Of a DNA stretch of 64,000 nucleotides, positions 1-64,000 are shown one piece after another; the stretch's first letter is position 1; each line of letters begins with the position of its first letter. The DNA is from Nocardioides nitrophenolicus. GTDB lineage: Bacteria; Actinomycetota; Actinomycetes; Propionibacteriales; Nocardioidaceae. Under the pieces are notes generated by a model. The model made no database searches. It saw only the letters and a program-made list of their open reading frames with translations, and was not told the DNA's origin. Made by a program: the position numbers and the translations under genes. The stretch lies in assembly GCF_016907515.1 (NCBI RefSeq), contig NZ_JAFBBY010000001.1, positions 2,976,001 through 3,040,000 of the forward strand, read 5' to 3'.

Positions 1-579
1 CGCACCCCGATCGAGGAGACCATGTCCGCGCTCGACGACCTGGTCCGCGAGGGGAAGGTCCGCTACCTCGGCCACTCCAACCGGGCCGGCTGGCAGATCG
101 CGGAGGCGGAGTACCTCGCCCGCGAGCTCGGCGTCGAGCGCTTCGTCTCTGCACAGAACCACTACAACCTGACCGACCGGCGGGCCGAGCTCGAGGTGCT
201 GCCCGCCTCCCGCGCGTACGGCATCGGCGTACTGCCGTACTTCCCGCTCGCCAACGGCCTGCTCACCGGCAAGTACGCCTCCGGATCCGCACCCGCCGGC
301 ACCCGGCTCGCCCAGACCCGCCAGCACCTGCTCGAGGACGCCGTCTCCCCGACTCTCCAGGCGTACTCCGCGTTCGCCCGGGCCCGGGGCGTCTCCGAGG
401 TGACCGTCGCCATCGGGTGGCTGCTCGCCCAGTCGCCCGTCGCATCGGTCATCGCCGGCGCCACCACGCCCGAGCAGGTCGCCGCCAACGCCGCCGCCGA
501 CCAGTGGGTCCCGACCGCCGAGGACCTCGCCGAGCTGGACGCGCTGTTCCCCGCGCCGGAGCCCATTGCGCTGTATTGA
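1..579 (+). CDS. Aldo/keto reductase, C-terminal part (5' end outside window)
   Basis: The reading frame is open from base 1 (RTPIEETMSALDDLV...), so the gene begins upstream of the window and the ATG at 22 is internal. The visible 192 residues match the second half of an NADP-dependent aldo/keto reductase: TPIEETMSALDDLVREGK, then YLGHSN, then SAQNHYNL, and near the end the cofactor-pocket stretch VIAGATTPEQV. These enzymes reduce aldehydes and ketones in the cytosol. The catalytic Asp-Tyr-Lys part is not in view, so activity and substrate cannot be judged. A large nested palindrome follows at 600-683 and probably ends the transcript. Confidence 0.9.
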   Translation, partial: RTPIEETMSALDDLVREGKVRYLGHSNRAGWQIAEAEYLARELGVERFVSAQNHYNLTDRRAELEVLPASRAYGIGVLPYFPLANGLLTGKYASGSAPAGTRLAQTRQHLLEDAVSPTLQAYSAFARARGVSEVTVAIGWLLAQSPVASVIAGATTPEQVAANAAADQWVPTAEDLAELDALFPAPEPIALY

Positions 580-599
580 GGCTGTATTGAGGGTGTCGG

Positions 600-683
600 A
601 ATCGCCGGTTGACCGGTTGTTCCTGCACTTGTCGGGCGTTGCAACGCCCGACAAGTGACAGTTTCGCCGGTCAACCGGCGATT
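600..683. repeat. Nested perfect palindrome, probable terminator or extragenic palindromic element
   Basis: Outer arms of 17 bases (600-616 and 667-683) are exact reverse complements. They enclose a separate perfect 32-base palindrome at 626-657 whose halves meet without a loop. The outer arm itself contains the short repeat CCGG-TTGA-CCGG. The element sits between the aldo/keto reductase stop (579) and the serS promoter (735), where a terminator would be expected. No U-tract follows. It resembles the elements at 42807-42870 and 53876-53938. Confidence 0.75.
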
Positions 684-734
684 CATACACCTCCCCCGAC
701 CCAAACCGATGCGCGACCAGCCACGGTCGGCGGA

Positions 735-740
735 TAGCCT
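735..740 (+). promoter_or_regulatory. -10 box of serS (leaderless promoter)
   Basis: TAGCCT lies 7 bases before the ATG at 748, placing the expected transcription start on or next to the start codon. There is no Shine-Dalgarno sequence in between. The same arrangement recurs at many genes in this window. Confidence 0.55.
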
Positions 741-747
741 GAGCCGC

Positions 748-2028
748 ATGATCGACCCCCGCCTCCTCCGCGACGAGCCCGACCGCGTCCGCGCCTCGCA
801 GGTCAAGCGCGGGGCCTCTCCCGACGCGGTCGACCGGGCGCTCGACGCCGACGCCGCCCGGCGTACGGCGATCGCCGCCTTCGAGGAGAAGCGCGCCGCC
901 CAGAAGAGCTTCGGCAAGCAGGTCGCCCAGGCGCAGGGTGAGGAGAAGCAGGCCCTGCTCGCGCAGGTCAAGCAGCTCGCGGCCGAGGTGAAGGAGCTGG
1001 AGGCCGCGCAGGCGAGCGCCGACGAGGCGTGGACCACGGCTCTCAAGGCGATCCCCAATGTCGTCGCCGACGAGACCCCGTCCGGCGGCGAGGACGACTT
1101 CGTGGTCCTCGAGACCGTCGGCACGCCCAGGGACTTCGCGCAGGAGGGCTTCGAGCCGCGCGACCACATCGAGCTCGGCCGCATCCTCGGCGCGATCGAC
1201 CTCGAGCGCGGCGCCAAGGTCAGCGGCAGCCGGTTCTACTTCCTCACCGGCGTCGGCGCCCAGCTCGAGCTGGCCCTGGTCAACCTGGCGATGGAGCAGG
1301 CGCGCAACGCCGGCTTCACGCAGGTGATCGCGCCCTCGCTGGTGCGCACCGAGGCGATGGAGGGCACCGGCTACCTCGACCAGGGCGGCGGCGAGGACAT
1401 CTACCGGATCGAGGGCGAGGACCTCTACCTGGTCGGCACCTCCGAGGTGCCGATGGCGGCGTACCACTCCCAGGAGATCCTGGACGCCGACAGCCTGCCG
1501 CGCCGCTACGCCAGCTTCAGCCCCTGCTTCCGCAAGGAGGCGGGCTCCCACGGCAAGGACACCAAGGGGATCATCCGGGTCCACTGGTTCGACAAGGTGG
1601 AGATGTTCGTCTACACCACGCTGGAGGACGCGGCGGCCGAGCACCAGCGCCTGCTCGCGTGGGAGAAGGAGTTCCTCGACAAGCTCGAGCTCGCCTACCA
1701 GGTCGTCGACATCGCGGCCGGCGACCTCGGCGGCAGCGCGATCCGCAAGTTCGACTGCGAGGCGTGGATCCCGACCCAGGGCAAGTACCGCGAGCTGACC
1801 TCGACCTCGAACTGCACCGACTTCCAGACCCGTCGCCTCGACACCCGCGGCCGGTTCGGCGAGCGCACCGGACCGATCGCGACGCTCAACGGCACCCTCA
1901 CCGCGATCACCCGCGCGATCGTCGCCGTCCTCGAGACCCACCAGCAGGCCGACGGCTCGGTCCGGGTCCCGAAGGCGCTGCAGCCCTTCATGGGCGGCCT
2001 CGAGGTGCTGGAGCCCGTCGCACGATGA
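748..2028 (+). CDS. serS: Serine--tRNA ligase
   Basis: This enzyme charges tRNA-Ser with serine in the cytosol. The 426-residue length is normal for bacterial SerRS. Residues 1 to about 110 form the long helical, charge-rich tRNA-binding arm. The class II core follows, with [10 protein letters not shown], motif 2 around [15 protein letters not shown] and motif 3 around [18 protein letters not shown]. An in-frame ATG-less extension upstream (from 655) runs through the palindrome and lacks homology. [15 protein letters not shown] is the family N-terminus, and the -10 box 7 bases upstream supports the ATG at 748. The stop overlaps the next start (ATGA), so the HAD phosphatase is translationally coupled. 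Two tRNA-Ser genes lie about 10 kb away. Confidence 0.97.
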
Positions 2029-2873
2029 GCGACTGGCAGCCCCGCCTCGTCGCGCTCGACATCGACGGCACCCTGCTCAAGTGGGTGGCGGGGCTCGGCA
2101 TGAGCCACGAGGAGGTCACCCCGGCCGTCCACGACGCCGTCCAGCGGGTGCTCGACTCGGGGGCCCACGTCGTGCTGTCCTCGGGCCGCGCGCCCCACAA
2201 CATGACGATCGTGGCCGACATGCTCGACCTCCACGGCCACGGCGAGCGGCTCTGGATCGTCGCCGCCAACGGCGCGGTCGTGCTGCGCTACCCGCCCGCC
2301 GAGGTGGTCCACGAGGTGACCTTCGACGCCCGCGCCGCCGTGGCGGCCGTCCTCGAGCAGCACCCCGACGCGCTGGTCGCGGTCGAGGAGCGCGGGGTGG
2401 GCTACCGGGTGTCGGGCCCGTTCCCCGACGGCGAGCTCGGCGGTACGACGATCATCGCCGACGTCGACGACATGGTCGCCCAGCCGGTCAGCCGCGTCAT
2501 CATCCGCGACCCGAAGGCCACCGCCGAGGACTTCGTCGCGCTGGCCGCCAACCTCGGCCTCCACGGCACCGACTACGTCGTCGGCTGGACCGCCTGGCTC
2601 GACCTGGCCCCCGTCGGGGTGTCCAAGGCCTCCGGCCTCGAGTACGTCGCCCAGCAGCTCGGCGTCGACCGGGCCGACGTGCTGGCCATCGGCGACGGCC
2701 GCAACGACATCGAGATGCTGCAGTGGGCCGGCCGCGGGGTGGCGATGGGCCAGGCGGTCGACGAGGTGAAGCAGGTCGCCGACGCGGTGACCGACTCCGT
2801 CGACGACGACGGCGCCGCGGTCGAGATCGGGCGCTGGTTCCCCGCCCCCGGATCTGGTGGGATGGGCCTGTGA
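2025..2873 (+). CDS. HAD-superfamily (Cof-type) hydrolase
   Basis: Predicted cytosolic phosphatase of 282 residues. Motif I is DIDGTLL with the nucleophile Asp12 and Asp14. Motif II is LSSGR, the motif III lysine is in [11 protein letters not shown], and motif IV is [11 protein letters not shown]. The cap lies between motifs II and III, as in Cof-type (IIB) members, which dephosphorylate small sugar or cofactor phosphates. The start overlaps the serS stop by four bases and the stop overlaps the next start (GTGA), giving a three-gene operon. The substrate cannot be predicted. The serS-HAD arrangement is, from memory, common in actinobacteria. Confidence 0.9.
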
Positions 2874-3520
2874 GGTCCCGCCGTCCGCTCCGCGCCGCCC
2901 TGCTCGGGGCCCCGGTGGCGCTGGTGGCGCTGGTCGCGCTCCCGGGCGCCGCCGCCCAGGCCGCGTCCGGCGGGCTGCCGGCCGACTGCGCGCCGATCGA
3001 CATCACCAACGAGACGGCGCTCGACCAGAGCGCCGCGGCCGCCGACGACGTGTTCGCCGGCCGGGTCGACGCGGCCGCTCCGGTGACCGGCTCCACCCGG
3101 GTCGGCTACGGCGTCACCGTCGAGCGGGCCTGGCTGGGCGATGTCGCCCAGGGCCAGCAGGCCGCGGTCACCATCGACTGGCCGGCGGGGGCGCAGCCGG
3201 GCGTGACCCAGGGCGCGTCGTACCTCTTCTTCACCACGGACACCGTCGACGGCATCGTCGCCGACGCGTGCGGTGGCGCGGTGCTGTTGCCGAAGGGGCT
3301 GACCCCGAAGGTCGCGAGCATGCTCGAGAAGTACCTCGCCTCGGTCGAGCCGCCGCCCGCGCCGGAGCCGACCCCCGCGCCGGTGAGCTTCCACCAGCCC
3401 GACGACCCGCTGGGCGACCCGCCCCAGATCGGGCGGGTGGTCGCCTCGGGTGCCGCGGTCAGCCTGATCGGCGTGCTCGGCCTGCTGCTGGTCTCGCGGC
3501 TCGGCCGGCGCCGCTCCTAG
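2870..3520 (+). CDS. Exported protein with C-terminal membrane anchor, unknown function
   Basis: 216 residues. The N-terminus is an Arg-rich stretch followed by a hydrophobic alanine/valine/leucine core ending in AAAQAAS, a Sec signal peptide. The middle has cysteines at ADCAPID and DACGGAV that could form a disulfide. A proline-rich linker (PPPAPEPTPAPV) precedes a C-terminal membrane helix (SLIGVLGLLLV) and a basic RRRS tail. It is therefore likely an outward-facing globular domain tethered to the membrane. The GTG start at 2870 overlaps the HAD stop. The gene converges on bpa, and the two stop codons overlap (CTAG). No family was recognised with confidence. Confidence 0.75.
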   Translation: MRSRRPLRAALLGAPVALVALVALPGAAAQAASGGLPADCAPIDITNETALDQSAAAADDVFAGRVDAAAPVTGSTRVGYGVTVERAWLGDVAQGQQAAVTIDWPAGAQPGVTQGASYLFFTTDTVDGIVADACGGAVLLPKGLTPKVASMLEKYLASVEPPPAPEPTPAPVSFHQPDDPLGDPPQIGRVVASGAAVSLIGVLGLLLVSRLGRRRS

Positions 3521-4131
3521 AGGTACATCCCGCCCGACGACCCCTGCTCGCCACCGGGCTGCTGGGGCGCCGCCTGCTCGGCCGGGGGCGCGCCCGCCGC
3601 GCCGGGGCCGCCGAGGCTCATGCCGGGCGGCAGCGCGCGACGGATCTGCTCGAACTGGGCGCGCGCCGCCATCTGCTGGGCGTAGATCGCGGTCTGGATG
3701 CCGTGGAAGAGGCCCTCCAGCCAGCCGACCAGCTGGGCCTGGGCGATCCGCAGCTCACCCTCGGACGGCGTCGCGTCCTCGGAGAAGGGCAGCGAGAGCC
3801 GCTCCAGCTCCTCGACCAGCTCGGGGGCCAGGCCCTGCTCGAGCTCGGCGATCGAGGAGCGGTGGATCGCGGCCAGCCGGCTGCGGCTCGCCTCGTCGAG
3901 CGGGGCGGCCTTCACCTCCTCGAGGAGCTGGCGGATCATGCTGCCGATCCGCATCACCTTGGCGGGCTGCTCGACGAGGTCGGTCAGCGCCCGCTCCCCG
4001 TCGTCGTCGCCGTCGTCGGCGGTCGCGGCGCCGGCCTGCTCGACGGCGGACGCCGGCACGGTGCCGATCGGCTGCCCGTCCGGACCGATGACGACGATCT
4101 GCTCTTCGCTCCCGGAGGCGTTCTCGCTCAT
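3517..4131 (-). CDS. bpa: Bacterial proteasome activator Bpa (DUF2587)
   Basis: 204 residues. Bpa is an ATP-independent ring-shaped activator that opens the 20S proteasome of actinobacteria. The sequence shows an acidic disordered N-terminus (TADDGDDDGE), a central helical bundle from about residue 50 to 165 (VMRIGSMIRQLLEEVK; LVGWLEGLFHGIQTAI) and a Gly/Pro/Gln-rich flexible tail ending in GMYL. The C-terminal G-x-Y-L is the motif that docks into the proteasome alpha ring. It implies the strain carries a 20S proteasome (prcBA), which is outside the window. TAAGTT lies 6 bases upstream of the ATG, so the transcript is probably leaderless. Confidence 0.93.
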   Translation of the reverse strand: MSENASGSEEQIVVIGPDGQPIGTVPASAVEQAGAATADDGDDDGERALTDLVEQPAKVMRIGSMIRQLLEEVKAAPLDEASRSRLAAIHRSSIAELEQGLAPELVEELERLSLPFSEDATPSEGELRIAQAQLVGWLEGLFHGIQTAIYAQQMAARAQFEQIRRALPPGMSLGGPGAAGAPPAEQAAPQQPGGEQGSSGGMYL

Positions 4132-4281
4132 GATCCCAACTTACCCATCCCCCCGTTGGGCGATGCGGGGGCCGCCCGGTCGGCGTACGTTGCCGATGGG
4201 CCCGGCCGGGGCCCCGGTGTGAGCGGCCTCGACCGGTCCGGTGGACAGCCACGTCCGACCCGACGACCGAGGAGCAAGCAC

Positions 4282-4872
4282 ATGTTCATCCAGATGATCC
4301 AGGGCCCCTGCACCCGGCAGGACGATGCCCAGAAGATGCTCGACGAGTGGCGGCGCGACCTGGCTCCAGGCGCGACCGGCTGGCTCGGCGGCACCCACGG
4401 CTTCACCGACGACGGCCAGCTGATGGCCGTGGTCCGCTTCACCGACCGCGAGGCGGCGATGGCCAACTCGGCCCGGCCCGAGCAGGGCGCCTGGGCGGAG
4501 CGGATGGCCGCGGTGATGGACGGCCCGATGACCTTCCACGACTGCGACGACGTCACGCTCTTCCTCGACGGCGGCTCGGACGCGGCCGGCTTCGTGCAGA
4601 TCATCACCGGCAGGGTCGACGACCCGGACCGGCTCAAGGCGATGCTGGCCGACACCGAGACGCTGCACGAGATGCGTCCCGAGATCCTCGGCGGCACCCT
4701 CGCCATCGAGGCCGACGGCTCCTTCGTGGAGACCGTCGCGTTCACCACGGAGGCCGCGGCCCGGGAGGGCGAACGGATCGAGCCGCCGCCCGACGTACGC
4801 CGGGAGCTGGAGTACGCCCTCGCCGGGGCCAGCTTCCACGACCTCCACCACCCCTACTTCCAGAGCGCCTGA
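4282..4872 (+). CDS. Uncharacterised protein, possible dimeric alpha/beta-barrel fold
   Basis: 196 residues, cytosolic, with no signal peptide or membrane segment. Two halves look alike: each starts with a beta-strand (MFIQMIQGPCTR; GFVQIITGRVDDPDRL), then a helix with lysine and leucine, then a strand (GGTHGFTDDGQLMAVVRF; GGTLAIEADGSFVETVAF). This internal duplication fits a tandem ferredoxin-like (ABM or YCII type) fold, which is an inference from pattern only. A -10-like TACGTT at 4187-4192 would give a leader of about 80 bases. The next gene follows after 11 bases with its own GAGGAGG site, so the two are likely co-transcribed. Confidence 0.75.
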   Translation: MFIQMIQGPCTRQDDAQKMLDEWRRDLAPGATGWLGGTHGFTDDGQLMAVVRFTDREAAMANSARPEQGAWAERMAAVMDGPMTFHDCDDVTLFLDGGSDAAGFVQIITGRVDDPDRLKAMLADTETLHEMRPEILGGTLAIEADGSFVETVAFTTEAAAREGERIEPPPDVRRELEYALAGASFHDLHHPYFQSA

Positions 4873-4883
4873 GGAGGCCCGCG

Positions 4884-5270
4884 ATGCTGTTGGAGGGCTG
4901 TCAGGTCACGGCGAACATCCCGGCCGCGGACCTGGGCCGCGCGCGCAAGTTCTATGCCGAGACCCTCGGCCTGGAGCCGTACGACGAGAACCCGGGCGGC
5001 CTGATCTACCGCACGGGCGGGACGGACTTCTTCGTCTACGAGACCCAGGAGGCGGGGAAGGCCGGGCACACCATCGCCCAGCTCCATGTCGCCGACGTCC
5101 GGCCGGTCGTCGAGGAGCTGCGCACGCGCGGCGTCAGCTTCGAGCACTACGACCTGCCCGGGACCACCTGGGACGGCGACGTGGCGGGGATGGCCGGGAT
5201 GGGCCATGCCGCGTGGTTCAAGGACAGCGAGGACAACATCTTGTGCCTCGACGACCGCAGGCCGGTCTGA
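4884..5270 (+). CDS. VOC-family (glyoxalase/bleomycin-resistance fold) protein
   Basis: 128 residues, the size of a single vicinal-oxygen-chelate unit. It starts CQVTANIPAADLGRARKFYAE and ends with GHAAWFKDSEDNILCLDD, both hallmarks of the fold. Metal-ligand positions (His/Glu at strand starts) are not clearly conserved; HTIAQLHV could supply one. Such proteins are cytosolic dimers that bind or transform small molecules, and the ligand is unknown. A strong GAGGAGG ribosome site at 4871-4877 supports the ATG. It ends 12 bases from the convergent quinone oxidoreductase gene with no hairpin seen between. Confidence 0.88.
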   Translation: MLLEGCQVTANIPAADLGRARKFYAETLGLEPYDENPGGLIYRTGGTDFFVYETQEAGKAGHTIAQLHVADVRPVVEELRTRGVSFEHYDLPGTTWDGDVAGMAGMGHAAWFKDSEDNILCLDDRRPV

Positions 5271-5282
5271 TCCCGGACCGCC

Positions 5283-6260
5283 TCAGGGGGTGAGCAGCAC
5301 CTTGCCGACGGCCGCGCCGGACTCGATCATCCGGTGCGCCTCGGCGACGTCGTCGAGGGGGAGCACGGCGGAGACGACCGGCAGGATCGTCCCGTCGGCC
5401 ACGAGCGGCCACACGTGCTCGACGACCGACGCGCAGATCCGGGCCTTCCCCTCGACCGGACGCGACCGGAGCGCGGTGGCGATCACGGCGCCGCGCTTCG
5501 AGAGCAGGCGACCGAGGTCCAGCTCGGCCTTGGTGCCGCCCTGCATGCCGATCACGACCAGGCGGCCCTCGTCGGCGAGCACGTCGACATTGCGCGCCAG
5601 GTACTTCGCGCCCATGTTGTCGAGGACGACGTCCGCTCCCGCCCCGCCGGTGGCGGCCCGAACCACCTCGACGAAGTCCTCGGTGCGGTAGTCGATCGCC
5701 ACCTCGGCGCCCAGCTCACGGCAGCGCGCGAGCTTCTCGGGACTGCCCGCCGTGGTGAAGACCCGGGCCCCGGACGCGGCGGCGAGCTGGATGGCGAAGG
5801 TGCCGATCCCGCCGCCTCCACCGTGGACCAGGAAGACGTCGCCGGGCCGCAGCCCGGCGATCATGAAGACGTTCGACCACACGGTGCAGGCCACCTCGGG
5901 CAGCGCCGCCGCGGTCACCAGGTCGACGCCGTCGGGGACCGGCAGCAGCTGGCCCGCGGGTACGACGACGCGGCTCGCGTACCCGCCACCCGCCAGCAGC
6001 GCGCACACCCGGTCGCCCACCGTCACGCCGGTGACGCCCTCGCCGAGCGCGGCGACGGTGCCACTGCACTCCAGGCCGATCACGTCCGAGGCGCCCGGCG
6101 GCGGCGGGTAGAAGCCCTGGCGCTGCAGCAGGTCGGCCCGGTTGACCGCGGTCGCGGCCACGTCGAGCAGCACCTCGCCGGGGCCGGGGACGGGATCGGG
6201 CAGCTCGGTGACGACGAGGGTCTCGGGCCCGCCCGGGGCGGACTGGGTGACGGCACGCAT
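5283..6260 (-). CDS. NAD(P)H quinone oxidoreductase, PIG3/zinc-type dehydrogenase family
   Basis: 325 residues, the usual length. The GroES-like N-terminal half has NRADLLQRQGFYPPPPG and GLECSGTV. The Rossmann half has HGGGGGIGTFAIQLA as dinucleotide-binding loop, followed by IDYRTEDF and VVLDNMGAKYL. The quartet of cysteines that binds structural zinc in alcohol dehydrogenases is missing, placing it with the zinc-free QOR/PIG3 branch, which reduces quinones with NADPH in the cytosol. CAGACT lies 7 bases before the ATG, a probable leaderless promoter. A DUF6457 gene lies immediately upstream on the same strand, 15 bases away. Confidence 0.92.
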   Translation of the reverse strand: MRAVTQSAPGGPETLVVTELPDPVPGPGEVLLDVAATAVNRADLLQRQGFYPPPPGASDVIGLECSGTVAALGEGVTGVTVGDRVCALLAGGGYASRVVVPAGQLLPVPDGVDLVTAAALPEVACTVWSNVFMIAGLRPGDVFLVHGGGGGIGTFAIQLAAASGARVFTTAGSPEKLARCRELGAEVAIDYRTEDFVEVVRAATGGAGADVVLDNMGAKYLARNVDVLADEGRLVVIGMQGGTKAELDLGRLLSKRGAVIATALRSRPVEGKARICASVVEHVWPLVADGTILPVVSAVLPLDDVAEAHRMIESGAAVGKVLLTP

Positions 6261-6275
6261 GGGTGCCAGTCTGGC

Positions 6276-6599
6276 CTATACGAGTGAGTCCTCGTCCGCG
6301 TAGTCGGCGTCCGCGAGCTCCTCGATGTCGACGTCGTCGTCCTCGTCGTCGGCCGCACCCGCCGGCCGGTCCCACGACTCGGCCAGGGCCTGCGCCCGGG
6401 CGGCGAGGCGCTCCACGGCGTCCGGGTCGGCGCCCTGCTCACCCGCGGCGAACCCGAGCAGGAAGGCCGTCACCAGCCCCGCGGCCGGATGGACGTTCTC
6501 GACCGTGATCCCGGCGAGATCGCCCAGCAGGCCCTCGTCGGCCTCGGCTTCGATGTCGAGGGCGTCGCACAACTCATCGATCCAGTCGTGGAGGTTCAC
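6276..6599 (-). CDS. DUF6457 protein, partner of MobA
   Basis: 107 residues. It begins MNLHDWIDELCDALDIE (GTG start), a helical domain that in actinobacteria is found next to or fused to molybdopterin guanylyltransferase, and it ends in a very acidic tail (DDEDDDVDIEELADADYADED). Hydrophobic segment AGLVTAFLLGFAAG is part of the helical bundle rather than a clear membrane helix. mobA lies 76 bases upstream on the same strand, which supports a role linked to molybdenum cofactor. What the domain does is not known to me. Confidence 0.8.
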   Translation of the reverse strand: MNLHDWIDELCDALDIEAEADEGLLGDLAGITVENVHPAAGLVTAFLLGFAAGEQGADPDAVERLAARAQALAESWDRPAGAADDEDDDVDIEELADADYADEDSLV

Positions 6600-6675
6600 C
6601 TACCCAGAGTGACCCGAGGTCCCGGTCGGTGCAAGGTTTTCGCGGGACTCCGGGGCCAGTCCAGATCAGCGCGGC

Positions 6676-7266
6676 TCAGCGATCTCCGGCCCCGCCGGCG
6701 AGATCGCGCAGGTCGCTCCAGGTATCGATGTCGCGGGCCTCGTCGCCCAGCGGCGCGACCTCGACCAGGTCGAGCGGCTCGAGCAGCGCCCGGATGGACA
6801 GGCCGTGCTGTCCCTCGTGGTCCGGGCGGACGGCGTCCAGCCGAGCCGTCTCCACCACGAGCGCGAGCTGCCGGCGACCGTCGGCGTCGGCGAGCACCGC
6901 GCCCTCGTGGCCCACCGCCGCCTCCTGCAGCCGACGAAAGGTGCCGGGGGCGAGGCGGGGCATGTCGACGGCGAGCACCGCGATCGTCGGGAAGCTGCGC
7001 AGCAGCACGTCGCGGCCGGTCAGCAGTCCGGCGGCCGGTCCGCCGAAGCGCGGCTCCTCGCGCACGAAGGTCACCGGCCGGTCGGTCGGGACCTGATGCC
7101 CCACCACGACCACCTCGCTGGCGTCGATCACGGCGTCCAGCGCGTGGTCCAGCAGCGACCGGCCGTCCACCTCGATGGACGCCTTGTCGACCCCGCCGAG
7201 CCGGGACCCCTGCCCGCCGGCGAGCACGATCGCCGCGAATCCGGCCAGTCCGAGCTCGATCACCAC
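6676..7266 (-). CDS. mobA: Molybdenum cofactor guanylyltransferase
   Basis: MobA transfers GMP from GTP to molybdopterin-Mo in the cytosol, giving the guanine dinucleotide form used by DMSO-reductase-type enzymes. The 196 residues begin with a nucleotidyltransferase fold: LAGGQGSRLGGVDKA near residues 15-29 binds the GTP phosphates, and VDMPRLAPGTF carries the metal-binding aspartate. The length matches stand-alone MobA. Start is one of two tandem GTG codons (7266 or 7263). The DUF6457 partner follows in the same direction. Other NTP transferases (for example MocA for the cytosine form) are possible, but the DUF6457 neighbour favours MobA. Confidence 0.85.
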   Translation of the reverse strand: MVIELGLAGFAAIVLAGGQGSRLGGVDKASIEVDGRSLLDHALDAVIDASEVVVVGHQVPTDRPVTFVREEPRFGGPAAGLLTGRDVLLRSFPTIAVLAVDMPRLAPGTFRRLQEAAVGHEGAVLADADGRRQLALVVETARLDAVRPDHEGQHGLSIRALLEPLDLVEVAPLGDEARDIDTWSDLRDLAGGAGDR

Positions 7267-7590
7267 CCGTCGATCCTCTCAAGGGTCCGCCCGAGAGCCG
7301 TCGCGGGGAGGGCCATCCCGGCGCCGTCCCGCCTCGGGCTCCACCTGACCGGCTTCTCCCCGGTCGTCGGGCCTCTGGCGCCGGTGGCTCTGCCGCCCCG
7401 CCCGTGGGCAGGCCTCCGGGCGGGGCGGCACCGCGCTGTAACACGGGGTCCGCTGCTCTTCCGGACCTGCGACGTCGGAGAACGGGGTCCGTACGGGTCC
7501 GCTAGATGCGGCCCGGGTACGTCAGGCCGGCGAACTCCGTGTTACAGCGCCGCCGCCAGCCCCCTCCCGGAACCGGCCTACGCTGGCACC
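7267..7590. other. 324-base divergent intergenic region
   Basis: It separates mobA (leftward) from the nitrilase gene (rightward). It holds the inverted repeat at 7433-7550, three copies of a GGGTCCG-type motif inside the repeat, and the TACGCT -10 box at 7579-7584, 6 bases before the GTG at 7591. No convincing coding sequence is seen. Confidence 0.6.
7433..7550. repeat. Inverted repeat, 14-bp perfect arms around a 90-bp centre
   Basis: GCGCTGTAACACGG at 7433-7446 is exactly reverse-complementary to 7537-7550. Inside are CGGGGTCCG-like direct repeats at 7444-7452, about 7482 and about 7493. The spacing is too long for a simple terminator. It could be a small non-coding repeat element or paired regulator sites serving both divergent genes. 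Confidence 0.55.
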
Positions 7591-8391
7591 GTGAGCAGCC
7601 CCACAGACCCCGCGCTCCGCCTCGCCCTGGTGCAGGCCGCGTCGGCGCTCGACCCCGCGGCCAACCGCGACGCGGTCGCGACGCTGGTCGCAGAGCACGC
7701 CGGAGACGCCGACCTCGTCGTCTTCCCGGAGGCCTTCGCGCGCGACTTCGGCGAGGCCGGCTCCGACGTCAGCCCGTACGCCGAGCCGCTCGACGGCCCG
7801 TTCGCGACCACCCTCGCCGAGGCGGCCGCCGCGCACCACACCACGCTGCTGGCCGGCATGTTCGAGCAGGGGCCGGACCCGGAGCGGCCGTTCAACACGC
7901 TGGTGATGCGCGGCGACGCGACGGCGTCGTACCGGAAGGTGCATCTGTACGACTCCTTCGGCTACCGCGAGTCCGACCGCCTCAGCGCGGGTCCGTTGGA
8001 GCCGGTGGTCGTCGACCTGCACGGTTGGCGGGTCGGGCTGATGACCTGCTACGACCTGCGCTTCCCCGAGCTGGCCCGCGCGCTGGTCGAGCGCGGCGCC
8101 GAGCTGATCGTGCTGCCGGCCGCCTGGGTCGCGGGGCCGCGCAAGGTCGCGCACTGGCGCACCCTGGTGTCCGCGCGGGCGATCGAGAACACGGTGTACG
8201 TCGCCGCGGTCGGTCAGCCCGCCGGGCGCTACTGCGGTCACTCCCTGGTCGTCGACCCCTTCGGCGAGGTGCTCGCCGAGGCCGGTCCGGGCTCGCCCGA
8301 GCAGCCGGAGGTGGTCCGTGTCGTGATCGAGCACACGGTGCTGGCGGAGGCCCGCCGCGTCAATCCGTCCCTCCTCAACCGCCGAATGTAG
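7591..8391 (+). CDS. Carbon-nitrogen hydrolase (nitrilase superfamily)
   Basis: 266 residues, the length of a single nitrilase domain. The catalytic triad is visible as Glu47 (VVFPEAFARDFG), Lys116 (YRKVHLYD) and Cys153 (MTCYDLRFPELA). The surrounding sequence, especially KVHLYDSFGYRESD and CYDLRFPE, is that of the Nit1/Nit2-type omega-amidase and deaminated-glutathione amidase branch rather than true nitrilases. It probably hydrolyses a small amide in the cytosol, with metabolite repair as a likely role. The start is a GTG with TACGCT 6 bases upstream, suggesting a leaderless mRNA. The next gene begins 11 bases downstream with a promoter overlapping this stop codon. Confidence 0.92.
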   Translation: MSSPTDPALRLALVQAASALDPAANRDAVATLVAEHAGDADLVVFPEAFARDFGEAGSDVSPYAEPLDGPFATTLAEAAAAHHTTLLAGMFEQGPDPERPFNTLVMRGDATASYRKVHLYDSFGYRESDRLSAGPLEPVVVDLHGWRVGLMTCYDLRFPELARALVERGAELIVLPAAWVAGPRKVAHWRTLVSARAIENTVYVAAVGQPAGRYCGHSLVVDPFGEVLAEAGPGSPEQPEVVRVVIEHTVLAEARRVNPSLLNRRM

Positions 8392-8402
8392 GCTCCTCCT
8401 CC

Positions 8403-9422
8403 GTGTCCCGCGCTCCCTCCCGTGTCCCGCTCGAGCAGCGCATCGGTGAGTTCGGGGCGTCGCGGGCGCCGCTGACGATCTGGTTCGTCCTGGTCGTGGC
8501 CAGCACGGCCGCGCTGGTCTGCGCGATGGTGCCGGTCGGGCCGACCTGGCTCGGCTCCGCCGGCTCGATCGCGGTCGCGACCGCCTTCACCTGGGGTCTG
8601 GCCGCCCGCACCGGCGGTCGTCCGCTCGTCTTCGCACCCCTTGCCCTCGCGTGTGGCCTGGCGGCGGTGCTCAGCGACCAGGACCTGCTGCTCACCGGTG
8701 CCGCGGTCGGGACCTCGGCCCTCGCGGCGGTCCTCGGCGTGATGATCACCGTGCCCGCGGCCGGGATCGCGACCGCGGCCCGCGAGTGCGTGGTGGGCCT
8801 GGTCGTCGCCGGCATCGGGGCGATGGCGACGGTCGGCTTCGAGCCGGCGATCCAGAAGGAGCGCTTCGAGTACGTCGGCCTGGGTCTGGCGTTCCTCGGC
8901 GCGATCGTGCTCGTCTACCGCCTCGGCGCGGGCTTCCACGGCCTGGGCCGGCGGGGCCTGGTGATCGTCGCCATCGGTGCGGTGGTGCTCGCCGTGACCC
9001 TGCTGTACGCCGAGATGCTGCGCCGCTACGGCTCGACCAGCCTGGTCGACCAGCTGCTGGACTGGGTGTCGTGGAGCCGCGAGCATCTCGGCGCCTTCCC
9101 GCGTCCGGTCGCGACGGTGCTCGGCGTACCCGCTCTCGCCTACGGCTGCCACATGCGGGCGCGCCGGAGGCAGGGCTGGTGGGTGTGCGCGTTCGGTGTG
9201 GCCGCGACCTCGCCCACCGCCACCGCGCTCGCGAACCCGGCGGTCTCGGTCAGCGAGGCCGCCCTGTCGGTGGTCTACGGGCTGGTCGTCGGCCTGGTGC
9301 TCGGCTGGCTCCTGATCCGTCTCGACCTGGCGCTGACCGGCAACCGCGGGCGCCGCAGCCGGGCCGTGGAGCAGGCTGCCGCCGTCCGCCCGGAGCCGAG
9401 CCGGTTCGCGCCTCTCCTGTGA
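8403..9422 (+). CDS. Multi-pass integral membrane protein, unknown function
   Basis: 339 residues with about eight hydrophobic segments, for example LTIWFVLVVASTAALVCAMV, LVFAPLALACGLAAVL, GLVIVAIGAVVLAVTLLYA and the C-terminal ALSVVYGLVVGLVLGWLLI. Cytosolic tails at both ends are short and basic. No transporter or enzyme motif is recognised. The GTG at 8403 follows TAGGCT (8389-8394, overlapping the nitrilase stop) by 8 bases, so it probably has its own leaderless promoter. A TetR regulator follows after 15 bases in the same direction and may control this gene. Confidence 0.75.
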   Translation: MSRAPSRVPLEQRIGEFGASRAPLTIWFVLVVASTAALVCAMVPVGPTWLGSAGSIAVATAFTWGLAARTGGRPLVFAPLALACGLAAVLSDQDLLLTGAAVGTSALAAVLGVMITVPAAGIATAARECVVGLVVAGIGAMATVGFEPAIQKERFEYVGLGLAFLGAIVLVYRLGAGFHGLGRRGLVIVAIGAVVLAVTLLYAEMLRRYGSTSLVDQLLDWVSWSREHLGAFPRPVATVLGVPALAYGCHMRARRRQGWWVCAFGVAATSPTATALANPAVSVSEAALSVVYGLVVGLVLGWLLIRLDLALTGNRGRRSRAVEQAAAVRPEPSRFAPLL

Positions 9423-9437
9423 GCGTGGGGGACTGAC

Positions 9438-10043
9438 ATGGCCCGGCCCCGGGAGCTGGATCTCGACGTCCTGCTCGACCATGTCCGCGCGATCTGGGTC
9501 GCCGACGGCATCGCGGCGGTGACGATCCGCGCGGTGAGTGCGCGCGCGGGCGTCTCGAACGGCGCGATCTACCACCACTTCGAGTCCCGCAACCACCTGC
9601 TGGCCCGGGCCTTCGCCCGCGAGATCGCCGCCTATCTCGCGGTCCAGCGGCAGCGGGTCGTGGCGGCGAGCCGCACCGGCGGCCCCGAGGACGTCGTGGT
9701 CGCGGCGGCGCTCACCCCCGCGGCGTACGCCGAGACCACCGCCGACTCCGCACTGGTCCTGCTCGCCACCCGTCTCGCCGAGCTGGCCTCGGGCCCACTG
9801 CCCGACGCCGTGATCGAGGAGCTGAGCGCGCACGCGAGCGCGGTCGCCACCCTCGTCGGGGAGCTGACTGAGCGGCTGTGGGGCCGCACCGACGATGCGG
9901 CGACCCGGCTGGTGCGCTACTGCATCGACGACATCCCGGTCCGCCTGCTGATCACCTCGCGCCGGGCCTCCGACCCGTTGGCGGCGTACGCCGTCGAGCA
10001 CGCCGTGCGCGGCATCCTGCGGGCCGGTCCACCGCCCGACTGA
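9438..10043 (+). CDS. TetR/AcrR-family transcriptional regulator
   Basis: 201 residues. The N-terminal helix-turn-helix is clear: IRAVSARAGVSNGAIYHHFESRNHLLARAF near residues 33-62. The C-terminal ligand-binding half is variable, as usual, and gives no clue to the inducer. A purine-rich GGGGGA site precedes the ATG. It lies directly behind the membrane protein gene, so it may repress that gene, but no matching operator palindrome was found in the short spacer. Confidence 0.9.
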   Translation: MARPRELDLDVLLDHVRAIWVADGIAAVTIRAVSARAGVSNGAIYHHFESRNHLLARAFAREIAAYLAVQRQRVVAASRTGGPEDVVVAAALTPAAYAETTADSALVLLATRLAELASGPLPDAVIEELSAHASAVATLVGELTERLWGRTDDAATRLVRYCIDDIPVRLLITSRRASDPLAAYAVEHAVRGILRAGPPPD

Positions 10044-10052
10044 CCGTTCCGG

Positions 10053-10081
10053 TTGCCGGGCCGGGTCGCCTCGTGCACAAT
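10053..10081 (+). promoter_or_regulatory. Promoter of the RTX-like gene
   Basis: TTGCCG (10053-10058), a 17-base spacer and CACAAT (10076-10081) give a housekeeping-type promoter. Transcription would start about 46 bases before the ATG at 10135. Confidence 0.5.
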
Positions 10082-10134
10082 TACCGAGCACTTGCTCTGT
10101 AACTGCCGACGCACCCCCCGAGGACGCCCCCCCG

Positions 10135-12084
10135 ATGACCCTCCCCCGCCGTACCCTCCCGGCCGCCGTGGCCCTCGTGGCCGGCACCGGCCTCGCGCTC
10201 GTGACCGCTCCGCCGGCGACCGCCGCCACGGGTGCGACGGTCAGCATCTCGGGCACGACGCTGCTCGTCGACGACGCGGCGGACGTGCGCAACGTGATCG
10301 ACGTCAGCATCGACGCCACCTACGTGTACGTCCGCGACATCGTGGTGAACCCCGTCGCGGGGGCCGGGTGCGCGATCACCGGGTTCGGCAACCAGGTGCG
10401 CTGCGCCCGCGGCTCCCTCACCGGCGCCAACGTCTCGCTGGGTGGCGGCGACGACAGCTTCACCGTCGTCGGCTTCGCGCAGCCGATGATCATCGACGGC
10501 GAGGCGGGCAACGACGGGCTCGGCGGCGGCCTGGGCGACGACGCCATCGCCGGCGGTCCCGGCACCGACACGGTCGGCTACACCACCGCCGCCACCGGCG
10601 TACAGGTCCGGTTGGGGACGTCCTCGGGCAACGGCGTCCCTGGCGAGGACGACTCCCTCAACGCCGACATCGAGAACGCCCACGGCTCGCCGTTCGACGA
10701 CGTCCTCGTCGGCACCGCCGGGGTCAACCAGCTCGACGGGAAGGGCGGCGACGACGTCCTCGACGGCGGCCTCGGGAATGACGACCTCCAGGGCGGCGCC
10801 GGTGTCGACACCGTGACCTACGCGGGCCGGACCCAGCCGGTGACCGCCTTCCTGGGCGCCGGGGTCGGCGACGGCGGCGGACAGCCCGGCGAGAGCGACA
10901 ACATCACCGGCCTGGAGAACCTGGTCGGCGGATCCGGCGACGACGTCCTCCACGGCACCAACACCCCCAACCGGCTCGAGGGCGGCGCCGGGGCCGACCT
11001 CCTCGACGGCCGCGAGCAGGACGACCGGCTCGACGGCGGGCCGGGCGCCGACACCCTGCTCGGAGGAGACGGCGTCGGCAACGACTGCGTCGACTACCGC
11101 TCCCGCACCGGCCACGTCACCGCCGTGCTGGGCGCGACCAGCGGCAACGGCGAGGCCGGCGAGAACGACACCTTCGACGCCTCGGTCGACTGCGTCCTCG
11201 CCGGCTCCGGCGGCAGCCTCCTGGTCGGCAACGCCAACGCCAACCTCCTCATCGGCGGCGCCGGCGCGGACGTCCTGCTCGGTGGCCTCGGTGGTGACAC
11301 GCTCGACGGCGGACCGGGCCTCGACACCGTGTCGTACGCCGACCACACCGAGCCGGTCGTCGCCGACCTCGACGGCCTCAGGGATGACGGCCGGGCCGGC
11401 GAGAACGACCAGATCCAGCCCAACGTCGAGCGCCTCGTCGGCGGCTCCGCCGCGGACCGCCTCACCGGCTCCGCGGGGGCCGACGAGCTCGACGGAGGCA
11501 GCGGTGACGACCTCCTCGACGGCGGCCCCGGCGCCGACGTGCTGCGTGGGGGTGCCGGATCCGACACGGTCAGCTACGCGGGCCGGGTCGCTCCCGTCAC
11601 CGTCTCCCTCGACGGTGCCGCGGGTGATGGCGAGGCGGGCGAGGGTGACCTGGTCGGCCCGGACGTGGAGAACGCCACCGGTGGCGAGGGTGCCGACCGG
11701 CTGACCGGCTCGGCGGGTCCGAACGTGCTGCTCGGCGGTGGCGGTGACGACGTCCTCGACGGCGGCCTCGGCGCCGATGCCCTGGGGGGCGGCGCCGGGG
11801 TCGACCTCGCGACCTACGCCACCCGTCGTACCCGACTCTGGATCCGGCTCGACGGCAGCGCCAACGACGGCGCCAAGGGCGAGGGCGACGACGTCCGCGC
11901 CGACGTGGAGAACGTCACCGGCGGCCGCAAGCGCGACACGATCATCGGCTCCGCCGCGGCCAACCTGCTGAGCGGCGGGCGCGGGGCCGACGTCCTCAAG
12001 GGCAAGGGCGGTGTCGACCGCGCCCTCGGCGGCGCCGGCCGCGACCGGTGCGTCGCGGAGGTGGAGCGGTCGTGTTCGCTCTAG
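10135..12084 (+). CDS. Secreted RTX-like calcium-binding repeat protein
   Basis: 649 residues. A Sec signal peptide (Arg-rich start, then PAAVALVAGTGLALVTA, cleavage near TAAT) is followed by about 100 residues without repeats. Then come six related modules of about 80 residues, each with a D-T-V-x-Y-A strand, a D-G-x-x-G-E-x-D loop, V-E-N, and tandem nonapeptides of the type GGxGxDxLxGG that wind into calcium-loaded beta-rolls. It ends with two cysteines (DRCVAEVERSC). No enzyme, adhesion or anchoring domain is seen, and the leader is a Sec signal rather than the C-terminal signal of Gram-negative RTX toxins. An extracellular structural or surface role is the likeliest reading. Confidence 0.88.
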   Translation: MTLPRRTLPAAVALVAGTGLALVTAPPATAATGATVSISGTTLLVDDAADVRNVIDVSIDATYVYVRDIVVNPVAGAGCAITGFGNQVRCARGSLTGANVSLGGGDDSFTVVGFAQPMIIDGEAGNDGLGGGLGDDAIAGGPGTDTVGYTTAATGVQVRLGTSSGNGVPGEDDSLNADIENAHGSPFDDVLVGTAGVNQLDGKGGDDVLDGGLGNDDLQGGAGVDTVTYAGRTQPVTAFLGAGVGDGGGQPGESDNITGLENLVGGSGDDVLHGTNTPNRLEGGAGADLLDGREQDDRLDGGPGADTLLGGDGVGNDCVDYRSRTGHVTAVLGATSGNGEAGENDTFDASVDCVLAGSGGSLLVGNANANLLIGGAGADVLLGGLGGDTLDGGPGLDTVSYADHTEPVVADLDGLRDDGRAGENDQIQPNVERLVGGSAADRLTGSAGADELDGGSGDDLLDGGPGADVLRGGAGSDTVSYAGRVAPVTVSLDGAAGDGEAGEGDLVGPDVENATGGEGADRLTGSAGPNVLLGGGGDDVLDGGLGADALGGGAGVDLATYATRRTRLWIRLDGSANDGAKGEGDDVRADVENVTGGRKRDTIIGSAAANLLSGGRGADVLKGKGGVDRALGGAGRDRCVAEVERSCSL

Positions 12085-12098
12085 CAGGCGCCACGCAG

Positions 12099-12183
12099 CA
12101 GAGAGGGCGGGATTCGAACCCGCGGTAGGTCTCCCTACGACCGCTTTCAAGGCGGTTCCGATCGGCCACTCCGGCACCTCTCC
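12099..12183 (-). tRNA. tRNA-Ser (anticodon UGA)
   Basis: 85 bases on the minus strand. Acceptor arm GGAGAGG pairs with CCTCTCT (one G-U at the end). The anticodon loop reads CTTGAAA with anticodon TGA, the long variable arm typical of serine tRNAs is present, and the T loop reads GGTTCGAATCC. CCA is not encoded. A -10-like TAGACT lies about 40 bases upstream (12225-12230, read on the minus strand). Confidence 0.95.
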
Positions 12184-12286
12184 AGGGCCCGGTACGACGC
12201 GCGCGCCGGCCGGGCACCCGGACGAGTCTAGTGGGGGCGGCGGTACCGCTGTGGCCGGTCCGCGACCGGGCCGGGACAATGCGTCC

Positions 12287-12745
12287 ATGAGCAGCGCGCA
12301 GCCGACCCCGGTCACCGACTACCGCCTGGCGCCGCCGGTGATGGCCCGCTTCGTCGGTGCCTACCTGGTCCTGCTCGCGCTGGTGCTGGTCGCGGTCACC
12401 GTCGTCGTCGCGTCCGCCGAGCTCAACGCCGACCTGATCGTGCTGGTGCTCGGGCTGGGGATCCTCGGCCTGATCGGGCTGGCCTGGTGGCTGCGCAGCC
12501 GGCTGGTCGTCGTACGGCTCACCGAGGCGGGCTACCGGGTCCGGATGATCCGCGCGGCCGGCGCCACCGAGGCCCGCTGGACCGAGGTCGAGGACGCCGT
12601 CGCGGCGGCTCCGTCGGGCATCGACTGCCTGGTGCTGCGGTTGCGCGACGGACGCAGCACCACCATCCCGGTGCAGCTCGTGGCCGGTGACAAGGACGAC
12701 TTCGCGCGCGACGTCCGGGCGCACCTGCAGCGCGCCGCGAGCTGA
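12287..12745 (+). CDS. Small membrane protein, unknown function
   Basis: 152 residues. Two membrane helices lie near the N-terminus (FVGAYLVLLALVLVAVTVVVA and LIVLVLGLGILGLIGLAWWL). A cytosolic C-terminal half of about 80 residues follows, with a PH-like pattern (VVVRLTEAGYRVRMI ... DCLVLRLRDGRSTTIPV). The architecture resembles small bacterial PH-domain membrane proteins, but this is inference. GACAAT (12275-12280) lies 6 bases before the ATG, suggesting a leaderless transcript. The promoter region is shared back to back with tRNA-Ser(UGA). Confidence 0.8.
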   Translation: MSSAQPTPVTDYRLAPPVMARFVGAYLVLLALVLVAVTVVVASAELNADLIVLVLGLGILGLIGLAWWLRSRLVVVRLTEAGYRVRMIRAAGATEARWTEVEDAVAAAPSGIDCLVLRLRDGRSTTIPVQLVAGDKDDFARDVRAHLQRAAS

Positions 12746-12833
12746 CCCGCGTCCTGGTCGGGCCCGATTGGGACAGGCGCGCGCGGTCCTAGTAGCCTGA
12801 GCACGCTGGCCGGTCCCTGACCGGCGCAGTGGA

Positions 12834-12926
12834 GGAGGCGTCGCCTAGTCCGGTCTATGGCGCCGCACTGCTAATGCGGTTTGGGTTTATCGCCCATCGA
12901 GGGTTCAAATCCCTCCGCCTCCGCCA
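12834..12926 (+). tRNA. tRNA-Ser (anticodon GCU)
   Basis: Acceptor GGAGGCG (12834-12840) pairs with CGCCTCC (12916-12922). Discriminator G and an encoded CCA follow (12923-12926). The anticodon loop CTGCTAA gives GCT, and a long variable arm and GGTTCAAATCC T-loop are present. A TAGCCT -10 box at 12793-12798 and TTGGGA at 12768-12773 form a plausible promoter. Confidence 0.96.
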
Positions 12927-12932
12927 CCTGGA

Positions 12933-12965
12933 CGAGACCCCCGGCAGACCCTGCCGGGGGTCTCG
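12933..12965 (+). terminator. Terminator of tRNA-Ser(GCU)
   Basis: A 15-bp perfect stem with a three-base loop (ACC) starts 7 bases after the tRNA CCA end. Only CTTATT follows, so the U-tract is weak, as is common in high-GC actinobacteria. Confidence 0.85.
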
Positions 12966-13083
12966 CTTATTCGAGGTCGATGGGTGAAGATGTTTGATGG
13001 TGCCGCCATGGGGGAAGGCGCCAGCGGTTCGGGTACATCCGGAGGGACGGAACTCGGCCGCCCACCACGTGAGGGGAAAGCTC

Positions 13084-13218
13084 ATGAAGAAGCTCGCTCG
13101 CAAGACCGCCTTCGGCCTCGCCGCCCTGATCACCGCGGCCGGCATCGTCTCACTTCCCGCGGCCGCCGAGGCCGACACCGGCTGGGGCTGGCGGGTCTTC
13201 CCGCACGCCAAGGGCTGA
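13084..13218 (+). CDS. Small exported peptide, possible signalling peptide precursor
   Basis: 44 residues. The N-terminus MKKLARKTAFGLAALITAAG is a textbook Sec signal: basic start, hydrophobic core, then small residues SLPAAAEA. Cleavage after Ala30 would release a 14-residue peptide, DTGWGWRVFPHAKG. A strong ribosome site GAGGGGAAAG sits at 13071-13080. An in-frame ATG at 12994 is possible but lacks such a site. No modification enzyme or dedicated exporter is adjacent, so it is not an obvious RiPP. The gene runs towards a LuxR-type regulator gene, its end separated from the regulator's stop by 22 bases. A role as a secreted signal sensed through that regulator is a hypothesis. Confidence 0.7.
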   Translation: MKKLARKTAFGLAALITAAGIVSLPAAAEADTGWGWRVFPHAKG

Positions 13219-13238
13219 TCACCCCGCCCGGCCACCCG

Positions 13239-13267
13239 GGTCAGGACGACGTGTCGTCGTCCTGACC
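13239..13267. terminator. Bidirectional terminator shared by the peptide and the LuxR-type regulator
   Basis: Perfect 13-bp arms (13239-13251 and 13255-13267) enclose a TGT loop. The left arm contains the regulator's stop codon and the hairpin includes its last codons, so the terminator is built into the coding end. It follows the peptide stop by 20 bases. Confidence 0.75.
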
Positions 13268-14245
13268 GGCGATGCCCAGGGTCCCCATCGTGTAGCCGAG
13301 CTGGAACCGGGTCTCGGCGTCGTACTCCTCCTTGAGCTCGGCGACGTACCCGGCGTACGTGCGCGGGCTGACGCCGAGCCGCTTCGCGCTGACCGCGTCG
13401 GCATGGCCCTCGATGAGCATCCGGATGGTCATCGAGCGCTGCTCCGAGGCGATCTCCTTGGTCACGCTCTGCCCCGCGCTCGCGAACGGGCGCCCGCGCG
13501 CGAAGGCACGCTCGAACACGTCGACGAGGTACGCCACGATCGCGGGCTCCCGGACGACGACCGCCGTCGCCAGGCTGTCGGCGGCCGGGATCAGCGCCAC
13601 CCGCCGGTCGACAACGATCATCCGGTTGAAGAACTCGTCGAGGGTGCGCACCTCGGCGCCGTGCTCGGTCACCTCGGCGACGTACTTGTGGGTCGCGGGG
13701 TGCCGCCGGGCGCTGTGCTGGTAGAGCGTGCGCATCGCCAGCCCGCGCTTGAGCGCCTCCACGTCGCGCACCGTCGCCTCCGCCACTGTCTTCGCGCTCC
13801 GCGTCGCCTGGGGCTGCGCCGTCAGCAGCTCCTCCTGCGCCTCGCTGACCAGGGTCGTGAGGTACGGGTTGATCGCCTCGCCGTGCAGGTAGAGGAAGGG
13901 GCCCGACTCGCTCGCCGCCGGTGAGCGTCGCCAGCTCTGGTTGAGATGCGCGAACGCCGAGGCCCATCGCGCCGACTCCTCGAGCAGCCGGGCGCCCTCG
14001 TTGCCCAGCGGGGTCACCACGCGCGACTGCGCATTGCTCGGCTCCACCGGCCGCCAGGTCTGCCGGGTGGCGTCCAGCTGCAGCAGCCCCAGCTCCACCA
14101 GGAGGTCGAACGCCCGTCGTACGGGCGACCCGTCGAGGACCCGCGGGTCGTCCGCGGCGAGCCCACCCTCGGCCAGCACCTGCTCGTAGAGCCCGGACGC
14201 CTCCTCCTCGAAGAGGGCCCGGTCGGCGGGCTCGTAGGAGGTCAT
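13241..14245 (-). CDS. LuxR-type regulator with TrmB-like N-terminus
   Basis: 334 residues from the ATG at 14245, which has GGAAG 9 bases upstream. A GTG at 14263 would add six residues. Residues 1-100 look like a winged helix of the TrmB kind (GSPVRRAFDLLVELGLLQLD). The middle, about 110-250, carries a phospholipase-D-like sensing fold pattern (EVTEHGAEVRTLDEFFNRMIVVDRRVALI). The C-terminus is a LuxR-class helix-turn-helix (AVSAKRLGVSPRTYAGYVAEL followed by ETRFQLGY). Members of this family are orphan regulators in actinobacteria whose inducers are mostly unknown. It converges with the exported-peptide gene across a shared terminator. Confidence 0.8.
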   Translation of the reverse strand: MTSYEPADRALFEEEASGLYEQVLAEGGLAADDPRVLDGSPVRRAFDLLVELGLLQLDATRQTWRPVEPSNAQSRVVTPLGNEGARLLEESARWASAFAHLNQSWRRSPAASESGPFLYLHGEAINPYLTTLVSEAQEELLTAQPQATRSAKTVAEATVRDVEALKRGLAMRTLYQHSARRHPATHKYVAEVTEHGAEVRTLDEFFNRMIVVDRRVALIPAADSLATAVVVREPAIVAYLVDVFERAFARGRPFASAGQSVTKEIASEQRSMTIRMLIEGHADAVSAKRLGVSPRTYAGYVAELKEEYDAETRFQLGYTMGTLGIAGQDDDTSS

Positions 14246-14330
14246 GGCGTCATGCTTCCACACGGGTGGCGGCGGTGATTCGGCATCTGCGGCTCGCCTC
14301 GGCTATTCTCGTGCGGTCGCCCAGCGACGA

Positions 14331-14403
14331 GCGCCTGTAGCTCAACGGATAGAGCATCTGACTACGGATCAGAAGGTTTGGGGTTCGAATCCCTACAGGC
14401 GCG
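14331..14403 (+). tRNA. tRNA-Arg (anticodon ACG)
   Basis: 73 bases. Acceptor GCGCCTG pairs with CAGGCGC, the D-loop has AACGGATAGAGC, the anticodon loop CTACGGA gives ACG (the wobble A is normally edited to inosine), and the T-arm is GGTTCGAATCC. CCA is not encoded. TATTCT at 14304-14309 is the probable -10 box. Confidence 0.97.
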
Positions 14404-14427
14404 CAGCTGATCTCGCGAGGAGATCCA

Positions 14428-14468
14428 GAAGGCCGGACCCGGACTCGGGTCCGGCCTTCGTAGTTTTT
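14428..14468 (+). terminator. Terminator of tRNA-Arg
   Basis: A 14-bp perfect stem (14428-14441 with 14446-14459) and GACT loop are followed by TAGTTTTT (14461-14468). This is one of the few hairpins here with a real U-tract. Confidence 0.92.
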
Positions 14469-14480
14469 CGGGGTCCGCGG

Positions 14481-14500
14481 ATACTCTAGCGCTAGAGTAT
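14481..14500. promoter_or_regulatory. Operator of the PadR/BtrH-like operon
   Basis: ATACTCTAGCGCTAGAGTAT is a perfect 20-bp palindrome. Its right half contains TAGAGT (14493-14498), a -10 box positioned for a transcript starting at the ATG of 14505. A bound dimer would block the promoter, which fits PadR autoregulation. Confidence 0.8.
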
Positions 14501-14504
14501 GGCC

Positions 14505-15029
14505 ATGGAGCTGACGCCTGCCGAGCTGACCGTGCTCGGACTGGTGGTCGAGCAGCCCCGGCACGGCTACGACCTGGAGCAGGTCATCGAGCAGCGCGGC
14601 ATCCGGCAGTGGACGGAGATCGGCTTCTCGTCGATCTACTACCTGCTCGCCAAGCTGGAGAAGCGCGGGCTCCTGTCCGCCGAGGAGGCCGGCGGGGGTG
14701 CGAAGTCTCGACGGGTGTTCCGGGCGACCAGGCAGGGCCGGCAGGTCGCGACGGACGGTGCCCTCGCGTTCATCGCGGACGGCCGGACGGTTCCGCAGCC
14801 GGTGCTGGTCGGATTGGCCAACCTGGCGCTCGTGGCCGAGCGCGACTACGACCAGGCGCTGTCCAGCAGGCTGACCCGGGTCGAGGCTCGCATCGCATCG
14901 GTCACCGAAGCGCAGCGCTCGCAGACCCCACTCCCGCCTGCCGCGCGCGAGGTCTTCTCCTACTCGCTCAGCCTGCTGGAGGCGGAGAGATCTTGGCTCG
15001 TCGCACGGGTCCGGGGCGGAGATGAGTGA
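14505..15029 (+). CDS. PadR-family transcriptional regulator
   Basis: 174 residues starting MELTPAELTVLGLVVEQPRHGYDLEQVIEQRG, the typical PadR winged-helix N-terminus, with SSIYYLLAKLEKRGLL as recognition region. The C-terminal part is helical and probably dimerises. An ATG at 14499 would add two residues but lies inside the operator. The position 7 bases after the -10 box favours 14505 with a leaderless transcript. The stop overlaps the BtrH-like gene by 8 bases, so the regulator and that protein are made together and are probably repressed together through the 20-bp palindrome. Confidence 0.9.
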   Translation: MELTPAELTVLGLVVEQPRHGYDLEQVIEQRGIRQWTEIGFSSIYYLLAKLEKRGLLSAEEAGGGAKSRRVFRATRQGRQVATDGALAFIADGRTVPQPVLVGLANLALVAERDYDQALSSRLTRVEARIASVTEAQRSQTPLPPAAREVFSYSLSLLEAERSWLVARVRGGDE

Positions 15030-16104
15030 GAAGTCCGACGTCGACGCGACGATCGTCGACGGAGTTCCGACCGTGGGTGGGCTGCACTGCGAGACGACCG
15101 CGCTCGGTGTGCTCCTGAGCCATGCTGGGCTCCACCTCTCCGAGCCCATGATGTTCGGGCTCGGCGCAGGGCTGTCCTTCGTCTACTGGGACTCGAAGAA
15201 GCAGGACCTCCCGTTCCTGGGCGGCCGGGTGAGGCCCTTCGCGCTGACGCAGAACCTCACCGAGAGGCTCGGGCTGGAGCTGCGCGTGCAGGAGACGACA
15301 TCGGCGCCGAAGGCTTGGGACCAGGTCCGCGCGTCGATCGATCGCGGGATCCCCGTCGGCCTGCAGCTCGACAGCCACGACCTGGAGTACTTCGGGTCCC
15401 GGGTGCACTTCGCCGGCCATGTCGTCGCCATGTACGGCTACGACGACGAGCGGGCCTATCTGGTCGACACCGCGCAGCAGGGCGGCGGCGTGTCCACCAG
15501 CTTGCAGAGCCTGGCCCGAGCGCGCGCCGCGCGGGGACCGATGGCGGCCCGTCATCGCTCCTTCACCGTGGAGGTGCCGGAACAGGTCGAACTGGCACCC
15601 GAACGCCTCCTCCCGGCCGTCATTCCCGCGATCACCGAGTGCGCTGAGGCGTTCCTGGCTCCGCCCATCGCCAATCTGGGCAACCGGGGCATCCACACGG
15701 CGTCGAAGCGGATCCGCACGTGGTTCGACCGGGTCGAGGAACCCGATCGAGACCTCCCCGTCATCGCCACGCTCATGGAACGGGCAGGCACGGGAGGCGC
15801 GCTCTTCCGCAACCTGTACCGCGACTTCCTGACCGAGTGCCTCGGCCTGTTCGAGACCTCCCGGGAGGGCAACCGGGACCGGGACCTCGTGCAGCGGGGT
15901 AGGGATCTCTTCGCCGAGTCCGCCCTGCTGTGGACGCGGGTCGCGGAGCTCGTCGAGGGCGCCGGCGTCACCGGCGACCTACAGCGGCTGGCCGACGCGA
16001 GTGATGTGCTGGAGGAGATCGCGGCGACCGAGACCTCCGCGATGACCGCGCTCCGGTCGCTGGCCGCGTCGACCAGCGGGACCGTGCTCGCCGCGGATGC
16101 GTGA
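15022..16104 (+). CDS. BtrH-like protein (BtrH N-terminal plus DUF4872 domains)
   Basis: 360 residues. The first half resembles the BtrH N-terminal domain, a papain-like fold: Cys23 (GLHCETTALGVLLSHAG), His133 (FAGHVVAMYGYDDE) and Asp149 (AYLVDTAQ) would form a triad. The second half (about 165-350) is a helical DUF4872-type domain. BtrH itself moves an acyl side chain from an acyl carrier protein onto an aminoglycoside. Here there is no carrier protein or antibiotic cluster next door, so the acceptor is unknown, and transferase or amidase activity are both possible. It is tightly coupled to the upstream PadR regulator, suggesting induction by a specific small molecule. Confidence 0.75.
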   Translation: MSEKSDVDATIVDGVPTVGGLHCETTALGVLLSHAGLHLSEPMMFGLGAGLSFVYWDSKKQDLPFLGGRVRPFALTQNLTERLGLELRVQETTSAPKAWDQVRASIDRGIPVGLQLDSHDLEYFGSRVHFAGHVVAMYGYDDERAYLVDTAQQGGGVSTSLQSLARARAARGPMAARHRSFTVEVPEQVELAPERLLPAVIPAITECAEAFLAPPIANLGNRGIHTASKRIRTWFDRVEEPDRDLPVIATLMERAGTGGALFRNLYRDFLTECLGLFETSREGNRDRDLVQRGRDLFAESALLWTRVAELVEGAGVTGDLQRLADASDVLEEIAATETSAMTALRSLAASTSGTVLAADA

Positions 16105-16161
16105 ACGCCTCAGGCCGGGGTACCACCGTCGCGAGGACGACGACGAGCGTGAGGGATCGAC

Positions 16162-18333
16162 GTGGTGGAGACCTGGCCCGGGACGGCGTACCCGCTCGGG
16201 GCGACGTACGACGGCAATGGCACCAACTTCGCACTGTTCAGCGAGGTGGCCGAGCGGGTGGAGCTGTGCCTGGTCGGGGTGGGCGACGACGGCTCCCGTG
16301 CGGAGACCCGGGTGGAGCTGACCGAGGTCGACGGCTATGTCTGGCACGCCTACCTGCCGGGGGTGCAGCCCGGTCAGCGCTACGGCTACCGGGTGCACGG
16401 GCCGTGGCGGCCCGAGGACGGCCTGCGCTGCAACCCGGCGAAGCTGCTCCTCGACCCGTACGCCAAGGCGACGGTCGGTGACGTCGACTGGGACCAGAGC
16501 CTGTTCGGCTACGACTTCGACGATCCCGAGCGGCGCAACGACGACGACTCGCTGGAGCGGATGATGCTCGGCGTCGTCACCAACCCGTACTTCGACTGGG
16601 AGGGCGACCGGCATCCACGGACGCCGTACGCCGAGACGGTGATCTACGAGGCGCACGTGAAGGGCCTCACCACGACCCATCCCGATGTCCCCGAGGCGAT
16701 GCGTGGGACGTACGCCGGCCTGACCCACCGCTCGGTCGTCGAGCACCTGCGCGGGCTCGGGGTGACCGCCGTCGAGCTGATGCCCGTGCACCAGTTCGTG
16801 CACGACGACGTGCTGCTGCAGCGGGGGCTGCGCAACTACTGGGGCTACAACACGATCGGCTTCTTCGCACCGCACGAGGGCTATGCGTCGGGGAGCACGC
16901 CGGGCGGGCAGGTGCAGGAGTTCAAGGCGATGGTCAAGGAGCTGCACGCCGCGGGGATCGAGGTGATCCTCGACGTGGTCTACAACCACACGGCGGAGGG
17001 CAACCACCTCGGGCCGACGCTCAGCTTCAAGGGCATCGACAACCCGTCGTACTACCGGCTGGTCGACGACGACCGTCAGTACTACATGGACTACACGGGC
17101 ACGGGGAACTCGCTCAACGCCGGCAACCCGCACTCGCTGCAGCTGATCATGGACTCGCTGCGCTACTGGGTGACCGAGATGCACGTCGACGGCTTCCGCT
17201 TCGACCTGGCGTCCGCACTGGCCCGGGAGTTCTACGACGTCGACCGGCTGGCCACCTTCTTCGAGCTGGTGCAGCAGGACCCGGTGGTGAGTCAGGTCAA
17301 GCTGATCGCCGAGCCGTGGGACGTCGGCCCGGGCGGCTACCAGGTGGGCGGCTTCCCGCCGCAGTGGACGGAGTGGAACGGCGCCTATCGCGACACGGTG
17401 CGCGACTTCTGGCGTGGCGAGCCCAACCTGGGCGTGCTGGCGAGCCGGCTCGCGGGCTCGGCCGACCTCTACGAGCACACCGGGCGCCGGCCGGTCGCGA
17501 GCATCAACTTCGTGACCGCGCACGACGGCTTCACGCTGCGCGACCTGGTGTCCTACGAGGGCAAGCACAACGACGCCAACGGCGAGGACGGGCGCGACGG
17601 CGCCGACGACAACCGGTCCTGGAACCACGGCGTCGAGGGCCCGAGCGACGACCCGGGCGTCAACGAGGCGCGGGCCCGCGACCAGCGCAACCTGCTCGCC
17701 ACGCTGCTGCTCAGCCAGGGCGTGCCGATGCTGCTGCACGGCGACGAGCTGGGCCGCACCCAGCAGGGCAACAACAACACCTATGCGCAGGACTCGGCGC
17801 TGAGCTGGGTCGACTGGGAGCACGTCGACCGCCCGCTGTGCGAGTTCGTCACCGAGCTGACCCGGCTGCGCCGGGAGCACCCGTCGCTGCGCCGCCAGCG
17901 CTTCTTCACCGGTACGACGGTGCGCACCGGCGAGGGGGAGCGGCTCAACGACATCGTCTGGCTGCACCCCGAGGGCCGGCCGATGGACGACGGCGACTGG
18001 AACGGCCTGCGGACGGTGGGCATGTACCTCAACGGCGACGGCATCGCCGGCCGCGACCGTCAAGGCCAGCCGATCCGCGACGACCACTTCCTGATCCTGG
18101 TCAACGGCGACGACGAGCGGGCGATCACGCTCCCCGACGAGGAGTACGCCGCCGGGTGGCAGGTGGTCGTCGACACGAGCGGGAGCTGCGACCCGGACGC
18201 CCGGATCGAGGCGGGTGGCGAGCTGACGCTGCCGCGCCGGTGCGTCGTCGTGCTGCGCCAGTGGCACGACCCGGAGCCCGAGACCGATGTCAGCCCGGCG
18301 GCGTCGGTGGCGTCGATGGCGGCCGAGCAGTGA
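16162..18333 (+). CDS. glgX: Glycogen debranching enzyme GlgX
   Basis: Cytosolic GH13 isoamylase-type enzyme that cuts alpha-1,6 branches of glycogen or maltodextrin. Its 723 residues include an N-terminal CBM48-like domain (PLGATYDGNGTNFALFSE), then the four GH13 regions: DVVYNHTAEGN, DGFRFDLASAL with the nucleophile Asp, LIAEPWDV with the acid Glu, and VTAHDGFTLRD. The GTG at 16162 has GAGGGA at 16151-16156; a second GTG follows directly. The stop overlaps the treY start (GTGA). In this operon it supplies linear maltodextrins to TreY, as TreX does in other actinobacteria. Confidence 0.95.
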   Translation: MVETWPGTAYPLGATYDGNGTNFALFSEVAERVELCLVGVGDDGSRAETRVELTEVDGYVWHAYLPGVQPGQRYGYRVHGPWRPEDGLRCNPAKLLLDPYAKATVGDVDWDQSLFGYDFDDPERRNDDDSLERMMLGVVTNPYFDWEGDRHPRTPYAETVIYEAHVKGLTTTHPDVPEAMRGTYAGLTHRSVVEHLRGLGVTAVELMPVHQFVHDDVLLQRGLRNYWGYNTIGFFAPHEGYASGSTPGGQVQEFKAMVKELHAAGIEVILDVVYNHTAEGNHLGPTLSFKGIDNPSYYRLVDDDRQYYMDYTGTGNSLNAGNPHSLQLIMDSLRYWVTEMHVDGFRFDLASALAREFYDVDRLATFFELVQQDPVVSQVKLIAEPWDVGPGGYQVGGFPPQWTEWNGAYRDTVRDFWRGEPNLGVLASRLAGSADLYEHTGRRPVASINFVTAHDGFTLRDLVSYEGKHNDANGEDGRDGADDNRSWNHGVEGPSDDPGVNEARARDQRNLLATLLLSQGVPMLLHGDELGRTQQGNNNTYAQDSALSWVDWEHVDRPLCEFVTELTRLRREHPSLRRQRFFTGTTVRTGEGERLNDIVWLHPEGRPMDDGDWNGLRTVGMYLNGDGIAGRDRQGQPIRDDHFLILVNGDDERAITLPDEEYAAGWQVVVDTSGSCDPDARIEAGGELTLPRRCVVVLRQWHDPEPETDVSPAASVASMAAEQ

Positions 18334-20660
18334 ACCGGGTCCCGGCCAGCACCTACCGCCTGCAGATCCGGGAGTCCTTCGACCTCGACGCCGCCCGCGA
18401 GCTGCTCGGCTATCTCGACGAGCTCGGGGTCGGCTGGGTCTACCTGTCCCCGATCCTCGAGGCGCACCCGGGCAGTGACCACGGGTACGACGTGGTGGAC
18501 CCCACCCGGGTGGACCCGGCCCGCGGCGGCGCCGAGGCGCTGGCCCGGCTCTCCGCCGAGGCGCACCGGCGCGGCATGGGCGTGCTCGTCGACGTCGTAC
18601 CGAACCACGTGGGCGTGGAGAGCCCGGCCACCAACGGCTGGTGGTGGGACGTGCTGAAGCACGGCCGCGACTCGCGGTTCGGCCGCTTCTTCGACGTCGA
18701 CTGGGCAGCCGGCCGCGGCCGGATCCTGCTGCCGGTGCTCGGCGACGACGACCAGCCGGAGCCTGACGGAGCGATCGGCAACCTGCGCGTGGTCGACGGG
18801 ATGCTCGGCTACCACGACCACCGCTTCCCCCTCGCCCCCGGCACGGCCGAGGACACCGACGACCCGCAGGTCGTCCACCAGCGCCAGCACTACCGGCTGG
18901 TGAGCTGGCGCGCCGCCGACGACGAGCTCGACTACCGCCGCTTCTTCGCCGTGAACACGCTGGCCGGCGTACGCGTGGAGGACCGGGACGTCTTCGAGGC
19001 CAGCCACGTCGAGATCGCGCGCTGGTTCCGCGAGCGGCTGGTCGACGGGCTGCGCGTCGACCACCCCGACGGGCTGCGGCACCCGGCGGCCTACCTCGAC
19101 GACCTCGCCGACCTCACCGGCGGCGCCTGGGTGGTGGTGGAGAAGATCCTCGAGCCCGGCGAGGACCTCCCGGCGCGCTGGAACACCGCCGGCACGACGG
19201 GCTACGAGGTGCTGGCCCTCATCGACCGGGTACTCGTCGACCCCGCGGGCGAGGCCGCGCTCGGGGCCCTCGACGACCGGCTGCGCGGCGGCGTGCCGCC
19301 GTGGCCCGAGCTGGTGCGCGCCAACAAGCGACACGTCGCCGACACCATCCTGCACGCGGAGGTGCGTCGGATCGCCCGCGAGATCGCGGTCGAGCTCGAG
19401 GTCGTCCCCGACCGGGCCTGGCGCGAGCCGGTCGAGGAGGTGCTGGTCGAGCTGCTGGCTGCCTTCCCGGTCTACCGCAGCTATCTCCCGGCGGGCCGCG
19501 AGCACCTGCGCCAGGCCGCCGACGCCGTCCGCGCGGACCGACCGGACCTCGGCGCCGCGCTCGACCTGGTGCTGCCGCTGCTGGCGGACCGGGTGCGCGC
19601 GCCCGCGCTCCGCTTCCAGCAGACCAGCGGGATGATCATGGCCAAGGGGGTCGAGGATCGCGCGTTCTACCGCTGGTCCCGGCTCACCTCGCTCAACGAG
19701 GTCGGGGCGGATCCGGCGGAGTTCTCGGTCGCGCCGGGCGACTTCCACGCGGCCATGGCGCGCCGGCAGGCCGTCGCGCCCGAGGCCATGACCACGCTGA
19801 GCACCCACGACACCAAGCGCGGCGAGGACGTCCGGGCCCGGATCGGCGTCCTGGCCGAGGACCCGGCCTGGTGGTCGGACACGCTCGCCGCCCTGCTGGC
19901 CGCGGCGCCCGCCCCGGACGCGGGCTTCGCCCACCTGCTGTGGCAGGCCGCCGTGGGCGCCTGGCCGCTGTCGCGCGAGCGCCTGCACGGGTACGCCGAG
20001 AAGGCGATGCGCGAGGCGGGCGACCGGACGACGTGGACCGCGCCCGACGCGTCGTACGAGAAGGCGGTGCACGCGCTCGTCGACGCGGCGTACGACGACC
20101 CGGCTGTCGTCGCGCTCCTCGACGAGGCGGCCGCGCACCTGGCCGGTCCGGGCTGGAGCAATGCGCTCGCCGCCAAGCTGCTCAGCCTCACCGTGCCCGG
20201 GGTGCCGGACGTCTACCAGGGCAGCGAGCTGTGGGAGCAGAGCCTGGTCGACCCCGACAACCGGCGGGCCGTCGACTTCTCCCTGCGTCGCCGGCTGCTG
20301 GCGGACGCCGGTCCGGTGCGGCCGGACGGGCCGGCCGACGACGGTCGGGCCAAGCTGCACGTCGTACGGACGGCGCTGCGGCTGCGTCGCGACCGGCCCG
20401 ACCTCTTCGCGCGCTACTACCCGGTCGACGCGACGGGCGCGGCCGCCGACCACGTGCTGGCCTTCGACCGCGGCGGCGCGATCGCCGTCGTCACCCGGCT
20501 GCCGCTGGGCCTGGAGCGGGCCGGCGGCTGGCGCGACACCCGGCTGCACCTGCCGCCGGGGGAGTGGCGCGAGCTGCTGACCGACCGCCCGGCCACGGCC
20601 GAGGTGGGCGTCCTGCTGAGCGAGCTGCCGGTCGCCCTCCTCGTCGAGGCGGCCGGATGA
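18330..20660 (+). CDS. treY: Maltooligosyltrehalose synthase TreY
   Basis: Isomerises the reducing-end alpha-1,4 bond of a maltodextrin to an alpha-1,1 bond. 776 residues, normal length. The start [22 protein letters not shown] and the motifs [30 protein letters not shown] and [15 protein letters not shown] identify it clearly. The last of these is specific to TreY. It starts with GTG overlapping the glgX stop and ends overlapping the treZ start (ATGA), giving a fixed production ratio. Acts in the cytosol with TreZ. Confidence 0.97.
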
Positions 20661-22411
20661 GCCTCGACGTCTGGGCCCCGCGGGCCGAGCGGGTCCGCCT
20701 CGTCCTCGATGACCAGGTCCGGCCGATGCAGCCGGGCGCGGACGGGTGGTGGACCGCGGATCCGGGACCGGTGCCCGACGGCACCCGCTACGGCTACCTG
20801 CTCGACGACGACGACCGGCCGCTGCCCGACCCGCGCTCGCGTCGCCAGCCGGACGGCGTCCACGATCTCTCCGCGACCTTCGACCCCGGCGCCCACCAGT
20901 GGGGCGACGCCGCCTGGACCGGCCGGCAGCTCGCCGGCGCGACGATCTACGAGCTGCACGTCGGGACCTTCACGCCCGAGGGCACCCTCGACGCCGTCGC
21001 CTCCCGCCTCGACCACCTGGCGAGCCTGGGCGTGGGCTTCGTCGAGCTGATGCCGGTGAACGCCTTCAACGGCGTGCACAACTGGGGCTACGACGGCGTG
21101 CTGTGGTCGGCGGTCCATGAGCCGTACGGCGGGCCGGCGGCATACCAACGACTGGTGGACGCCTGCCACCAGGCGGGGATCGGCGTGATCCAGGACGTCG
21201 TCTACAACCACCTCGGGCCGTCGGGCAACTACCTGCCCCGGTTCGGGCCGTACCTCAAGGACGGCCGCAACACGTGGGGCGACCTGGTCAACCTCGACGG
21301 CGCCGGCTCGGCCGAGGTGCGCCGCTACCTCCTCGACAGCGCGCTGATGTGGCTGAGCGACTTCCACGTCGACGGGCTGCGCCTCGACGCGGTGCACGCG
21401 CTGTCGGACGACTCCGACGTGCACCTGCTGGAACAGCTGGCGATCGAGGTGTCCGCGCTGTCGGCCCACCAGAACCGGCCGCTCACCCTGATCGCCGAGT
21501 CGGACCTCAACGACACCCGGATGGTCACCCCGCGCGAGGGCGGCGGCTACGGCCTCGACGCGCAGTGGAGCGACGACTTCCACCACGCCGTCCACGTGGC
21601 GCTGACCGGCGAGACCAGCGGCTACTACGCGGACTTCGCGCCGCTGGGCGCGCTGGCGAAGGTGCTCGACCGTGGGTTCTTCCACGACGGGACGTGGTCG
21701 AGCTTCCGCGAGCGCGACCACGGGCGGCCCGTCGACACCGAGCACCTGCCCGCGTGGCGGCTCGTCGTGTGTGCCCAGAACCACGACCAGATCGGCAACC
21801 GCGCGCGCGGCGACCGCACCGCCGAGCACCTGGACGACGAGCGGCTGTTGCTGGGCGCCCTGCTGACCCTCGCCGCGCCGTTCACGCCGATGCTCTTCCA
21901 GGGCGAGGAGTGGGCGGCGAGCACGCCCTTCGCCTTCTTCACCTCCCACCCCGAGCCCGAGCTGGCCCGGGCCACGGCCGAGGGGCGCCTCGCCGAGTTC
22001 GAGCGGATGGGCTGGGATCCGGACGAGGTGCTCGACCCGCAGGACCCGGCGACCTTCGAGCGCAGCCGGCTGGACTGGTCCGAGCTCGGGGAGGGCCGCC
22101 ACGCCCGGGTGCTCGCCGGCTACCGGCGCCTCGCGGGGCTGCGACGTGAGCACGCCGCACTGACCGACCCGGCGTTCGGCGTCGCTCGGGTGGACGAGAC
22201 GGAGCGGCGGCTCACCGTGGACCGCGGCGAGCTCGCCGTCCACGTCAATCTCGGCGACCGGGCCTGGGAGGTGTCGGCGGTCGAGGTGCTGTTCAGCACG
22301 ACCGACCGGGTCGCGCTCGGCGCGTGCTCCCGGCCGGTCGTCGTGCTGCCGGGGAACGGGGTCCTGGTCAGGACTGCCCGTCCTGCGCCGGGTCGGCCCG
22401 GCGGGGCCTAG
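20657..22411 (+). CDS. treZ: Maltooligosyltrehalose trehalohydrolase TreZ
   Basis: Cleaves the trehalose unit from the TreY product, releasing free trehalose. 584 residues. A short CBM48-like N-domain ([18 protein letters not shown]) precedes a GH13 barrel with [33 protein letters not shown] and [12 protein letters not shown]. The phrase QNHDQIGNR and LFQGEEW are TreZ signatures. It ends the glgX-treY-treZ operon, and an exported-protein gene converges on it 12 bases away. No terminator hairpin is obvious in that short gap. Confidence 0.97.
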
Positions 22412-22423
22412 CCCGGCATCCGG

Positions 22424-23047
22424 CTACTCGTCGGCGAGGGTGTCGGCCGACGGGACCGGTGCGCTGCGGGAGGCGGTGTCCGCCGTCGTGGAGGCGAGCA
22501 CCTGGAAGCCGCCGGCGGTGCCGGGGGCGCAGACGGCGAAGGCGGCCTGGATCGCGCGGAAGCCGGACGGCGGGGTGGTGCCGGGCACCTGGCGGGCCGA
22601 GACGGTCCAGCCGTCGATGACGTCGTCGTCGTTGCTGTCGTTGGGCAGGGAGTACTCGGTGACGACCCCGCCCAGGGTGTCGCGGCGCTCCTGGGCGGTC
22701 TCGTTGAGGTAGTAGGTGTCGAAGCCGCCGCCCACGGGGACGGTGCCGGCCGGGCAGATCACCACCGAGTAGCTGCCGGCGGTGTCGGCCCAGCGCCAGC
22801 GGTCCTGGATCGTCCGGGTGATCGCGATGGCGTCCTTGCCCGCCGGGCCGGCGGGTCCGGGGTGCTTCTTGGCGTAGGCGGCGATCAGCTTCTTGACCGC
22901 CTTCTTCTGCTGCTTGCTCAGCGGGCCGGCGGCAGCCGAGCCCTGCTCGCTGCTGGCGGCGACGTTGGTCAACCCGACGACGCCGGCCGAGGCGACGAGC
23001 ACCGTGGCCGCCGTGACCGCCAGCCTGGCTCCGATAGCGCGACTCAT
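22424..23047 (-). CDS. Secreted protein with short collagen-like segment, unknown function
   Basis: 207 residues. A signal peptide (LAVTAATVLVASAGVVGLT) is followed by a lysine-rich helix (KQQKKAVKKLIAAYAKKH), a short GPAGPAGKD collagen-like turn, and a C-terminal domain of about 130 residues with two cysteines (VICPAGTVPVGGGF and FAVCAPGTAGGF) that may be bridged. The phrase CPAGTVPVGGG recurs in actinobacterial exported proteins with KQ-rich stems, but no activity is known to me. The start has GGAGGG upstream and TAGGCT as a possible -10 box (about 23100, minus strand). Confidence 0.8.
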   Translation of the reverse strand: MSRAIGARLAVTAATVLVASAGVVGLTNVAASSEQGSAAAGPLSKQQKKAVKKLIAAYAKKHPGPAGPAGKDAIAITRTIQDRWRWADTAGSYSVVICPAGTVPVGGGFDTYYLNETAQERRDTLGGVVTEYSLPNDSNDDDVIDGWTVSARQVPGTTPPSGFRAIQAAFAVCAPGTAGGFQVLASTTADTASRSAPVPSADTLADE

Positions 23048-23318
23048 CTTCTACCCTCCATCTCCCGACGGCGCCGGCCGCACGTCGTGGGCCGGGAGCC
23101 TAGGCAGCGGACCTGGCGGGCGCAATCGACAGTCTGCGCACGGGCCGGCGGCTGCCGCAGACAGCCCGGAAGCCCGCGGCCTACGCTCGCTGCGGACATA
23201 CGGTCCCAGCGCACCGGGTGCCCCGGCTGGTCGCTGACAGGGCGTGGACACGTCGGCGATCTTCAGCGCGAGGACCGTATGGGTTGCCTTCAATCCAAGG
23301 GGGGAGCGAGGCAGCGTT

Positions 23319-23366
23319 CCCGAGGTCTGGGTGCAGTCCCCACATCGCGTGCGCCCAGGCCTCGGG
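23319..23366. repeat. Inverted repeat, 13-bp arms with one mismatch
   Basis: CCCGAGGTCTGGG (23319-23331) pairs with CCCAGGCCTCGGG (23354-23366), giving one G-U in RNA and a 22-base loop. No gene end is close, so its role as a terminator is doubtful. Confidence 0.5.
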
Positions 23367-23455
23367 GATCCCGCCCGACCCGGTCCTTCACACTCGTCGC
23401 GGGCCCGTTTGAAGGCCCGGCTCCTAGCGTCTCGCCTGCCTCGCGGCCACGATCC

Positions 23456-23503
23456 CCACGGGTACGGCGACGATCATCCCCCCGAGACTCGCCGTACCCG
23501 TGG
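23456..23503. repeat. Perfect inverted repeat upstream of the DNA methyltransferase
   Basis: CCACGGGTACGGCGA at 23456-23470 is the exact reverse complement of 23489-23503, with an 18-base loop. It lies about 30-80 bases upstream of the methyltransferase -10 box and could be an operator or an insulating hairpin. Confidence 0.6.
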
Positions 23504-23545
23504 TCCGCGCACGACCCGTGGCTCCCGGCGAAGTAGCCTCGGACC

Positions 23546-24595
23546 GTGCTCAAGTACCTGGGTTCCAAGCGAACCCTGGTCCCCGTGCTCGGCGACATCG
23601 CCGAGGCGGTCGAGGCGCGGACGGCGGTCGACCTGTTCACCGGCACGACCCGGGTCGCGCAGGAGTTCAAGCGGCGGGGCCTGGTGGTGACCGCGACCGA
23701 CCTGGCGACCTACAGCCAGGTGCTCAGCGACTGCTATGTCGCGACCGACGCGCGCGAGGTCGACCTGCAGGAGCTCGACAACGAGCTGAAGCGGCTGGCG
23801 GCGCTGCCCGGGGTGGCGGGCTACTTCACCGAGACCTTCTGCGTGCGGGCCCGCTTCTTCCAGCCCAAGAACGGCGCCCGGGTGGACGCGATCCGCGACG
23901 CTCTCGAGGCCGACCACCGGGGCTCGCCGCTGTACCCGATCCTGCTGACCAGCCTGATGCAGGCCGCGGACCGGGTGGACTCGACGACGGGCGTGCAGAT
24001 GGCCTACCTCAAGCAGTGGGCGCCACGCTCCCACAACGACCTCGACCTGCGCCGGCCCGCCCTGCTCCCCGGCCCGGGTACGACGGTCGGGGGCGACGCG
24101 ATGCGGACCGTGGACGAGCTCCCGGCGGTCGACCTGATGTACCTCGACCCGCCGTACAACCAGCACCGGTACTTCACGAACTACCACATCTGGGAGACCC
24201 TGGTCCGCTGGGACGCACCCGAGCACTACGGGGTGGCGTGCAAGCGGATCGACAGCCGCGACCCGGCGACGAAGAGCGTGTTCAACGCGCAGCGGGAGAT
24301 GCCCGCGGCACTCGACGACCTGGTCCGGCGGGCCCGGGCCGAGGTGCTCGTCGTGTCCTACAACGACGAGTCGTGGATCACCGCGGAGCAGATGATGGAG
24401 TCGCTGCGGGGCGCCGGGCACGAGGACGTCCGGATGCTGGCGTTCGACCGCAAGCGCTATGTCGGCGCCCAGATCGGCATCCACAGCCCGTCGGGGCAGA
24501 AGGTCGGGAAGCCGGCCCGGCTGCGCAATGTGGAGTACGTCTTCGTCGCCGGACCCACGGCGAAGGTCGAGGCAGCCATCCACGCGGCGCGATAA
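23546..24595 (+). CDS. DNA adenine methyltransferase, D12/Dam class (DPPY)
   Basis: 349 residues. The order of motifs is that of alpha-class N6-adenine methyltransferases: LGSKRTL at 5-11 (motif X), VDLFTGTTRVAQEF at 28-41 (motif I, S-adenosylmethionine pocket) and catalytic DPPY at 201-204 in YLDPPYNQHRY. The target-recognition region lies between about 70 and 185. No restriction endonuclease or phage gene is adjacent, so it is an orphan enzyme, perhaps of phage descent or with an epigenetic role. The GTG start follows TAGCCT by 6 bases, so it is probably leaderless. It overlaps the following lipoprotein start by one base (TAATG). Confidence 0.88.
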   Translation: MLKYLGSKRTLVPVLGDIAEAVEARTAVDLFTGTTRVAQEFKRRGLVVTATDLATYSQVLSDCYVATDAREVDLQELDNELKRLAALPGVAGYFTETFCVRARFFQPKNGARVDAIRDALEADHRGSPLYPILLTSLMQAADRVDSTTGVQMAYLKQWAPRSHNDLDLRRPALLPGPGTTVGGDAMRTVDELPAVDLMYLDPPYNQHRYFTNYHIWETLVRWDAPEHYGVACKRIDSRDPATKSVFNAQREMPAALDDLVRRARAEVLVVSYNDESWITAEQMMESLRGAGHEDVRMLAFDRKRYVGAQIGIHSPSGQKVGKPARLRNVEYVFVAGPTAKVEAAIHAAR

Positions 24596-25176
24596 TGCGC
24601 TCCATGCTCTCCCCCCGCCGGTCCGTCGTGGTCGCGACGGCTGCTCTCCTGCTCGCGTCCGGCTGCTCCTCCGGCGGCGACGGCGACGACCCCACCGGCG
24701 CCGGGACGTCGAGCGCGCCGAGCCCGCCGCCGCGGACCGCTCCCGCGCCGCCGGTCGACCCGGAGGTGGTCGCCAGCCCGCAGGGGCGGGCGATCGAGGA
24801 GTGGGCGGCGGCGTACGCGCGGGCGATCAACGAGGGCGACCGGACCTTCGGTGCGGCCGCCGACCCGGCCGCGCCGGCGCTGCGGGAGTGGATGGAGCGG
24901 CACGCGGTGCCCGAGTGGGGCCGCTACCTCCCCGGTCCGCTGCCGGTCGCGCCGCTGGGGATGCGCCCCGACGGCGACAGCGCCCGCGAGGTGCAGGCCT
25001 GCGTGCTGGTGTCGGGGTGGTCCCAGGAGTCGCGGTCGGTACGCCGGACCAGGTCCCGCGACGTCGTGGGCATGACCTTCCGGGTGGTGTCGGCGACCGG
25101 AGGCTGGCGGGTCGAGCGGATCACCAGCGCCGAGGTGGACTGCCGGGGCGTCGTACCGCCGACCCGGACCTGGTGA
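24595..25176 (+). CDS. Lipoprotein, unknown function
   Basis: 193 residues. The leader ATAALLLASGCSS ends in a lipobox with Cys24, so the mature protein is lipid-anchored outside the membrane. A Gly/Ser/Pro/Thr-rich linker (to about residue 55) precedes a compact domain of about 135 residues (AIEEWAAAYARAINEGDRTF ... GMTFRVVSATGGWRVERI) of NTF2-like appearance, as in many actinobacterial lipoproteins. Coupled start-to-stop to the DNA methyltransferase, an odd pairing with no obvious functional link. Confidence 0.8.
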   Translation: MRSMLSPRRSVVVATAALLLASGCSSGGDGDDPTGAGTSSAPSPPPRTAPAPPVDPEVVASPQGRAIEEWAAAYARAINEGDRTFGAAADPAAPALREWMERHAVPEWGRYLPGPLPVAPLGMRPDGDSAREVQACVLVSGWSQESRSVRRTRSRDVVGMTFRVVSATGGWRVERITSAEVDCRGVVPPTRTW

Positions 25177-25223
25177 CGCCCGCGGTCTTGAGGACCGTTC
25201 GGCACAATTCCGCGGATTCCCGG

Positions 25224-25251
25224 ACAGGGGCGTGCGCCGCTGGTTAGCCTC
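25224..25251 (+). promoter_or_regulatory. Possible promoter of the large repeat protein
   Basis: GACAGG (about 25224-25229) and TAGCCT (about 25246-25251) are about 16 bases apart. The ATG at 25308 has GGGGAG upstream, so this transcript would have a normal leader of about 50 bases. Confidence 0.35.
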
Positions 25252-25307
25252 CGGCGAGCAGCCGCACGTCTGCGGGACGGGCGGCGCCACGACTATGGGG
25301 AGTCGAC

Positions 25308-28300
25308 ATGCGCACGCAGAACCGCGGACCGGTGGTCCGCCTGCTCACCGCGGTGGTGACCACGGCCCTCGCGCTGATGGGCCTGGTCGCGCTGACCACG
25401 GCCGCCGCGCCGGTCGCGCACGCGGCCGCGGGCAGCATCAGCGGCACCGTCAGCGCGGCCGGCACCGGCACGCCGCTCGCCGGCATCACCGTGGTCGCCT
25501 ACTGCAACGACGACGGCGACTGGTACTGGTGCGAGCAGACCACGAGTGGCGCGAACGGGGGATATGCCTTCACCCTGCCCGCCGGCACCTACCACGTCGG
25601 CGCGTTCAGCGAGGACAACCGCTACGCCGCCGCCTTCTTCGGCGGCACCGACGAGGTCAACGCCGCGAACCTGACGCCCCCGGTCAGCGACGTCGACCTG
25701 GTGCTGACCCCGAACGCCACGGTCAAGGGCAAGGTCGGCCAGGGCCTGCTCAACACCGGCGTCGCCGACGTCGACGTGTGCCTCTACCAGCAGGTGAGCC
25801 ACGACGGCGAGACCTGGTGGGACTGCGCCGGCCGGGCCGTCACCGGCAGCAATGGCACCTACACGGCGTACGTCGCGCCGGGCAGCTACCGGGTCGGCTT
25901 CTCCGTCGGCGACAACCACCTGCGCGACGTCTACTACCCCAACGCGGCGACCCTCGAGACCGCGACCGACGTGAGCGTGACCGCCGCCGGCCGCACGGGC
26001 ATCAACGTGAAGATGGTGCCCAACGCCAAGGTGACCGGCACCGTCACCGCCGAGACGGGCGGAGCCGCGGTGGCGGGCGCCCAGGTCACGGCGTACCGGC
26101 TGGTGCAGGAGGGCGGCGCCTCGTCGTGGGAGCCGGTCCGGAGCACCGCCGCGAACGGCAGCGGCGGATACGAGCTCTACCTCGCGCCGGGCAGCTATCG
26201 GATCGGGTTCGACAACCCCTGCGACGCCGAGGGCCCGTGCAGCACGAGGTACCGGCCGGAGTTCTGGAACGACAAGGTGAGCGTCGAGAGCGCGACCGAC
26301 GTCAGCGTCCCCAACAGCGGCTCGGTCGCCGGCATCAGCGCCACCCTCAAGCGCAACGCCCGGATCACCGGCACGGTGACCGCCCAGGCCGGCGGCGCGC
26401 CGATCGACGGCGCCGAGGTCACGGCACTGCGGCAGGTCACCGAGCAGATCGACGGCGAGACCCACACCTACTGGGACCAGATCGCCTGGGCCAGCACCGA
26501 CGCCACCGGCGGCTACGACCTGTTCGTCCCGACCGGCAGCTACCGGGTCTCCTTCGACGACGGCTGCGCGGACACCTGCGAGGACCTCTACCAGACCGAG
26601 TACTGGAACGACGCCGCCGACCTCGAGAGCGCCGACGACATCGCGGTGACCGCTCCCGCCTCGCAGCTGGGCATCGACGCGGCCCTGGCCCGCAACGGGC
26701 GGATCACCGGCACCGTCACCGCCGAGAACGGCGGCGCGGCCCTCGCGGACATCCAGGTCGTCGCCCTCGACGAGGTGACCTACCAGGCCGGTGGCGAGAC
26801 CTACACCGACTGGAGCCCGGTCGGCTTCGCGACCACCGACGCCGACGGCGACTACACCCTGAACGCACCGCCCGGCACCCACCGGGTCGGCTTCTTCGAG
26901 CCCTGCTGGGGCGCGACCTGCCGGTACCTGGCCGAGTACTACGACGACGCCGCCACCCCGGAGCAGGGGACCGACGTGACCGTCACCGGTCCGGACGCCA
27001 CCACGCCGGACGTCGACGCCGCGCTGGCCGAGGGCTCGCTGCTCTCCGGCAAGCTCACCGGCACCGCGCAGGCGCCGGTCGCCGACGCCCTCGTCTCCGT
27101 GTACGCCGAGGACGGCGGCGCGTGGACCGAGCTGAGCGAGACCTGGTCCGACAGCAGGGGCCGGTACGCCGCCCTGGTGCCGGACGGCAGCTACCGGATC
27201 GGCTTCAGCTCACCGGACGGCGCGTTCACCGAGGAGTACTACGACGACAGCCGCACCCTCGCCGACGCCGACACGGTCGTCGTCGCCGGGGCGAACCGGC
27301 CCAACCTCGACGCCACGCTCGGGCTGGAGCTGCGCAACACCGCCACTCCGTCCATCCCCGACGCCGACCCGCAGGTCGGCGAGACGGTGAGCGCCGACCC
27401 CGGTTCCTGGTCCGCGACGCCCGACGCGTTCTCGTACCGCTGGTTCGAGACAGGCAACGCCATCCCGATCGGCACCACCAAGGACCTCGTGGTCCCGGCG
27501 AGTGCGCTGGGCAAGCAGCTGACCGTCGTGGTGACCGCCACCAAGGCCGGGTACGCCGACGGGGTCGCCACGTCGACCGCCTCGGCGGCCGTGACCCACG
27601 GCGTGCTCACCAGCACCGCCAAGCCGAGCATCTCGGGCGCGGCCACGGTCGGCAGCACGCTCACGGCGCTCGAGGGCACCTGGTCCGCGACGCCCGACGC
27701 CTACACCTACGCCTGGTACCAGTCCGGCACGTCGACCCCGATCGGCGCCGGCAAGGTGTTCGTGGTCCCGCCCGGCGCGCTCGGCACGACGCTGACGGTC
27801 AAGGTCAGCGCGGCGAAGGCCGGCCACACCGGCGCCGCCGCGACCTCCGACCCCACCGCCACGGTCGCACCCGGCGGCCTCGCCAACACCGCCAGGCCGG
27901 CCATCACCGGTGCGGTCGAGGTGGGCGGCACGGTCACGGCCAGCGGCGACACCTGGTCGCACAACCCGGACCCGGGCGCCGGCGGCCGCACCTACCGCTG
28001 GTTCCAGGAGGGCACCGCGACGCCCATCGGCACCGGCTCCACTCTGGTCGTCCCCGCGAGCGCCCTCGGCAAGAAGCTGACCGTCGAGGTCACCGCGACC
28101 GCCACCGGCTACGGCACCAGCAGTGCGGTGTCGGACCCGACCGCCGCGGTGGCGACGGGTACCTTCGCCCACTCCGTCGCGCCGACGATCTCGGGCGCGG
28201 CGAAGGTCGGCGGCACGGTCACCGCGGTCGAGGGCACCTGGTCCCCGACCCCGGCCGGGTACGCCTACCGCTGGTTCCAGGACGGCACCCTGATCGCGGA

Positions 28301-29783
28301 CGCCACCGGCAAGACGCTCGTCGTCCCGGCCGGCGCCCTCGGCAAGCCGCTCACCGTGGAGGTCACCGCGACCGCGCCGGGCTACCAGTCCAGTGCCGTC
28401 GTGTCCGCCCCGACCGGGCCCGTGGCGCTGGGAGACCTGACCAGCGAGCAGGCGCCGAGGGTGAACGGCTCGCCCCAGGTCGGCAAGACCGTCTCGGCCG
28501 GCCCCGGCACCTGGTCGGCCACCCCGAGCGGCTACGCCTACCGCTGGTTCCAGGAGGGGACGGCGACGCCGATCGGCACCGGGCAGGACCTGGTGGTCCC
28601 GCCCGGCGCGGCCGGCAAGACGCTGAGCGTCGAGGTCACGGCCACGGCGTCGGCGTACCACGATGGGGTCGCCACCTCGGCGCCGTCGGCCCCGGTCGCC
28701 CTGGGCGACCTGGCCAACACGGACGCGCCGACGGTGACCGGCACCGCCAAGGTCGGCAGGACCGTCACCGCGGGTGACGGCACATGGTCGGCCGGCCCGG
28801 CGACGTACTCCTACCAGTGGTTCCAGGACGGCACCGCGATCGAGGGTGCCACCGCCAAGGACCTGGTCGTGCCGGGCGGCGCCCGGGGCAAGAAGCTCAC
28901 CGTCGAGGTGACCGCCACCGTGCCCGGCTACGCGCCCAGCTCGGTCGAGTCCGCCGAGACGGCGACGGTCACCGTCGGCGACGCGCCGGCCAACACGGCA
29001 CCCCCGACCATCACCGGGGACCACATCGAGGTCGGCCGGACCGTCACCGCACTGCCGGGCACCTGGTCGCCGGCGCCGGACGGCTACCAGTACCGCTGGT
29101 ACCTGAACGGCACCAACGACCCGATCGGCACCGGCGCGGACCTGGTCATCCCGAGCTCCGCCGGCGGCCGCTCGCTGACGGTCAAGGTGACCGCGGTCAA
29201 GGACGGGTACGCCGACGGGACCGCCGTCTCCGAGGCCGTCGCCGTGGTGGCTCCCGCGATCGTCAACACGGTCAAGCCGGCCATCACCGGCCCGGTCCGG
29301 GTCGGTGAGACCCTCACCGTCGGCACCGGCAGCTGGTCGTCGACGCCGTCCGCCTTCGGGTACACCTGGTACGCCAACGGCGTCCAGATCAAGGGCGTCA
29401 CCGGCAACCGGCTCACCCTCACCCCGGACCTCGCCGGCAAGGTGATCGCGGCGCTCGTCGTCGCGGCGCCGTCCGGTGCGGCGTGGGCCGACAGCACCGC
29501 GCCGGTCGCGCTCGGCGTCCTGAAGGTGAGCGGCAAGCCGACGCTGAGCGGCACGGCCAAGGTCGGCAAGAAGCTGAAGGTCGTGCTCCCGGCGGCGGTG
29601 CCGGCCGGCGCCACCGTCAAGGTGCAGTGGCTGGTCGGCAAGCGGCCCGTCCCCGGCGCGACCAAGAAGGGGCTCAAGCTCACCAAGGCCTTCCGCGGCA
29701 CCAAGGTCCGCGCCGTGGTGACCTGGTCGCTGCCGGGCTACGCGCCGGTGACCCTGAAGACCGCGAAGGTCACCATCAGGTAG
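25308..29783 (+). CDS. Giant secreted repeat protein (carboxypeptidase-regulatory-like and Ig-like repeats)
   Basis: 1491 residues. A signal peptide (VVTTALALMGLVALTTAAAPVAHAA) is followed by six repeats of about 100 residues up to about residue 670. Each opens with G-x-I-x-GTVTA and ends with SYRVGF and an aromatic/Asp stretch such as YYDDA, the pattern of carboxypeptidase-regulatory-like beta-sandwiches. Next come nine repeats of about 85-90 residues built on N-T-x-x-P-x-I-x-G, VG-x-T-V, G-x-WS-x-P-x-x-Y-x-Y-x-W and a closing V-T-A, a bacterial Ig-like fold. There is no sortase motif, membrane helix or enzyme domain. It is a likely cell-surface or matrix protein. A strong palindromic terminator follows. 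Confidence 0.88.
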   Translation: MRTQNRGPVVRLLTAVVTTALALMGLVALTTAAAPVAHAAAGSISGTVSAAGTGTPLAGITVVAYCNDDGDWYWCEQTTSGANGGYAFTLPAGTYHVGAFSEDNRYAAAFFGGTDEVNAANLTPPVSDVDLVLTPNATVKGKVGQGLLNTGVADVDVCLYQQVSHDGETWWDCAGRAVTGSNGTYTAYVAPGSYRVGFSVGDNHLRDVYYPNAATLETATDVSVTAAGRTGINVKMVPNAKVTGTVTAETGGAAVAGAQVTAYRLVQEGGASSWEPVRSTAANGSGGYELYLAPGSYRIGFDNPCDAEGPCSTRYRPEFWNDKVSVESATDVSVPNSGSVAGISATLKRNARITGTVTAQAGGAPIDGAEVTALRQVTEQIDGETHTYWDQIAWASTDATGGYDLFVPTGSYRVSFDDGCADTCEDLYQTEYWNDAADLESADDIAVTAPASQLGIDAALARNGRITGTVTAENGGAALADIQVVALDEVTYQAGGETYTDWSPVGFATTDADGDYTLNAPPGTHRVGFFEPCWGATCRYLAEYYDDAATPEQGTDVTVTGPDATTPDVDAALAEGSLLSGKLTGTAQAPVADALVSVYAEDGGAWTELSETWSDSRGRYAALVPDGSYRIGFSSPDGAFTEEYYDDSRTLADADTVVVAGANRPNLDATLGLELRNTATPSIPDADPQVGETVSADPGSWSATPDAFSYRWFETGNAIPIGTTKDLVVPASALGKQLTVVVTATKAGYADGVATSTASAAVTHGVLTSTAKPSISGAATVGSTLTALEGTWSATPDAYTYAWYQSGTSTPIGAGKVFVVPPGALGTTLTVKVSAAKAGHTGAAATSDPTATVAPGGLANTARPAITGAVEVGGTVTASGDTWSHNPDPGAGGRTYRWFQEGTATPIGTGSTLVVPASALGKKLTVEVTATATGYGTSSAVSDPTAAVATGTFAHSVAPTISGAAKVGGTVTAVEGTWSPTPAGYAYRWFQDGTLIADATGKTLVVPAGALGKPLTVEVTATAPGYQSSAVVSAPTGPVALGDLTSEQAPRVNGSPQVGKTVSAGPGTWSATPSGYAYRWFQEGTATPIGTGQDLVVPPGAAGKTLSVEVTATASAYHDGVATSAPSAPVALGDLANTDAPTVTGTAKVGRTVTAGDGTWSAGPATYSYQWFQDGTAIEGATAKDLVVPGGARGKKLTVEVTATVPGYAPSSVESAETATVTVGDAPANTAPPTITGDHIEVGRTVTALPGTWSPAPDGYQYRWYLNGTNDPIGTGADLVIPSSAGGRSLTVKVTAVKDGYADGTAVSEAVAVVAPAIVNTVKPAITGPVRVGETLTVGTGSWSSTPSAFGYTWYANGVQIKGVTGNRLTLTPDLAGKVIAALVVAAPSGAAWADSTAPVALGVLKVSGKPTLSGTAKVGKKLKVVLPAAVPAGATVKVQWLVGKRPVPGATKKGLKLTKAFRGTKVRAVVTWSLPGYAPVTLKTAKVTIR

Positions 29784-29805
29784 CCCGGGCGAGGAAGTGC
29801 GAACG

Positions 29806-29845
29806 ACGACAGAGGCCCCCGCCGATCGGCGGGGGCCTCTGTCGT
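29806..29845. terminator. Bidirectional terminator, perfect 40-bp palindrome
   Basis: The two 20-base halves are exact reverse complements, GC-rich at the core. The element lies between the convergent repeat-protein and oxidoreductase genes, 22 and 35 bases from their stops, and can serve both strands. Confidence 0.88.
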
Positions 29846-29880
29846 GCTTCCGGGCGGGTCAGCCGCGGGTCCGCCGCGGG

Positions 29881-32800
29881 TCAGCCGACGGCCGGCGGGG
29901 TGACCCCGAGCTCGCGCAGCGCGGCGGCGTACTCCTCGACATTGCGCAGCTTGACCGTCTCGTAGCCGCGGACCAGGTCCGGCAGCTCCGCGATCCGCAC
30001 CGCCCGGTCGTACGCCGCCGGGTCGGCCAGGTCGCGGCTGAGGTCGACGACGAGCGAGCGGTAGTGGTCGCGCAGCTCCCGCTCGACCTTGCGCAGGTGG
30101 GCGTAGCCGAACACGTCGGCCCGGGTGCCGCGCAGCGACTTCATCCGCGCCAGGGTGCGCAACGTGCCGTGGGACTTCGGGCCGAACGAGATCTTCTTCT
30201 TGCGTCCCATCGCCCGCAGCACCGGCGGGTGCAGCTTGAAGGCGACCGTGCCGCCCGGGAAGGCCTCGCCGGTGGAGGCGAGGAACGCCGGGTCGGTGAG
30301 CAGCCGGGCGACCTCGTACTCGTCCTTGTACGCCGTCAGCTTGAACAGGTGCCGCGCCACGGCCTCGCTGAACCGAGTGTCCGAGGTGACGGCCCGCTCG
30401 GCGGCGGCGACCTGGGCGACGACGGCGACATAGGAGTCGGCGAGCTTCTCGTCCTGGTAGCCGACCAGGTCGGCGGCCCGCCGGCTGACCAGGCGGAGCA
30501 GCTCGCCCTCGAGGCCGGCGGCCGCCACGGAGGCGGGCACCGGGAGCTCGCGGACCGGCGCGCTCGGCGCGTCGGCGCGGACGCCGGCCGCCCGGAAGGC
30601 GGCCGGGTCGGTGACCGCGACCCGGCCCCAGCGGAAGGCGGCGATGTTGGCGGCGACGGCGGTGCCGTTGATCTCGATCGCCTCCTCGATCGCCGCGGCC
30701 GGCAGCCGCAGCGCGCCGGTCTGGTGGGCGGCGCCGACGAGCAGGAAGTTCGCCGCGACCGTGTTGCCGAAGATCCGGTCGGCCGCCTCCAGCGCGTCGA
30801 AGTCGAACAGCTCGACGCTGGCGGTGCGCACCCGGTCCAGCAGACCCGCCTCGTCGGGGTGCGACACCTTGGGGTCGTGGACCATGGCGCCGGTGGCGGT
30901 GCGGCTGGTGGAGACGACGGTGCGGGTCTTCTCCGGGTCGCCGTAGGTGAGGTTGCGGTCCTCGGCGAGGGTGAGCAGGTCGAAGCCGAGGAAGCAGTCG
31001 GCCGAACCGGGGGTGAGCCGGTTGGCCGGCTCGAGGTCGCCCGCGGCGAAGCGCAGGTGGCCGGTGACCGGGCCGGCCTTCTGGCTGAGCCCGGTCTGGT
31101 CGAGCGACTCGACGGCGTACCCGGCGCGCAGGGCGGCGGTCGCCAGCACCTGGTTGACGGTCACGATGCCGGTGCCGCCGATGCCGGTCATGAAGACGTT
31201 CTGGGTCGTGGTGACCGGCTGGTCCGCGGTGCTGGCGGCGACGCTCGGCGGCGTCGGGTAGGAGCGCTTGGCCTTCGCGACCTTGGGCTGCTTGCGCTTG
31301 CGGCGCGGCGCCGTCTCCACGGTCACGAACGACGGGCAGTCGCCGTCGAGGCAGCTGTAGTCGGTGTTGCAGGAGGTCTGCTCGATCCGGGTCTTGCGGC
31401 CGTACTCGGTCTCGACCGGCTGCACCGACAGGCAGTTGCTCTTCACGCCGCAGTCGCCGCAGCCCTCGCAGACCGCCTCGTTGATGACGACACGCTGGGT
31501 GCGGGCGGGCAGCTTGCCGCGCTTGCGCTGGCGGCGAGCGTCGGCGGCACAGTGCTGGTCGTAGATCAGCACCGTCACGCCGGGGATGTCGCGCAGCAGG
31601 CGCTGCGCCTCGTCGAGGCGGTCGCGGTCCCAGAGCAGGGTGCCGGCGGCGAGGTCGCGGCGGCGGTGCCGGCCCGGGTCGTCGGCGCAGACGATGATCT
31701 TGGCGACGCCCTCGGTGGTGAGCTTGTGGGTCAGCTGCGCGACCGACAGCGCGCCCTCGGCGTCCTGGGCGCCGGTCATCGCCACGACCTCGTTGAACAG
31801 CAGCTTGTAGGTGATGTTGACGCCGGCCGCGATGCAGGCCTGCACCGCGAGCTGCGCGGAGTGGAAGAAGGTGCCGTCGCCGACGTTCTGGAAGATGTGG
31901 CCGGCGTCGGTGAACCAGGCCTGACCGATCCACTGCGCGCCCTCGCCGCCCATCTGGGTGACACCGGTGACGGTGTCCTCCGGGCGGTCGGAGATGGTGA
32001 CCATGGCGTGGCAGCCGATGCCGCCGCCGCCCATGGAGCCCTCCGGCAGCACCGTGGAGCGGTTGTGGGGACAGCCCGAGCAGAAGTACGCCGACCGGTT
32101 GACCGGCAGCAGCGGCAGGCTGGTGCGGGGGCGCTGGGGCGGGGCCACCGTCACCCAGCCCTCGAGGGCGTGCCGCAGCGGAGCGAGCAGCCGGCCGGCG
32201 GTGAGCTCGCCGTCGGCGGGGATCAGCCGCTGGCCCGAGGCGTCCAGCTTGCCGAGGATCCGCGGCGCGTTCGCGGTGCCGTAGAGCAGGTCGCGGACCT
32301 GCATCTCCATGAAGGAGGTCTTGTCCTCCACGACCACGATCTCCTCGAGGCCGTCGGCGAAGCGGCGCACCGCCTCGGGCTCGACCGGGCTCATCATGCC
32401 CATCCGCAGCACCCGGATGCCGGACGCGGCCAGCGCCTCGTCGGTGACGCCGAGGTCGGTGAGCGCCTGGCGCAGCGAGTCGAAGCAGCTGCCGGACGCG
32501 ACCAGGCCGAGCCGGGCGGCCGGAGCGTCGACCTCGACGACGTTGAGGCCGTTGCGGGCGGAGTAGTCGTGGACCAACGCGGTGCGGGGCCCCACCAGCT
32601 CGGCCTCGGCGCCGACGATCATCGCCGGCCGCAGCACGATCGGGCTCTGGGTGTAGGCGTAGGGGTGGCCGTTCCACTCGATCGACGGCGTGACCGGCGT
32701 GAGGTGGAGGTCGCTGCTGTCGACCACCCAGGCGCCGTCGGCGACGTCGGCGACGATCTTGAGCGCGACCACGCAGCCGGTGGCGCGCGACATCTCGATC

Positions 32801-33387
32801 GCGTGCAGGCCGAGGGTCACGATCTCGGTGGAGTTGCGCGGGAAGAGCACCGGGATGCCGAGGGCGGCCAGGGACCGCTCGCTGACGGCCGGCACGGTCG
32901 AGGACTTCGACGCCGGGTCGTCGCCGACGAGGAGCACGGCGCCGCCGCGGCGGTTGACGCCGTACATGTTGGCGTGGCGCAGCGCGTCGGTGGCCCGGTC
33001 GACGCCGGGGCCCTTGCCGTACCAGAAGCCGGTCACGCCGTCGTACTTGCTGGTGCCGAGCGGCAGGTCGACCTGGCTGCCCCACACGGCGGTGGCGGCG
33101 AGCTCCTCGTTGAGGCCGGGCACGAAGCGGATGTCGTTCTCGTCGAGCACGTCCTGCATGTCGGCGAGCATCCGGTCCAGGCCGCCGAGGGGGCTGCCCT
33201 GGTAGCCGGAGACGAAGGACGCGGTCTTGAGGCCGCGGCGGCGGTCGAGCGCGCGGTGCTCGACGAGCAGCCGGGCGATGGCCTGGACACCGGTCAGCAG
33301 CGTCGGCGGCGCGTCGACCCGGAACCGGTCGTCGAGATCGTACGGCGTGGCCGGCTCTCCGGCGGGACGGGCGAGCAGCTCGGTCAT
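29881..33387 (-). CDS. Indolepyruvate ferredoxin oxidoreductase, single-chain fused form
   Basis: 1168 residues. It oxidatively decarboxylates 2-oxo acids from aromatic or branched-chain amino acids to acyl-CoA, passing electrons to ferredoxin. In order: a pyrimidine-binding domain (VSGYQGSPLGGLD), a thiamine-diphosphate domain (FCSGCPHNRST ... GGGGIGCHAMV and GEGAQWIGQA), an iron-sulfur section with clustered cysteines (CEGCGDCGVKSNC; CNTDYSCLDGDC), a gamma-type domain (GIGGTGIVTVNQVL) and a C-terminal DUF6537-like region. Normally two or three subunits in anaerobes; the fused aerobic form is known in actinobacteria and proteobacteria. The ATG at 33387 overlaps the stop of the dehydrogenase gene (ATGA), linking deamination and decarboxylation. 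Confidence 0.93.
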   Translation of the reverse strand: MTELLARPAGEPATPYDLDDRFRVDAPPTLLTGVQAIARLLVEHRALDRRRGLKTASFVSGYQGSPLGGLDRMLADMQDVLDENDIRFVPGLNEELAATAVWGSQVDLPLGTSKYDGVTGFWYGKGPGVDRATDALRHANMYGVNRRGGAVLLVGDDPASKSSTVPAVSERSLAALGIPVLFPRNSTEIVTLGLHAIEMSRATGCVVALKIVADVADGAWVVDSSDLHLTPVTPSIEWNGHPYAYTQSPIVLRPAMIVGAEAELVGPRTALVHDYSARNGLNVVEVDAPAARLGLVASGSCFDSLRQALTDLGVTDEALAASGIRVLRMGMMSPVEPEAVRRFADGLEEIVVVEDKTSFMEMQVRDLLYGTANAPRILGKLDASGQRLIPADGELTAGRLLAPLRHALEGWVTVAPPQRPRTSLPLLPVNRSAYFCSGCPHNRSTVLPEGSMGGGGIGCHAMVTISDRPEDTVTGVTQMGGEGAQWIGQAWFTDAGHIFQNVGDGTFFHSAQLAVQACIAAGVNITYKLLFNEVVAMTGAQDAEGALSVAQLTHKLTTEGVAKIIVCADDPGRHRRRDLAAGTLLWDRDRLDEAQRLLRDIPGVTVLIYDQHCAADARRQRKRGKLPARTQRVVINEAVCEGCGDCGVKSNCLSVQPVETEYGRKTRIEQTSCNTDYSCLDGDCPSFVTVETAPRRKRKQPKVAKAKRSYPTPPSVAASTADQPVTTTQNVFMTGIGGTGIVTVNQVLATAALRAGYAVESLDQTGLSQKAGPVTGHLRFAAGDLEPANRLTPGSADCFLGFDLLTLAEDRNLTYGDPEKTRTVVSTSRTATGAMVHDPKVSHPDEAGLLDRVRTASVELFDFDALEAADRIFGNTVAANFLLVGAAHQTGALRLPAAAIEEAIEINGTAVAANIAAFRWGRVAVTDPAAFRAAGVRADAPSAPVRELPVPASVAAAGLEGELLRLVSRRAADLVGYQDEKLADSYVAVVAQVAAAERAVTSDTRFSEAVARHLFKLTAYKDEYEVARLLTDPAFLASTGEAFPGGTVAFKLHPPVLRAMGRKKKISFGPKSHGTLRTLARMKSLRGTRADVFGYAHLRKVERELRDHYRSLVVDLSRDLADPAAYDRAVRIAELPDLVRGYETVKLRNVEEYAAALRELGVTPPAVG

Positions 33388-34481
33388 GCGGTGACTCCCT
33401 CGGTCGGACGGGTCGCGGCGGCCAGGCGTTCGGCGACGATCTCGGCGGCGACCTCGCTGGGCAGCCGGCCGCTCTCGTCGGAGCGGGTGAGGATCGCGCG
33501 CACCGTGGTGGCGATCGCGGCGATCTCGGCGCGCAGCTCCTCCGGCGTGCGCTCCCAGATCTCGCCGCCGACCTGGATCAGGCCGCCGGCGTTGGCGACG
33601 TAGTCGGGCACCCAGGTGATGCCGCGCTGCTGGAGCAGCGGCGCGACCGAGGAGTCGAGCAGCTGGTTGTTGGCCGCGCCGCAGACGATGCTCGCGCGGA
33701 TCGCGTCGACCGACGACGGGGTGAGCGTCGCGCCGAGCGCGCAGGGCGCGTAGACGTCGACGGGGGCGTCGAGCACGCCCGCCCGCGTGGTCACGCTCGG
33801 GTGCGCCTCGACGATGCGGGCCAGCGCGGCCGGGGAGGCGTCGGACACGACGACCTGGGCGCCCTCCTCGAGGAGCAGCGCGACCAGGTGGGTGCCGACC
33901 TTGCCGATGCCCTCGACGCCGACGCTGCGGCCGCGGAGGCCCTCGGGTCCCCAGCGGTGCTCGGCGGTTGCTCGCATCGCGCTGAACACGCCGAAGGCGG
34001 TGGAGAAGCCGCTGTCGCCCGAGCCGCCGTTGTGGCCGACGACGTAGCGGGTGGCGGTCGCGACGGCGTCGAGGTCCTGCGCCGTCGTACCGACGTCGGC
34101 GGCGGTGAAGTAGCGCCCGGAGAGCGTGTCCACGAAGCGACCGTACGCCGCCATCAGCTCCGGCGTCTTGATCGTGTCGGGGTCGCCGATGATGACGGCC
34201 TTGCCGCCACCGAGGGCGATGCCGGCCGCGGCGGCCTTGTGGGTCATCCCCTGGGACAGGCGCAGCACGTCGGTGAGCGCCTCGGCCTCGCTGGCGTAGG
34301 GGTAGAACCGCGTGCCGCCGAGTGCCGGACCGAGCCGGGTGTCGTGGATCGCGATGATCGCGCGCAGCCCGGTGGCCTGGTCGCGGCAGAACACGACCTG
34401 CTCGTGACCGGCGGCGCCGAGCTCGTCGGTGCGCTCGAAGACCAGGTCGTGGGGTGCGACGGGGGCGGCGGTGAGGGTCAT
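33384..34481 (-). CDS. Leucine/valine (branched-chain amino acid) dehydrogenase
   Basis: 365 residues. An NAD-dependent Glu/Leu/Phe/Val dehydrogenase that turns branched-chain amino acids into 2-oxo acids and ammonia. The catalytic region is GMTHKAAAAGIALGGGKAVI with Lys82 and Lys94; the Rossmann part carries GVEGIGKVG. It could also accept phenylalanine. The ATG at 34481 is preferred over a GTG at 34487, because CAGGCT (34489-34494) lies 7 bases before it, a leaderless arrangement. It feeds the coupled oxidoreductase downstream. A divergent Lrp/AsnC gene shares the promoter region. Confidence 0.92.
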   Translation of the reverse strand: MTLTAAPVAPHDLVFERTDELGAAGHEQVVFCRDQATGLRAIIAIHDTRLGPALGGTRFYPYASEAEALTDVLRLSQGMTHKAAAAGIALGGGKAVIIGDPDTIKTPELMAAYGRFVDTLSGRYFTAADVGTTAQDLDAVATATRYVVGHNGGSGDSGFSTAFGVFSAMRATAEHRWGPEGLRGRSVGVEGIGKVGTHLVALLLEEGAQVVVSDASPAALARIVEAHPSVTTRAGVLDAPVDVYAPCALGATLTPSSVDAIRASIVCGAANNQLLDSSVAPLLQQRGITWVPDYVANAGGLIQVGGEIWERTPEELRAEIAAIATTVRAILTRSDESGRLPSEVAAEIVAERLAAATRPTEGVTA

Positions 34482-34508
34482 GCGCACGAGCCTGGGGCCT
34501 GGTGGGCC

Positions 34509-34529
34509 GGGTCACAAGACTTGTCGCCC
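34509..34529. promoter_or_regulatory. Candidate Lrp operator in the divergent promoter
   Basis: GGGTCACAAG-A-CTTGTCGCCC is an imperfect 21-bp palindrome with a perfect ACAAG-A-CTTGT core. It covers the expected -35 position of the dehydrogenase promoter, whose -10 box is CAGGCT at 34489-34494. A regulator here could sense branched-chain amino acids. Confidence 0.5.
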
Positions 34530-34612
34530 GGTTTGGCGTCGATCCGCAATCCCGGTCCGGTAGTGAAGTGATGGAGCGCAACGAAGAGGCTGTCAGGGGT
34601 AGATTCTGTTGC

Positions 34613-35062
34613 GTGAGTGATGCCGCCGTTCTCGACGCCACCGACCGCGCGATCCTCGACCTGCTCCGGGAGAACGCGCGCCGCCCGCTGCGCGAGATCG
34701 CGACCGCGGTCGGGCTGACCGTCGCGCCGGTGCAACGGCGGATCGCCCGCCTGGAGAAGCTCGGCGTGATCGAGCGCTACACCGTGAAGATCAACCACGG
34801 ACGGATCGCGACCGGCATCGAGGCGATGACCGAGCTGCACTTCGGCGACGACCTCGACCTCGCCCAGATCATGGAGTTCGTCGCGCAGATCCCGGAGGTG
34901 GAGGAGGTGCTCACCCTCGCCGGCGATCCCGATGCGCTGGTCCGGATCCGGGTCGACGGGGTCGAGGACCTGCGCCGCGTCGTGGGCATGCTCCGCTCCG
35001 GGCGCGCGGTGGCGAGCACCAAGACGCTCGTGGTGCTCGAGCAGTGGACGCGCTTCGACTGA
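34613..35062 (+). CDS. Lrp/AsnC-family transcriptional regulator
   Basis: 149 residues from the GTG at 34613, which lies 7 bases after TAGATT (34600-34605), a leaderless promoter. Upstream ATG codons (34571 and earlier) would add a non-homologous tail. The N-terminal helix-turn-helix (LDATDRAILDLLRENARRPLREIATAVGLT) is followed by a RAM/AsnC ligand domain (VEEVLTLAGDPDALVRIRVDGVEDL). Divergent from the dehydrogenase-oxidoreductase operon, it most likely controls it in response to leucine, valine or phenylalanine. It converges with the DUF222 gene 21 bases away. Confidence 0.92.
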   Translation: MSDAAVLDATDRAILDLLRENARRPLREIATAVGLTVAPVQRRIARLEKLGVIERYTVKINHGRIATGIEAMTELHFGDDLDLAQIMEFVAQIPEVEEVLTLAGDPDALVRIRVDGVEDLRRVVGMLRSGRAVASTKTLVVLEQWTRFD

Positions 35063-35083
35063 GCCTCCCGCGCTCCGGTCCCC

Positions 35084-36517
35084 TCAGGCGGCGCGTGGTC
35101 GGGCGGGTGCGTAGGCCATCCCGGCCTTGCGGAGGTTGTCGAGGGTGTTGCGTGGTGGTGGTGTCCAGACGGGTTGGCCGGTGTCAGGGTCGATGTGGAC
35201 CACCCAGGGGGTTTGGTGGGTCAGGGTGTGGTGGTGGCGGCAGAGCATGACGAGGTTGTCGAGACTGGTGGTGCCTTGTTCGGCCCAGTGGGTGATGTGG
35301 TGGGCGTCGCAGGCCAGTGGCATGCGGGTGCAGCCGGGGAAGGCGCAGTGTCGGTCCCGGATCACCAGCGCGGTCCACAGGGCGGGGGTGACGAGGCGTT
35401 GGGCCCGGCCCACGTCGAGGACCTGGCTGTGGGTGCCGAGGACGGCGGGGATGATCTCGGCGTCACAGGCCATCCGCCGCACCGCGGTCGCGGACAGGCG
35501 GGTGCCGCTCGGGGTCTGGCCGTTGCGCGCCAGTCCGGTGTCGATGACTTGTTGGCGGAGGCTGTCGTGGTCGATGAGGACCACCACTCGGGGCTGGGCG
35601 CCGTGGTCCCTGGGGAGGTTGCCGGTGAGGTTGCCGGTGAGTTGGTCGGTGAGGGTGAGCCGGTTACACGCCTCGACCAGGGCGTCCCATAGCCGGGCGC
35701 CGGCGTCACGGACGTCGCGTCCGTCGTGGGCGCATTCGGGGTCCAGGCAGGCCCGGGCGGTGGCCACCCCGTCGGTGTCGTAGGCCGGGGCCCCGGCCGG
35801 CCGGGGGATCCCACCGCAGGCGCTCGGCGCGGAGGTCACCGGGGCCGCGAGCGGCAGCAGGACCGCCTTGATCGCCTCGGTGTCCTCGAGGGTGCCGTAG
35901 CCGTTGAGGCGGACCCCGCCGAGACCGTCCTCGGCGAAGGACAGGTGGCGGGCGTGGTGGGCACCGCGTTCGGTCTTGGCCTTCTCCTTGTCTGCGTTGA
36001 CGAGTGCGGCGTCGGGGTCGAGTCCACGCACCACATCACCGAACGCGTTCTGCAGGTCGGAGGCGTCGTAATGGTGGGTGTCGACCAGTTCCAGCATCGC
36101 TCCCGCGACGGCGGTGCGGAACTCGGGGACTCGGGGCAGGGTGTGGACCTTGGCCGCGATCGCGCGGGCCTGGGGCAGGGTCACGTGTCCGGTTTCGAGG
36201 GCGGTCTGGACCTCGGGCAGGTCGCGGAGCTGTTCGACCGCGCGGACCAGTCCGCCGCCGCTGCCCTTGTGGCCGCCGGTGAGGTGGGTGAGGTAGTCCT
36301 TGACCGAGGCCCAGCCCAGTTCACGGACCGCGTCGGTGGCCTCGAGTCGTTCGATGCCTCGCAGCAGGGCGGCGTCGAGGAACGAGCGGGCCGCTGTGAT
36401 CGACTCGACCACATTCACCGCATCGAGGCCCTCGAGCTCGTGCCAGTCGAGGCGGGCCAGCTCGGCGGCACGGTCGGCCGCGGCCGTAGCCGTGGAGAGC
36501 GCCCCGAGAGAAGACAT
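35084..36517 (-). CDS. DUF222/13E12-family protein with C-terminal HNH nuclease
   Basis: 477 residues. The long helical DUF222 (13E12 repeat) domain fills about residues 30-320. The C-terminal HNH motif is CAFPGCTRMPLACDAHHITHWAE ... NLVMLCRHHHTLTH, with four zinc-binding or catalytic His/Cys clusters. Members are multi-copy in actinobacterial genomes; some are thought to be mobile or DNA-repair linked, but the biochemical role is unsettled. An SOS box lies 13 bases upstream of the ATG, directly next to TAGGAT (-10, 36524-36529), so the gene should be induced by DNA damage. The transcript looks leaderless. Confidence 0.9.
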   Translation of the reverse strand: MSSLGALSTATAAADRAAELARLDWHELEGLDAVNVVESITAARSFLDAALLRGIERLEATDAVRELGWASVKDYLTHLTGGHKGSGGGLVRAVEQLRDLPEVQTALETGHVTLPQARAIAAKVHTLPRVPEFRTAVAGAMLELVDTHHYDASDLQNAFGDVVRGLDPDAALVNADKEKAKTERGAHHARHLSFAEDGLGGVRLNGYGTLEDTEAIKAVLLPLAAPVTSAPSACGGIPRPAGAPAYDTDGVATARACLDPECAHDGRDVRDAGARLWDALVEACNRLTLTDQLTGNLTGNLPRDHGAQPRVVVLIDHDSLRQQVIDTGLARNGQTPSGTRLSATAVRRMACDAEIIPAVLGTHSQVLDVGRAQRLVTPALWTALVIRDRHCAFPGCTRMPLACDAHHITHWAEQGTTSLDNLVMLCRHHHTLTHQTPWVVHIDPDTGQPVWTPPPRNTLDNLRKAGMAYAPARPRAA

Positions 36518-36529
36518 GCGCTCATCCTA

Positions 36530-36547
36530 TTCGAACACATGTTCGAA
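36530..36547. promoter_or_regulatory. LexA/SOS box of the DUF222-HNH gene
   Basis: TTCGAACACATGTTCGAA matches the actinobacterial LexA consensus TCGAAC-N4-GTTCGA exactly and extends one base on each side. It abuts the -10 box of the DUF222 gene. An extra TTCGAACAC half-site overlaps on the distal side. Confidence 0.9.
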
Positions 36548-36599
36548 CACAAGAGGTCTCTTCGAGCTGCCCGGCGCCCGTGGCGGGACGACGGCCTCG

Positions 36600-37415
36600 C
36601 TACAGCCTGGCCACCCGGTTCAGCAACCGCGCCTCCTCCTTCGCGTCCAGGGGCACGGCGAGCGCGTGCAGCCAGTCGGCGAGCTCGCCGGGTGCCAGTG
36701 CGCGGTGCTCGGTGGTTTCGCCCGGTCGCCGAACGGTCAGCGTGGTCGCGGTGAGCGCGACATGGCGGCCCTGGTCGTGCCGGGTGAGCATCAGGCTGGT
36801 GCGGAAGTGCGAGCCCGGGAAGGTGCTCGTGTAGTGGTGGCCCATGACGACGTCGACCGGCAACACCGGCAGCTCCTCGACGGTGTGCGTGTGCTCCCAG
36901 CCGCTCTCCCGCAGCCGCTGCAGGCCCCACCCGAGGTCGGCGCGCACCACCCGGTAGGTCCAGCCGGACTGGTCGCTGACGGCGCCGTCGGCCAGCACCG
37001 CCGGCCGGAGCAGGCTCATCCCGAAGCCCGGGTCGCAGAGCAGGCGCTCGCCGTCGAGCCGCACCTCGACGGTCATGTGGGTGCGGCCCTGGACGTCGCC
37101 CGTCGCGGGGTCGCCGACCCGGCCGAGGCGCCGCTCGACGTCGTAGCCCAGGCGGTCGAGGGCCGCCGCGAACACCGTGGCGTGCTCGAAGCAGTAGCCC
37201 CCGCGCCCGCGCTGCACGAACTTGTCGCTGAGCGCGTCGAGCCCGACGCCGGGATGCTGGTCGAGCAGGACGTCGATGTTGTCGAAGGTGAACGTCCGCA
37301 CGTGCGCGCCGTGGAGCGCGTCGAGCGCGGCTCGCGACGGTGGCTCCGCCGGCAGGCCGAGGCGCTCGAGGTAGCCGGTCAGGTCGAGCCGGTCGGTCTG
37401 CCAGGCGTCGCTCAT
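36600..37415 (-). CDS. nat: Arylamine N-acetyltransferase
   Basis: 271 residues, typical length. It moves an acetyl group from acetyl-CoA to arylamines, hydrazines or related amines in the cytosol. The catalytic triad is present: Cys75 in GRGGYCFEHATVF, His113 in RTHMTVEV and Asp128 in CDPGFG. The ATG at 37415 overlaps the stop of the NTF2-like gene (ATGA) and has TACGAT 6 bases upstream as an additional internal promoter. In mycobacteria a NAT gene lies in the cholesterol-catabolism region, which makes its position at the edge of an acyl-CoA island notable, though not proof of a link. Confidence 0.94.
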   Translation of the reverse strand: MSDAWQTDRLDLTGYLERLGLPAEPPSRAALDALHGAHVRTFTFDNIDVLLDQHPGVGLDALSDKFVQRGRGGYCFEHATVFAAALDRLGYDVERRLGRVGDPATGDVQGRTHMTVEVRLDGERLLCDPGFGMSLLRPAVLADGAVSDQSGWTYRVVRADLGWGLQRLRESGWEHTHTVEELPVLPVDVVMGHHYTSTFPGSHFRTSLMLTRHDQGRHVALTATTLTVRRPGETTEHRALAPGELADWLHALAVPLDAKEEARLLNRVARL

Positions 37416-37879
37416 CGCTCGATCGTACGGACCCGGCGCACCGGTCCCGTGGTGATCGCCTCGACACTCAACGAGCGCTCCGCGATCAGCCATCGACCGC
37501 CGACCCGGGCGTAGGCGTCGTCGTAGTGCAGGTACCAGGTCAGGTCCCTGGCCTGACCGTCCTCGGCGACGCCGAGGTGGTGTGCGGTGCAGGCGACCCG
37601 ACCGGTTGCTTGGTCGGGTCCGGCTGAGTCGGCGATCCGGCCGACCACCGCGTGGAAGGTGGACGCGAACCCGCTGAGCCGGCCGAGGGCGGCGACCACC
37701 GCGGGCCGCCCGCGCACCTCGACGCACGGGTCGAGCTCGGCCGGTGGGTCGGGGAGCCGAAGCCGCGCGTCCGGTGTGAACAGCTCGCCCACGGCGGAGA
37801 GCTCGCGCTGGTCGACGAGAAGTGCGTAGCGCTGCACGAGGTCGTCGAGAGCGAGGCGGTCCTCGGTCGTCAGGGTCAC
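37412..37879 (-). CDS. NTF2-like (SnoaL-type) protein
   Basis: 155 residues from the GTG at 37879, which has GGAGG 8 bases upstream. An ATG at 37915 would add 12 residues without a ribosome site. The pattern LTTEDRLALDDLVQRYALLVDQRELSAVGELFTPDARL ... GGRWLIAERSL is that of the cone-shaped NTF2/SnoaL fold, used by ketosteroid isomerases, cyclases, dehydratases and binding proteins. The Asp/Tyr residues that would fix a function cannot be assigned here. It is translationally coupled to nat and divergent from the first Liv-type importer. Confidence 0.85.
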   Translation of the reverse strand: MTLTTEDRLALDDLVQRYALLVDQRELSAVGELFTPDARLRLPDPPAELDPCVEVRGRPAVVAALGRLSGFASTFHAVVGRIADSAGPDQATGRVACTAHHLGVAEDGQARDLTWYLHYDDAYARVGGRWLIAERSLSVEAITTGPVRRVRTIER

Positions 37880-37936
37880 GTCGTCAGCCTCCTGGCGAGT
37901 CCGGATCGAAGGCAAGTGACGGGATCCGAGTTTTGC

Positions 37937-37952
37937 CCTAGCGTTTGCTTGG
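37937..37952. promoter_or_regulatory. Catabolic-island operator, copy a
   Basis: CCAAGCAAACGCTAGG (read on the minus strand) is a palindrome of the form CCAAGC-N4-GCTWGG. It overlaps the -35 area of the importer promoter, whose -10 is TACTAT at 37962-37967. Identical architecture recurs at 44354 and 48740. Confidence 0.65.
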
Positions 37953-38069
37953 TTCGTATCTTACTATGACGATTCGAAATAACCCGGAAGGTCATACGAG
38001 CGACTCGGGTCCTCGTGTCGAACTGGCGGACCCGTCGGTCCGCCCAAGGTCATCAGAAGGAAATCTGGG

Positions 38070-39266
38070 ATGAAGACACGTCTGTTCAAGGTGGTCGGCG
38101 GACTCGCCGCCCTCGCCCTCGTCGCCGCGGGCTGTGCCGGTGAGGACTCCACCGGTGGCGGCAAGGACGGCGAGTACCGCGTCCTGGTGCTCGGCGGCAT
38201 CTCGGCCGAGGGTCCCCTCGCCGACAACGCCTCGACGTCGGTCCTGTCGGCGAAGGCGGGCGTCGAGCTCGTCAACGCCAGCGGCGGCATCGACGGTCGC
38301 AAGGTCAAGCTCGAGGTCCTCGACGACCAGGCCGACCCGACCGTGGCGGTCACCAAGCTGCGCGAGGCGATCGCCAAGGGCAAGCCCGACCTGGTCCTGA
38401 ACTCCGGTCCCTCGACCGTCGCGGACGCGACCCTCCCGATCCTGAAGCAGAACAGCATCCTGTCCTTCAACATCGGCCCGACCGAGACCTCGGCCGACCC
38501 GAAGGCATTCCCGCTCAACTTCGACCTCTCGGCCAGCGCGCAGAACCAGCTCGACGCGTTCCCGCCGTACTTCGAGGAGAAGGGGTACGCCAAGGTCGGC
38601 ATCCTGCACGGCTCCAGCTCGTACGGCGAGGTCTACGGCGCCGCCGCCGAGAAGACCTTCGACGCGGCCGGCACCGACGTCGTCGCGAACGAGGAGTACG
38701 ACGTCGCGTCGCTCGACATGACCCCGCAGCTCGAGGCGATCCGCGCCAAGAACCCCGACGTGCTCGTCCTCGACGCGTACGGCGCTCCGCTGGGCTACGT
38801 CCTCAAGGGCATCGAGAAGCTCAACTGGAACGTCCCGATCATCGGCAACACCTCGGTCGCCGCGACCAGCCTGATCTCGACCGAGCCGCCGTCGGGCGTC
38901 CTCGGCACGCCGGCCACCAAGAACCTCGTCATGCAGGTCTACACCAGCACGGCGTACGACGCGGCCGACACCGATGTCGTCGACCTGGTCGCCCGGATGA
39001 AGAAGATCGAGCCGATCAAGTCGACGCTGATCCTGGCCTACAACAACGACGCGCTCGCCCTGGTCCAGGCCGCCGCCGAGGAGGCCGACTCCACCGACGC
39101 GAAGAAGCTCGCGGAGGCGCTGCTCGACCCGAAGGTGCAGGAGTCCGCCGTGACCGCGGTGCTCGGCACCTACCGGTTCTCTGCCGACTCGCACGCCGCC
39201 AACCCGTCGCCGGACGAGTTCGCCTTCATCTCGCCCGGTCCGCTCCAGGACGGCCAGTTCCACTGA
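38070..39266 (+). CDS. Liv-type ABC transporter substrate-binding lipoprotein (system 1)
   Basis: 398 residues. The leader ends LALVAAGC with lipid-anchor Cys22. The mature part is a periplasmic-binding-protein type I fold (LGGISAEGPLADNAST ... ASGGIDGRKVKLEVLDDQADP), the LivK/HAAT class that binds amino acids, amides, and often aromatic or short carboxylic acids. It opens the operon of system 1; AAGGA precedes the ATG. A strong hairpin after its stop (39275-39308) should protect its mRNA so that it is made in excess over the membrane parts. The ligand is unknown, presumably the substrate of the acyl-CoA island. Confidence 0.92.
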   Translation: MKTRLFKVVGGLAALALVAAGCAGEDSTGGGKDGEYRVLVLGGISAEGPLADNASTSVLSAKAGVELVNASGGIDGRKVKLEVLDDQADPTVAVTKLREAIAKGKPDLVLNSGPSTVADATLPILKQNSILSFNIGPTETSADPKAFPLNFDLSASAQNQLDAFPPYFEEKGYAKVGILHGSSSYGEVYGAAAEKTFDAAGTDVVANEEYDVASLDMTPQLEAIRAKNPDVLVLDAYGAPLGYVLKGIEKLNWNVPIIGNTSVAATSLISTEPPSGVLGTPATKNLVMQVYTSTAYDAADTDVVDLVARMKKIEPIKSTLILAYNNDALALVQAAAEEADSTDAKKLAEALLDPKVQESAVTAVLGTYRFSADSHAANPSPDEFAFISPGPLQDGQFH

Positions 39267-39274
39267 CGTGCTGA

Positions 39275-39308
39275 CGCCGGCGGGGTGGGGTGACCCGCCC
39301 CGCCGGCG
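39275..39308 (+). terminator. Intercistronic hairpin after the binding-protein gene
   Basis: Perfect 11-bp arms CGCCGGCGGGG (39275-39285) and 39298-39308, with additional pairing inside the 12-base loop. It lies within the operon, so it is probably a partial terminator or RNA stabiliser setting the binding protein to permease ratio. Confidence 0.75.
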
Positions 39309-39335
39309 CTCGCCGTACGACCCGAGGGAATCACC

Positions 39336-40193
39336 GTGACTCTGATCTGGGGTGGCCTGTCCCTGGGGGCGATCTACGCGATCGTCGCCATCGGCTACAA
39401 CATCGTCTTCATCTCCTCGAAGACCTTCAACTTCGCCCACGCGCAGCTGACCATGGTCGGCGCGTTCGTGGCCTACACCGGCCTGGTGACCTGGGACCTG
39501 CCGCCCGTGCTCGTCGTCGTGATGGCGGCGCTCGCCGTCGCGGTGATCGCGGCGGTCGAGGAGCGGATCGCGATCCGCCCCGTCGGCGACATGCACAACA
39601 TCCTGGTCACCACGCTGGGTGCGTCGATCCTGCTCGACGGCATCGCCCAGCTCACCTGGGGCACCCAGCCGCTGACCGTTCCGTTCTTCGGCGGGGACGA
39701 GGCGTTCACCCTGCTCGGTGGCCGGGCGTACCCGGTCGAGCTGTTCCTGATCGCGCTGGCCGTGCTGCTCGTCATCGCGCTCGGCGTCTACAGCCGCCGC
39801 TCGCTCACCGGTCTGGCCCTCCTCGGCATGGCCGAGGACCGCGAGGCGGCGCTGCTGCGAGGCGTGAACGTACGCCGCATGGCCTTCATGGCGTTCGTGG
39901 CTGCGGGCGCACTCGCCGGCTTCGCCGGCATGTTCGTCGGGTCCAAGACGTTCGCGGTGTCCACGCTGGGTGCCGCGCTGGCCCTCAAGGGCTTCGTGGT
40001 GCTGGCCATCGGCGGCTTCGGCTCGATGCCGGGCACCCTGGTCGGCGGCGCGATGGTCGGGCTGGCCGAGGCCTACGCCTCGCGCTACCTCGGCGGTGAG
40101 TACGCCAACCTCGCCGTGTTCCTGATCCTCATCACCATCTTGATGGTGCGTCCCGCCGGGCTCTTCGTCCGCACCAAGGAAAGGGTGGTGTGA
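39336..40193 (+). CDS. Liv-type ABC transporter permease LivH (system 1)
   Basis: 285 residues, about eight membrane helices (for example VLVVVMAALAVAVIAAV and LFLIALAVLLVIALGVY). It has the LivH features SLGAIYAIVAIGYNIVF near the start, FNFAHAQLTMVGAF, and the cytosolic coupling loop around RGVNVRRMAFMAFVAAGALAG. The GTG start has GAGGGA upstream. The stop overlaps the next gene (GTGTGA). It pairs with the fused LivM-LivG protein to form the channel. Confidence 0.93.
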   Translation: MTLIWGGLSLGAIYAIVAIGYNIVFISSKTFNFAHAQLTMVGAFVAYTGLVTWDLPPVLVVVMAALAVAVIAAVEERIAIRPVGDMHNILVTTLGASILLDGIAQLTWGTQPLTVPFFGGDEAFTLLGGRAYPVELFLIALAVLLVIALGVYSRRSLTGLALLGMAEDREAALLRGVNVRRMAFMAFVAAGALAGFAGMFVGSKTFAVSTLGAALALKGFVVLAIGGFGSMPGTLVGGAMVGLAEAYASRYLGGEYANLAVFLILITILMVRPAGLFVRTKERVV

Positions 40194-42052
40194 CCGTGGC
40201 TGCTCAGTCGCTTGCCCGCCGTATTGCGGGCGGTCCGCTCTGGATCGTCCCGCTGGTGCTGGGGATCCTGCTGATCCTGGTGCCGTACTTCAACCTGGAG
40301 TACTCCATCGTCCGCCAGCTCCAGCTGGCGATGATCCTGTCGCTGCTCGTCAGCGGTCTCAACCTCAGCCTCGGCTTCGCGGGCGAGCTGGCGCTCGGTC
40401 AGGTGGCGATGTACGCCGCCGGCGCCTACACCGCCGGCCTGCTGTCCGTGCACGGGCACACCGACATCCTGCTGCAGCTGGTCGCCGCCGGCGTCGCGGC
40501 ACTGCTGGTCGGCGTCGTCACGGGCATCCCGGGCCTGCGCCTGGGCAGCTGGTCGCTGGCGATGACGTCCTTCTTCCTCGTGCTGCTCCTGCCCGACGTG
40601 ATCGCGATCTTCCGCGAGGACACCGGCGGTCGCAACGGTCTCACCGGGCTGCTCTCGCCGACCCTGTTCGGCCGGGTGCTCACGCCCGAGGACTACTTCA
40701 TGGTCATCGCGATCGTGACCGTCGCCTGGTTCGCGGTGATGCGCAACATCGCCGTGTCCCGGCACGGCACCGCGCTGCGGGTGCTCAAGCAGAGCCCGGT
40801 CCTGGCCGCGTCGATGGGCATCAACGTGTTCCGGATGAAGCTGATGGCCTACGCCCTCGGCGCCGTCCCGGCCGGGCTCGCGGGTGCGCTGTTCGCGAGC
40901 CTCGACCTCTACATCTCGCCCGAGGCGTTCTCCTTCACCGTCGCCACCACCATCCTGGCCTCCTCCGTCCTCGGCGGCTCGGCCAGTGTGTACGGCGCCG
41001 TGTTCGGCGCGTTCGTGCTGCAGTTCGGCCTCAACCAGTCGACCGACTTCCAGAAGTACTCGCTGGTCGTCACCGGCGCCTTCCTCATCATCGGCGGCGT
41101 GCTGCTCACCGGCGGACTCTCCGGCCTGGCCCGGGCGCTGTGGCGCAGGATGCTCGCCGAGGACCCGGTGGCCCCGGCGGAGCGGGCGGTCGCGGCCGAC
41201 GACGAGGTGCCCGCCGTACCCGGCAAGGTGCTGCGGGTCGAGGGCGTCGCCAAGGCGTTCGGCGGCAACCAGGCGCTCAAGGGCGTCGACCTGACCGCGA
41301 CGCCCGGGCGGGTCACCGCATTGATCGGGCCCAACGGCTCGGGCAAGACCACGCTGCTCAACATGATCTGCGGCTTCTACCGCACCGACGCGGGCGTGAT
41401 CGCGCTCGACGACCGGCAGCTGCAGCGGATGGGCCCGGACCGGGTCGCCCGCACCGGAGTCGCGCGCACCTTCCAGACGCCCAACATCCCCGAGGGGATC
41501 ACGGTCCGTGAGGCCGTGATGGCGGGTCGGTACGCCGGCCACCGGGCCACGGTCCTCGAGGCCGTGCTCCGGCTGCCCCGCTACCGCAAGGTCCGCAAGG
41601 GCGACCTGGCCGAGGCGGACCGGGTCCTCGACCTGGTCGGCATCCGCCATCTCGAGAACGCCGAGGCGACCGCGCTCCCGCTCGGCCAGCGTCGGCTGCT
41701 CGAGGTGGCGCGTTGCCTGATCAGCAACCCGGGCGTGCTCCTGCTCGACGAGACCGCCTCCGGACTGGACGAGGACGAGGTCGAGCGCCTCGCCGAGGTG
41801 ATCCGCCGGGTGCGCGACGCGGGCGGGACCGTCGTCCTGGTCGAGCACAACTTCCAGCTGGTGCTCTCGCTGGCCGACGAGATCGTCGCGCTCGCGCACG
41901 GTGAGCTGATGGCCAAGGGGACGCCGGAGGAGATACAGAACAACGAGCGGGTGATGAGCGAGTACCTCGGCATCGACCCCGACAAGCCGGCCGCGCAGCA
42001 CGTGGTGCTGGCCGACGTGATCGACGGAGCCCAGGACGGAGCGGAGCGATGA
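40190..42052 (+). CDS. Fused LivM permease and LivG ATPase (system 1)
   Basis: 620 residues, two genes in one. Residues 1-315 are a LivM-type permease (SLGFAGELALGQVAMYAAGAY; coupling loop SPVLAASMGINVFRMKL). An alanine/proline linker (about 320-345) joins it to an ABC ATPase: Walker A GPNGSGKTT at 380-388, signature-like LPLGQRRLLEVAR, Walker B VLLLDETASGLD and switch VLVEHNF. The Walker B has DET where LivG usually has DEP. The second importer in the window has these as separate proteins. Permease-ATPase fusion is known in some Liv transporters. Start GTG overlaps the LivH stop and the stop overlaps the LivF start. Confidence 0.93.
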   Translation: MTVAAQSLARRIAGGPLWIVPLVLGILLILVPYFNLEYSIVRQLQLAMILSLLVSGLNLSLGFAGELALGQVAMYAAGAYTAGLLSVHGHTDILLQLVAAGVAALLVGVVTGIPGLRLGSWSLAMTSFFLVLLLPDVIAIFREDTGGRNGLTGLLSPTLFGRVLTPEDYFMVIAIVTVAWFAVMRNIAVSRHGTALRVLKQSPVLAASMGINVFRMKLMAYALGAVPAGLAGALFASLDLYISPEAFSFTVATTILASSVLGGSASVYGAVFGAFVLQFGLNQSTDFQKYSLVVTGAFLIIGGVLLTGGLSGLARALWRRMLAEDPVAPAERAVAADDEVPAVPGKVLRVEGVAKAFGGNQALKGVDLTATPGRVTALIGPNGSGKTTLLNMICGFYRTDAGVIALDDRQLQRMGPDRVARTGVARTFQTPNIPEGITVREAVMAGRYAGHRATVLEAVLRLPRYRKVRKGDLAEADRVLDLVGIRHLENAEATALPLGQRRLLEVARCLISNPGVLLLDETASGLDEDEVERLAEVIRRVRDAGGTVVLVEHNFQLVLSLADEIVALAHGELMAKGTPEEIQNNERVMSEYLGIDPDKPAAQHVVLADVIDGAQDGAER

Positions 42053-42798
42053 GCGCCTCGAGCACCCCCGAGAGCGAGCTGCTGCTCGAGGTCCGCGGCC
42101 TCGGCACCGGCTACGGCGACCTCCGGGTCGTCTGGGACGTGTCGTTCGACGTACGAGCGGGTGAGATCACGGTCCTGCTCGGCCGCAACGGCGCCGGCAA
42201 GACCACCACCATCCGTGCGATCAGCGGCCTGAACAAGATCGTCGCCGGAGAGGTCCGCTACCGCGGCGAGTCGCTCGCCAAGGTGCCGGCGCACCAGCGG
42301 GTGCGGGACGGGATCGCCTACGTCCAGGAGGGCAAGCGGGTCTTCCACTCGCAGACCATCGAGCAGAACCTGCTCCTCGGCGGCTACACCCGCAGGCTCA
42401 AGCGCTCCGAGCTGCGTGCGGAGGCCGAGCGGATCTACGAGCTGTTCCCGATCCTCGCCGAGAAGCGGGCGCTGCCCGCCGCCAGCATGTCCGGCGGGCA
42501 GCAGCAGATGCTGGCCATCGGCCAGGCGCTGATGGCCCAGCCGCGCCTGCTCATGCTCGACGAGCCGTCCGGCGGCCTGGCCCCGGTCATCGTCAACGAG
42601 GTGATGGAGCGCGTCCACCAGCTCAAGGAGACCGGCATCGGCATCCTGCTCGTCGAGCAGGCCGTCGAGGCGTCCTTCGCCATCGCCGACCACGTCACCG
42701 TCCTGGACATGGGCCGCACCATGCTGTCCTCCCCGGCCAGCGAGGTCAGCGACCTGACGCTGCTGCAGGACGCCTACTTCGGCAAGGCTGCGGGCTGA
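42049..42798 (+). CDS. Liv-type ABC transporter ATPase LivF (system 1)
   Basis: 249 residues. Walker A GRNGAGKTTT, signature MSGGQQQMLAIGQAL and Walker B LLMLDEPSGGLAP are intact, and the switch region is LLVEQAVE. It is the second ATPase of the importer, pairing with the LivG half of the upstream fusion. ATGA overlap with that gene couples translation. It ends the system 1 operon; the 64-bp palindrome begins 9 bases after the stop. Confidence 0.94.
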   Translation: MSASSTPESELLLEVRGLGTGYGDLRVVWDVSFDVRAGEITVLLGRNGAGKTTTIRAISGLNKIVAGEVRYRGESLAKVPAHQRVRDGIAYVQEGKRVFHSQTIEQNLLLGGYTRRLKRSELRAEAERIYELFPILAEKRALPAASMSGGQQQMLAIGQALMAQPRLLMLDEPSGGLAPVIVNEVMERVHQLKETGIGILLVEQAVEASFAIADHVTVLDMGRTMLSSPASEVSDLTLLQDAYFGKAAG

Positions 42799-42806
42799 TC
42801 TCTAGC

Positions 42807-42870
42807 GCCGACCCGGCAGAAACTTGTGCCGGGTCGGCGCCGACCCGGCACAAGTTTCTGCCGGGTCGGC
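42807..42870. terminator. 64-bp perfect palindrome, bidirectional terminator
   Basis: 42807-42838 and 42839-42870 are exact 32-base reverse complements with no loop. Each half is itself a hairpin: GCCGACCCGGCA, 8 bases, TGCCGGGTCGGC. The next base begins the IclR stop codon, so the element joins the ends of two convergent genes. Length and perfection exceed what a terminator needs. Confidence 0.85.
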
Positions 42871-43644
42871 TCACGCCAGCCGGAGGACCGGCCCGCGCTT
42901 CGAGGGTGACCAGTCCGGGTACAGCGTGCGGCTGGTCGTGCGGGCGGCGGCGAGCAGCAGCGGCCCGATCACGGGAAGCGGGAGATGGCCGCGCCGGACC
43001 ACGGAGATGGCGGCGAGCGGGCGCGGGCCGCGGGGGCCGGGGATCACGGTGGCCATCGAGCTGATGCCCGTGCCGGGCAGGCCGTCGAGGATCGCGATCC
43101 CCTTGCGCCGGCGTACGGCGGCCAGCTCGTGGTGCACCGACTCGAGGCCGCCGGGAGTCCGGTCCAGGTGGCCGACCAGGGCGTCGACCTGCTCGGGCGC
43201 GAGCGCCGCCAGCATCGCCAGGCCGCTGACCGAGTCGGTGGCGATGATCCGCCCGCCCACGCGGGACGGGATGGTCGTGGCGCGGACGCCGCCGACCTTG
43301 TCGAGGTAGTGCACGATCGGCCCGTCGAGCACCGAGAGGTGGACGACGGCGTCGGTCGCGAGCTGCAGCTCGTTGAGCGCCACCGACGCGGCGGCGCGCA
43401 GGTCGAGGTGCTCGCTCTCCCCGCCCCCGGTGGTGAGCCGGCGCCCGGGTGCGTAGCCGCGGCGGTCGTGGTGGACCCAGCCGAGGTCGCGCAGGGTGGT
43501 CAGGAGCCGGAACACGGTGGTGCGCGGCAGCTCGGTGATCTCCGCGATCTCGTCGAGGCCGAGCGGCCCGGGCGCGTCGTCGAACGCGTCCAGGATCATC
43601 GTCGCGCGCTCGAGGACGCCCAGGCGCGTGGCCCCGGCGCTCAT
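42871..43644 (-). CDS. IclR-family transcriptional regulator
   Basis: 257 residues. The N-terminal winged helix is LGVLERATMILDAFDDAPGPLGLDEIAEITELPRTTVFRLLTTL. The C-terminal effector domain has HLSVLDGPIVHYLDKVGG and SVSGLAMLAAL. IclR proteins usually control aromatic or short carboxylic acid catabolism by binding a pathway acid. Its start overlaps the end of the upstream PadR gene by 4 bases, so two unrelated regulators are made from one mRNA. Likely target: one of the neighbouring catabolic operons. Confidence 0.92.
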   Translation of the reverse strand: MSAGATRLGVLERATMILDAFDDAPGPLGLDEIAEITELPRTTVFRLLTTLRDLGWVHHDRRGYAPGRRLTTGGGESEHLDLRAAASVALNELQLATDAVVHLSVLDGPIVHYLDKVGGVRATTIPSRVGGRIIATDSVSGLAMLAALAPEQVDALVGHLDRTPGGLESVHHELAAVRRRKGIAILDGLPGTGISSMATVIPGPRGPRPLAAISVVRRGHLPLPVIGPLLLAAARTTSRTLYPDWSPSKRGPVLRLA

Positions 43645-44294
43645 CCGCGGTGCTGCCGCAGCTCTTCCGTCGTACGCCGGGCGGCGGCGGCGGACGACGT
43701 GCTCCAGGTGCGCGACGCCTCGTCGAGCTCGGCGAGCATCAGCTCGGCGCGGTCGCGCTCGTCGGCGTAGTAGCGCTCGGACCAGCGCAGCACCAGCTCG
43801 GGGAAGGCCCAGCCGGGCTCGGCGGTCGCACCCTCACGGTCGGCCTCCGCGCGCACCCGCATCCGCTCCGACTGGTCGCGGTGCTCGGCGAGGACCTCGC
43901 GCAGTCGGGCGGGATCGGAGAGGTGGCCGAGCCACAGCCGCAGCATCACGCCGTGCTTGAGCACGACCGGGTCGACATGCTCGTCGGCGGCCCAGTCGTG
44001 CAGCGCGGCGTGGCCGGCGTCGGTGATCCGGTACATCCGCTTGCCGCGTACGTCGTCACGGTTCTCGATCCGCGAGGTCGCCAGGCCGAGCTTCGCCAGC
44101 CGGCGCAGCTCGCTGTAGATCTGGGAGAACGACGGCGACCAGTAGAAGAACTTCAGGCTCCAGTCGGCCCAGCGCTTGAGGTCGTAGCCGGACAGCTCCT
44201 CGCCGAACGCGAGCAGGCCGAGCACCGCCCACCCGGTCGGGGGGAGCGAGGGCGCGGCGTCCTCGGGCGGCACGACGGTTCCCTTGGGCGGCAC
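43641..44294 (-). CDS. PadR-family transcriptional regulator with Vir-like C-terminus
   Basis: 217 residues. The winged helix is TGWAVLGLLAFGEELSGYDLKRWADWSLKFFYWSPSFSQIYSELRRLAKLGL, a PadR pattern, followed by a long helical C-terminal half (LREVLAEHRDQSERM ... RWSERYYADERDRAELMLAELD) that dimerises. GTG start, with TAGGAT (44301-44306, minus strand) 6 bases upstream. The 17-bp repeat at 44329-44345 is a probable autoregulatory site. It is coupled to IclR downstream and divergent from the ligase operon. Confidence 0.9.
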   Translation of the reverse strand: MPPKGTVVPPEDAAPSLPPTGWAVLGLLAFGEELSGYDLKRWADWSLKFFYWSPSFSQIYSELRRLAKLGLATSRIENRDDVRGKRMYRITDAGHAALHDWAADEHVDPVVLKHGVMLRLWLGHLSDPARLREVLAEHRDQSERMRVRAEADREGATAEPGWAFPELVLRWSERYYADERDRAELMLAELDEASRTWSTSSAAAARRTTEELRQHRG

Positions 44295-44328
44295 GGCGAC
44301 ATCCTAGCGCTTCCGTAGCGGTTCGAAC

Positions 44329-44345
44329 TATTCCTATTAGGAATA
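44329..44345. promoter_or_regulatory. Inverted repeat in the PadR/ligase divergent promoter
   Basis: TATTCCTA-T-TAGGAATA has perfect 8-bp arms around one base. It is A/T-rich in a GC-rich region and lies about 25 bases upstream of the PadR gene's -10 box, fitting a PadR operator. Confidence 0.6.
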
Positions 44346-44353
44346 CGAGATGT

Positions 44354-44369
44354 CCAAGCGAGCGCTTGG
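44354..44369. promoter_or_regulatory. Catabolic-island operator, copy b
   Basis: CCAAGCGAGCGCTTGG has perfect 7-bp arms with a two-base centre. This is the best match to the CCAAGC-N4-GCTWGG motif. It sits in the divergent promoter region between PadR and the acyl-CoA ligase, about 50 bases upstream of the ligase -10 (CAGGCT, 44416-44421). Confidence 0.65.
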
Positions 44370-44427
44370 TTGGCCAAGGAGTGATATCCCTGGTGACCTA
44401 CCAACGAGTCACGGGCAGGCTGGACAC

Positions 44428-45918
44428 GTGGCCGCACCTCTCGCCGAGCTCTGGTTCGAGCGCGCTCGCACGCATGCGGACGCACCCGCCGTCGACGACG
44501 GTCGCGTCCGGCTGACCTGGGGCGAGCTGCTGCCGCGCGCCGTCGCCGTCTCCGAGCGGCTCGCGAGCGCCGGGATGGCGCCGGGCGACGTCGTCGTCCT
44601 GCAGGCGCGCAACACGGTCGACTGGGTGCTGCTCGCGGGCGGGACCCACCTGGGTGGCGGCGTGCTCGCTCCGCTGGGCGCGGAGGAGCCGGTCGCCGCG
44701 CGGCGGGAGTACGCCGCCCGGGTCGGTGCGCGGCTCGTCGTCGCCGAGAGCCCGGCAGCGGGGGAGCTGGACCTCGGGCGGGTCTGTGACCGGCTCGCCT
44801 CCGGAGATCGTCGTGAGCTGGCCGCTCGGGCGGCGCATCCGGTTGGCGAGCCGGCGGGGCCAGCGGTGCTGCTCGCCACCTCGGGCACCGCGGGACACCG
44901 GCGTACGGTCGCGATGGACCATGCCGTCCTGCACCGCCTGTACGCCGACGTGGCGGCGGTGCTCGACATCGATCAGCACGACCGGCTGCTGGGCGTGGTG
45001 CCGCTGGCTCACTCGTTCGGGTTCAACGGGCTGCTGGTGCAGGCGGTGCTGACCGGCGCCTCGCTCCGGCTGGTGCCGGACCGAGGCGGCGAGTCCCTGG
45101 CCCGGATCGTCCGGGAGTCGGGCGCGACGGTCGTCGCCGGCCCGCCGGCGCTGCTGCACGACCTCGCGGCCGCCGTGCGCGCCGGCGCGGAGCTCGGCCC
45201 GCGGGTGCGGCTGTTCATGACCGGCGCCACCGAGATCCGGCCCGACGAGCTGCTGCCGCTCGCGGCCACCGCGGGCATCCCCCGGGTCTCCGCGGGCTAC
45301 GGGCTGACCCAGACCTGTGGCACCGTCGCGATCTGTCCGGACCTCGGCCGGCTCGCCCACGGGCGCCATGCGCCGATGACGCCGCTGCCCGGTGTCGAGG
45401 TCTCCGTGGTCGACGCCGTCGGTACGCCGGTCGCCGCCGGGACCGCGGGGCGGGTGCTGACCCGGGGCTACCAGGTCGCCGTCGCCACCGGCGCCGGCGG
45501 CTGGCTGACGACCGGCGACGAGGGCCATCTCCATCGCGACGGCCGGCTGTGCGTGACCGGCCGGCTCGACGACCAGCTGGTCGTGTCCGGGTTCAACGTG
45601 GACCCGGTGCGGGTGGAGCGGGCGCTTGGTCGGTCGCCGTACGTCGCGCAGGTGGCGGTCATCGGCCTGCCGGACCCCCGACGGGGGCACCGACTGGTGG
45701 CGGTCGCCGTACCGCTGCCTGGGGTGGATGCCGATGGGCGGAACGACGCGGCGGTGCTCGCCGAGGCGCGGGCTGTACTGGCGGGGTACGAGGTGCCCGA
45801 CGCCGTGGTCTGGATGGACGCCCTGCCGCACACCGCCACGGGGAAGCTCTCGCGCGCCGCCGTGCGCGCGCTGCTCGCCGCGCACCTGGCCGACAGTGAT
45901 CAGGAGGACGACGGATGA
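44428..45918 (+). CDS. Acyl-CoA ligase-like AMP-binding protein
   Basis: 496 residues from the GTG at 44428, which lies 6 bases after CAGGCT. An ATG at 44350 would add 26 residues without homology. The order of motifs is LLATSGTAGHRRTVAMDH (ATP loop), SAGYGLTQTCGTVAI, TTGDEGHL, GRLDDQLVVSGFNVDP and TATGKLSRAAV with the catalytic lysine. The ATP loop lacks the usual Pro-Lys (normally TSGTTGxPK), so activity should be tested. It would activate a carboxylic acid as its CoA thioester in the cytosol. The stop overlaps the SDR start. Confidence 0.9.
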   Translation: MAAPLAELWFERARTHADAPAVDDGRVRLTWGELLPRAVAVSERLASAGMAPGDVVVLQARNTVDWVLLAGGTHLGGGVLAPLGAEEPVAARREYAARVGARLVVAESPAAGELDLGRVCDRLASGDRRELAARAAHPVGEPAGPAVLLATSGTAGHRRTVAMDHAVLHRLYADVAAVLDIDQHDRLLGVVPLAHSFGFNGLLVQAVLTGASLRLVPDRGGESLARIVRESGATVVAGPPALLHDLAAAVRAGAELGPRVRLFMTGATEIRPDELLPLAATAGIPRVSAGYGLTQTCGTVAICPDLGRLAHGRHAPMTPLPGVEVSVVDAVGTPVAAGTAGRVLTRGYQVAVATGAGGWLTTGDEGHLHRDGRLCVTGRLDDQLVVSGFNVDPVRVERALGRSPYVAQVAVIGLPDPRRGHRLVAVAVPLPGVDADGRNDAAVLAEARAVLAGYEVPDAVVWMDALPHTATGKLSRAAVRALLAAHLADSDQEDDG

Positions 45919-46769
45919 GCGCAGTGACGGACCGGTTCGGCGGTGGTGTCGCCGTGGTGACGGGCGCCGGATCGGGACTCGGCGAGGCGATGGCGCTGCA
46001 CCTGGCCGGTGCCGGCGTCCATGTCGTGGTGACCGATGTCGACCGCGAGCGTGCGACGGCCGTCGCCACCGCCTGTGTCGCCGCCGGGAAGAGTGCCGAG
46101 GCGCACCACCTCGACGTCGCCGACGGCGAGCAGGTCGACGCGCTGTTCGCCACGGTGTGGGCGACGCACGGGAGCGTCGACCTCGTCGTCAGCAACGCCG
46201 GCATCGAGTCCGGGGAGCGGCTCTGGGACCTGACGCCGGCGCAGTGGCGCAGGGTGCAGGCCGTCAACACCGACGGCGCCTTCCACTGCGCCCGCTCGGC
46301 CGTGCCGCGGATGGGCGCCCAGGAGCGTCCGGGCGTGCTCGCCGTCGTGGCGTCGACCGGTGCGGTGACCTCGCTGCCGTACCAGTCGGCGTACGTCACC
46401 AGCAAGCATGCCGCCCTCGCCCTGGTCGAGTGCCTCGACCTCGAGGTGCGCGCGGCCGAGCTCCCGGTTCAGGTGTCGGCGCTGCTGCCGAACTGGGTGC
46501 GCACCCGGATCTTCGACGACGTACGCCGGGCCGGGGTGCCGACCGACCCCGACGCGCGGGCGAGCTTCCTGCGGATGGCCGAGTCGATCCAGGCGCAGGG
46601 CATGGCGCCCCCGGAAGCAGCCGAGCGCTTGCTCGATGCGGTCGCGCGCGGAGAGTTCTGGTGCTTCACCGACCCCGACCGCACCGCCCGCCTGTTCGAC
46701 GAACGGGCCCGGACGCTGCTCGACCTGCGCAGGCCGGAGCGTCCGGGCTGGTCGGTCGCTACTGCGTGA
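45915..46769 (+). CDS. Short-chain dehydrogenase/reductase
   Basis: 284 residues. Cofactor loop TGAGSGLGEAM, NAG motif (SNAGIES) and active site Ser (VASTGA) with Tyr-x-x-x-Lys (SAYVTSKHA) are intact. Asp in VTDVDRERA suggests NAD(H) preference. It probably oxidises or reduces a hydroxy/keto acyl-CoA. Coupled to the ligase by ATGA overlap. Its 3' end overlaps the convergent SDR gene by 11 bases, so antisense transcripts are likely. Confidence 0.92.
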   Translation: MSAVTDRFGGGVAVVTGAGSGLGEAMALHLAGAGVHVVVTDVDRERATAVATACVAAGKSAEAHHLDVADGEQVDALFATVWATHGSVDLVVSNAGIESGERLWDLTPAQWRRVQAVNTDGAFHCARSAVPRMGAQERPGVLAVVASTGAVTSLPYQSAYVTSKHAALALVECLDLEVRAAELPVQVSALLPNWVRTRIFDDVRRAGVPTDPDARASFLRMAESIQAQGMAPPEAAERLLDAVARGEFWCFTDPDRTARLFDERARTLLDLRRPERPGWSVATA

Positions 46770-47487
46770 CGGTCCAGCCGCCGTCGATCGGCAGGAACAC
46801 GCCGTTGACGTAGGACGCGAGCGGCGAGAGCAGGAACAGGATCGGCCAGGCCATCTCCTCGGGGGTGCCCATCCGCTTCAGCGGCACCCGGCCCAGGATG
46901 TGGTGGCCCATCTCGGACTGGGCGAACCCGGCCAGCCGCGGGGTGTCGGTCATGCCGGGACCGATGCCGTTGGCGCGGATCTGGTCCGCCTTGTGGGCCG
47001 CCAGGTGGCGGACGTAGCCCATGACGGCCGCCTTGGAGGCGGAGTACCAGTCGCTCTCGGTGCCGACCTTGTTGCCCGCGACGGACGCGGTGACCACCAT
47101 GGCGGCACCGGTCGGCGTACCTGCGTCGAGCCAGTCCTGGGTCAGGCCCCGGACGCTGCCGACGCTGATCCGCACGGCCTCCTCGAAGTCGAGCGGCACC
47201 TGGGACGACGGGCCGGCGTTGTTGACGAGGTAGCGGGGCACGCCCCCGAGCGCTTGTTCGGTCGCGTGCAGGGCCGCGGCGCGCGCGGGCGCGTCGGCCA
47301 CATCGCACACCGCGGTGTGGATGCCCTGCCCGGCGAGGTCTTCGAGACCGTCGGGGCGCAGGTCCCAGCCGCTGACCCGCAGGCCGGCGGCATGCGCGCG
47401 CAGCGCGACGGCGCGGCCGATGCCGCTCCCCGCGCCCGTGACGACGATCCCGTCGCCGGGGGTGAAACCGAGGTTGATGTCGTCCAT
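46759..47487 (-). CDS. Short-chain dehydrogenase/reductase
   Basis: 242 residues. TGAGSGIGRAV near the start, VNNAGPSSQ, Ser in VVTASVAG and catalytic WYSASKAAV are present, and the C-terminus LPIDGGWTV is classical. Asp in GWDLRPDG suggests NAD(H). First-strand partner genes (SDR at 47497, thioesterase at 48237) lie upstream with a 9-base gap, so it is the last gene of a three-gene leftward operon starting at the operator at 48740. Confidence 0.92.
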   Translation of the reverse strand: MDDINLGFTPGDGIVVTGAGSGIGRAVALRAHAAGLRVSGWDLRPDGLEDLAGQGIHTAVCDVADAPARAAALHATEQALGGVPRYLVNNAGPSSQVPLDFEEAVRISVGSVRGLTQDWLDAGTPTGAAMVVTASVAGNKVGTESDWYSASKAAVMGYVRHLAAHKADQIRANGIGPGMTDTPRLAGFAQSEMGHHILGRVPLKRMGTPEEMAWPILFLLSPLASYVNGVFLPIDGGWTVTQ

Positions 47488-47496
47488 GTCTCCTCC

Positions 47497-48240
47497 TCAG
47501 ACTCCGTAGCCGCCGTCGATGTCGAGCTTCTGGCCGGTGATGAAGCCGGCCCGCTCACTGGCCAGGAAGGCGACCGCCTCGGCGACGTCGACCGCGCTGC
47601 CGAACCGGCGCAGCGGGATGTTGGCCCGGGCCACGTCGAGCGCGCGGTCGTCGAGGTCGCCCGTCGCGATCAGCCGCTCCGACATGCCGTCGGTGAGCAT
47701 GCCGGGTCCGACGCAGTTGACGCGCACGCCGAACCGTCCCTCCTCCGCGGCCAGCGCCCGCGCCAGTGCCTCGACCGCCGCCTTCGGGCTGGAGGACAGG
47801 CCGTCGCGGACGGGGTAGCGCACCGTGGCCGCGGTCGTGACCGCGGTCAGCGTGCCCTGCGTCGCACGCAACGACCGCAGCACGGCGTGGGCCAGGTTGA
47901 AGAACGCGACGGCGTCCTGGTCGACCTGGTTCGCGAACTGCTCGGGCGTCACCTTCGACAGGTGGACCATCGGCACGTGCGGACCGGCGGCGTGGACGAC
48001 CGTGCGGACCTGGCCGTGCTCGGCCTCGAGCTCCCCGACGGCCGCCGCCACGGCGGCCGCGTCGGTCAGGTCGGCTGCGCGGGTGCCGCGGATGCTGTCG
48101 CCGAGCTCGGCGACGAGAGCGTCGGGCGCCGTGCGTCGGTGCAGGAGCAGCAGCTCGGCGCCGTCCTTGGCGAGGCGGCGGCAGATCTCCGCGCCGATGC
48201 CGCCGGTCGCGCCGGTGACGAGGGTGGTTCCGTAGGTCAT
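47497..48240 (-). CDS. SDR-fold protein with altered active site
   Basis: 247 residues. The cofactor loop TGATGGIGAEI and a standard C-terminus (QKLDIDGGYGV) are present. At the catalytic position, where Tyr-x-x-x-Lys is expected, it reads SSSPK, so the tyrosine is replaced by serine while the lysine stays. Also HAAGP replaces NAG. It could be a modified reductase, a dehydratase-like or a structural partner. ATG at 48240 overlaps the thioesterase stop (ATGA). Confidence 0.88.
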   Translation of the reverse strand: MTYGTTLVTGATGGIGAEICRRLAKDGAELLLLHRRTAPDALVAELGDSIRGTRAADLTDAAAVAAAVGELEAEHGQVRTVVHAAGPHVPMVHLSKVTPEQFANQVDQDAVAFFNLAHAVLRSLRATQGTLTAVTTAATVRYPVRDGLSSSPKAAVEALARALAAEEGRFGVRVNCVGPGMLTDGMSERLIATGDLDDRALDVARANIPLRRFGSAVDVAEAVAFLASERAGFITGQKLDIDGGYGV

Positions 48241-48731
48241 GCGGTGGCCTCCGTGGCTTCGATGGGGGTAAGAGATCGCGCGCCCTGCGCCCAGGCGTCG
48301 AGGTGCTGGCGGAGCAGGTCGGGGATGCCGACCGACGTCTGTTCGGGGGAGACCGCGACGATCCGGATCCGGGCTCGCGCGACCACCTTGCCGTCGGAGG
48401 TGCGGACCATCCGGTGGAGCATCTCGAACGACCGGCGCCCGACGCTCCCGAGCCGCAGCTCGATCCGGATCTCGTCGAACAGGCCGACCGCCTCGAGGTA
48501 GTCGCACGCGGTGTGCGCGGTCACGGTCCAGAAGCCGTGGCGCTCCTTGAGCTCGTCCTGGCGCAGGCCGTTGAGCCAGAACCACTCGCTCTGCATCCGC
48601 TCCATCCAGGGGAACCAGGCGGCGTAGTAGAGGATCCCGGCCGGATCCGTGTCGGCGTAGCTCAGTCGGAAGGTCGTCGTGTGGAGCGCCGGGCCCGGCC
48701 CGCCGTCCGCGACGCGCGCGTCGGTCGCCAT
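48237..48731 (-). CDS. Hotdog-fold acyl-CoA thioesterase (4-hydroxybenzoyl-CoA type)
   Basis: 164 residues. YADTDPAGILYYAAWFPWMERM carries the catalytic Asp of the 4HBT family, and the long central helix and RIRIVAVSPEQ strand complete a hotdog fold. It hydrolyses an acyl-CoA or aryl-CoA thioester in the cytosol, possibly to release CoA during overload. TAGGTT (48738-48743, minus strand) lies 6 bases before the ATG, a leaderless promoter overlapped by the shared operator. First gene of the leftward operon with two SDRs. Confidence 0.9.
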   Translation of the reverse strand: MATDARVADGGPGPALHTTTFRLSYADTDPAGILYYAAWFPWMERMQSEWFWLNGLRQDELKERHGFWTVTAHTACDYLEAVGLFDEIRIELRLGSVGRRSFEMLHRMVRTSDGKVVARARIRIVAVSPEQTSVGIPDLLRQHLDAWAQGARSLTPIEATEATA

Positions 48732-48739
48732 GGAGACAA

Positions 48740-48755
48740 CCTAGCACTTGCTTGG
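48740..48755. promoter_or_regulatory. Catabolic-island operator, copy c
   Basis: On the minus strand CCAAGCAAGTGCTAGG matches CCAAGC-N4-GCTWGG. It overlaps the -10 box TAGGTT of the thioesterase operon, so a bound repressor would block transcription directly. Confidence 0.7.
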
Positions 48756-48850
48756 TTCGGGAGGGAGGGGCGGAAGGATCGAAGGGGCCGGGTGCGCCGC
48801 TCGGGATCCGGACCACGATGGAGAAGTCTCCATCGATGCCGAGACATGTT

Positions 48851-48863
48851 ATGGTCTGACCAT
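48851..48863. promoter_or_regulatory. FadR/GntR-type operator upstream of the racemase operon
   Basis: ATGGTC-T-GACCAT has perfect 6-bp arms; its TGGTCTGACCA core is the type bound by FCD-domain GntR regulators. It overlaps a -10-like TATGGT (48850-48855). The ATG of the racemase gene is 38 bases downstream. The only GntR/FCD gene in the window is at 62407. Confidence 0.6.
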
Positions 48864-48900
48864 TCAGATCTCGCATACGGTGCGCGGCGGAGGTGGTGGC

Positions 48901-50115
48901 ATGGCGTCGACGACGACCGAGCGCGCGCTGACCGGCCCGCTGGTGGGCCTCAGGGTGGTCGAGATCGGGAGCATCGGTCCTGGCCCGTTCTGCGCGATGC
49001 TGCTGGCGGACCTGGGCGCGGACGTGGTGCGGGTCGACCGGACCAGCGGCGCCGCACTGGTGGGCCCGAACGCCGACTTCCGGACCGAGGTGATGCACCG
49101 CGGCCGGCGTTCGGTCGCGGTCGACCTCAAGCATCCGCGCGGCCGCGAGGTGGTGCTGGACCTGGTCGCCGGCGCCGACATCCTGGTCGAGGGCTTCCGG
49201 CCGGGCGTCACCGAGCGGCTCGGGATCGGGCCGGAGGAGTGCGCGGCCGTGAACCCGCGGCTGGTCTACGGCCGGATGACCGGCTACGGACAGGACGGCC
49301 CGCTCGCGCAGGCCGTCGGTCACGACATCAACTACGTCGCCCAGAGCGGACTGCTGGCCCTGGTGGGCCGCCACGGTCAGCCGCCGACGCCGCCGCTGAG
49401 CCTCGCTGGAGACTTCGGCGGAGGCGGGCTGATGCTCGCGCTCGGGCTCCTCGCCGCGGTCTGGGAGGCCCAGCGCTCCGGCCGGGGCCAGGTCGTCGAC
49501 GCCGCCATGGTCGACGGCTCGGCGCTGCTGGCGGCCGCCTTCCACGGGTTCGTGAGCAATGGCACCTGGGACACCGAGCGCGGCACCAACATCGTCGACT
49601 CCGGCGCGCCGTTCTACGACGCCTACGAGACCGCCGACGGCAAGTGGCTCGCGGTCGGCGGGATGGAGGCGCACTTCTATGCCGACCTGCTCGACATCCT
49701 CGACCTCGACCCGGCGACGCTGCCGGACCAGAACGACCGCGCGCAGTGGCCGCGGATGAAGCAGGTGTTCGCCGACGCCGTCCGCGCCCGGACCCGCGAG
49801 GAGTGGGTGACCCGGGCCGCGGGGCGTGGCTGCGTCTCGCCGGTGCTCGAGGTCGAGGAGGCGTGGGTGGATCCGCACAATGTCGCCCGCGGCACCTTCG
49901 TCGAGGTCGCCGGCGTCGTGCAGCCCTCCCCCCAGCCGCGGTTCAGCCAGACCCCGGCGCGGATCGACGGCCCACCGCCCGCTCCCGGCGAGCACACCCG
50001 GGAGGCGCTCGCCGCCTGGGGGATCGCCACCGACCGCATCGACGCATGGGAGGCAGCGGGCGCGATCGCCCAGACCACCTCCGACAACCCACAGAAAGGC
50101 AGCCGGGCACGATGA
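48901..50115 (+). CDS. Alpha-methylacyl-CoA racemase (CoA-transferase family III)
   Basis: 404 residues. It interconverts R and S 2-methylacyl-CoA esters so that beta-oxidation can proceed. His141 in GHDINYVAQSG and Asp171 in SLAGDFGGGGLML are the catalytic pair of AMACR/MCR enzymes and distinguish it from true CoA transferases of the same fold. Ribosome site GGAGG lies about 10 bases before the ATG. It is the first gene of an operon of five, coupled by ATGA to the first crotonase. The presence of this enzyme points to methyl-branched substrates such as isoprenoid or sterol side chains. Confidence 0.88.
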   Translation: MASTTTERALTGPLVGLRVVEIGSIGPGPFCAMLLADLGADVVRVDRTSGAALVGPNADFRTEVMHRGRRSVAVDLKHPRGREVVLDLVAGADILVEGFRPGVTERLGIGPEECAAVNPRLVYGRMTGYGQDGPLAQAVGHDINYVAQSGLLALVGRHGQPPTPPLSLAGDFGGGGLMLALGLLAAVWEAQRSGRGQVVDAAMVDGSALLAAAFHGFVSNGTWDTERGTNIVDSGAPFYDAYETADGKWLAVGGMEAHFYADLLDILDLDPATLPDQNDRAQWPRMKQVFADAVRARTREEWVTRAAGRGCVSPVLEVEEAWVDPHNVARGTFVEVAGVVQPSPQPRFSQTPARIDGPPPAPGEHTREALAAWGIATDRIDAWEAAGAIAQTTSDNPQKGSRAR

Positions 50116-50924
50116 AGAGCCTCGACCGCAGCTACCGGACGCTGAGCCTCGAGCAGGTGGCGCCGGGGACCGTCGTCCTCACCCTCGACCGACCCGACCG
50201 CTCCAACGCGATGACGAACGAGATGTTCGTCGAGCTCGAGCGGGCGGCGCTGGACCTCGACCAGGAGGACGAGCTCCGCGTCATCGTGCTGACCGGAGCG
50301 GGCGCGGCCTTCTGCGCCGGCTACGACCTGGCCGACGCCGACGGGCTCGCCGACCTGGGCGCGATCGCGATGCTCAACCAGCAGGAGCGGGCGGCCCGGG
50401 CGCTGGTCGCCGTCCGCTCGGTGCGGGTCCCCGTCATCGCGGCGGTCAACGGTGCGGCCGCCGGTGGCGGGCTGGCGCTGGCGCTGCAGGCCGACATCCG
50501 GCTCGCGGCGCCGGAGGCCAAGTTCAACGCGGCGTTCGTGCGGATCGGGCTCACGGCCGGCGATCTCGGCACCTCTTGGCTGCTGACCCGGCTGGTCGGG
50601 CCGGCCGTCGCGAGCGAGATCGCCTTCACCGGACGGATGGTGCATGCCGAGGAAGCCGAGCGGATCGGGCTGGTCAACAGCATCAGCGCGCCCGGTGCGC
50701 TGCTGGCCGACGCCCTGGCCCTGGCCGAGCGGATCGTCGAGAACAGCCCGGGTGGCGTCCAGCTCTCGAAGCGCGCCCTGCACGCCAACCTGGAGATCGG
50801 CTCGTACGCCGCGGCGATCGAGCTGGAGAACCGGGGGCAGGCGCTGCTCACCCGGAGCAGCGACATGCCGGAGGCCCTCGCGGCCTTCAAGGAGAAGCGC
50901 CGTCCCGTGTTCAAGGGGGAGTGA
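50112..50924 (+). CDS. Enoyl-CoA hydratase/isomerase family protein
   Basis: 270 residues, crotonase fold. The oxyanion-hole stretches are GAAFCAGYDLAD and NGAAAGGGLALALQADIRLA. The region that carries the two catalytic glutamates in classic hydratases (PEIxLGxIPGxGGT) here reads NAAFVRIGLTAGDLGTSW, with Ala and Asp in these places. So the reaction may be an isomerisation, hydrolysis or retro-aldol step rather than simple hydration. Paralogous to the next gene, with the same atypical region. Confidence 0.9.
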   Translation: MKSLDRSYRTLSLEQVAPGTVVLTLDRPDRSNAMTNEMFVELERAALDLDQEDELRVIVLTGAGAAFCAGYDLADADGLADLGAIAMLNQQERAARALVAVRSVRVPVIAAVNGAAAGGGLALALQADIRLAAPEAKFNAAFVRIGLTAGDLGTSWLLTRLVGPAVASEIAFTGRMVHAEEAERIGLVNSISAPGALLADALALAERIVENSPGGVQLSKRALHANLEIGSYAAAIELENRGQALLTRSSDMPEALAAFKEKRRPVFKGE

Positions 50925-50927
50925 CCG

Positions 50928-51767
50928 ATGACCGTGACCGACGAGAGGCCCGCCGTGGAGATCGACTTCCCCGAGCTCCAGGAGCTCACCTTCGAGGTGC
51001 TGCCCGGCGACATCGGGGTGCTGCGGATCAACCGGCCGGACCGGATGAACAGCCAGACCATCCGGATGTTCAGCGAGTACGGCGAGGCCGCCCTCGCGCT
51101 GCGTGACGTGCCGCTGCGCGCGCTGATCGTCACCGGTGCGGGCACGCGGGCGTTCTGCGCCGGCTTCGACCTCGACGAGATCCACGAGATCACCGAGATG
51201 GGCGTGCGCGAGTTCCTCAAGTTCCAGGAGACCGCGACCGGCGGCATCCAGGGGATCCACTTCCTGCCGTTCCCGGTGATCGCCGCGGTCCACGGACCCG
51301 CGACCGGCGGTGGGCTGGCCCTCGCGCTGGCCGCCGACATCCGGCTGTGCGACCCGGCCGCCAAGTTCAGCGCCGCCTTCGTCAAGGTCGGCCTCTCCGT
51401 CGGCGAGCTCGGCACGTCGTACCACCTGACCCGGCTGGTCGGGCCCGCGAAGGCCGCCGAGATCGGCTACACCGCGCGGATCGTGGGGGCCGAGGAGGCC
51501 GAGCGGATCGGCCTGGTCAACCGGGTGGTGCCGACCGACGAGCTGTTCGCCGCCGCCGTCGAGCTGGCCCAGGAGATCTCGCGGAACTCTCCCGCCGGGG
51601 TGCGGATGTCGAAGCGGGCGATCCAGCGCAACCTGGAGATCACGTCGTACGCCGCGGCGCTCGAGCTGGAGAACCGCGGCCAGGCGCTGATGACCCGGAC
51701 CGACGACATGCCCGAGGCGCTGGCCGCGTTCAAGGAGAAGCGCGCCCCGCGCTTCACCGGCGAGTGA
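50928..51767 (+). CDS. Enoyl-CoA hydratase/isomerase family protein
   Basis: 279 residues, crotonase fold. GTRAFCAGFDLDEI and HGPATGGGLALALAADIRL form the oxyanion hole. The active-site region SAAFVKVGLSVGELGTSY mirrors that of the upstream paralogue, with one Glu (GELGTS) available. The two probably act in sequence or as a pair. It starts 4 bases after the previous stop and is followed 7 bases later by the APH-like gene, giving a compact operon. Confidence 0.9.
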   Translation: MTVTDERPAVEIDFPELQELTFEVLPGDIGVLRINRPDRMNSQTIRMFSEYGEAALALRDVPLRALIVTGAGTRAFCAGFDLDEIHEITEMGVREFLKFQETATGGIQGIHFLPFPVIAAVHGPATGGGLALALAADIRLCDPAAKFSAAFVKVGLSVGELGTSYHLTRLVGPAKAAEIGYTARIVGAEEAERIGLVNRVVPTDELFAAAVELAQEISRNSPAGVRMSKRAIQRNLEITSYAAALELENRGQALMTRTDDMPEALAAFKEKRAPRFTGE

Positions 51768-51773
51768 GCGCGG

Positions 51774-52823
51774 ATGAGTGACTGGGACTGGAGCCCCGAG
51801 GAGCGGCACCGGCTGGCGGCCTTCCTGGAGCGGCACGACATCACCGCGGGGGAGGTGCTCACGAAGCCGATCGGCGACGGGCACTCCAACCTGACCTTCC
51901 TGGTGAGCGACGCGGAGGGCCGCCAGGCGGTCGTCCGCCGGCCGCCCCCGCCGCCGACGCCGCCGGGCGCCCACGACATGCTGCGCGAGGCCCGGCTGAT
52001 CGGTGCGCTGGGCAGCACCGACGTGCCGGTCGCCCGCCTGCTCGCCACCGCGGAGGCCGGCGAGGTGATCGACGTCCACTTCTACGTGATGAGCTTCGCC
52101 GCGGGCCCGGTGGTCACGACGGCGACCCCCGCTCCGCTGGACACCCCGGCCGCCCGGCGGGCTGTCGGCGAGACCCTGGTCGACACCCTCGCCGACCTGC
52201 ACGCCGTCGACTGGGCCGGCGCCGGGCTCGGCGATCTCGGCCGCCCCGAGGGGTTCAACGCCCGCCACCGCGCGCGGATGGCGCGCCTGGTCGCCGACGA
52301 GAACGGCGAGCCGCCGCCGCACTTCGCGGCGGTCGACGCCTGGCTGCAGGAGCACGTGCCGGCGGAGTCCGGGGCGACCATCGTGCACAACGACTACCGG
52401 ATCGGGAATGTCGTGCTGTCCGCCGAGCGCCCCGGCGCGATCGCCGCGGTGCTCGACTGGGAGCTGGCCACCCTCGGCGACCCGCTGTTCGACCTCGGCT
52501 ACTTCCTGGCCTCGGTGCCGGACGCGCCGCCGTACAACCCGACGCAGCGGCTCGGCCTGGCCATGCTCGAGGACGGCTATCCCGGACGCGACCAGCTCGC
52601 GGCGCGGTACGCCGAGCGGACCGGCGCCGATCTCGGCAACCTCGCCTGGTACACCACGCTCGCGCTGTGGAAGCTCGCCGTGCTCTACGAGTACGGCCAC
52701 CGGCGTGCCGTGCGTGGCGTCGGCGACCCCTACTACGCCGACCAGCGGCTGGTGCAGTCCTTCCTGGAGGACGCGCACCGATCGGCCGGCCTGCCACCGC
52801 CCCCTCCCGCCCCCGAGTCCTGA
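51774..52823 (+). CDS. APH-fold phosphotransferase family protein (ACAD10/11-like)
   Basis: 349 residues. An aminoglycoside-phosphotransferase/choline-kinase fold: HNDYRIGN carries the catalytic Asp, and DWELATLGDPLFDLGYFL supplies the metal-binding Asp. The family is found fused or linked to acyl-CoA dehydrogenases (human ACAD10 and ACAD11), where it phosphorylates 4-hydroxyacyl-CoAs before elimination. Here it stands in an acyl-CoA operon, so a 4-hydroxyacyl-CoA kinase role is a sensible guess; antibiotic resistance is unlikely. Confidence 0.87.
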   Translation: MSDWDWSPEERHRLAAFLERHDITAGEVLTKPIGDGHSNLTFLVSDAEGRQAVVRRPPPPPTPPGAHDMLREARLIGALGSTDVPVARLLATAEAGEVIDVHFYVMSFAAGPVVTTATPAPLDTPAARRAVGETLVDTLADLHAVDWAGAGLGDLGRPEGFNARHRARMARLVADENGEPPPHFAAVDAWLQEHVPAESGATIVHNDYRIGNVVLSAERPGAIAAVLDWELATLGDPLFDLGYFLASVPDAPPYNPTQRLGLAMLEDGYPGRDQLAARYAERTGADLGNLAWYTTLALWKLAVLYEYGHRRAVRGVGDPYYADQRLVQSFLEDAHRSAGLPPPPPAPES

Positions 52824-52832
52824 GGAGTCCCG

Positions 52833-53861
52833 ATGAGCAACCGCTCCTACGAGAAGTTCCACGACGAGATCATCCGGCCCGAGGAGGCCGCGGGCCTGCC
52901 CGAGCGCTTCTTCGACAGGTTCGTCTTCAACGTGCACCGCACCGACGCGACCACACCCTCGATCCTGTTCGGCCTCGGCCTGCACCCGGTGCGCGACACG
53001 GTCGACGGCTTCACGATCCTGTCCACGGCGACCGAGCAGCGCAACGTCCGCTATTCCACGGAGCTCTCGGCCACCGCGCCCGGCACCTGCGGCCCGTTCA
53101 GCTACGCCGTCCTCGAGCCCAACCAGACCTGGCGGGTCGCGCTCGGCGAGAACCCGACGGGACTGACCTTCGACCTGGTGTGGGAGGCCCGCACTCCCGC
53201 CTGGTGGGGCGACATCGACGTCACCAACAGCACGGGCGAGACCACGTCCTTCGCCCACCTCTTCCAGTCCGGCTGGGTGTCGGGCACGCTCGCCATCGAC
53301 GGCGAGGAGCAGAAGGTCGAGCGCTGGTACAGCCAGCGCGACCGCTCGCGCGGCGTGCGCACCATGGCCGGCGGCCAGGGCCTGCACATCTGGTACCAGG
53401 CGCAGTTCGAGGACCGCTCGGTCGGCTTCCTGCTCGTCGAGTCCCGCGACGGCGGCCGGATCCTGCTCGAGGGTGCGGTGATGCACACCGACGGCACCCT
53501 CGACGAGATCATCGACGTCCGCCATGCCCTGGTCTTCGACGACCAGCTCGACCTGCGCTCCGGCCGGGTGCAGGTGACCACGGCGTCAGGCGCGGTCTAC
53601 CCGATCGACACCGACGCGACCGCCGGTGGCGGCTACATGGCCGGCGGCGGGTACGGCGGCCACCACGGCAAGGCGCTGGGTCGCGACCACGTCGAGAGCG
53701 ACGTCTATCCGCTCGACGGGTCGGTCACCCAGCGCACCCTCGACTCCTCGCTGACCGACCGGCTCTGTGCGTTCGACTGGGAGGGGCGGCCGGGCTCGGG
53801 GATCTTCGAGTTCGCGCTCACCCGGTCGTCGTCGTACGCCTACCGGCCGACGCTGGGCTGA
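52833..53861 (+). CDS. Lipocalin-like two-domain protein (DUF7064/AttH-like), unknown function
   Basis: 342 residues, no signal peptide. Almost entirely beta-strand, with two sandwich-like halves (SILFGLGLHPV ... FSYAVLEPNQTWRVAL; TFDLVWEARTPAWWG ... GFLLVESRDGG), resembling the double lipocalin fold of AttH/CrtC-type proteins. Such proteins bind hydrophobic ligands or hydrate terpenoids. No catalytic residue can be named. It ends the racemase operon. A bidirectional palindrome follows 14 bases after the stop. Confidence 0.8.
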   Translation: MSNRSYEKFHDEIIRPEEAAGLPERFFDRFVFNVHRTDATTPSILFGLGLHPVRDTVDGFTILSTATEQRNVRYSTELSATAPGTCGPFSYAVLEPNQTWRVALGENPTGLTFDLVWEARTPAWWGDIDVTNSTGETTSFAHLFQSGWVSGTLAIDGEEQKVERWYSQRDRSRGVRTMAGGQGLHIWYQAQFEDRSVGFLLVESRDGGRILLEGAVMHTDGTLDEIIDVRHALVFDDQLDLRSGRVQVTTASGAVYPIDTDATAGGGYMAGGGYGGHHGKALGRDHVESDVYPLDGSVTQRTLDSSLTDRLCAFDWEGRPGSGIFEFALTRSSSYAYRPTLG

Positions 53862-53875
53862 GCGGGCGGGTCTTG

Positions 53876-53938
53876 CGTCGCACCCGGCATCCGGGTCGGT
53901 CCAGGGGCCGAATCACGACCCGGATGCCGGGTGCGACG
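53876..53938. terminator. Bidirectional terminator with 23-bp perfect arms
   Basis: 53876-53898 and 53916-53938 are exact reverse complements with a 17-base loop. Each arm holds a small hairpin, ACCCGG-CAT-CCGGGT. It lies between the convergent lipocalin-like and hydrolase genes. The ACCCGGCA string is shared with the 42807-42870 element. Confidence 0.85.
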
Positions 53939-53960
53939 ACACCACCCGCGCCGGGGCTCC

Positions 53961-54824
53961 CTAGGCGGAGCGCGCGTGCAGCCAGGCGACCAGGTCCGCG
54001 GTGATCTGGTCGCGGTTGGTCTCGTTGAAGATCTCGTGCCGCGCCTCGGGGTAGAGCGTGACCGTCACGTCGGTGAGCCCCGCGTCGCGGTAGCGCTGGC
54101 CGAGCAGCTGCACCAGCTGGCCGGCGCCGGAGACGGGGTCCCCGTCGCCCGAGACGACGAGGAGCGGGAGGTCGCTCCGGATGCCGGCGAGAGCCGTGGG
54201 ATCGGCCAGGCGGGCCGCCCCGGCGAACAGCTGCGGCACCGCGTCGTCGGGCAGGTCGAAGCCGCTGCGCGGGTCGGCGACGTAGGCGTCCACCTCGGCC
54301 TCGTCGCGCGAGAGCCACTCGTAGCCGGTGCGGTGCTCGAACCCGGCGTTGAACGCCTCCAGCCCGACCGGGCCCTCCGCCTGCGCCAGCTCGGCGGCGA
54401 GTACGTCGAGCGCGGTGGACCCGGAGAGCACCACGCCGGCGTACTGCGCCGAGTGGTCCAGGATCACCGTCTGCGCGGCGAAGGACCCCATCGAGTGCGC
54501 CACGAGGAAGAGCGGCAGGTCCGGGTGCTCGGCGCGCAGCGCGGCGCCGTAGTCGGCGACGTCGGCGACCAGCGCGGTGAAGTCGAAGTGCCCGAGCTCG
54601 TCGGGTGAGGCGACCGAGTCGCCGTGGCCGCGGTGGTCGACCGCGTGCACGACGTACCCGGCGGCGACCAGCGCCCGTGCGAGCCGATCGTAGCGCCGGC
54701 CGTGCTCGGCGATGCCGTGGGCGATCTGGACCACGCCCCGGGGCGAGGCGATCTCCTCGCCCCAGCCGCAGGTCGCGATCGCGGTGCCGTCGGTCGGCGA
54801 GGTGAAGCTGGCGGTGGTGGGCAT
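53961..54824 (-). CDS. Alpha/beta-hydrolase (monoacylglycerol lipase-like)
   Basis: 287 residues. Oxyanion turn VQIAHGIAEHGRRYDRLA, nucleophile elbow VAHSMGSF with Ser, Asp in VSGDGDPVS and His in EARHEIFNE form a full hydrolase machinery of the lysophospholipase/monoglyceride-lipase class. AGGAGG lies upstream of the ATG. Probably cytosolic, releasing an acid from an ester so that it can be activated by the neighbouring ligases. Divergent from the SDR-ligase-importer operon across the operator at 54875. Confidence 0.92.
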   Translation of the reverse strand: MPTTASFTSPTDGTAIATCGWGEEIASPRGVVQIAHGIAEHGRRYDRLARALVAAGYVVHAVDHRGHGDSVASPDELGHFDFTALVADVADYGAALRAEHPDLPLFLVAHSMGSFAAQTVILDHSAQYAGVVLSGSTALDVLAAELAQAEGPVGLEAFNAGFEHRTGYEWLSRDEAEVDAYVADPRSGFDLPDDAVPQLFAGAARLADPTALAGIRSDLPLLVVSGDGDPVSGAGQLVQLLGQRYRDAGLTDVTVTLYPEARHEIFNETNRDQITADLVAWLHARSA

Positions 54825-54874
54825 GGGGCCTCCTGGGTCGCGGGGTGCTCATGCTGCCACCGTCCGCGACGTTC

Positions 54875-54888
54875 TACAGAAATCTGTA
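54875..54888. promoter_or_regulatory. Inverted repeat in the hydrolase/SDR divergent promoter
   Basis: TACAGA-AA-TCTGTA has perfect 6-bp arms and is AT-rich, as an operator would be. It lies 51 bases upstream of the hydrolase ATG and about 140 upstream of the SDR ATG. The bound regulator is unknown. Confidence 0.55.
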
Positions 54889-55025
54889 ACGAGGGTTGCT
54901 TTCTGTCTAATGTCGGTCTACCTTCGTCACACCGCGCTGGGCGTGACTGGTGTCACACGGCGCTCAGAAAAGGTCTGAGATTCAACGACAGCGATGTTTC
55001 TGAACATTGCGGGACGGAGCGCACG

Positions 55026-55823
55026 ATGGCGGCGGAGCCAGGTCAGCCGACGGGCGAGTTCGGCGGTCAGCGGGTGGTCGTCGCCGGAGGTACGTCGGGC
55101 GTCGGCCTGGCGACGGCGATCGCCTACGCCCTCGCGGGCTGCACCGACCTGGTGCTGGTCGGCCGGGACGAGCTGCGCGGCAAGCAGGCCGTCGAGACCG
55201 TCATGGAGTGCGCGCCGGCCGCCCGGGTCGAGTTCGTCTCCGCGGACCTCAACACCGCCGAGGGCGCGCTCGCAGCAGCGGCGAGCGCCCACCGGACGCT
55301 CGGTGGCATCGACGTGCTGGTCTGCTCCACGGTCGCGCCCTACCAGCCGACCCTGCTGCACGACATCGCGATCGAGCAGCTGCGCGACGTGCTGGTCGAG
55401 CAGGCGCTCGGACCGCTGCTGATGACCCGGGCCGTGCTGCCGTTCATGCGCGAGGCCGGAGCCGGCGCCATCGTCACCATCGCCAGCGACGCCGCGAAGG
55501 TGCCGACGCCGGGAGAGACCGGCATCGGCGCCGCGATGGCCGCGATCGTGACGTTCTCGCAGACCCTCGCGGTGGAGGCCAAGCGCGACGGCATCCGGGT
55601 CAACGTGCTGACGCCGTCGCTGATCGTCAACACCGCGTCGTACGACCGGGCGATGGCGCAGGAGTTCAGCAAGCGGATCTTCGACAAGATCGTCCGGCAG
55701 GCCGCCCTCGGCCTCACCGAGCCCGAGGACCTGGCCGAGGCCGCGCTCTTCCTCACCTCGCCGCGGTCGCGGCGGATCACCGGCCAGGTGCTCAGCGTCA
55801 ACGGAGGGATCTCCGTTGCCTGA
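55026..55823 (+). CDS. SDR-fold protein lacking the catalytic Tyr-Lys pair
   Basis: 265 residues. Cofactor loop VAGGTSGVGLATA and the C-terminal GQVLSVNGGISVA are SDR-like. After VTIASDAAKVPTPGE, where Tyr-x-x-x-Lys should follow, it reads TGIGAAMAAIVTF, without either residue. It may be a degenerate partner subunit or use other chemistry. First gene of the rightward operon that continues through ligase and importer 2; it overlaps the ligase start by 8 bases. Confidence 0.85.
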   Translation: MAAEPGQPTGEFGGQRVVVAGGTSGVGLATAIAYALAGCTDLVLVGRDELRGKQAVETVMECAPAARVEFVSADLNTAEGALAAAASAHRTLGGIDVLVCSTVAPYQPTLLHDIAIEQLRDVLVEQALGPLLMTRAVLPFMREAGAGAIVTIASDAAKVPTPGETGIGAAMAAIVTFSQTLAVEAKRDGIRVNVLTPSLIVNTASYDRAMAQEFSKRIFDKIVRQAALGLTEPEDLAEAALFLTSPRSRRITGQVLSVNGGISVA

Positions 55824-57687
55824 GCCGCGCCGGCTGCGGCTGCGCACGCCGAGCGACGTCGCCGCGGTCGAGGCCGAGGGCGGCGCCGGGCTGCTGCCCG
55901 CCACGACGATCCTCGACTGCCTGCGGCACGTCGCCCGGGAGCACCCCGAGAAGGCCGCGATCATCCAGGTCGAGGAGCCCGATCTCCTCACCCCCGAGCG
56001 GGTCCTCGACTACCGCACCCTGGTCGGCGACATCGAGGCGAGCGCCAATCTGTTCCGCCACCTGGCCGGCGCGGCGCCGGCGGTCGTCGGGGTGATGCTG
56101 CCGATGGTGCCCGAGGGACTCAGTGCGCTGTGGGGTGCGCAGACCGCCGGGATCGGCGTACCCCTCAACCCCTTCCTGGACCTCGCGCCGGTCGCGGCGA
56201 TCCTGGCTCGCACCCGCGCGACCACGCTGGTCACGACTCGCGACGTCCTCGACGCCAAGGGCGGTGTCGGCGCGCTGCGGGAGCTGGTGCCGAGCCTGGT
56301 CGAGGTGCTGTACGTCGACGACGCCGACCCGGCCCTGGACCTCGCCACGCGCGCCGGCGCGCACCGGGGCGGCCTGGCGTTCGAGCCCGACCCGGACCCG
56401 GGGCGCGACTCCCTGGTCATGCCGACCGGTGGGACGACCGGCGCGCCCAAGCTGGTCCGGATGTCCCAGGCCGGGCAGCTCCGGGTCGGCTGGAACGTCG
56501 GCGCGCTGATGGGCAACGAGCCCGACGGCGTCACCGCGCACGGCATGCCCAACTTCCACTGCGGCGGCACCATCTCGCTGGGCCTGCGCACCGTCCTGTT
56601 CGGCGGCACCCTGCTGACCCTCACCCGGGTGGGCTTCCGCTCGCGGCAGGTGGTCGAGGCGTTCTGGGACATCGCCCGGCGCTACGGGGTGACCTCGCTG
56701 CTCGCTACGCCCACCACCGCGCTGGCGCTCCTGCACGGCGCAGGCAATGCCGCGGGCTGCGTCATCCGCGACTTCCACTGCGGAGGCAGCGCGGTGCCCA
56801 TGGAGCTGGTCCGGGGCTTCCACGAGCGCTTCGGGATCTGGCTGCGCGAGAACTGGGGGATGACCGAGCTGCACGGCACCACCACCGGGCACTTCGACGG
56901 CACCCGCGAGCCACTCGTCGGCTCCGTCGGGCGCCCGCTGCCCTTCGTCCGGGTGAAGGCGGTCGAGCTCGACGCCGAGGGCCGGTGGCTGCGGGACTGC
57001 GCGGTCGGCGAGCGCGGCGTGCTGCTCACCGGGACCCCCACGGCGTGCGCGGGCTACCTGGACGGCTCGCTCGACCGGGAGCTGTTCCCGACCGGCGTCC
57101 CCGGCGAGCTGCCCGCCGGCGCCCGCTGGGTCGACACGGGCGACCTCGGGATGGTGGACGAGACCGGCCATGTGTGGGTGTTCGGCCGGGCCAAGGACCT
57201 GATCATCCGCGGCGGGCACAACATCGACCCGAAGGAGATCGAGGACGCACTGATCGCGCATCCCTCGGTCCAGCTCGCCGCCGCGGTGGGGCGGCCCGAC
57301 CTCGCCAAGGGCGAGCTCCCGGTCGCCTACGTCCAGGCGCGCGCGGGCGTCGTGCCCGATCCTGTGGAGCTGCTGGCGCACTGCCGTGAGCACGTCCACG
57401 AGCGCGCCGCCGTCCCGGTGGAGGTGATCGTCGTCGACGAGATGCCGCTGACCCCGGTGGGCAAGATCGCGAAGCCGGTGCTGCGCGCCGACGCGGTCAC
57501 CCGGGTCGTCGGCGACATCGCCCGGTCCCACGACGCGACGGCGACGGTGCGCCTCGACCAGTCCGGGCCGCGGCTCGGCGTCGACGTGACCGTCACCGTG
57601 CCGGGCGTCGAGGAGGAGCTGCGGCGCGCGGTCGCGGGCTTCGAGTTCGCCACCCGGGTGCTGCTCGCCGACGCGGGAGCCCGCTAG
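55816..57687 (+). CDS. Acyl-CoA synthetase (AMP-forming)
   Basis: 623 residues from a TTG at 55816, supported by GGAGGGA upstream. Motifs are complete: ATP loop MPTGGTTGAPKLV, NWGMTELHG, DTGDLGMV, GRAKDLIIRGGHNIDP and TPVGKIAKP with the catalytic Lys. It activates a carboxylic acid to its CoA ester. The long form and N-terminal extension (LLPATTILDCLRHVAREHPEK) resemble long-chain or bulky-acid CoA ligases. It lies immediately upstream of importer 2, so it probably traps the imported acid as CoA ester. Confidence 0.92.
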   Translation: MPEPRRLRLRTPSDVAAVEAEGGAGLLPATTILDCLRHVAREHPEKAAIIQVEEPDLLTPERVLDYRTLVGDIEASANLFRHLAGAAPAVVGVMLPMVPEGLSALWGAQTAGIGVPLNPFLDLAPVAAILARTRATTLVTTRDVLDAKGGVGALRELVPSLVEVLYVDDADPALDLATRAGAHRGGLAFEPDPDPGRDSLVMPTGGTTGAPKLVRMSQAGQLRVGWNVGALMGNEPDGVTAHGMPNFHCGGTISLGLRTVLFGGTLLTLTRVGFRSRQVVEAFWDIARRYGVTSLLATPTTALALLHGAGNAAGCVIRDFHCGGSAVPMELVRGFHERFGIWLRENWGMTELHGTTTGHFDGTREPLVGSVGRPLPFVRVKAVELDAEGRWLRDCAVGERGVLLTGTPTACAGYLDGSLDRELFPTGVPGELPAGARWVDTGDLGMVDETGHVWVFGRAKDLIIRGGHNIDPKEIEDALIAHPSVQLAAAVGRPDLAKGELPVAYVQARAGVVPDPVELLAHCREHVHERAAVPVEVIVVDEMPLTPVGKIAKPVLRADAVTRVVGDIARSHDATATVRLDQSGPRLGVDVTVTVPGVEEELRRAVAGFEFATRVLLADAGAR

Positions 57688-57783
57688 CCCCGGGCGTCCC
57701 CACTCCCACCCCGACCACGGGCCGACCGGTCCGCGGGCGGTCCGTCCTACCCACTCTCTCCCTCGGCCACCACTGGAGGTGCC

Positions 57784-58638
57784 ATGTTCGTCCAGGTGCT
57801 GAACGGTCTCGCGTTCGGCGTCCTTCTCCTCGTCCTCTCCTCGGGACTGGCGTTGATCTTCGGGCTCCGCGGCGTCGTCAACTTCGCCCACGGCGCGATC
57901 TACATGCTGGCGGCGTACGTCGGCCTGTCGGTGTCCGACCGGACGTCCTTCTGGTTCGCGCTGCTCACGGTGCCGGTGCTGCTCGCCGGCGCCGGCCTGC
58001 TGGTGGACCGCTACGGCCTGCGCTTCCTGGTCGGTCGCAGCCCGCTCGACATGGTGCTGCTGACCTTCGGCATCACCTTCGTGGTGGCCGACGTCGTGCA
58101 GACCTTCTGGGGCACCCAGGCCCGGACCATCGATCCGCCGGCCGTGCTGGCGGGCAGCACCGACCTCGGGTTCGCGACCTACCCGACGTACCGGCTGTTC
58201 GTGATCGTGATGGGTCTCCTGGTGTGCGCCGGGCTGATGGCCTGGCTGCGGTTCTCGCGGACCGGCCTGTTCGTGCGGGCAGCCGGTGACGACCGGGTCA
58301 CCTCCGGTGCGATGGGCATCAACGTGGACCGGGTCAGTGCGACGGTCGTGGCGCTCGGCTTCGGCCTGGCCGGCCTGGCGGGGGTGCTCGCGGGTCCGTA
58401 CCTGACCCTGTCACCCGCCATGGGCACCGAGATCCTGATCACCACCTTCATCGTGGTCGTGGTCGGCGGCCTCGGCAGCATCGGCGGACCGATGGTCGCG
58501 GCGCTGCTGATCGGCCTCGCGAACTCGCTCGCCACGGTGCAGGCCCCCACGCTGGCGGCCTACGTGCCCTACCTGCTGATGCTGGTGGTCCTCCTCCTGC
58601 GCCCGCAGGGCATCGCCGGAAGGAGGACGGCGCTGTGA
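57784..58638 (+). CDS. Liv-type ABC transporter permease LivH (system 2)
   Basis: 284 residues with about eight membrane helices. LNGLAFGVLLLVLSSGLALIF and VNFAHGAIYMLAAYVG are the LivH hallmarks; the coupling loop is TSGAMGINVDRVSATVVALGFGLAG. ATG with GGAGG upstream. The 96 bases before it show no promoter, so it is likely read from the SDR-ligase operon. It overlaps the LivM start by 4 bases. Confidence 0.93.
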   Translation: MFVQVLNGLAFGVLLLVLSSGLALIFGLRGVVNFAHGAIYMLAAYVGLSVSDRTSFWFALLTVPVLLAGAGLLVDRYGLRFLVGRSPLDMVLLTFGITFVVADVVQTFWGTQARTIDPPAVLAGSTDLGFATYPTYRLFVIVMGLLVCAGLMAWLRFSRTGLFVRAAGDDRVTSGAMGINVDRVSATVVALGFGLAGLAGVLAGPYLTLSPAMGTEILITTFIVVVVGGLGSIGGPMVAALLIGLANSLATVQAPTLAAYVPYLLMLVVLLLRPQGIAGRRTAL

Positions 58639-59723
58639 GCGGCACGCCGACCGTCGCGGACACCCTGCGCCGCCGCAACCGGACCGCGCGCTGGCAGGCC
58701 CTGGCCTGGCTGGTGCTCGCCGTCGCCGGGCTCGGCGCCCCTTGGGTGATCTCGCTCTACCAGCTCCAGCTCGCGCAGCAGGCGATGGTGATGGGCCTGC
58801 TCGCCCTCAGCATCGGCTGGCTGCTGCGGCAGACCGGGCAGCTGAGCTTCGGCCACGCCGCCTTCTACGGCATCGCCGGCTACGCGACGTCGTACGTCGC
58901 CCAGGAGGCGGACCTGCCGATCGGGCTGACCCTGCTGGCCGGCATCGCGTGCGGCACCCTCGCGGCGTTCGTCGTCGGGCTGGTGACCATCCGGGTGCCG
59001 GGCATCGCCTTCGCGATGCTCACGCTCGCCATCGGCATGCTGGTCTGGGTCGCCGGCGGCCAGCTGCACTCGGTCACCCGCGGCGCCGACGGGCTCAACG
59101 TCTCGCTCGACGGCACGCTGCTCGGCAAGGACGTCGTGATGTACGGCAACCCGGTCGAGGCCTGGCCGCTGGTCTGGGGCGTGCTGATGGCCGTGGTGGC
59201 GGCGCTGTGGGCCCTCAGTCGCACCACGTGGGGCCGCCGGCTCGCGTCGATCCGCGACAACGAGGAGCGGATGCGCTTCTCCGGCTACGCGACCTACTGG
59301 CCACGGGTGGTGGCGTTCACCGTCTCCGGCGCGGTGGCCGGCCTCGCCGGCACCCTCAACCTGGTCACCACCAGCTTCATCTCGCTCTCGGCGCTGTTCT
59401 GGTCGACGTCCGGCATCGCGCTCATCGTCGCCGTGATCGGCGGCGTGCGCAGCGTGCTCGGCCCGCCGCTCGGGGCGGTGCTCTTCGTGGTGCTGCAGAA
59501 CTCGCTGGCCGGCAGCGGCAACCACTACCAGGCCGTGATCGGCGTGGTCCTGATCGTCGTGGTGCTCGTGGCTCCCGGCGGCTGCGTCGAGCTCGTCGAG
59601 CGCGCGGCCGCCGCGGCGCGGCGGCGCCTGTCCCGTCGTCCCCGGAAGGAGGCCGGCATGCCCGTCGTCCCCACCCCCACTCCCACCCCCGACCGAGGAG
59701 GTCGTCGTGCTGCGGCTCGATGA
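58635..59723 (+). CDS. Liv-type ABC transporter permease LivM (system 2)
   Basis: 362 residues from a GTG. About ten membrane helices with the LivM motif LSFGHAAFYGIAGYATSYVA, and coupling loop around IRDNEERMRFSGYATYWPRVVAF. The C-terminal tail is basic and Pro/Thr-rich (RRRLSRRPRKEA ... TPTPTPDRG) and overlaps the start of livG by 17 bases. In system 1 this part is fused to LivG; here the tail occupies the same position as that linker. Confidence 0.92.
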   Translation: MSGTPTVADTLRRRNRTARWQALAWLVLAVAGLGAPWVISLYQLQLAQQAMVMGLLALSIGWLLRQTGQLSFGHAAFYGIAGYATSYVAQEADLPIGLTLLAGIACGTLAAFVVGLVTIRVPGIAFAMLTLAIGMLVWVAGGQLHSVTRGADGLNVSLDGTLLGKDVVMYGNPVEAWPLVWGVLMAVVAALWALSRTTWGRRLASIRDNEERMRFSGYATYWPRVVAFTVSGAVAGLAGTLNLVTTSFISLSALFWSTSGIALIVAVIGGVRSVLGPPLGAVLFVVLQNSLAGSGNHYQAVIGVVLIVVVLVAPGGCVELVERAAAAARRRLSRRPRKEAGMPVVPTPTPTPDRGGRRAAAR

Positions 59724-60405
59724 GCTGTCCTTCGCCTACGGCAGCGTGAAGGCCGTCGACCAGGTGTCCCTCGACGTCGTCGAGGGGTCCATCCACGGCC
59801 TGATCGGGCCGAACGGCGCGGGCAAGAGCACCTGCATCGACCTGATCTCGGGCCGCCGGCGACCGACGAGCGGCACCGTGAGGTTCCGCGACCGCGACAT
59901 CACCCGGCTCGCGGCGCCACGACGCCGGCACGCCGGGATCGCCCGGTCCTTCCAGCGGATCAGCGTGTACGCCGACCTGACCGTCGCCGACCAGCTCGAC
60001 ATCGCGAGCCGGCTGGTCAGGGAGCGCGACGTCGACGCGGTCGTCGAGGCGCTGGCGCTCGGTCCGTGCCTGGCGCACACCCCCGCCGAGATCGGGTACG
60101 GCGAGCAGCGGCGGGTCGACATCGCCCTGGCCCTCCTCGGCGCGCCGGACCTCGTCCTGCTCGACGAGCCGGCGGCGGGGCTGTCCCGCGAGGAGAGCAT
60201 CTCGCTGGCCGACCACCTCGCGGCGCTGGTCCGCGAGCGCGGGATGACGGTGGTCCTCGTCGAGCACCACCTCGAGGTGGTCTACCGCGTGTGCGACCGG
60301 CTGACCGTGCTCGAGCAGGGCGCGGTGATCGCCGACGGCGACCCGCAGCAGGTCCGTCGCGATCCCCGGGTCGTCGAGGCCTACCTGGGCAGGAGCGCGG
60401 CATGA
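59707..60405 (+). CDS. Liv-type ABC transporter ATPase LivG (system 2)
   Basis: 232 residues from a GTG with GAGGAG 7 bases upstream. Walker A GPNGAGKST, Walker B LVLLDEPAAGLS and switch VLVEHHL are intact; the signature is GYGEQRRVDIALAL, a normal LivG variant. Start is inside the end of livM. ATG of livF overlaps the stop. Confidence 0.93.
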   Translation: MLRLDELSFAYGSVKAVDQVSLDVVEGSIHGLIGPNGAGKSTCIDLISGRRRPTSGTVRFRDRDITRLAAPRRRHAGIARSFQRISVYADLTVADQLDIASRLVRERDVDAVVEALALGPCLAHTPAEIGYGEQRRVDIALALLGAPDLVLLDEPAAGLSREESISLADHLAALVRERGMTVVLVEHHLEVVYRVCDRLTVLEQGAVIADGDPQQVRRDPRVVEAYLGRSAA

Positions 60406-61100
60406 GCAGCGTGCTGAGCTTCGCGGGCGTGCGCGCCTACTACGACGACGCGCTGATCCTCGACGGGCTGGACTTCGAGGTCGAGGAGGGCGAGTCCTTC
60501 GCGCTCCTCGGGCCCAACGGCGTCGGCAAGACGACCAGTCTCAACACCATGTTCGGCATCGCCCACCTGCGGGACGGCGCGATCACCATCGGCGGCCGGC
60601 CGCTGCGGGGCCGCAGGCCGCACGAGGCCGCGGCGCTCGGCGCGGCGCTGGTGCCGCAGGGCAGGTGGATCCTGTCGTCGCTGACGGTCGAGGAGAACCT
60701 CGTCGTCGGCTCCGCGCCGCGCCGCAAGGGACCGTGGGATCTCGCGGCGGTGTACGCGATGTTCCCCGACCTCGCGGAGCGGCGCGGCTCGCTGGGGACC
60801 CATCTTAGCGGCGGTCAGCAGCAGATGCTGGCCATCGGCCGAGCGCTGATGTCGAACCCTCGCGTCCTCCTCCTCGACGAGCCGTCCGAAGGACTCGCGC
60901 CCGTCGTCATCGATCTTCTCGGGGACTGCCTCGCCGGCCTGAAGGCCGCGGGGACGTCGATGCTGCTCATCGAGCAGCGCCTGGACCTCGTCACCCGTCT
61001 CGCCGACCGGTACGCCGTACTGCTCAAGGGCGAGACGGTCGCCGAGGGCCGCATCGAAGAAACCACGACCGAGACGCTGCGTGAGCTCGTCGGGGTCTGA
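60402..61100 (+). CDS. Liv-type ABC transporter ATPase LivF (system 2)
   Basis: 232 residues. Walker A GPNGVGKTT, signature LSGGQQQMLAIGRAL, Walker B VLLLDEPSEGLAP and switch LLIEQRL are all intact. Second ATPase of system 2. The C-terminal end overlaps the possible GntR site at 61093-61103, and a hairpin at 61111-61132 separates it from the binding-protein gene. Confidence 0.94.
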   Translation: MSSVLSFAGVRAYYDDALILDGLDFEVEEGESFALLGPNGVGKTTSLNTMFGIAHLRDGAITIGGRPLRGRRPHEAAALGAALVPQGRWILSSLTVEENLVVGSAPRRKGPWDLAAVYAMFPDLAERRGSLGTHLSGGQQQMLAIGRALMSNPRVLLLDEPSEGLAPVVIDLLGDCLAGLKAAGTSMLLIEQRLDLVTRLADRYAVLLKGETVAEGRIEETTTETLRELVGV

Positions 61101-61103
61101 CCC
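61093..61103. promoter_or_regulatory. Possible second FadR/GntR-type site
   Basis: GGGTC-T-GACCC is a perfect palindrome sharing the GGTCTGACC core of the site at 48851. It overlaps the livF stop codon, so coding constraint could explain part of it. Confidence 0.35.
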
Positions 61104-61110
61104 GCTGGAC

Positions 61111-61132
61111 CGGCCGATCAGCCGATCGGCCG
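61111..61132 (+). terminator. Intercistronic hairpin before the binding-protein gene
   Basis: CGGCCGATC (61111-61119) pairs with 61124-61132 around AGCC. It probably reduces read-through or stabilises the downstream mRNA so that binding protein and ATPase levels differ. Confidence 0.6.
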
Positions 61133-61151
61133 ACCTGATTGGAGAAGAAGC

Positions 61152-62372
61152 ATGAAGAACAAGCGAGTCCTCCTCGGCGCCGCGCTCAGCGGGCTGATGA
61201 TCGCGGCCGCGGGCTGCTCGGGTGGAGCGGCCAGCAGTGGCAAGCAGGACGCGGACGGCCCGCTCCGGATCGCGGTGGTGACCCCGGAGTCGGGTCCCTA
61301 CGCCGCGTACGGCGAGGAGCAGCGCAAGGGCATCCAGTTCGCCGCCGACCAGGCCAATGCCGACGGCGGCATCGACGGGCACGAGATCGAGCTCGAGTTC
61401 GCCGACGACCTCGGCACCCCGGAGGGGGCGCTGGCGGCCGCGCAGCGACTGGTGCAGGAGAAGAACGCCCGCTTCGTGATCGGCATGGTGTCCTCGCCGG
61501 AGATGGCCGCGGTCACCCCGAAGCTCGAGGCCTGGGACGCGGTGATGATCGGCACCCAGGGACAGAGCGACGACCTGACCGGGAAGTCCTGCACCTCGCG
61601 GTACTTCCGGGTGACCGCCAACGACAGCGCGGGCATCAACACGCTCGCCTACTGGCTCACCAAGGAGGACGAGCCGCAGTGGGACAGCATCGCCGCCGAC
61701 TACTCCTTCGGCCAGGCCAGCACCGCCGGCGTCGAGAGGACGCTCGAGAGTGACGGGAGCAAGCTCGGCGTCAAGCTGTTCTCGCCGCTCGGCACCACCG
61801 ACTTCGGCAGCTACCTGAGCCAGCTCAGCGGCAAGGGTGGGCTGGTCGTCTCGCTCGCCGGCGGCGACGCGATCAACTTCCTCAAGCAGGCCCTGCAGTT
61901 CGGCGTGCTCCAGAAGTACGACAAGGTCCTGGTCAACACCGGACTGTCGTCGACCACGCTCGCGGCGCTCGACGACGAGCGGCTGGTCGGCGCGCTGGGG
62001 ACCAACTCCTGGATCCCGACCGCCGACAACGAGGGCACCCGGGCGTTCGTCGAGGCCTACCGGGACGAGAACGGCGTGGCGCCGACGGAGAACATCGGCA
62101 ACGGCTATCTCGGCATGCAGGCGATCTTCGCGGCCGTCGAGAAGGCGGGCAGCGTGGTGCCGGCCGACGTGGCGAAGGCGCTGGAGGGACTGACCTTCGA
62201 CTCCATCCAGGGTGAGGTCACGCTGCGGGCCGAGGACCACCAGATCGAGGCACCGACCTACGTCGGCACCGTCGAGAAGACCGACGACGGCTCCCTCCAG
62301 CTGGTCGCCACGGAGGCGATCCCGGCCTCGGAGAACAACCCGGAGCCCAACCCGGCCTGCAGCCTGGGCTGA
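61152..62372 (+). CDS. Liv-type ABC transporter substrate-binding lipoprotein (system 2)
   Basis: 406 residues. The leader ends LMIAAAGC with lipid-anchor Cys22 and a Gly/Ser linker. Type I binding-protein fold: VVTPESGPYAAYGEEQRKGIQFAADQANADGGIDGHEIELEFADDLG. Here the binding protein is last in the importer operon, whereas in system 1 it is first. GGAGAAG lies upstream of the ATG. The two binding proteins differ clearly, so the two importers probably take different ligands. Confidence 0.93.
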   Translation: MKNKRVLLGAALSGLMIAAAGCSGGAASSGKQDADGPLRIAVVTPESGPYAAYGEEQRKGIQFAADQANADGGIDGHEIELEFADDLGTPEGALAAAQRLVQEKNARFVIGMVSSPEMAAVTPKLEAWDAVMIGTQGQSDDLTGKSCTSRYFRVTANDSAGINTLAYWLTKEDEPQWDSIAADYSFGQASTAGVERTLESDGSKLGVKLFSPLGTTDFGSYLSQLSGKGGLVVSLAGGDAINFLKQALQFGVLQKYDKVLVNTGLSSTTLAALDDERLVGALGTNSWIPTADNEGTRAFVEAYRDENGVAPTENIGNGYLGMQAIFAAVEKAGSVVPADVAKALEGLTFDSIQGEVTLRAEDHQIEAPTYVGTVEKTDDGSLQLVATEAIPASENNPEPNPACSLG

Positions 62373-62406
62373 CGGCGCCGGTGACGAGAGGGCGGGGGTG
62401 GCGCGG

Positions 62407-63177
62407 ATGACCAAGGTCGTGGGCCCACCCCCGTCCGCCACGGATCGGACCACGCTCGGGCTGCTGCACGTGCCGAAGGCGAGCGACGTGCTGGCCGAGG
62501 ACCTGGCCGCGCGGATCAGCAGCGGCGAGCTGGCCGAGGGGGACCTGCTGCCTCCGGAGCGCAGCCTGGTCGCGCAGACCGGGCTGAGCCGCACCTCGGT
62601 GCGCGAGGCGCTGCGGGTGCTGGAGGTGCGCGGCTTCCTGGAGATCCGGGCGGGGCGCGGCGGCGGCGCCGTCGTACGCCGGCCGACGGGGCACCTGCTC
62701 GCGGACTCGGTCCGGCTCGTCGTCCGGGGCTCCCAGGTGTCGCTGGCGGCGCTGCTGCAGACCCGGGCGACGGTCGAGCCGCCGTGCGCCGGCCTCGCCG
62801 CGCTGCGGCGTACGCCGGCGGGACTGCGGCAGCTCGAGGAGAGCAACCGGCTGATGTCGGCGACCAGCGAGGTCAGCGGCTTCCTGCGGGCCAATGTGGA
62901 CTGGCACATGACGGTCGCGCGGGAGTCCGGCAACGAGCTGCTCTCCGGCCTGATGGAGGCGCTGGCCGAGCTGATCTACGACTCCACCGGCGTGGTCGGC
63001 CAGGTCGACGCGCGGGTGCGCACCGAGACCTGCCGTGCGCACCAGGCGATCACCGCCGCCGTCCGCTCGGGCGACCGGGCGCTGGCGCGGCACCGGATGG
63101 CGCGCCACGTCGAGGCCTACGTGGCCGGGATCGGCGACGGGGCCCTGCTCGACTGGACCGGGTCCGACGCGCCTTGA
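62407..63177 (+). CDS. FadR-type GntR-family regulator (FCD domain)
   Basis: 256 residues. N-terminal winged helix: LPPERSLVAQTGLSRTSVREALRVLEVRGFLEIRAGRGGGAVV. The C-terminal FCD domain has VDWHMTVARESGNELLSGLM and ETCRAHQAITAAVRSGDRALARHRMARHVE, in which His residues bind a metal and a small acid effector. ATG at 62407; the GTG at 62398 is a weaker alternative. It ends the importer 2 region and is the best candidate for binding TGGTCTGACCA at 48851. Confidence 0.93.
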   Translation: MTKVVGPPPSATDRTTLGLLHVPKASDVLAEDLAARISSGELAEGDLLPPERSLVAQTGLSRTSVREALRVLEVRGFLEIRAGRGGGAVVRRPTGHLLADSVRLVVRGSQVSLAALLQTRATVEPPCAGLAALRRTPAGLRQLEESNRLMSATSEVSGFLRANVDWHMTVARESGNELLSGLMEALAELIYDSTGVVGQVDARVRTETCRAHQAITAAVRSGDRALARHRMARHVEAYVAGIGDGALLDWTGSDAP

Positions 63178-63227
63178 CCGGTGGGCCTCGCGCGGGCGGC
63201 CGGGCCGGGGCTGGTTGCATGTGCTCC

Positions 63228-64000
63228 ATGGCCGACGCACTGGTACTGCCGAGCCAGCGGGGGGAGCAGCCCCTGCTGCCGCCCCCGAGCGCGCGCTCGC
63301 TGCTGCTGACGCTCGCCGGCGAGATGCTCCCGGACCGGCCCGAGGGGGCGTGGACGACCGCGCTGCTGCAGGTCCTCGGCGGGCTGGGGATCGAGGACCA
63401 CGCCGGCCGGCAGGTGCTCGCCCGCTCGGCCGCCGCCGGCTGGCTGGACCGCGAGCGGGTCGGCCGCTCGGTCCGCTGGCAGCTCGCCGCGCACGGCCGG
63501 GAGCTGGTGGCCGAGGGCGTACGCCGCTCGGAGACCTATCTCGCGGCCGACGATTCCTGGGACGGGCGCTGGCTGTTCCTGTTCGTGAGCGTGCCGCAGC
63601 AGCAGCGCACCACCCGCAAGCGGCTGTACGGCGGCCTGGACTGGCTCGGCATGGGCAACCCGACACCCGGGCTGTGGGTCAGTCCCCACAACGAGCGGGT
63701 GCCGGAGCTGCAGCGACTGGTCGCCGACCTCGGTCTCGAGGACACCGCGGTGGCCGTGGCCGGACCCACGGTCGGCGTGGGGCTCACCGAGGCCGAGCTG
63801 GTCGAGCGGTCCTGGGACCTGCGTGAGCTGGCGGAGCAGTACCGCCGCTTCATCGACCAGGTCTCCGCCGCGCCCGAGCCCGCCGGCGCGGACGCGATCC
63901 TGCTCAGCTATCTCGACCTGCTCAACCTGCAGCAGCGCTTCATGCGGCGCGACCCGCAGCTGCCCTCGGCGCTGCTGCCGGAGTGGGTCGGCCGCGAGGC
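63228..64000 (+). CDS. PaaX-family transcriptional regulator, 3' end outside window
   Basis: The first 257 residues are visible; the frame is open at the edge. PaaX proteins repress phenylacetate and related aromatic-acid pathways and respond to aryl-CoA. The N-terminal winged helix is ARSLLLTLAGEMLPDRPEGAWTTALLQVLGGLGIEDHAGRQVLARSAAAGWLDRER. The central part has WDGRWLFLFVSVPQQQRTTRKRLYGGLDWLGMGNPTPGLWVSPH, typical of the family. No paa catabolic genes are in the window; it could regulate the acyl-CoA island or genes to the right. Confidence 0.92.
   Translation, partial: MADALVLPSQRGEQPLLPPPSARSLLLTLAGEMLPDRPEGAWTTALLQVLGGLGIEDHAGRQVLARSAAAGWLDRERVGRSVRWQLAAHGRELVAEGVRRSETYLAADDSWDGRWLFLFVSVPQQQRTTRKRLYGGLDWLGMGNPTPGLWVSPHNERVPELQRLVADLGLEDTAVAVAGPTVGVGLTEAELVERSWDLRELAEQYRRFIDQVSAAPEPAGADAILLSYLDLLNLQQRFMRRDPQLPSALLPEWVGRE

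Follow-up and report, generated by a model that had tools for sequence, protein, structure and literature searches.

A secreted-looking peptide gene beside a TrmB-like/LuxR-type regulator in Nocardioides and other actinobacteria: a candidate peptide-signalling pair

The closest described systems are the RRNPP(A) pairs (PlcR-PapR, Rgg-SHP and Rap-Phr), in which the receptor, a cytoplasmic protein, is encoded next to a propeptide that is exported, and the signal is a short linear peptide. TPR repeats are the hallmark of RRNPP receptors. Precursors of the yeast alpha-factor type carry multiple copies of near-identical short pheromones in one secreted protein. Passages of PMC10075063 and PMC9765709 describe RRNPP systems for Firmicutes/Bacillota, and a passage of PMC11343458 describes tandem pheromone copies in Phr propeptides. 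Parts of PMC3466318 and PMC4748050 deal with actinobacterial quorum sensing and LuxR regulators; the main text of PMC3466318 makes no mention of TrmB. In the open-licence PMC literature we found no one-component system of actinobacteria that signals by a linear peptide. Here we describe a 44-codon gene and a convergent regulator gene from a 64-kb stretch of Nocardioides nitrophenolicus DNA (the window), together with their relatives across the phylum, and compare the pair with these systems.

The 44-codon gene and its convergent regulator

The 44-codon ORF (Table 1) was the only one in the window to pass a filter requiring a signal-peptide-like start, a ribosome site and a DxxW motif. Its signal-peptide-like start ends in AEA, followed by DTGWGWRVFPHAKG, and the junction of AEA with D resembles a signal-peptidase site by eye; signal sequences were judged throughout by hydropathy and charge and by eye. 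Across 11 close Nocardioides sequences, which include two near-identical pairs, dN/dS was 0.16 for the signal peptide, 0.12 for DTGWGWR and 1.84 for the last 7 residues, the last value indicating that the tail is unconstrained. The gene is real and evolves as coding DNA, as the initial annotation had supposed when it pointed to a ribosome site and a signal peptide. That annotation had also proposed a 14-residue product; the dN/dS pattern makes the functional unit look shorter. Conservation starts right at the N-terminus that the predicted cleavage would create and covers the first 4-7 residues of the mature peptide. Eight database proteins matched the peptide, all of 44 aa and one of them the window's own. 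Pfam and NCBIfam held no family for it, a YiaAB match to the signal part falling below the cut-off, and the own genome (5.8 Mb) contained no strong paralogue, only weak partial matches (best E 0.17).

Table 1. Features of the peptide-regulator pair (positions are those of the window)
Feature	Position	Strand	Basis
Propeptide gene MKKLARKTAFGLAALITAAGIVSLPAAAEADTGWGWRVFPHAKG	13084..13218	+	44 codons + stop; ORF, Nocardioides homologues, dN/dS
Ribosome-binding site GAGGGG, before ATG	13071..13076	+	sequence reading; similar in close relatives
Sec-type signal peptide, residues 1-30	13084..13173	+	cleavage after AEA predicted by eye; dN/dS 0.16
Core D-T-G-W-G, putative signal unit	13174..13188	+	DxxW ORF at 75/80 regulators; relatives' repeated cores delimit 4-5 residues
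W-R, then variable tail	13189..13215	+	residues 38-44 (last 7) unconstrained, dN/dS 1.84
Perfect 13-bp inverted repeat, loop TGT	13239-13251 / 13255-13267		possible bidirectional terminator without T-run
Regulator, 334 aa, ATG at 14245	13241..14245	-	TrmB-like winged helix + PLD-fold + LuxR HTH; AlphaFold2 pLDDT 86.3
N-terminal winged-helix domain, residues 1-67	14045..14245	-	model; aligned to TrmBL2
PLD-fold sensor domain, residues 115-255	13481..13903	-	model and fold match; catalytic His replaced (Phe206)
Arg160-Asp161, putative specificity residues touching core position 2	13763..13768	-	covariation
C-terminal LuxR-type HTH, residues 261-323	13277..13465	-	model; profile matches DosR/NarL

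The regulator gene lies on the opposite strand and converges on the 44-codon gene. The junction between them carries a perfect inverted repeat, kept by eye in most of the 11 close relatives, which had been annotated as a shared terminator with 13-bp arms. The repeat itself is there as described; its role as a terminator is putative because it has no T-run, was not flagged at 13239..13267 by the terminator scan and sits mostly within the last codons of the regulator. The assignment of the regulator to the TrmB/PLD-like plus LuxR class was borne out by the AlphaFold2 model and by fold and profile matches, which predict a TrmB-like winged helix, a PLD-fold domain and a LuxR HTH. Profile matches to DosR, NarL and GerE fell at about residues 260-327. 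Among the Pfam matches of the window regulator GerE was absent; in its relatives it was below the cut-off at L153 and L159 and above it at L186. The active-site motif of PLD proteins is HxK(x4)D, and Phe206 presumably stands where the catalytic His of this motif belongs; in column counts, His occupied the catalytic column in 1 of 46 regulators. The own genome contained no paralogue of the regulator at E up to 1.

Pairing and arrangement of the two genes

Searching 215 Nocardioides genomes with the peptide produced matches in 120 of them (E up to 0.1), a large share of these matches being weak. The neighbours of the best 30 places (own included) were inspected, and in 30 of 30 a regulator homologue with 57-100% identity lay convergent next door. 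The regulator itself was present in 197 of the 209 Nocardioides genomes searched. Among 80 named regulator loci, nearly all Nocardioides and taken as the best of 111 ordered by similarity, a convergent, small, secreted-looking ORF with DxxW was found at 75. Under a strict filter 72 of the 80 loci were positive, compared with 2 such ORFs elsewhere in 1.32 M strand-bases. The pairing is far beyond chance, and the search for small signal-peptide genes beside homologous regulators that the initial annotation had proposed was strongly positive. It had also looked to the C-terminus of the peptide for conservation beside these regulators; this end proved free to vary in Nocardioides, conservation lying at the mature N-terminal end instead. 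As for the five exceptions, L061 has an ORF from another start, L090 ends near a contig edge, L054 has a remnant, and at L053 and L055 no peptide gene was seen beside the regulator. At L054 the remnant, downstream of the regulator, is a 28-aa ORF that starts MKKLTRR and ends RDTSWGGGS; no hydrophobic stretch is present, and the ORF resembles a degenerate copy. Many Nocardioides peptides (L057, L059, L062, L065, L079 and others) read D[TS]SWGCGGxC with two Cys, which suggests a disulphide variant.

The locus is syntenic in Nocardioides, with tRNA-Ser(GCT) in 76 of the 80 loci and a membrane-protein gene in 74, and adjacency in Nocardioides alone is weak evidence because the pair lies within this conserved synteny. 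In the window, the membrane-like protein is small, has no Pfam match and is encoded at 12290-12742 (+). Beyond tRNA-Arg, at 14499-16104 (+), a PadR regulator gene overlaps a BtrH_N/DUF4872 (C39-like) gene; these neighbours were considered as members of the system and rejected, having no match in the 80 related loci. The product of another window gene, at 10135-12084 (+), is 649 aa long; its start resembles a signal peptide, and it contains about 10 calcium-binding repeats of the RTX type.

Outside Nocardioides the regulator is patchy. It was found at E 1e-15 or better in 78 of 296 class-level genomes, 15 of the 78 being Nocardioides (own included), and in a phylum-wide draw in 14 of 296 genomes and 4 of 193 genera. 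Genomes that we infer to be Streptomyces-like (the named precursor homologues are Streptomyces) carried 1-7 regulators each; these counts, seven included, are lower bounds, seven candidates having been scored per genome. In these genomes the peptide gene is mostly divergent from the regulator and mostly about 86-160 nt off, with a few convergent or tandem-down cases. The link between the two genes has therefore survived rearrangement. A strict divergent DxxW ORF was present at 34 of 133 Streptomyces-like and other regulators, at 91x the density elsewhere in the same loci (10 strict DxxW ORFs in 1.47 M strand-bases); the other 99 regulators of this set, all outside the Nocardioides-type set, had no strict divergent DxxW ORF. 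The regulator, initially described as an orphan, is not one in Nocardioides, where a peptide gene almost always accompanies it; elsewhere only some paralogues are paired.

For a regulator tree the Nocardioides-type loci were thinned to every fourth and 151 of 154 rows were kept, 18 loci being labelled by eye with a relaxed xxxW motif. In one Streptomyces-like clade, 22 of 22 rows carried a divergent peptide, and the convergent label required at least 4 changes on the tree. A neighbouring Streptomyces-like clade from the same clusters had no strict divergent peptide ORF in 29 of 29 rows, which belong to the 99 regulators above; its members may use the signal of the cluster-mate pair. At L149, L150 and L152-L164, one or more such extra paralogues without a peptide of their own stand beside the peptide-bearing regulator, possibly as co-receptors or antagonists. 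A pair in another family of the phylum (L254) has a peptide ending YDTGWD, with an uncertain start codon. The precursor at L177 has nine GTTWD repeats, and other distant paralogues lie by secreted-looking ORFs that, by eye, end in or repeat STIWG, DMIWG, SLIWG or TTAWE (x2).

When 21 divergent regions were aligned (L149-L165, L168, L190, L241 and L245), the gap between peptide and regulator was strongly conserved across differing cores. By eye, these regions share a candidate operator, a TCCTG-N6-CAGGA repeat with GATGCATC; none was seen by eye in the alignment of the 11 close Nocardioides sequences. Streptomyces precursors in the database are mostly called "hypothetical protein" where named, and some (P0016, P0031, P0059 and P0084) are entered in UniRef as "5'-nucleotidase", apparently by misannotation.

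Repeated cores and their covariation with the regulator

At least two DxxW cores were present in 36 of 120 precursors; 39 of the 120 do not belong to the Nocardioides-type set, and these account for 26 of the 36. A few rows in these counts, in those of the gene arrangements and in the covariation set below may be false precursors, L225 and L199 being doubtful. Streptomyces-like precursors often have 2-10 cores, and most Nocardioides precursors have one. The DxxW tetrads were identical within the precursor in 35 of the 36 multi-core cases and vary widely between precursors (DVGW x7, DSTW x10, DSGW x7, DPGW, DIAW and others). A single Streptomyces-like query retrieved 79 precursors from the database, of which 76 were likewise homogeneous in their tetrads. 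The free core positions 2 and 3 agreed at 1.00 and 0.98, compared with 0.32 and 0.30 after shuffling, and none of 2000 shuffles reached this. Mean within-precursor identity over 30 precursors was 1.00, 1.00, 0.99, 1.00 and 0.77 for core positions 1-5 (positions 1 and 4 are fixed by the search, so that their 1.00 is built in) and 0.03-0.30 at flanking positions, the spacers being unconserved. Identical cores between unconserved spacers therefore indicate selection on a product of 4-5 residues and not mere recent duplication. In 17 of the 120 precursors the sequence ends at most 1 residue from a core. Cores within one genome were distinct no more often than by chance (0.62 by shuffling), which is uninformative on orthogonality.

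Core position 2 varies together with regulator residue 161. In a set of 115 pairs, which excluded L061, loci without a peptide and regulators with a score of at most 100, Ser or Thr at core position 2 went with Asp161 in 87 of 92 pairs (Glu in the other five) and with Arg160 in 90. Where position 2 held another residue, Asp161 occurred in 2 of 23 pairs (L225 and L222), both without Arg160. The window pair, with DTGW, Arg160 and Asp161, obeys this rule. A tree for these pairs was built with residues 155-166 excluded; on it core position 2 is inferred to have changed 11 times, and in 8 of these cases residue 161 changed along the same branch. Two of the 8 are regains whose placement hangs on the parsimony rule. 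This statistic is post hoc, since column 161 had already attracted attention when it was chosen. Column 161 was the best of 581 column-residue traits (0.669), and 0 of 500 simulated traits gave an equal column (null maximum 0.645), the traits kept having a minority state of 15-35 tips and 8-16 changes (500 of 1193 tries). A test on the maximum NMI over columns was weaker, with the observed value reached in 19 of 300 simulations. For core position 2, 20 of the top 30 columns fell in the PLD domain (p 0.0037); for core position 3 the figure was 16 of 30, with no significant enrichment (p 0.13). Together with pairing in several arrangements, this covariation supports the peptide-regulator signalling unit proposed at the outset, and strongly suggests, from sequence, that the peptide is the regulator's ligand.

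A proposed signalling route and its relation to known systems

We consider, with a probability of roughly 0.75, that the pair is a cassette of a secreted propeptide and its cognate cytoplasmic receptor, for which we infer export, processing, import, binding and a transcriptional effect. We favour this reading because of the coding constraint, the pairing in multiple orientations, the sharp 4-5-residue unit, the predicted domains and the joint evolution of core position 2 and residue 161. The small gene would encode a Sec-exported propeptide. In Nocardioides the signal peptidase cut would directly yield a short extracellular peptide starting at D-T-G-W-G, and in the Streptomyces-like relatives further proteolysis would free the 1-10 cores. 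The peptide would then be re-imported, most simply through oligopeptide ABC importers, and bind the PLD-fold domain of the adjoining cytoplasmic regulator, where Asp161 and Arg160 would read Ser or Thr at core position 2; binding would alter DNA binding by both HTH domains. A precedent from Streptomyces coelicolor, where BldK takes up a small peptide-like signal from outside the cell, makes such an import route plausible. The own genome encodes 14 oligopeptide-type binding proteins (SBP_bac_5), none linked to the pair.

Other readings were weighed against the same evidence. Regulators often adjoin a gene under their control, and the peptide could be exported to serve as an effector, whether antimicrobial, surfactant or coat peptide, its gene governed by a neighbouring regulator that senses something else; the conserved divergent promoter region common to the Streptomyces-like pairs and the Cys pair of some Nocardioides peptides (DTSWGCGGYC) would fit. 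However, an effector does not predict a sensor-domain residue that changes along with core position 2, nor a repeated 4-5-residue unit between unconserved spacers, and we think this reading unlikely. We give rather less credence to a propeptide acting inside the cell or at the membrane, for instance with its signal peptide left uncleaved or as a control peptide that senses itself: the repeated Streptomyces-like cores and those lying within 1 residue of the C-terminus suggest release of a free peptide, although good conservation extends to the signal peptide too (dN/dS 0.16) and the export steps are conjectural. Multi-core precursors are known among RiPPs, so that the repeats might be cores of a modified natural product and the regulator its pathway regulator. 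Pfam and NCBIfam gave no family for two Streptomyces-like precursors, one of which weakly matched thiovarsolin below the cut-off (19.6 bits against 35). At three non-Nocardioides loci, 10 ORFs that cover a small part of the surroundings comprised 8 members of ordinary families, 2 without a match and no RiPP-modifying enzyme; most Nocardioides precursors, moreover, have a single core, which leaves a RiPP very unlikely. That two unrelated genes have stayed together by chance between tRNA genes, as the synteny in Nocardioides would allow, is scarcely credible, since the association recurs in other families, orientations and places and the two partners co-vary.

If the propeptide and regulator do form a signalling cassette, the pair offers a candidate ligand for a regulator class whose inducer, like the peptides themselves, found no description in the open-licence PMC literature, where we also found no peptide ligand for the class. 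The relation between position 2 and residue 161 predicts specific specificity swaps, and the idea is directly testable because the predicted peptides are cheap to synthesise. More broadly, and with less assurance, we lean towards an undescribed, patchy class of actinobacterial peptide quorum sensing, in which D-x-x-W-x or xxxW peptides from single- or multi-copy propeptides would act on PLD-fold TrmB/LuxR receptors through a code of position 2 and residue 161, with several independent channels per Streptomyces genome.

Several described systems share single features with this pair. Like the yeast alpha-factor precursors, those of the Streptomyces-like genomes each hold several near-identical, putative short signals; the proteins and the receptor are unrelated. 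With the LuxR-family quorum regulators and LuxR solos the regulator shares a C-terminal GerE-type LuxR HTH, found by profile; an AHL receptor was rejected, since the Pfam and NCBIfam matches up to E 1 include no autoinducer-binding domain and the sensor is modelled as a PLD-fold. The archaeal regulators TrmB and TrmBL2 have the same combination of winged helix and PLD-fold domain. A sugar ligand is a feature of TrmB-like regulators; for the present one the coevolution points to a peptide. The RRNPP(A) feature of a small exported propeptide gene beside the receptor was found here at 75 of 80 loci, as judged by hydropathy and charge. Unlike RRNPP systems, the present pairs belong to Actinomycetota, and their precursors hold as many as 10 copies in which the variable positions are the same. 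An RRNPP/TPR receptor was rejected, as no TPR family was among the Pfam matches up to E 1 and the model combines a winged helix with a PLD-fold of alpha/beta type and a LuxR HTH. Overall, the pair is best read as functioning like RRNPP systems while being unrelated to them and not a member.
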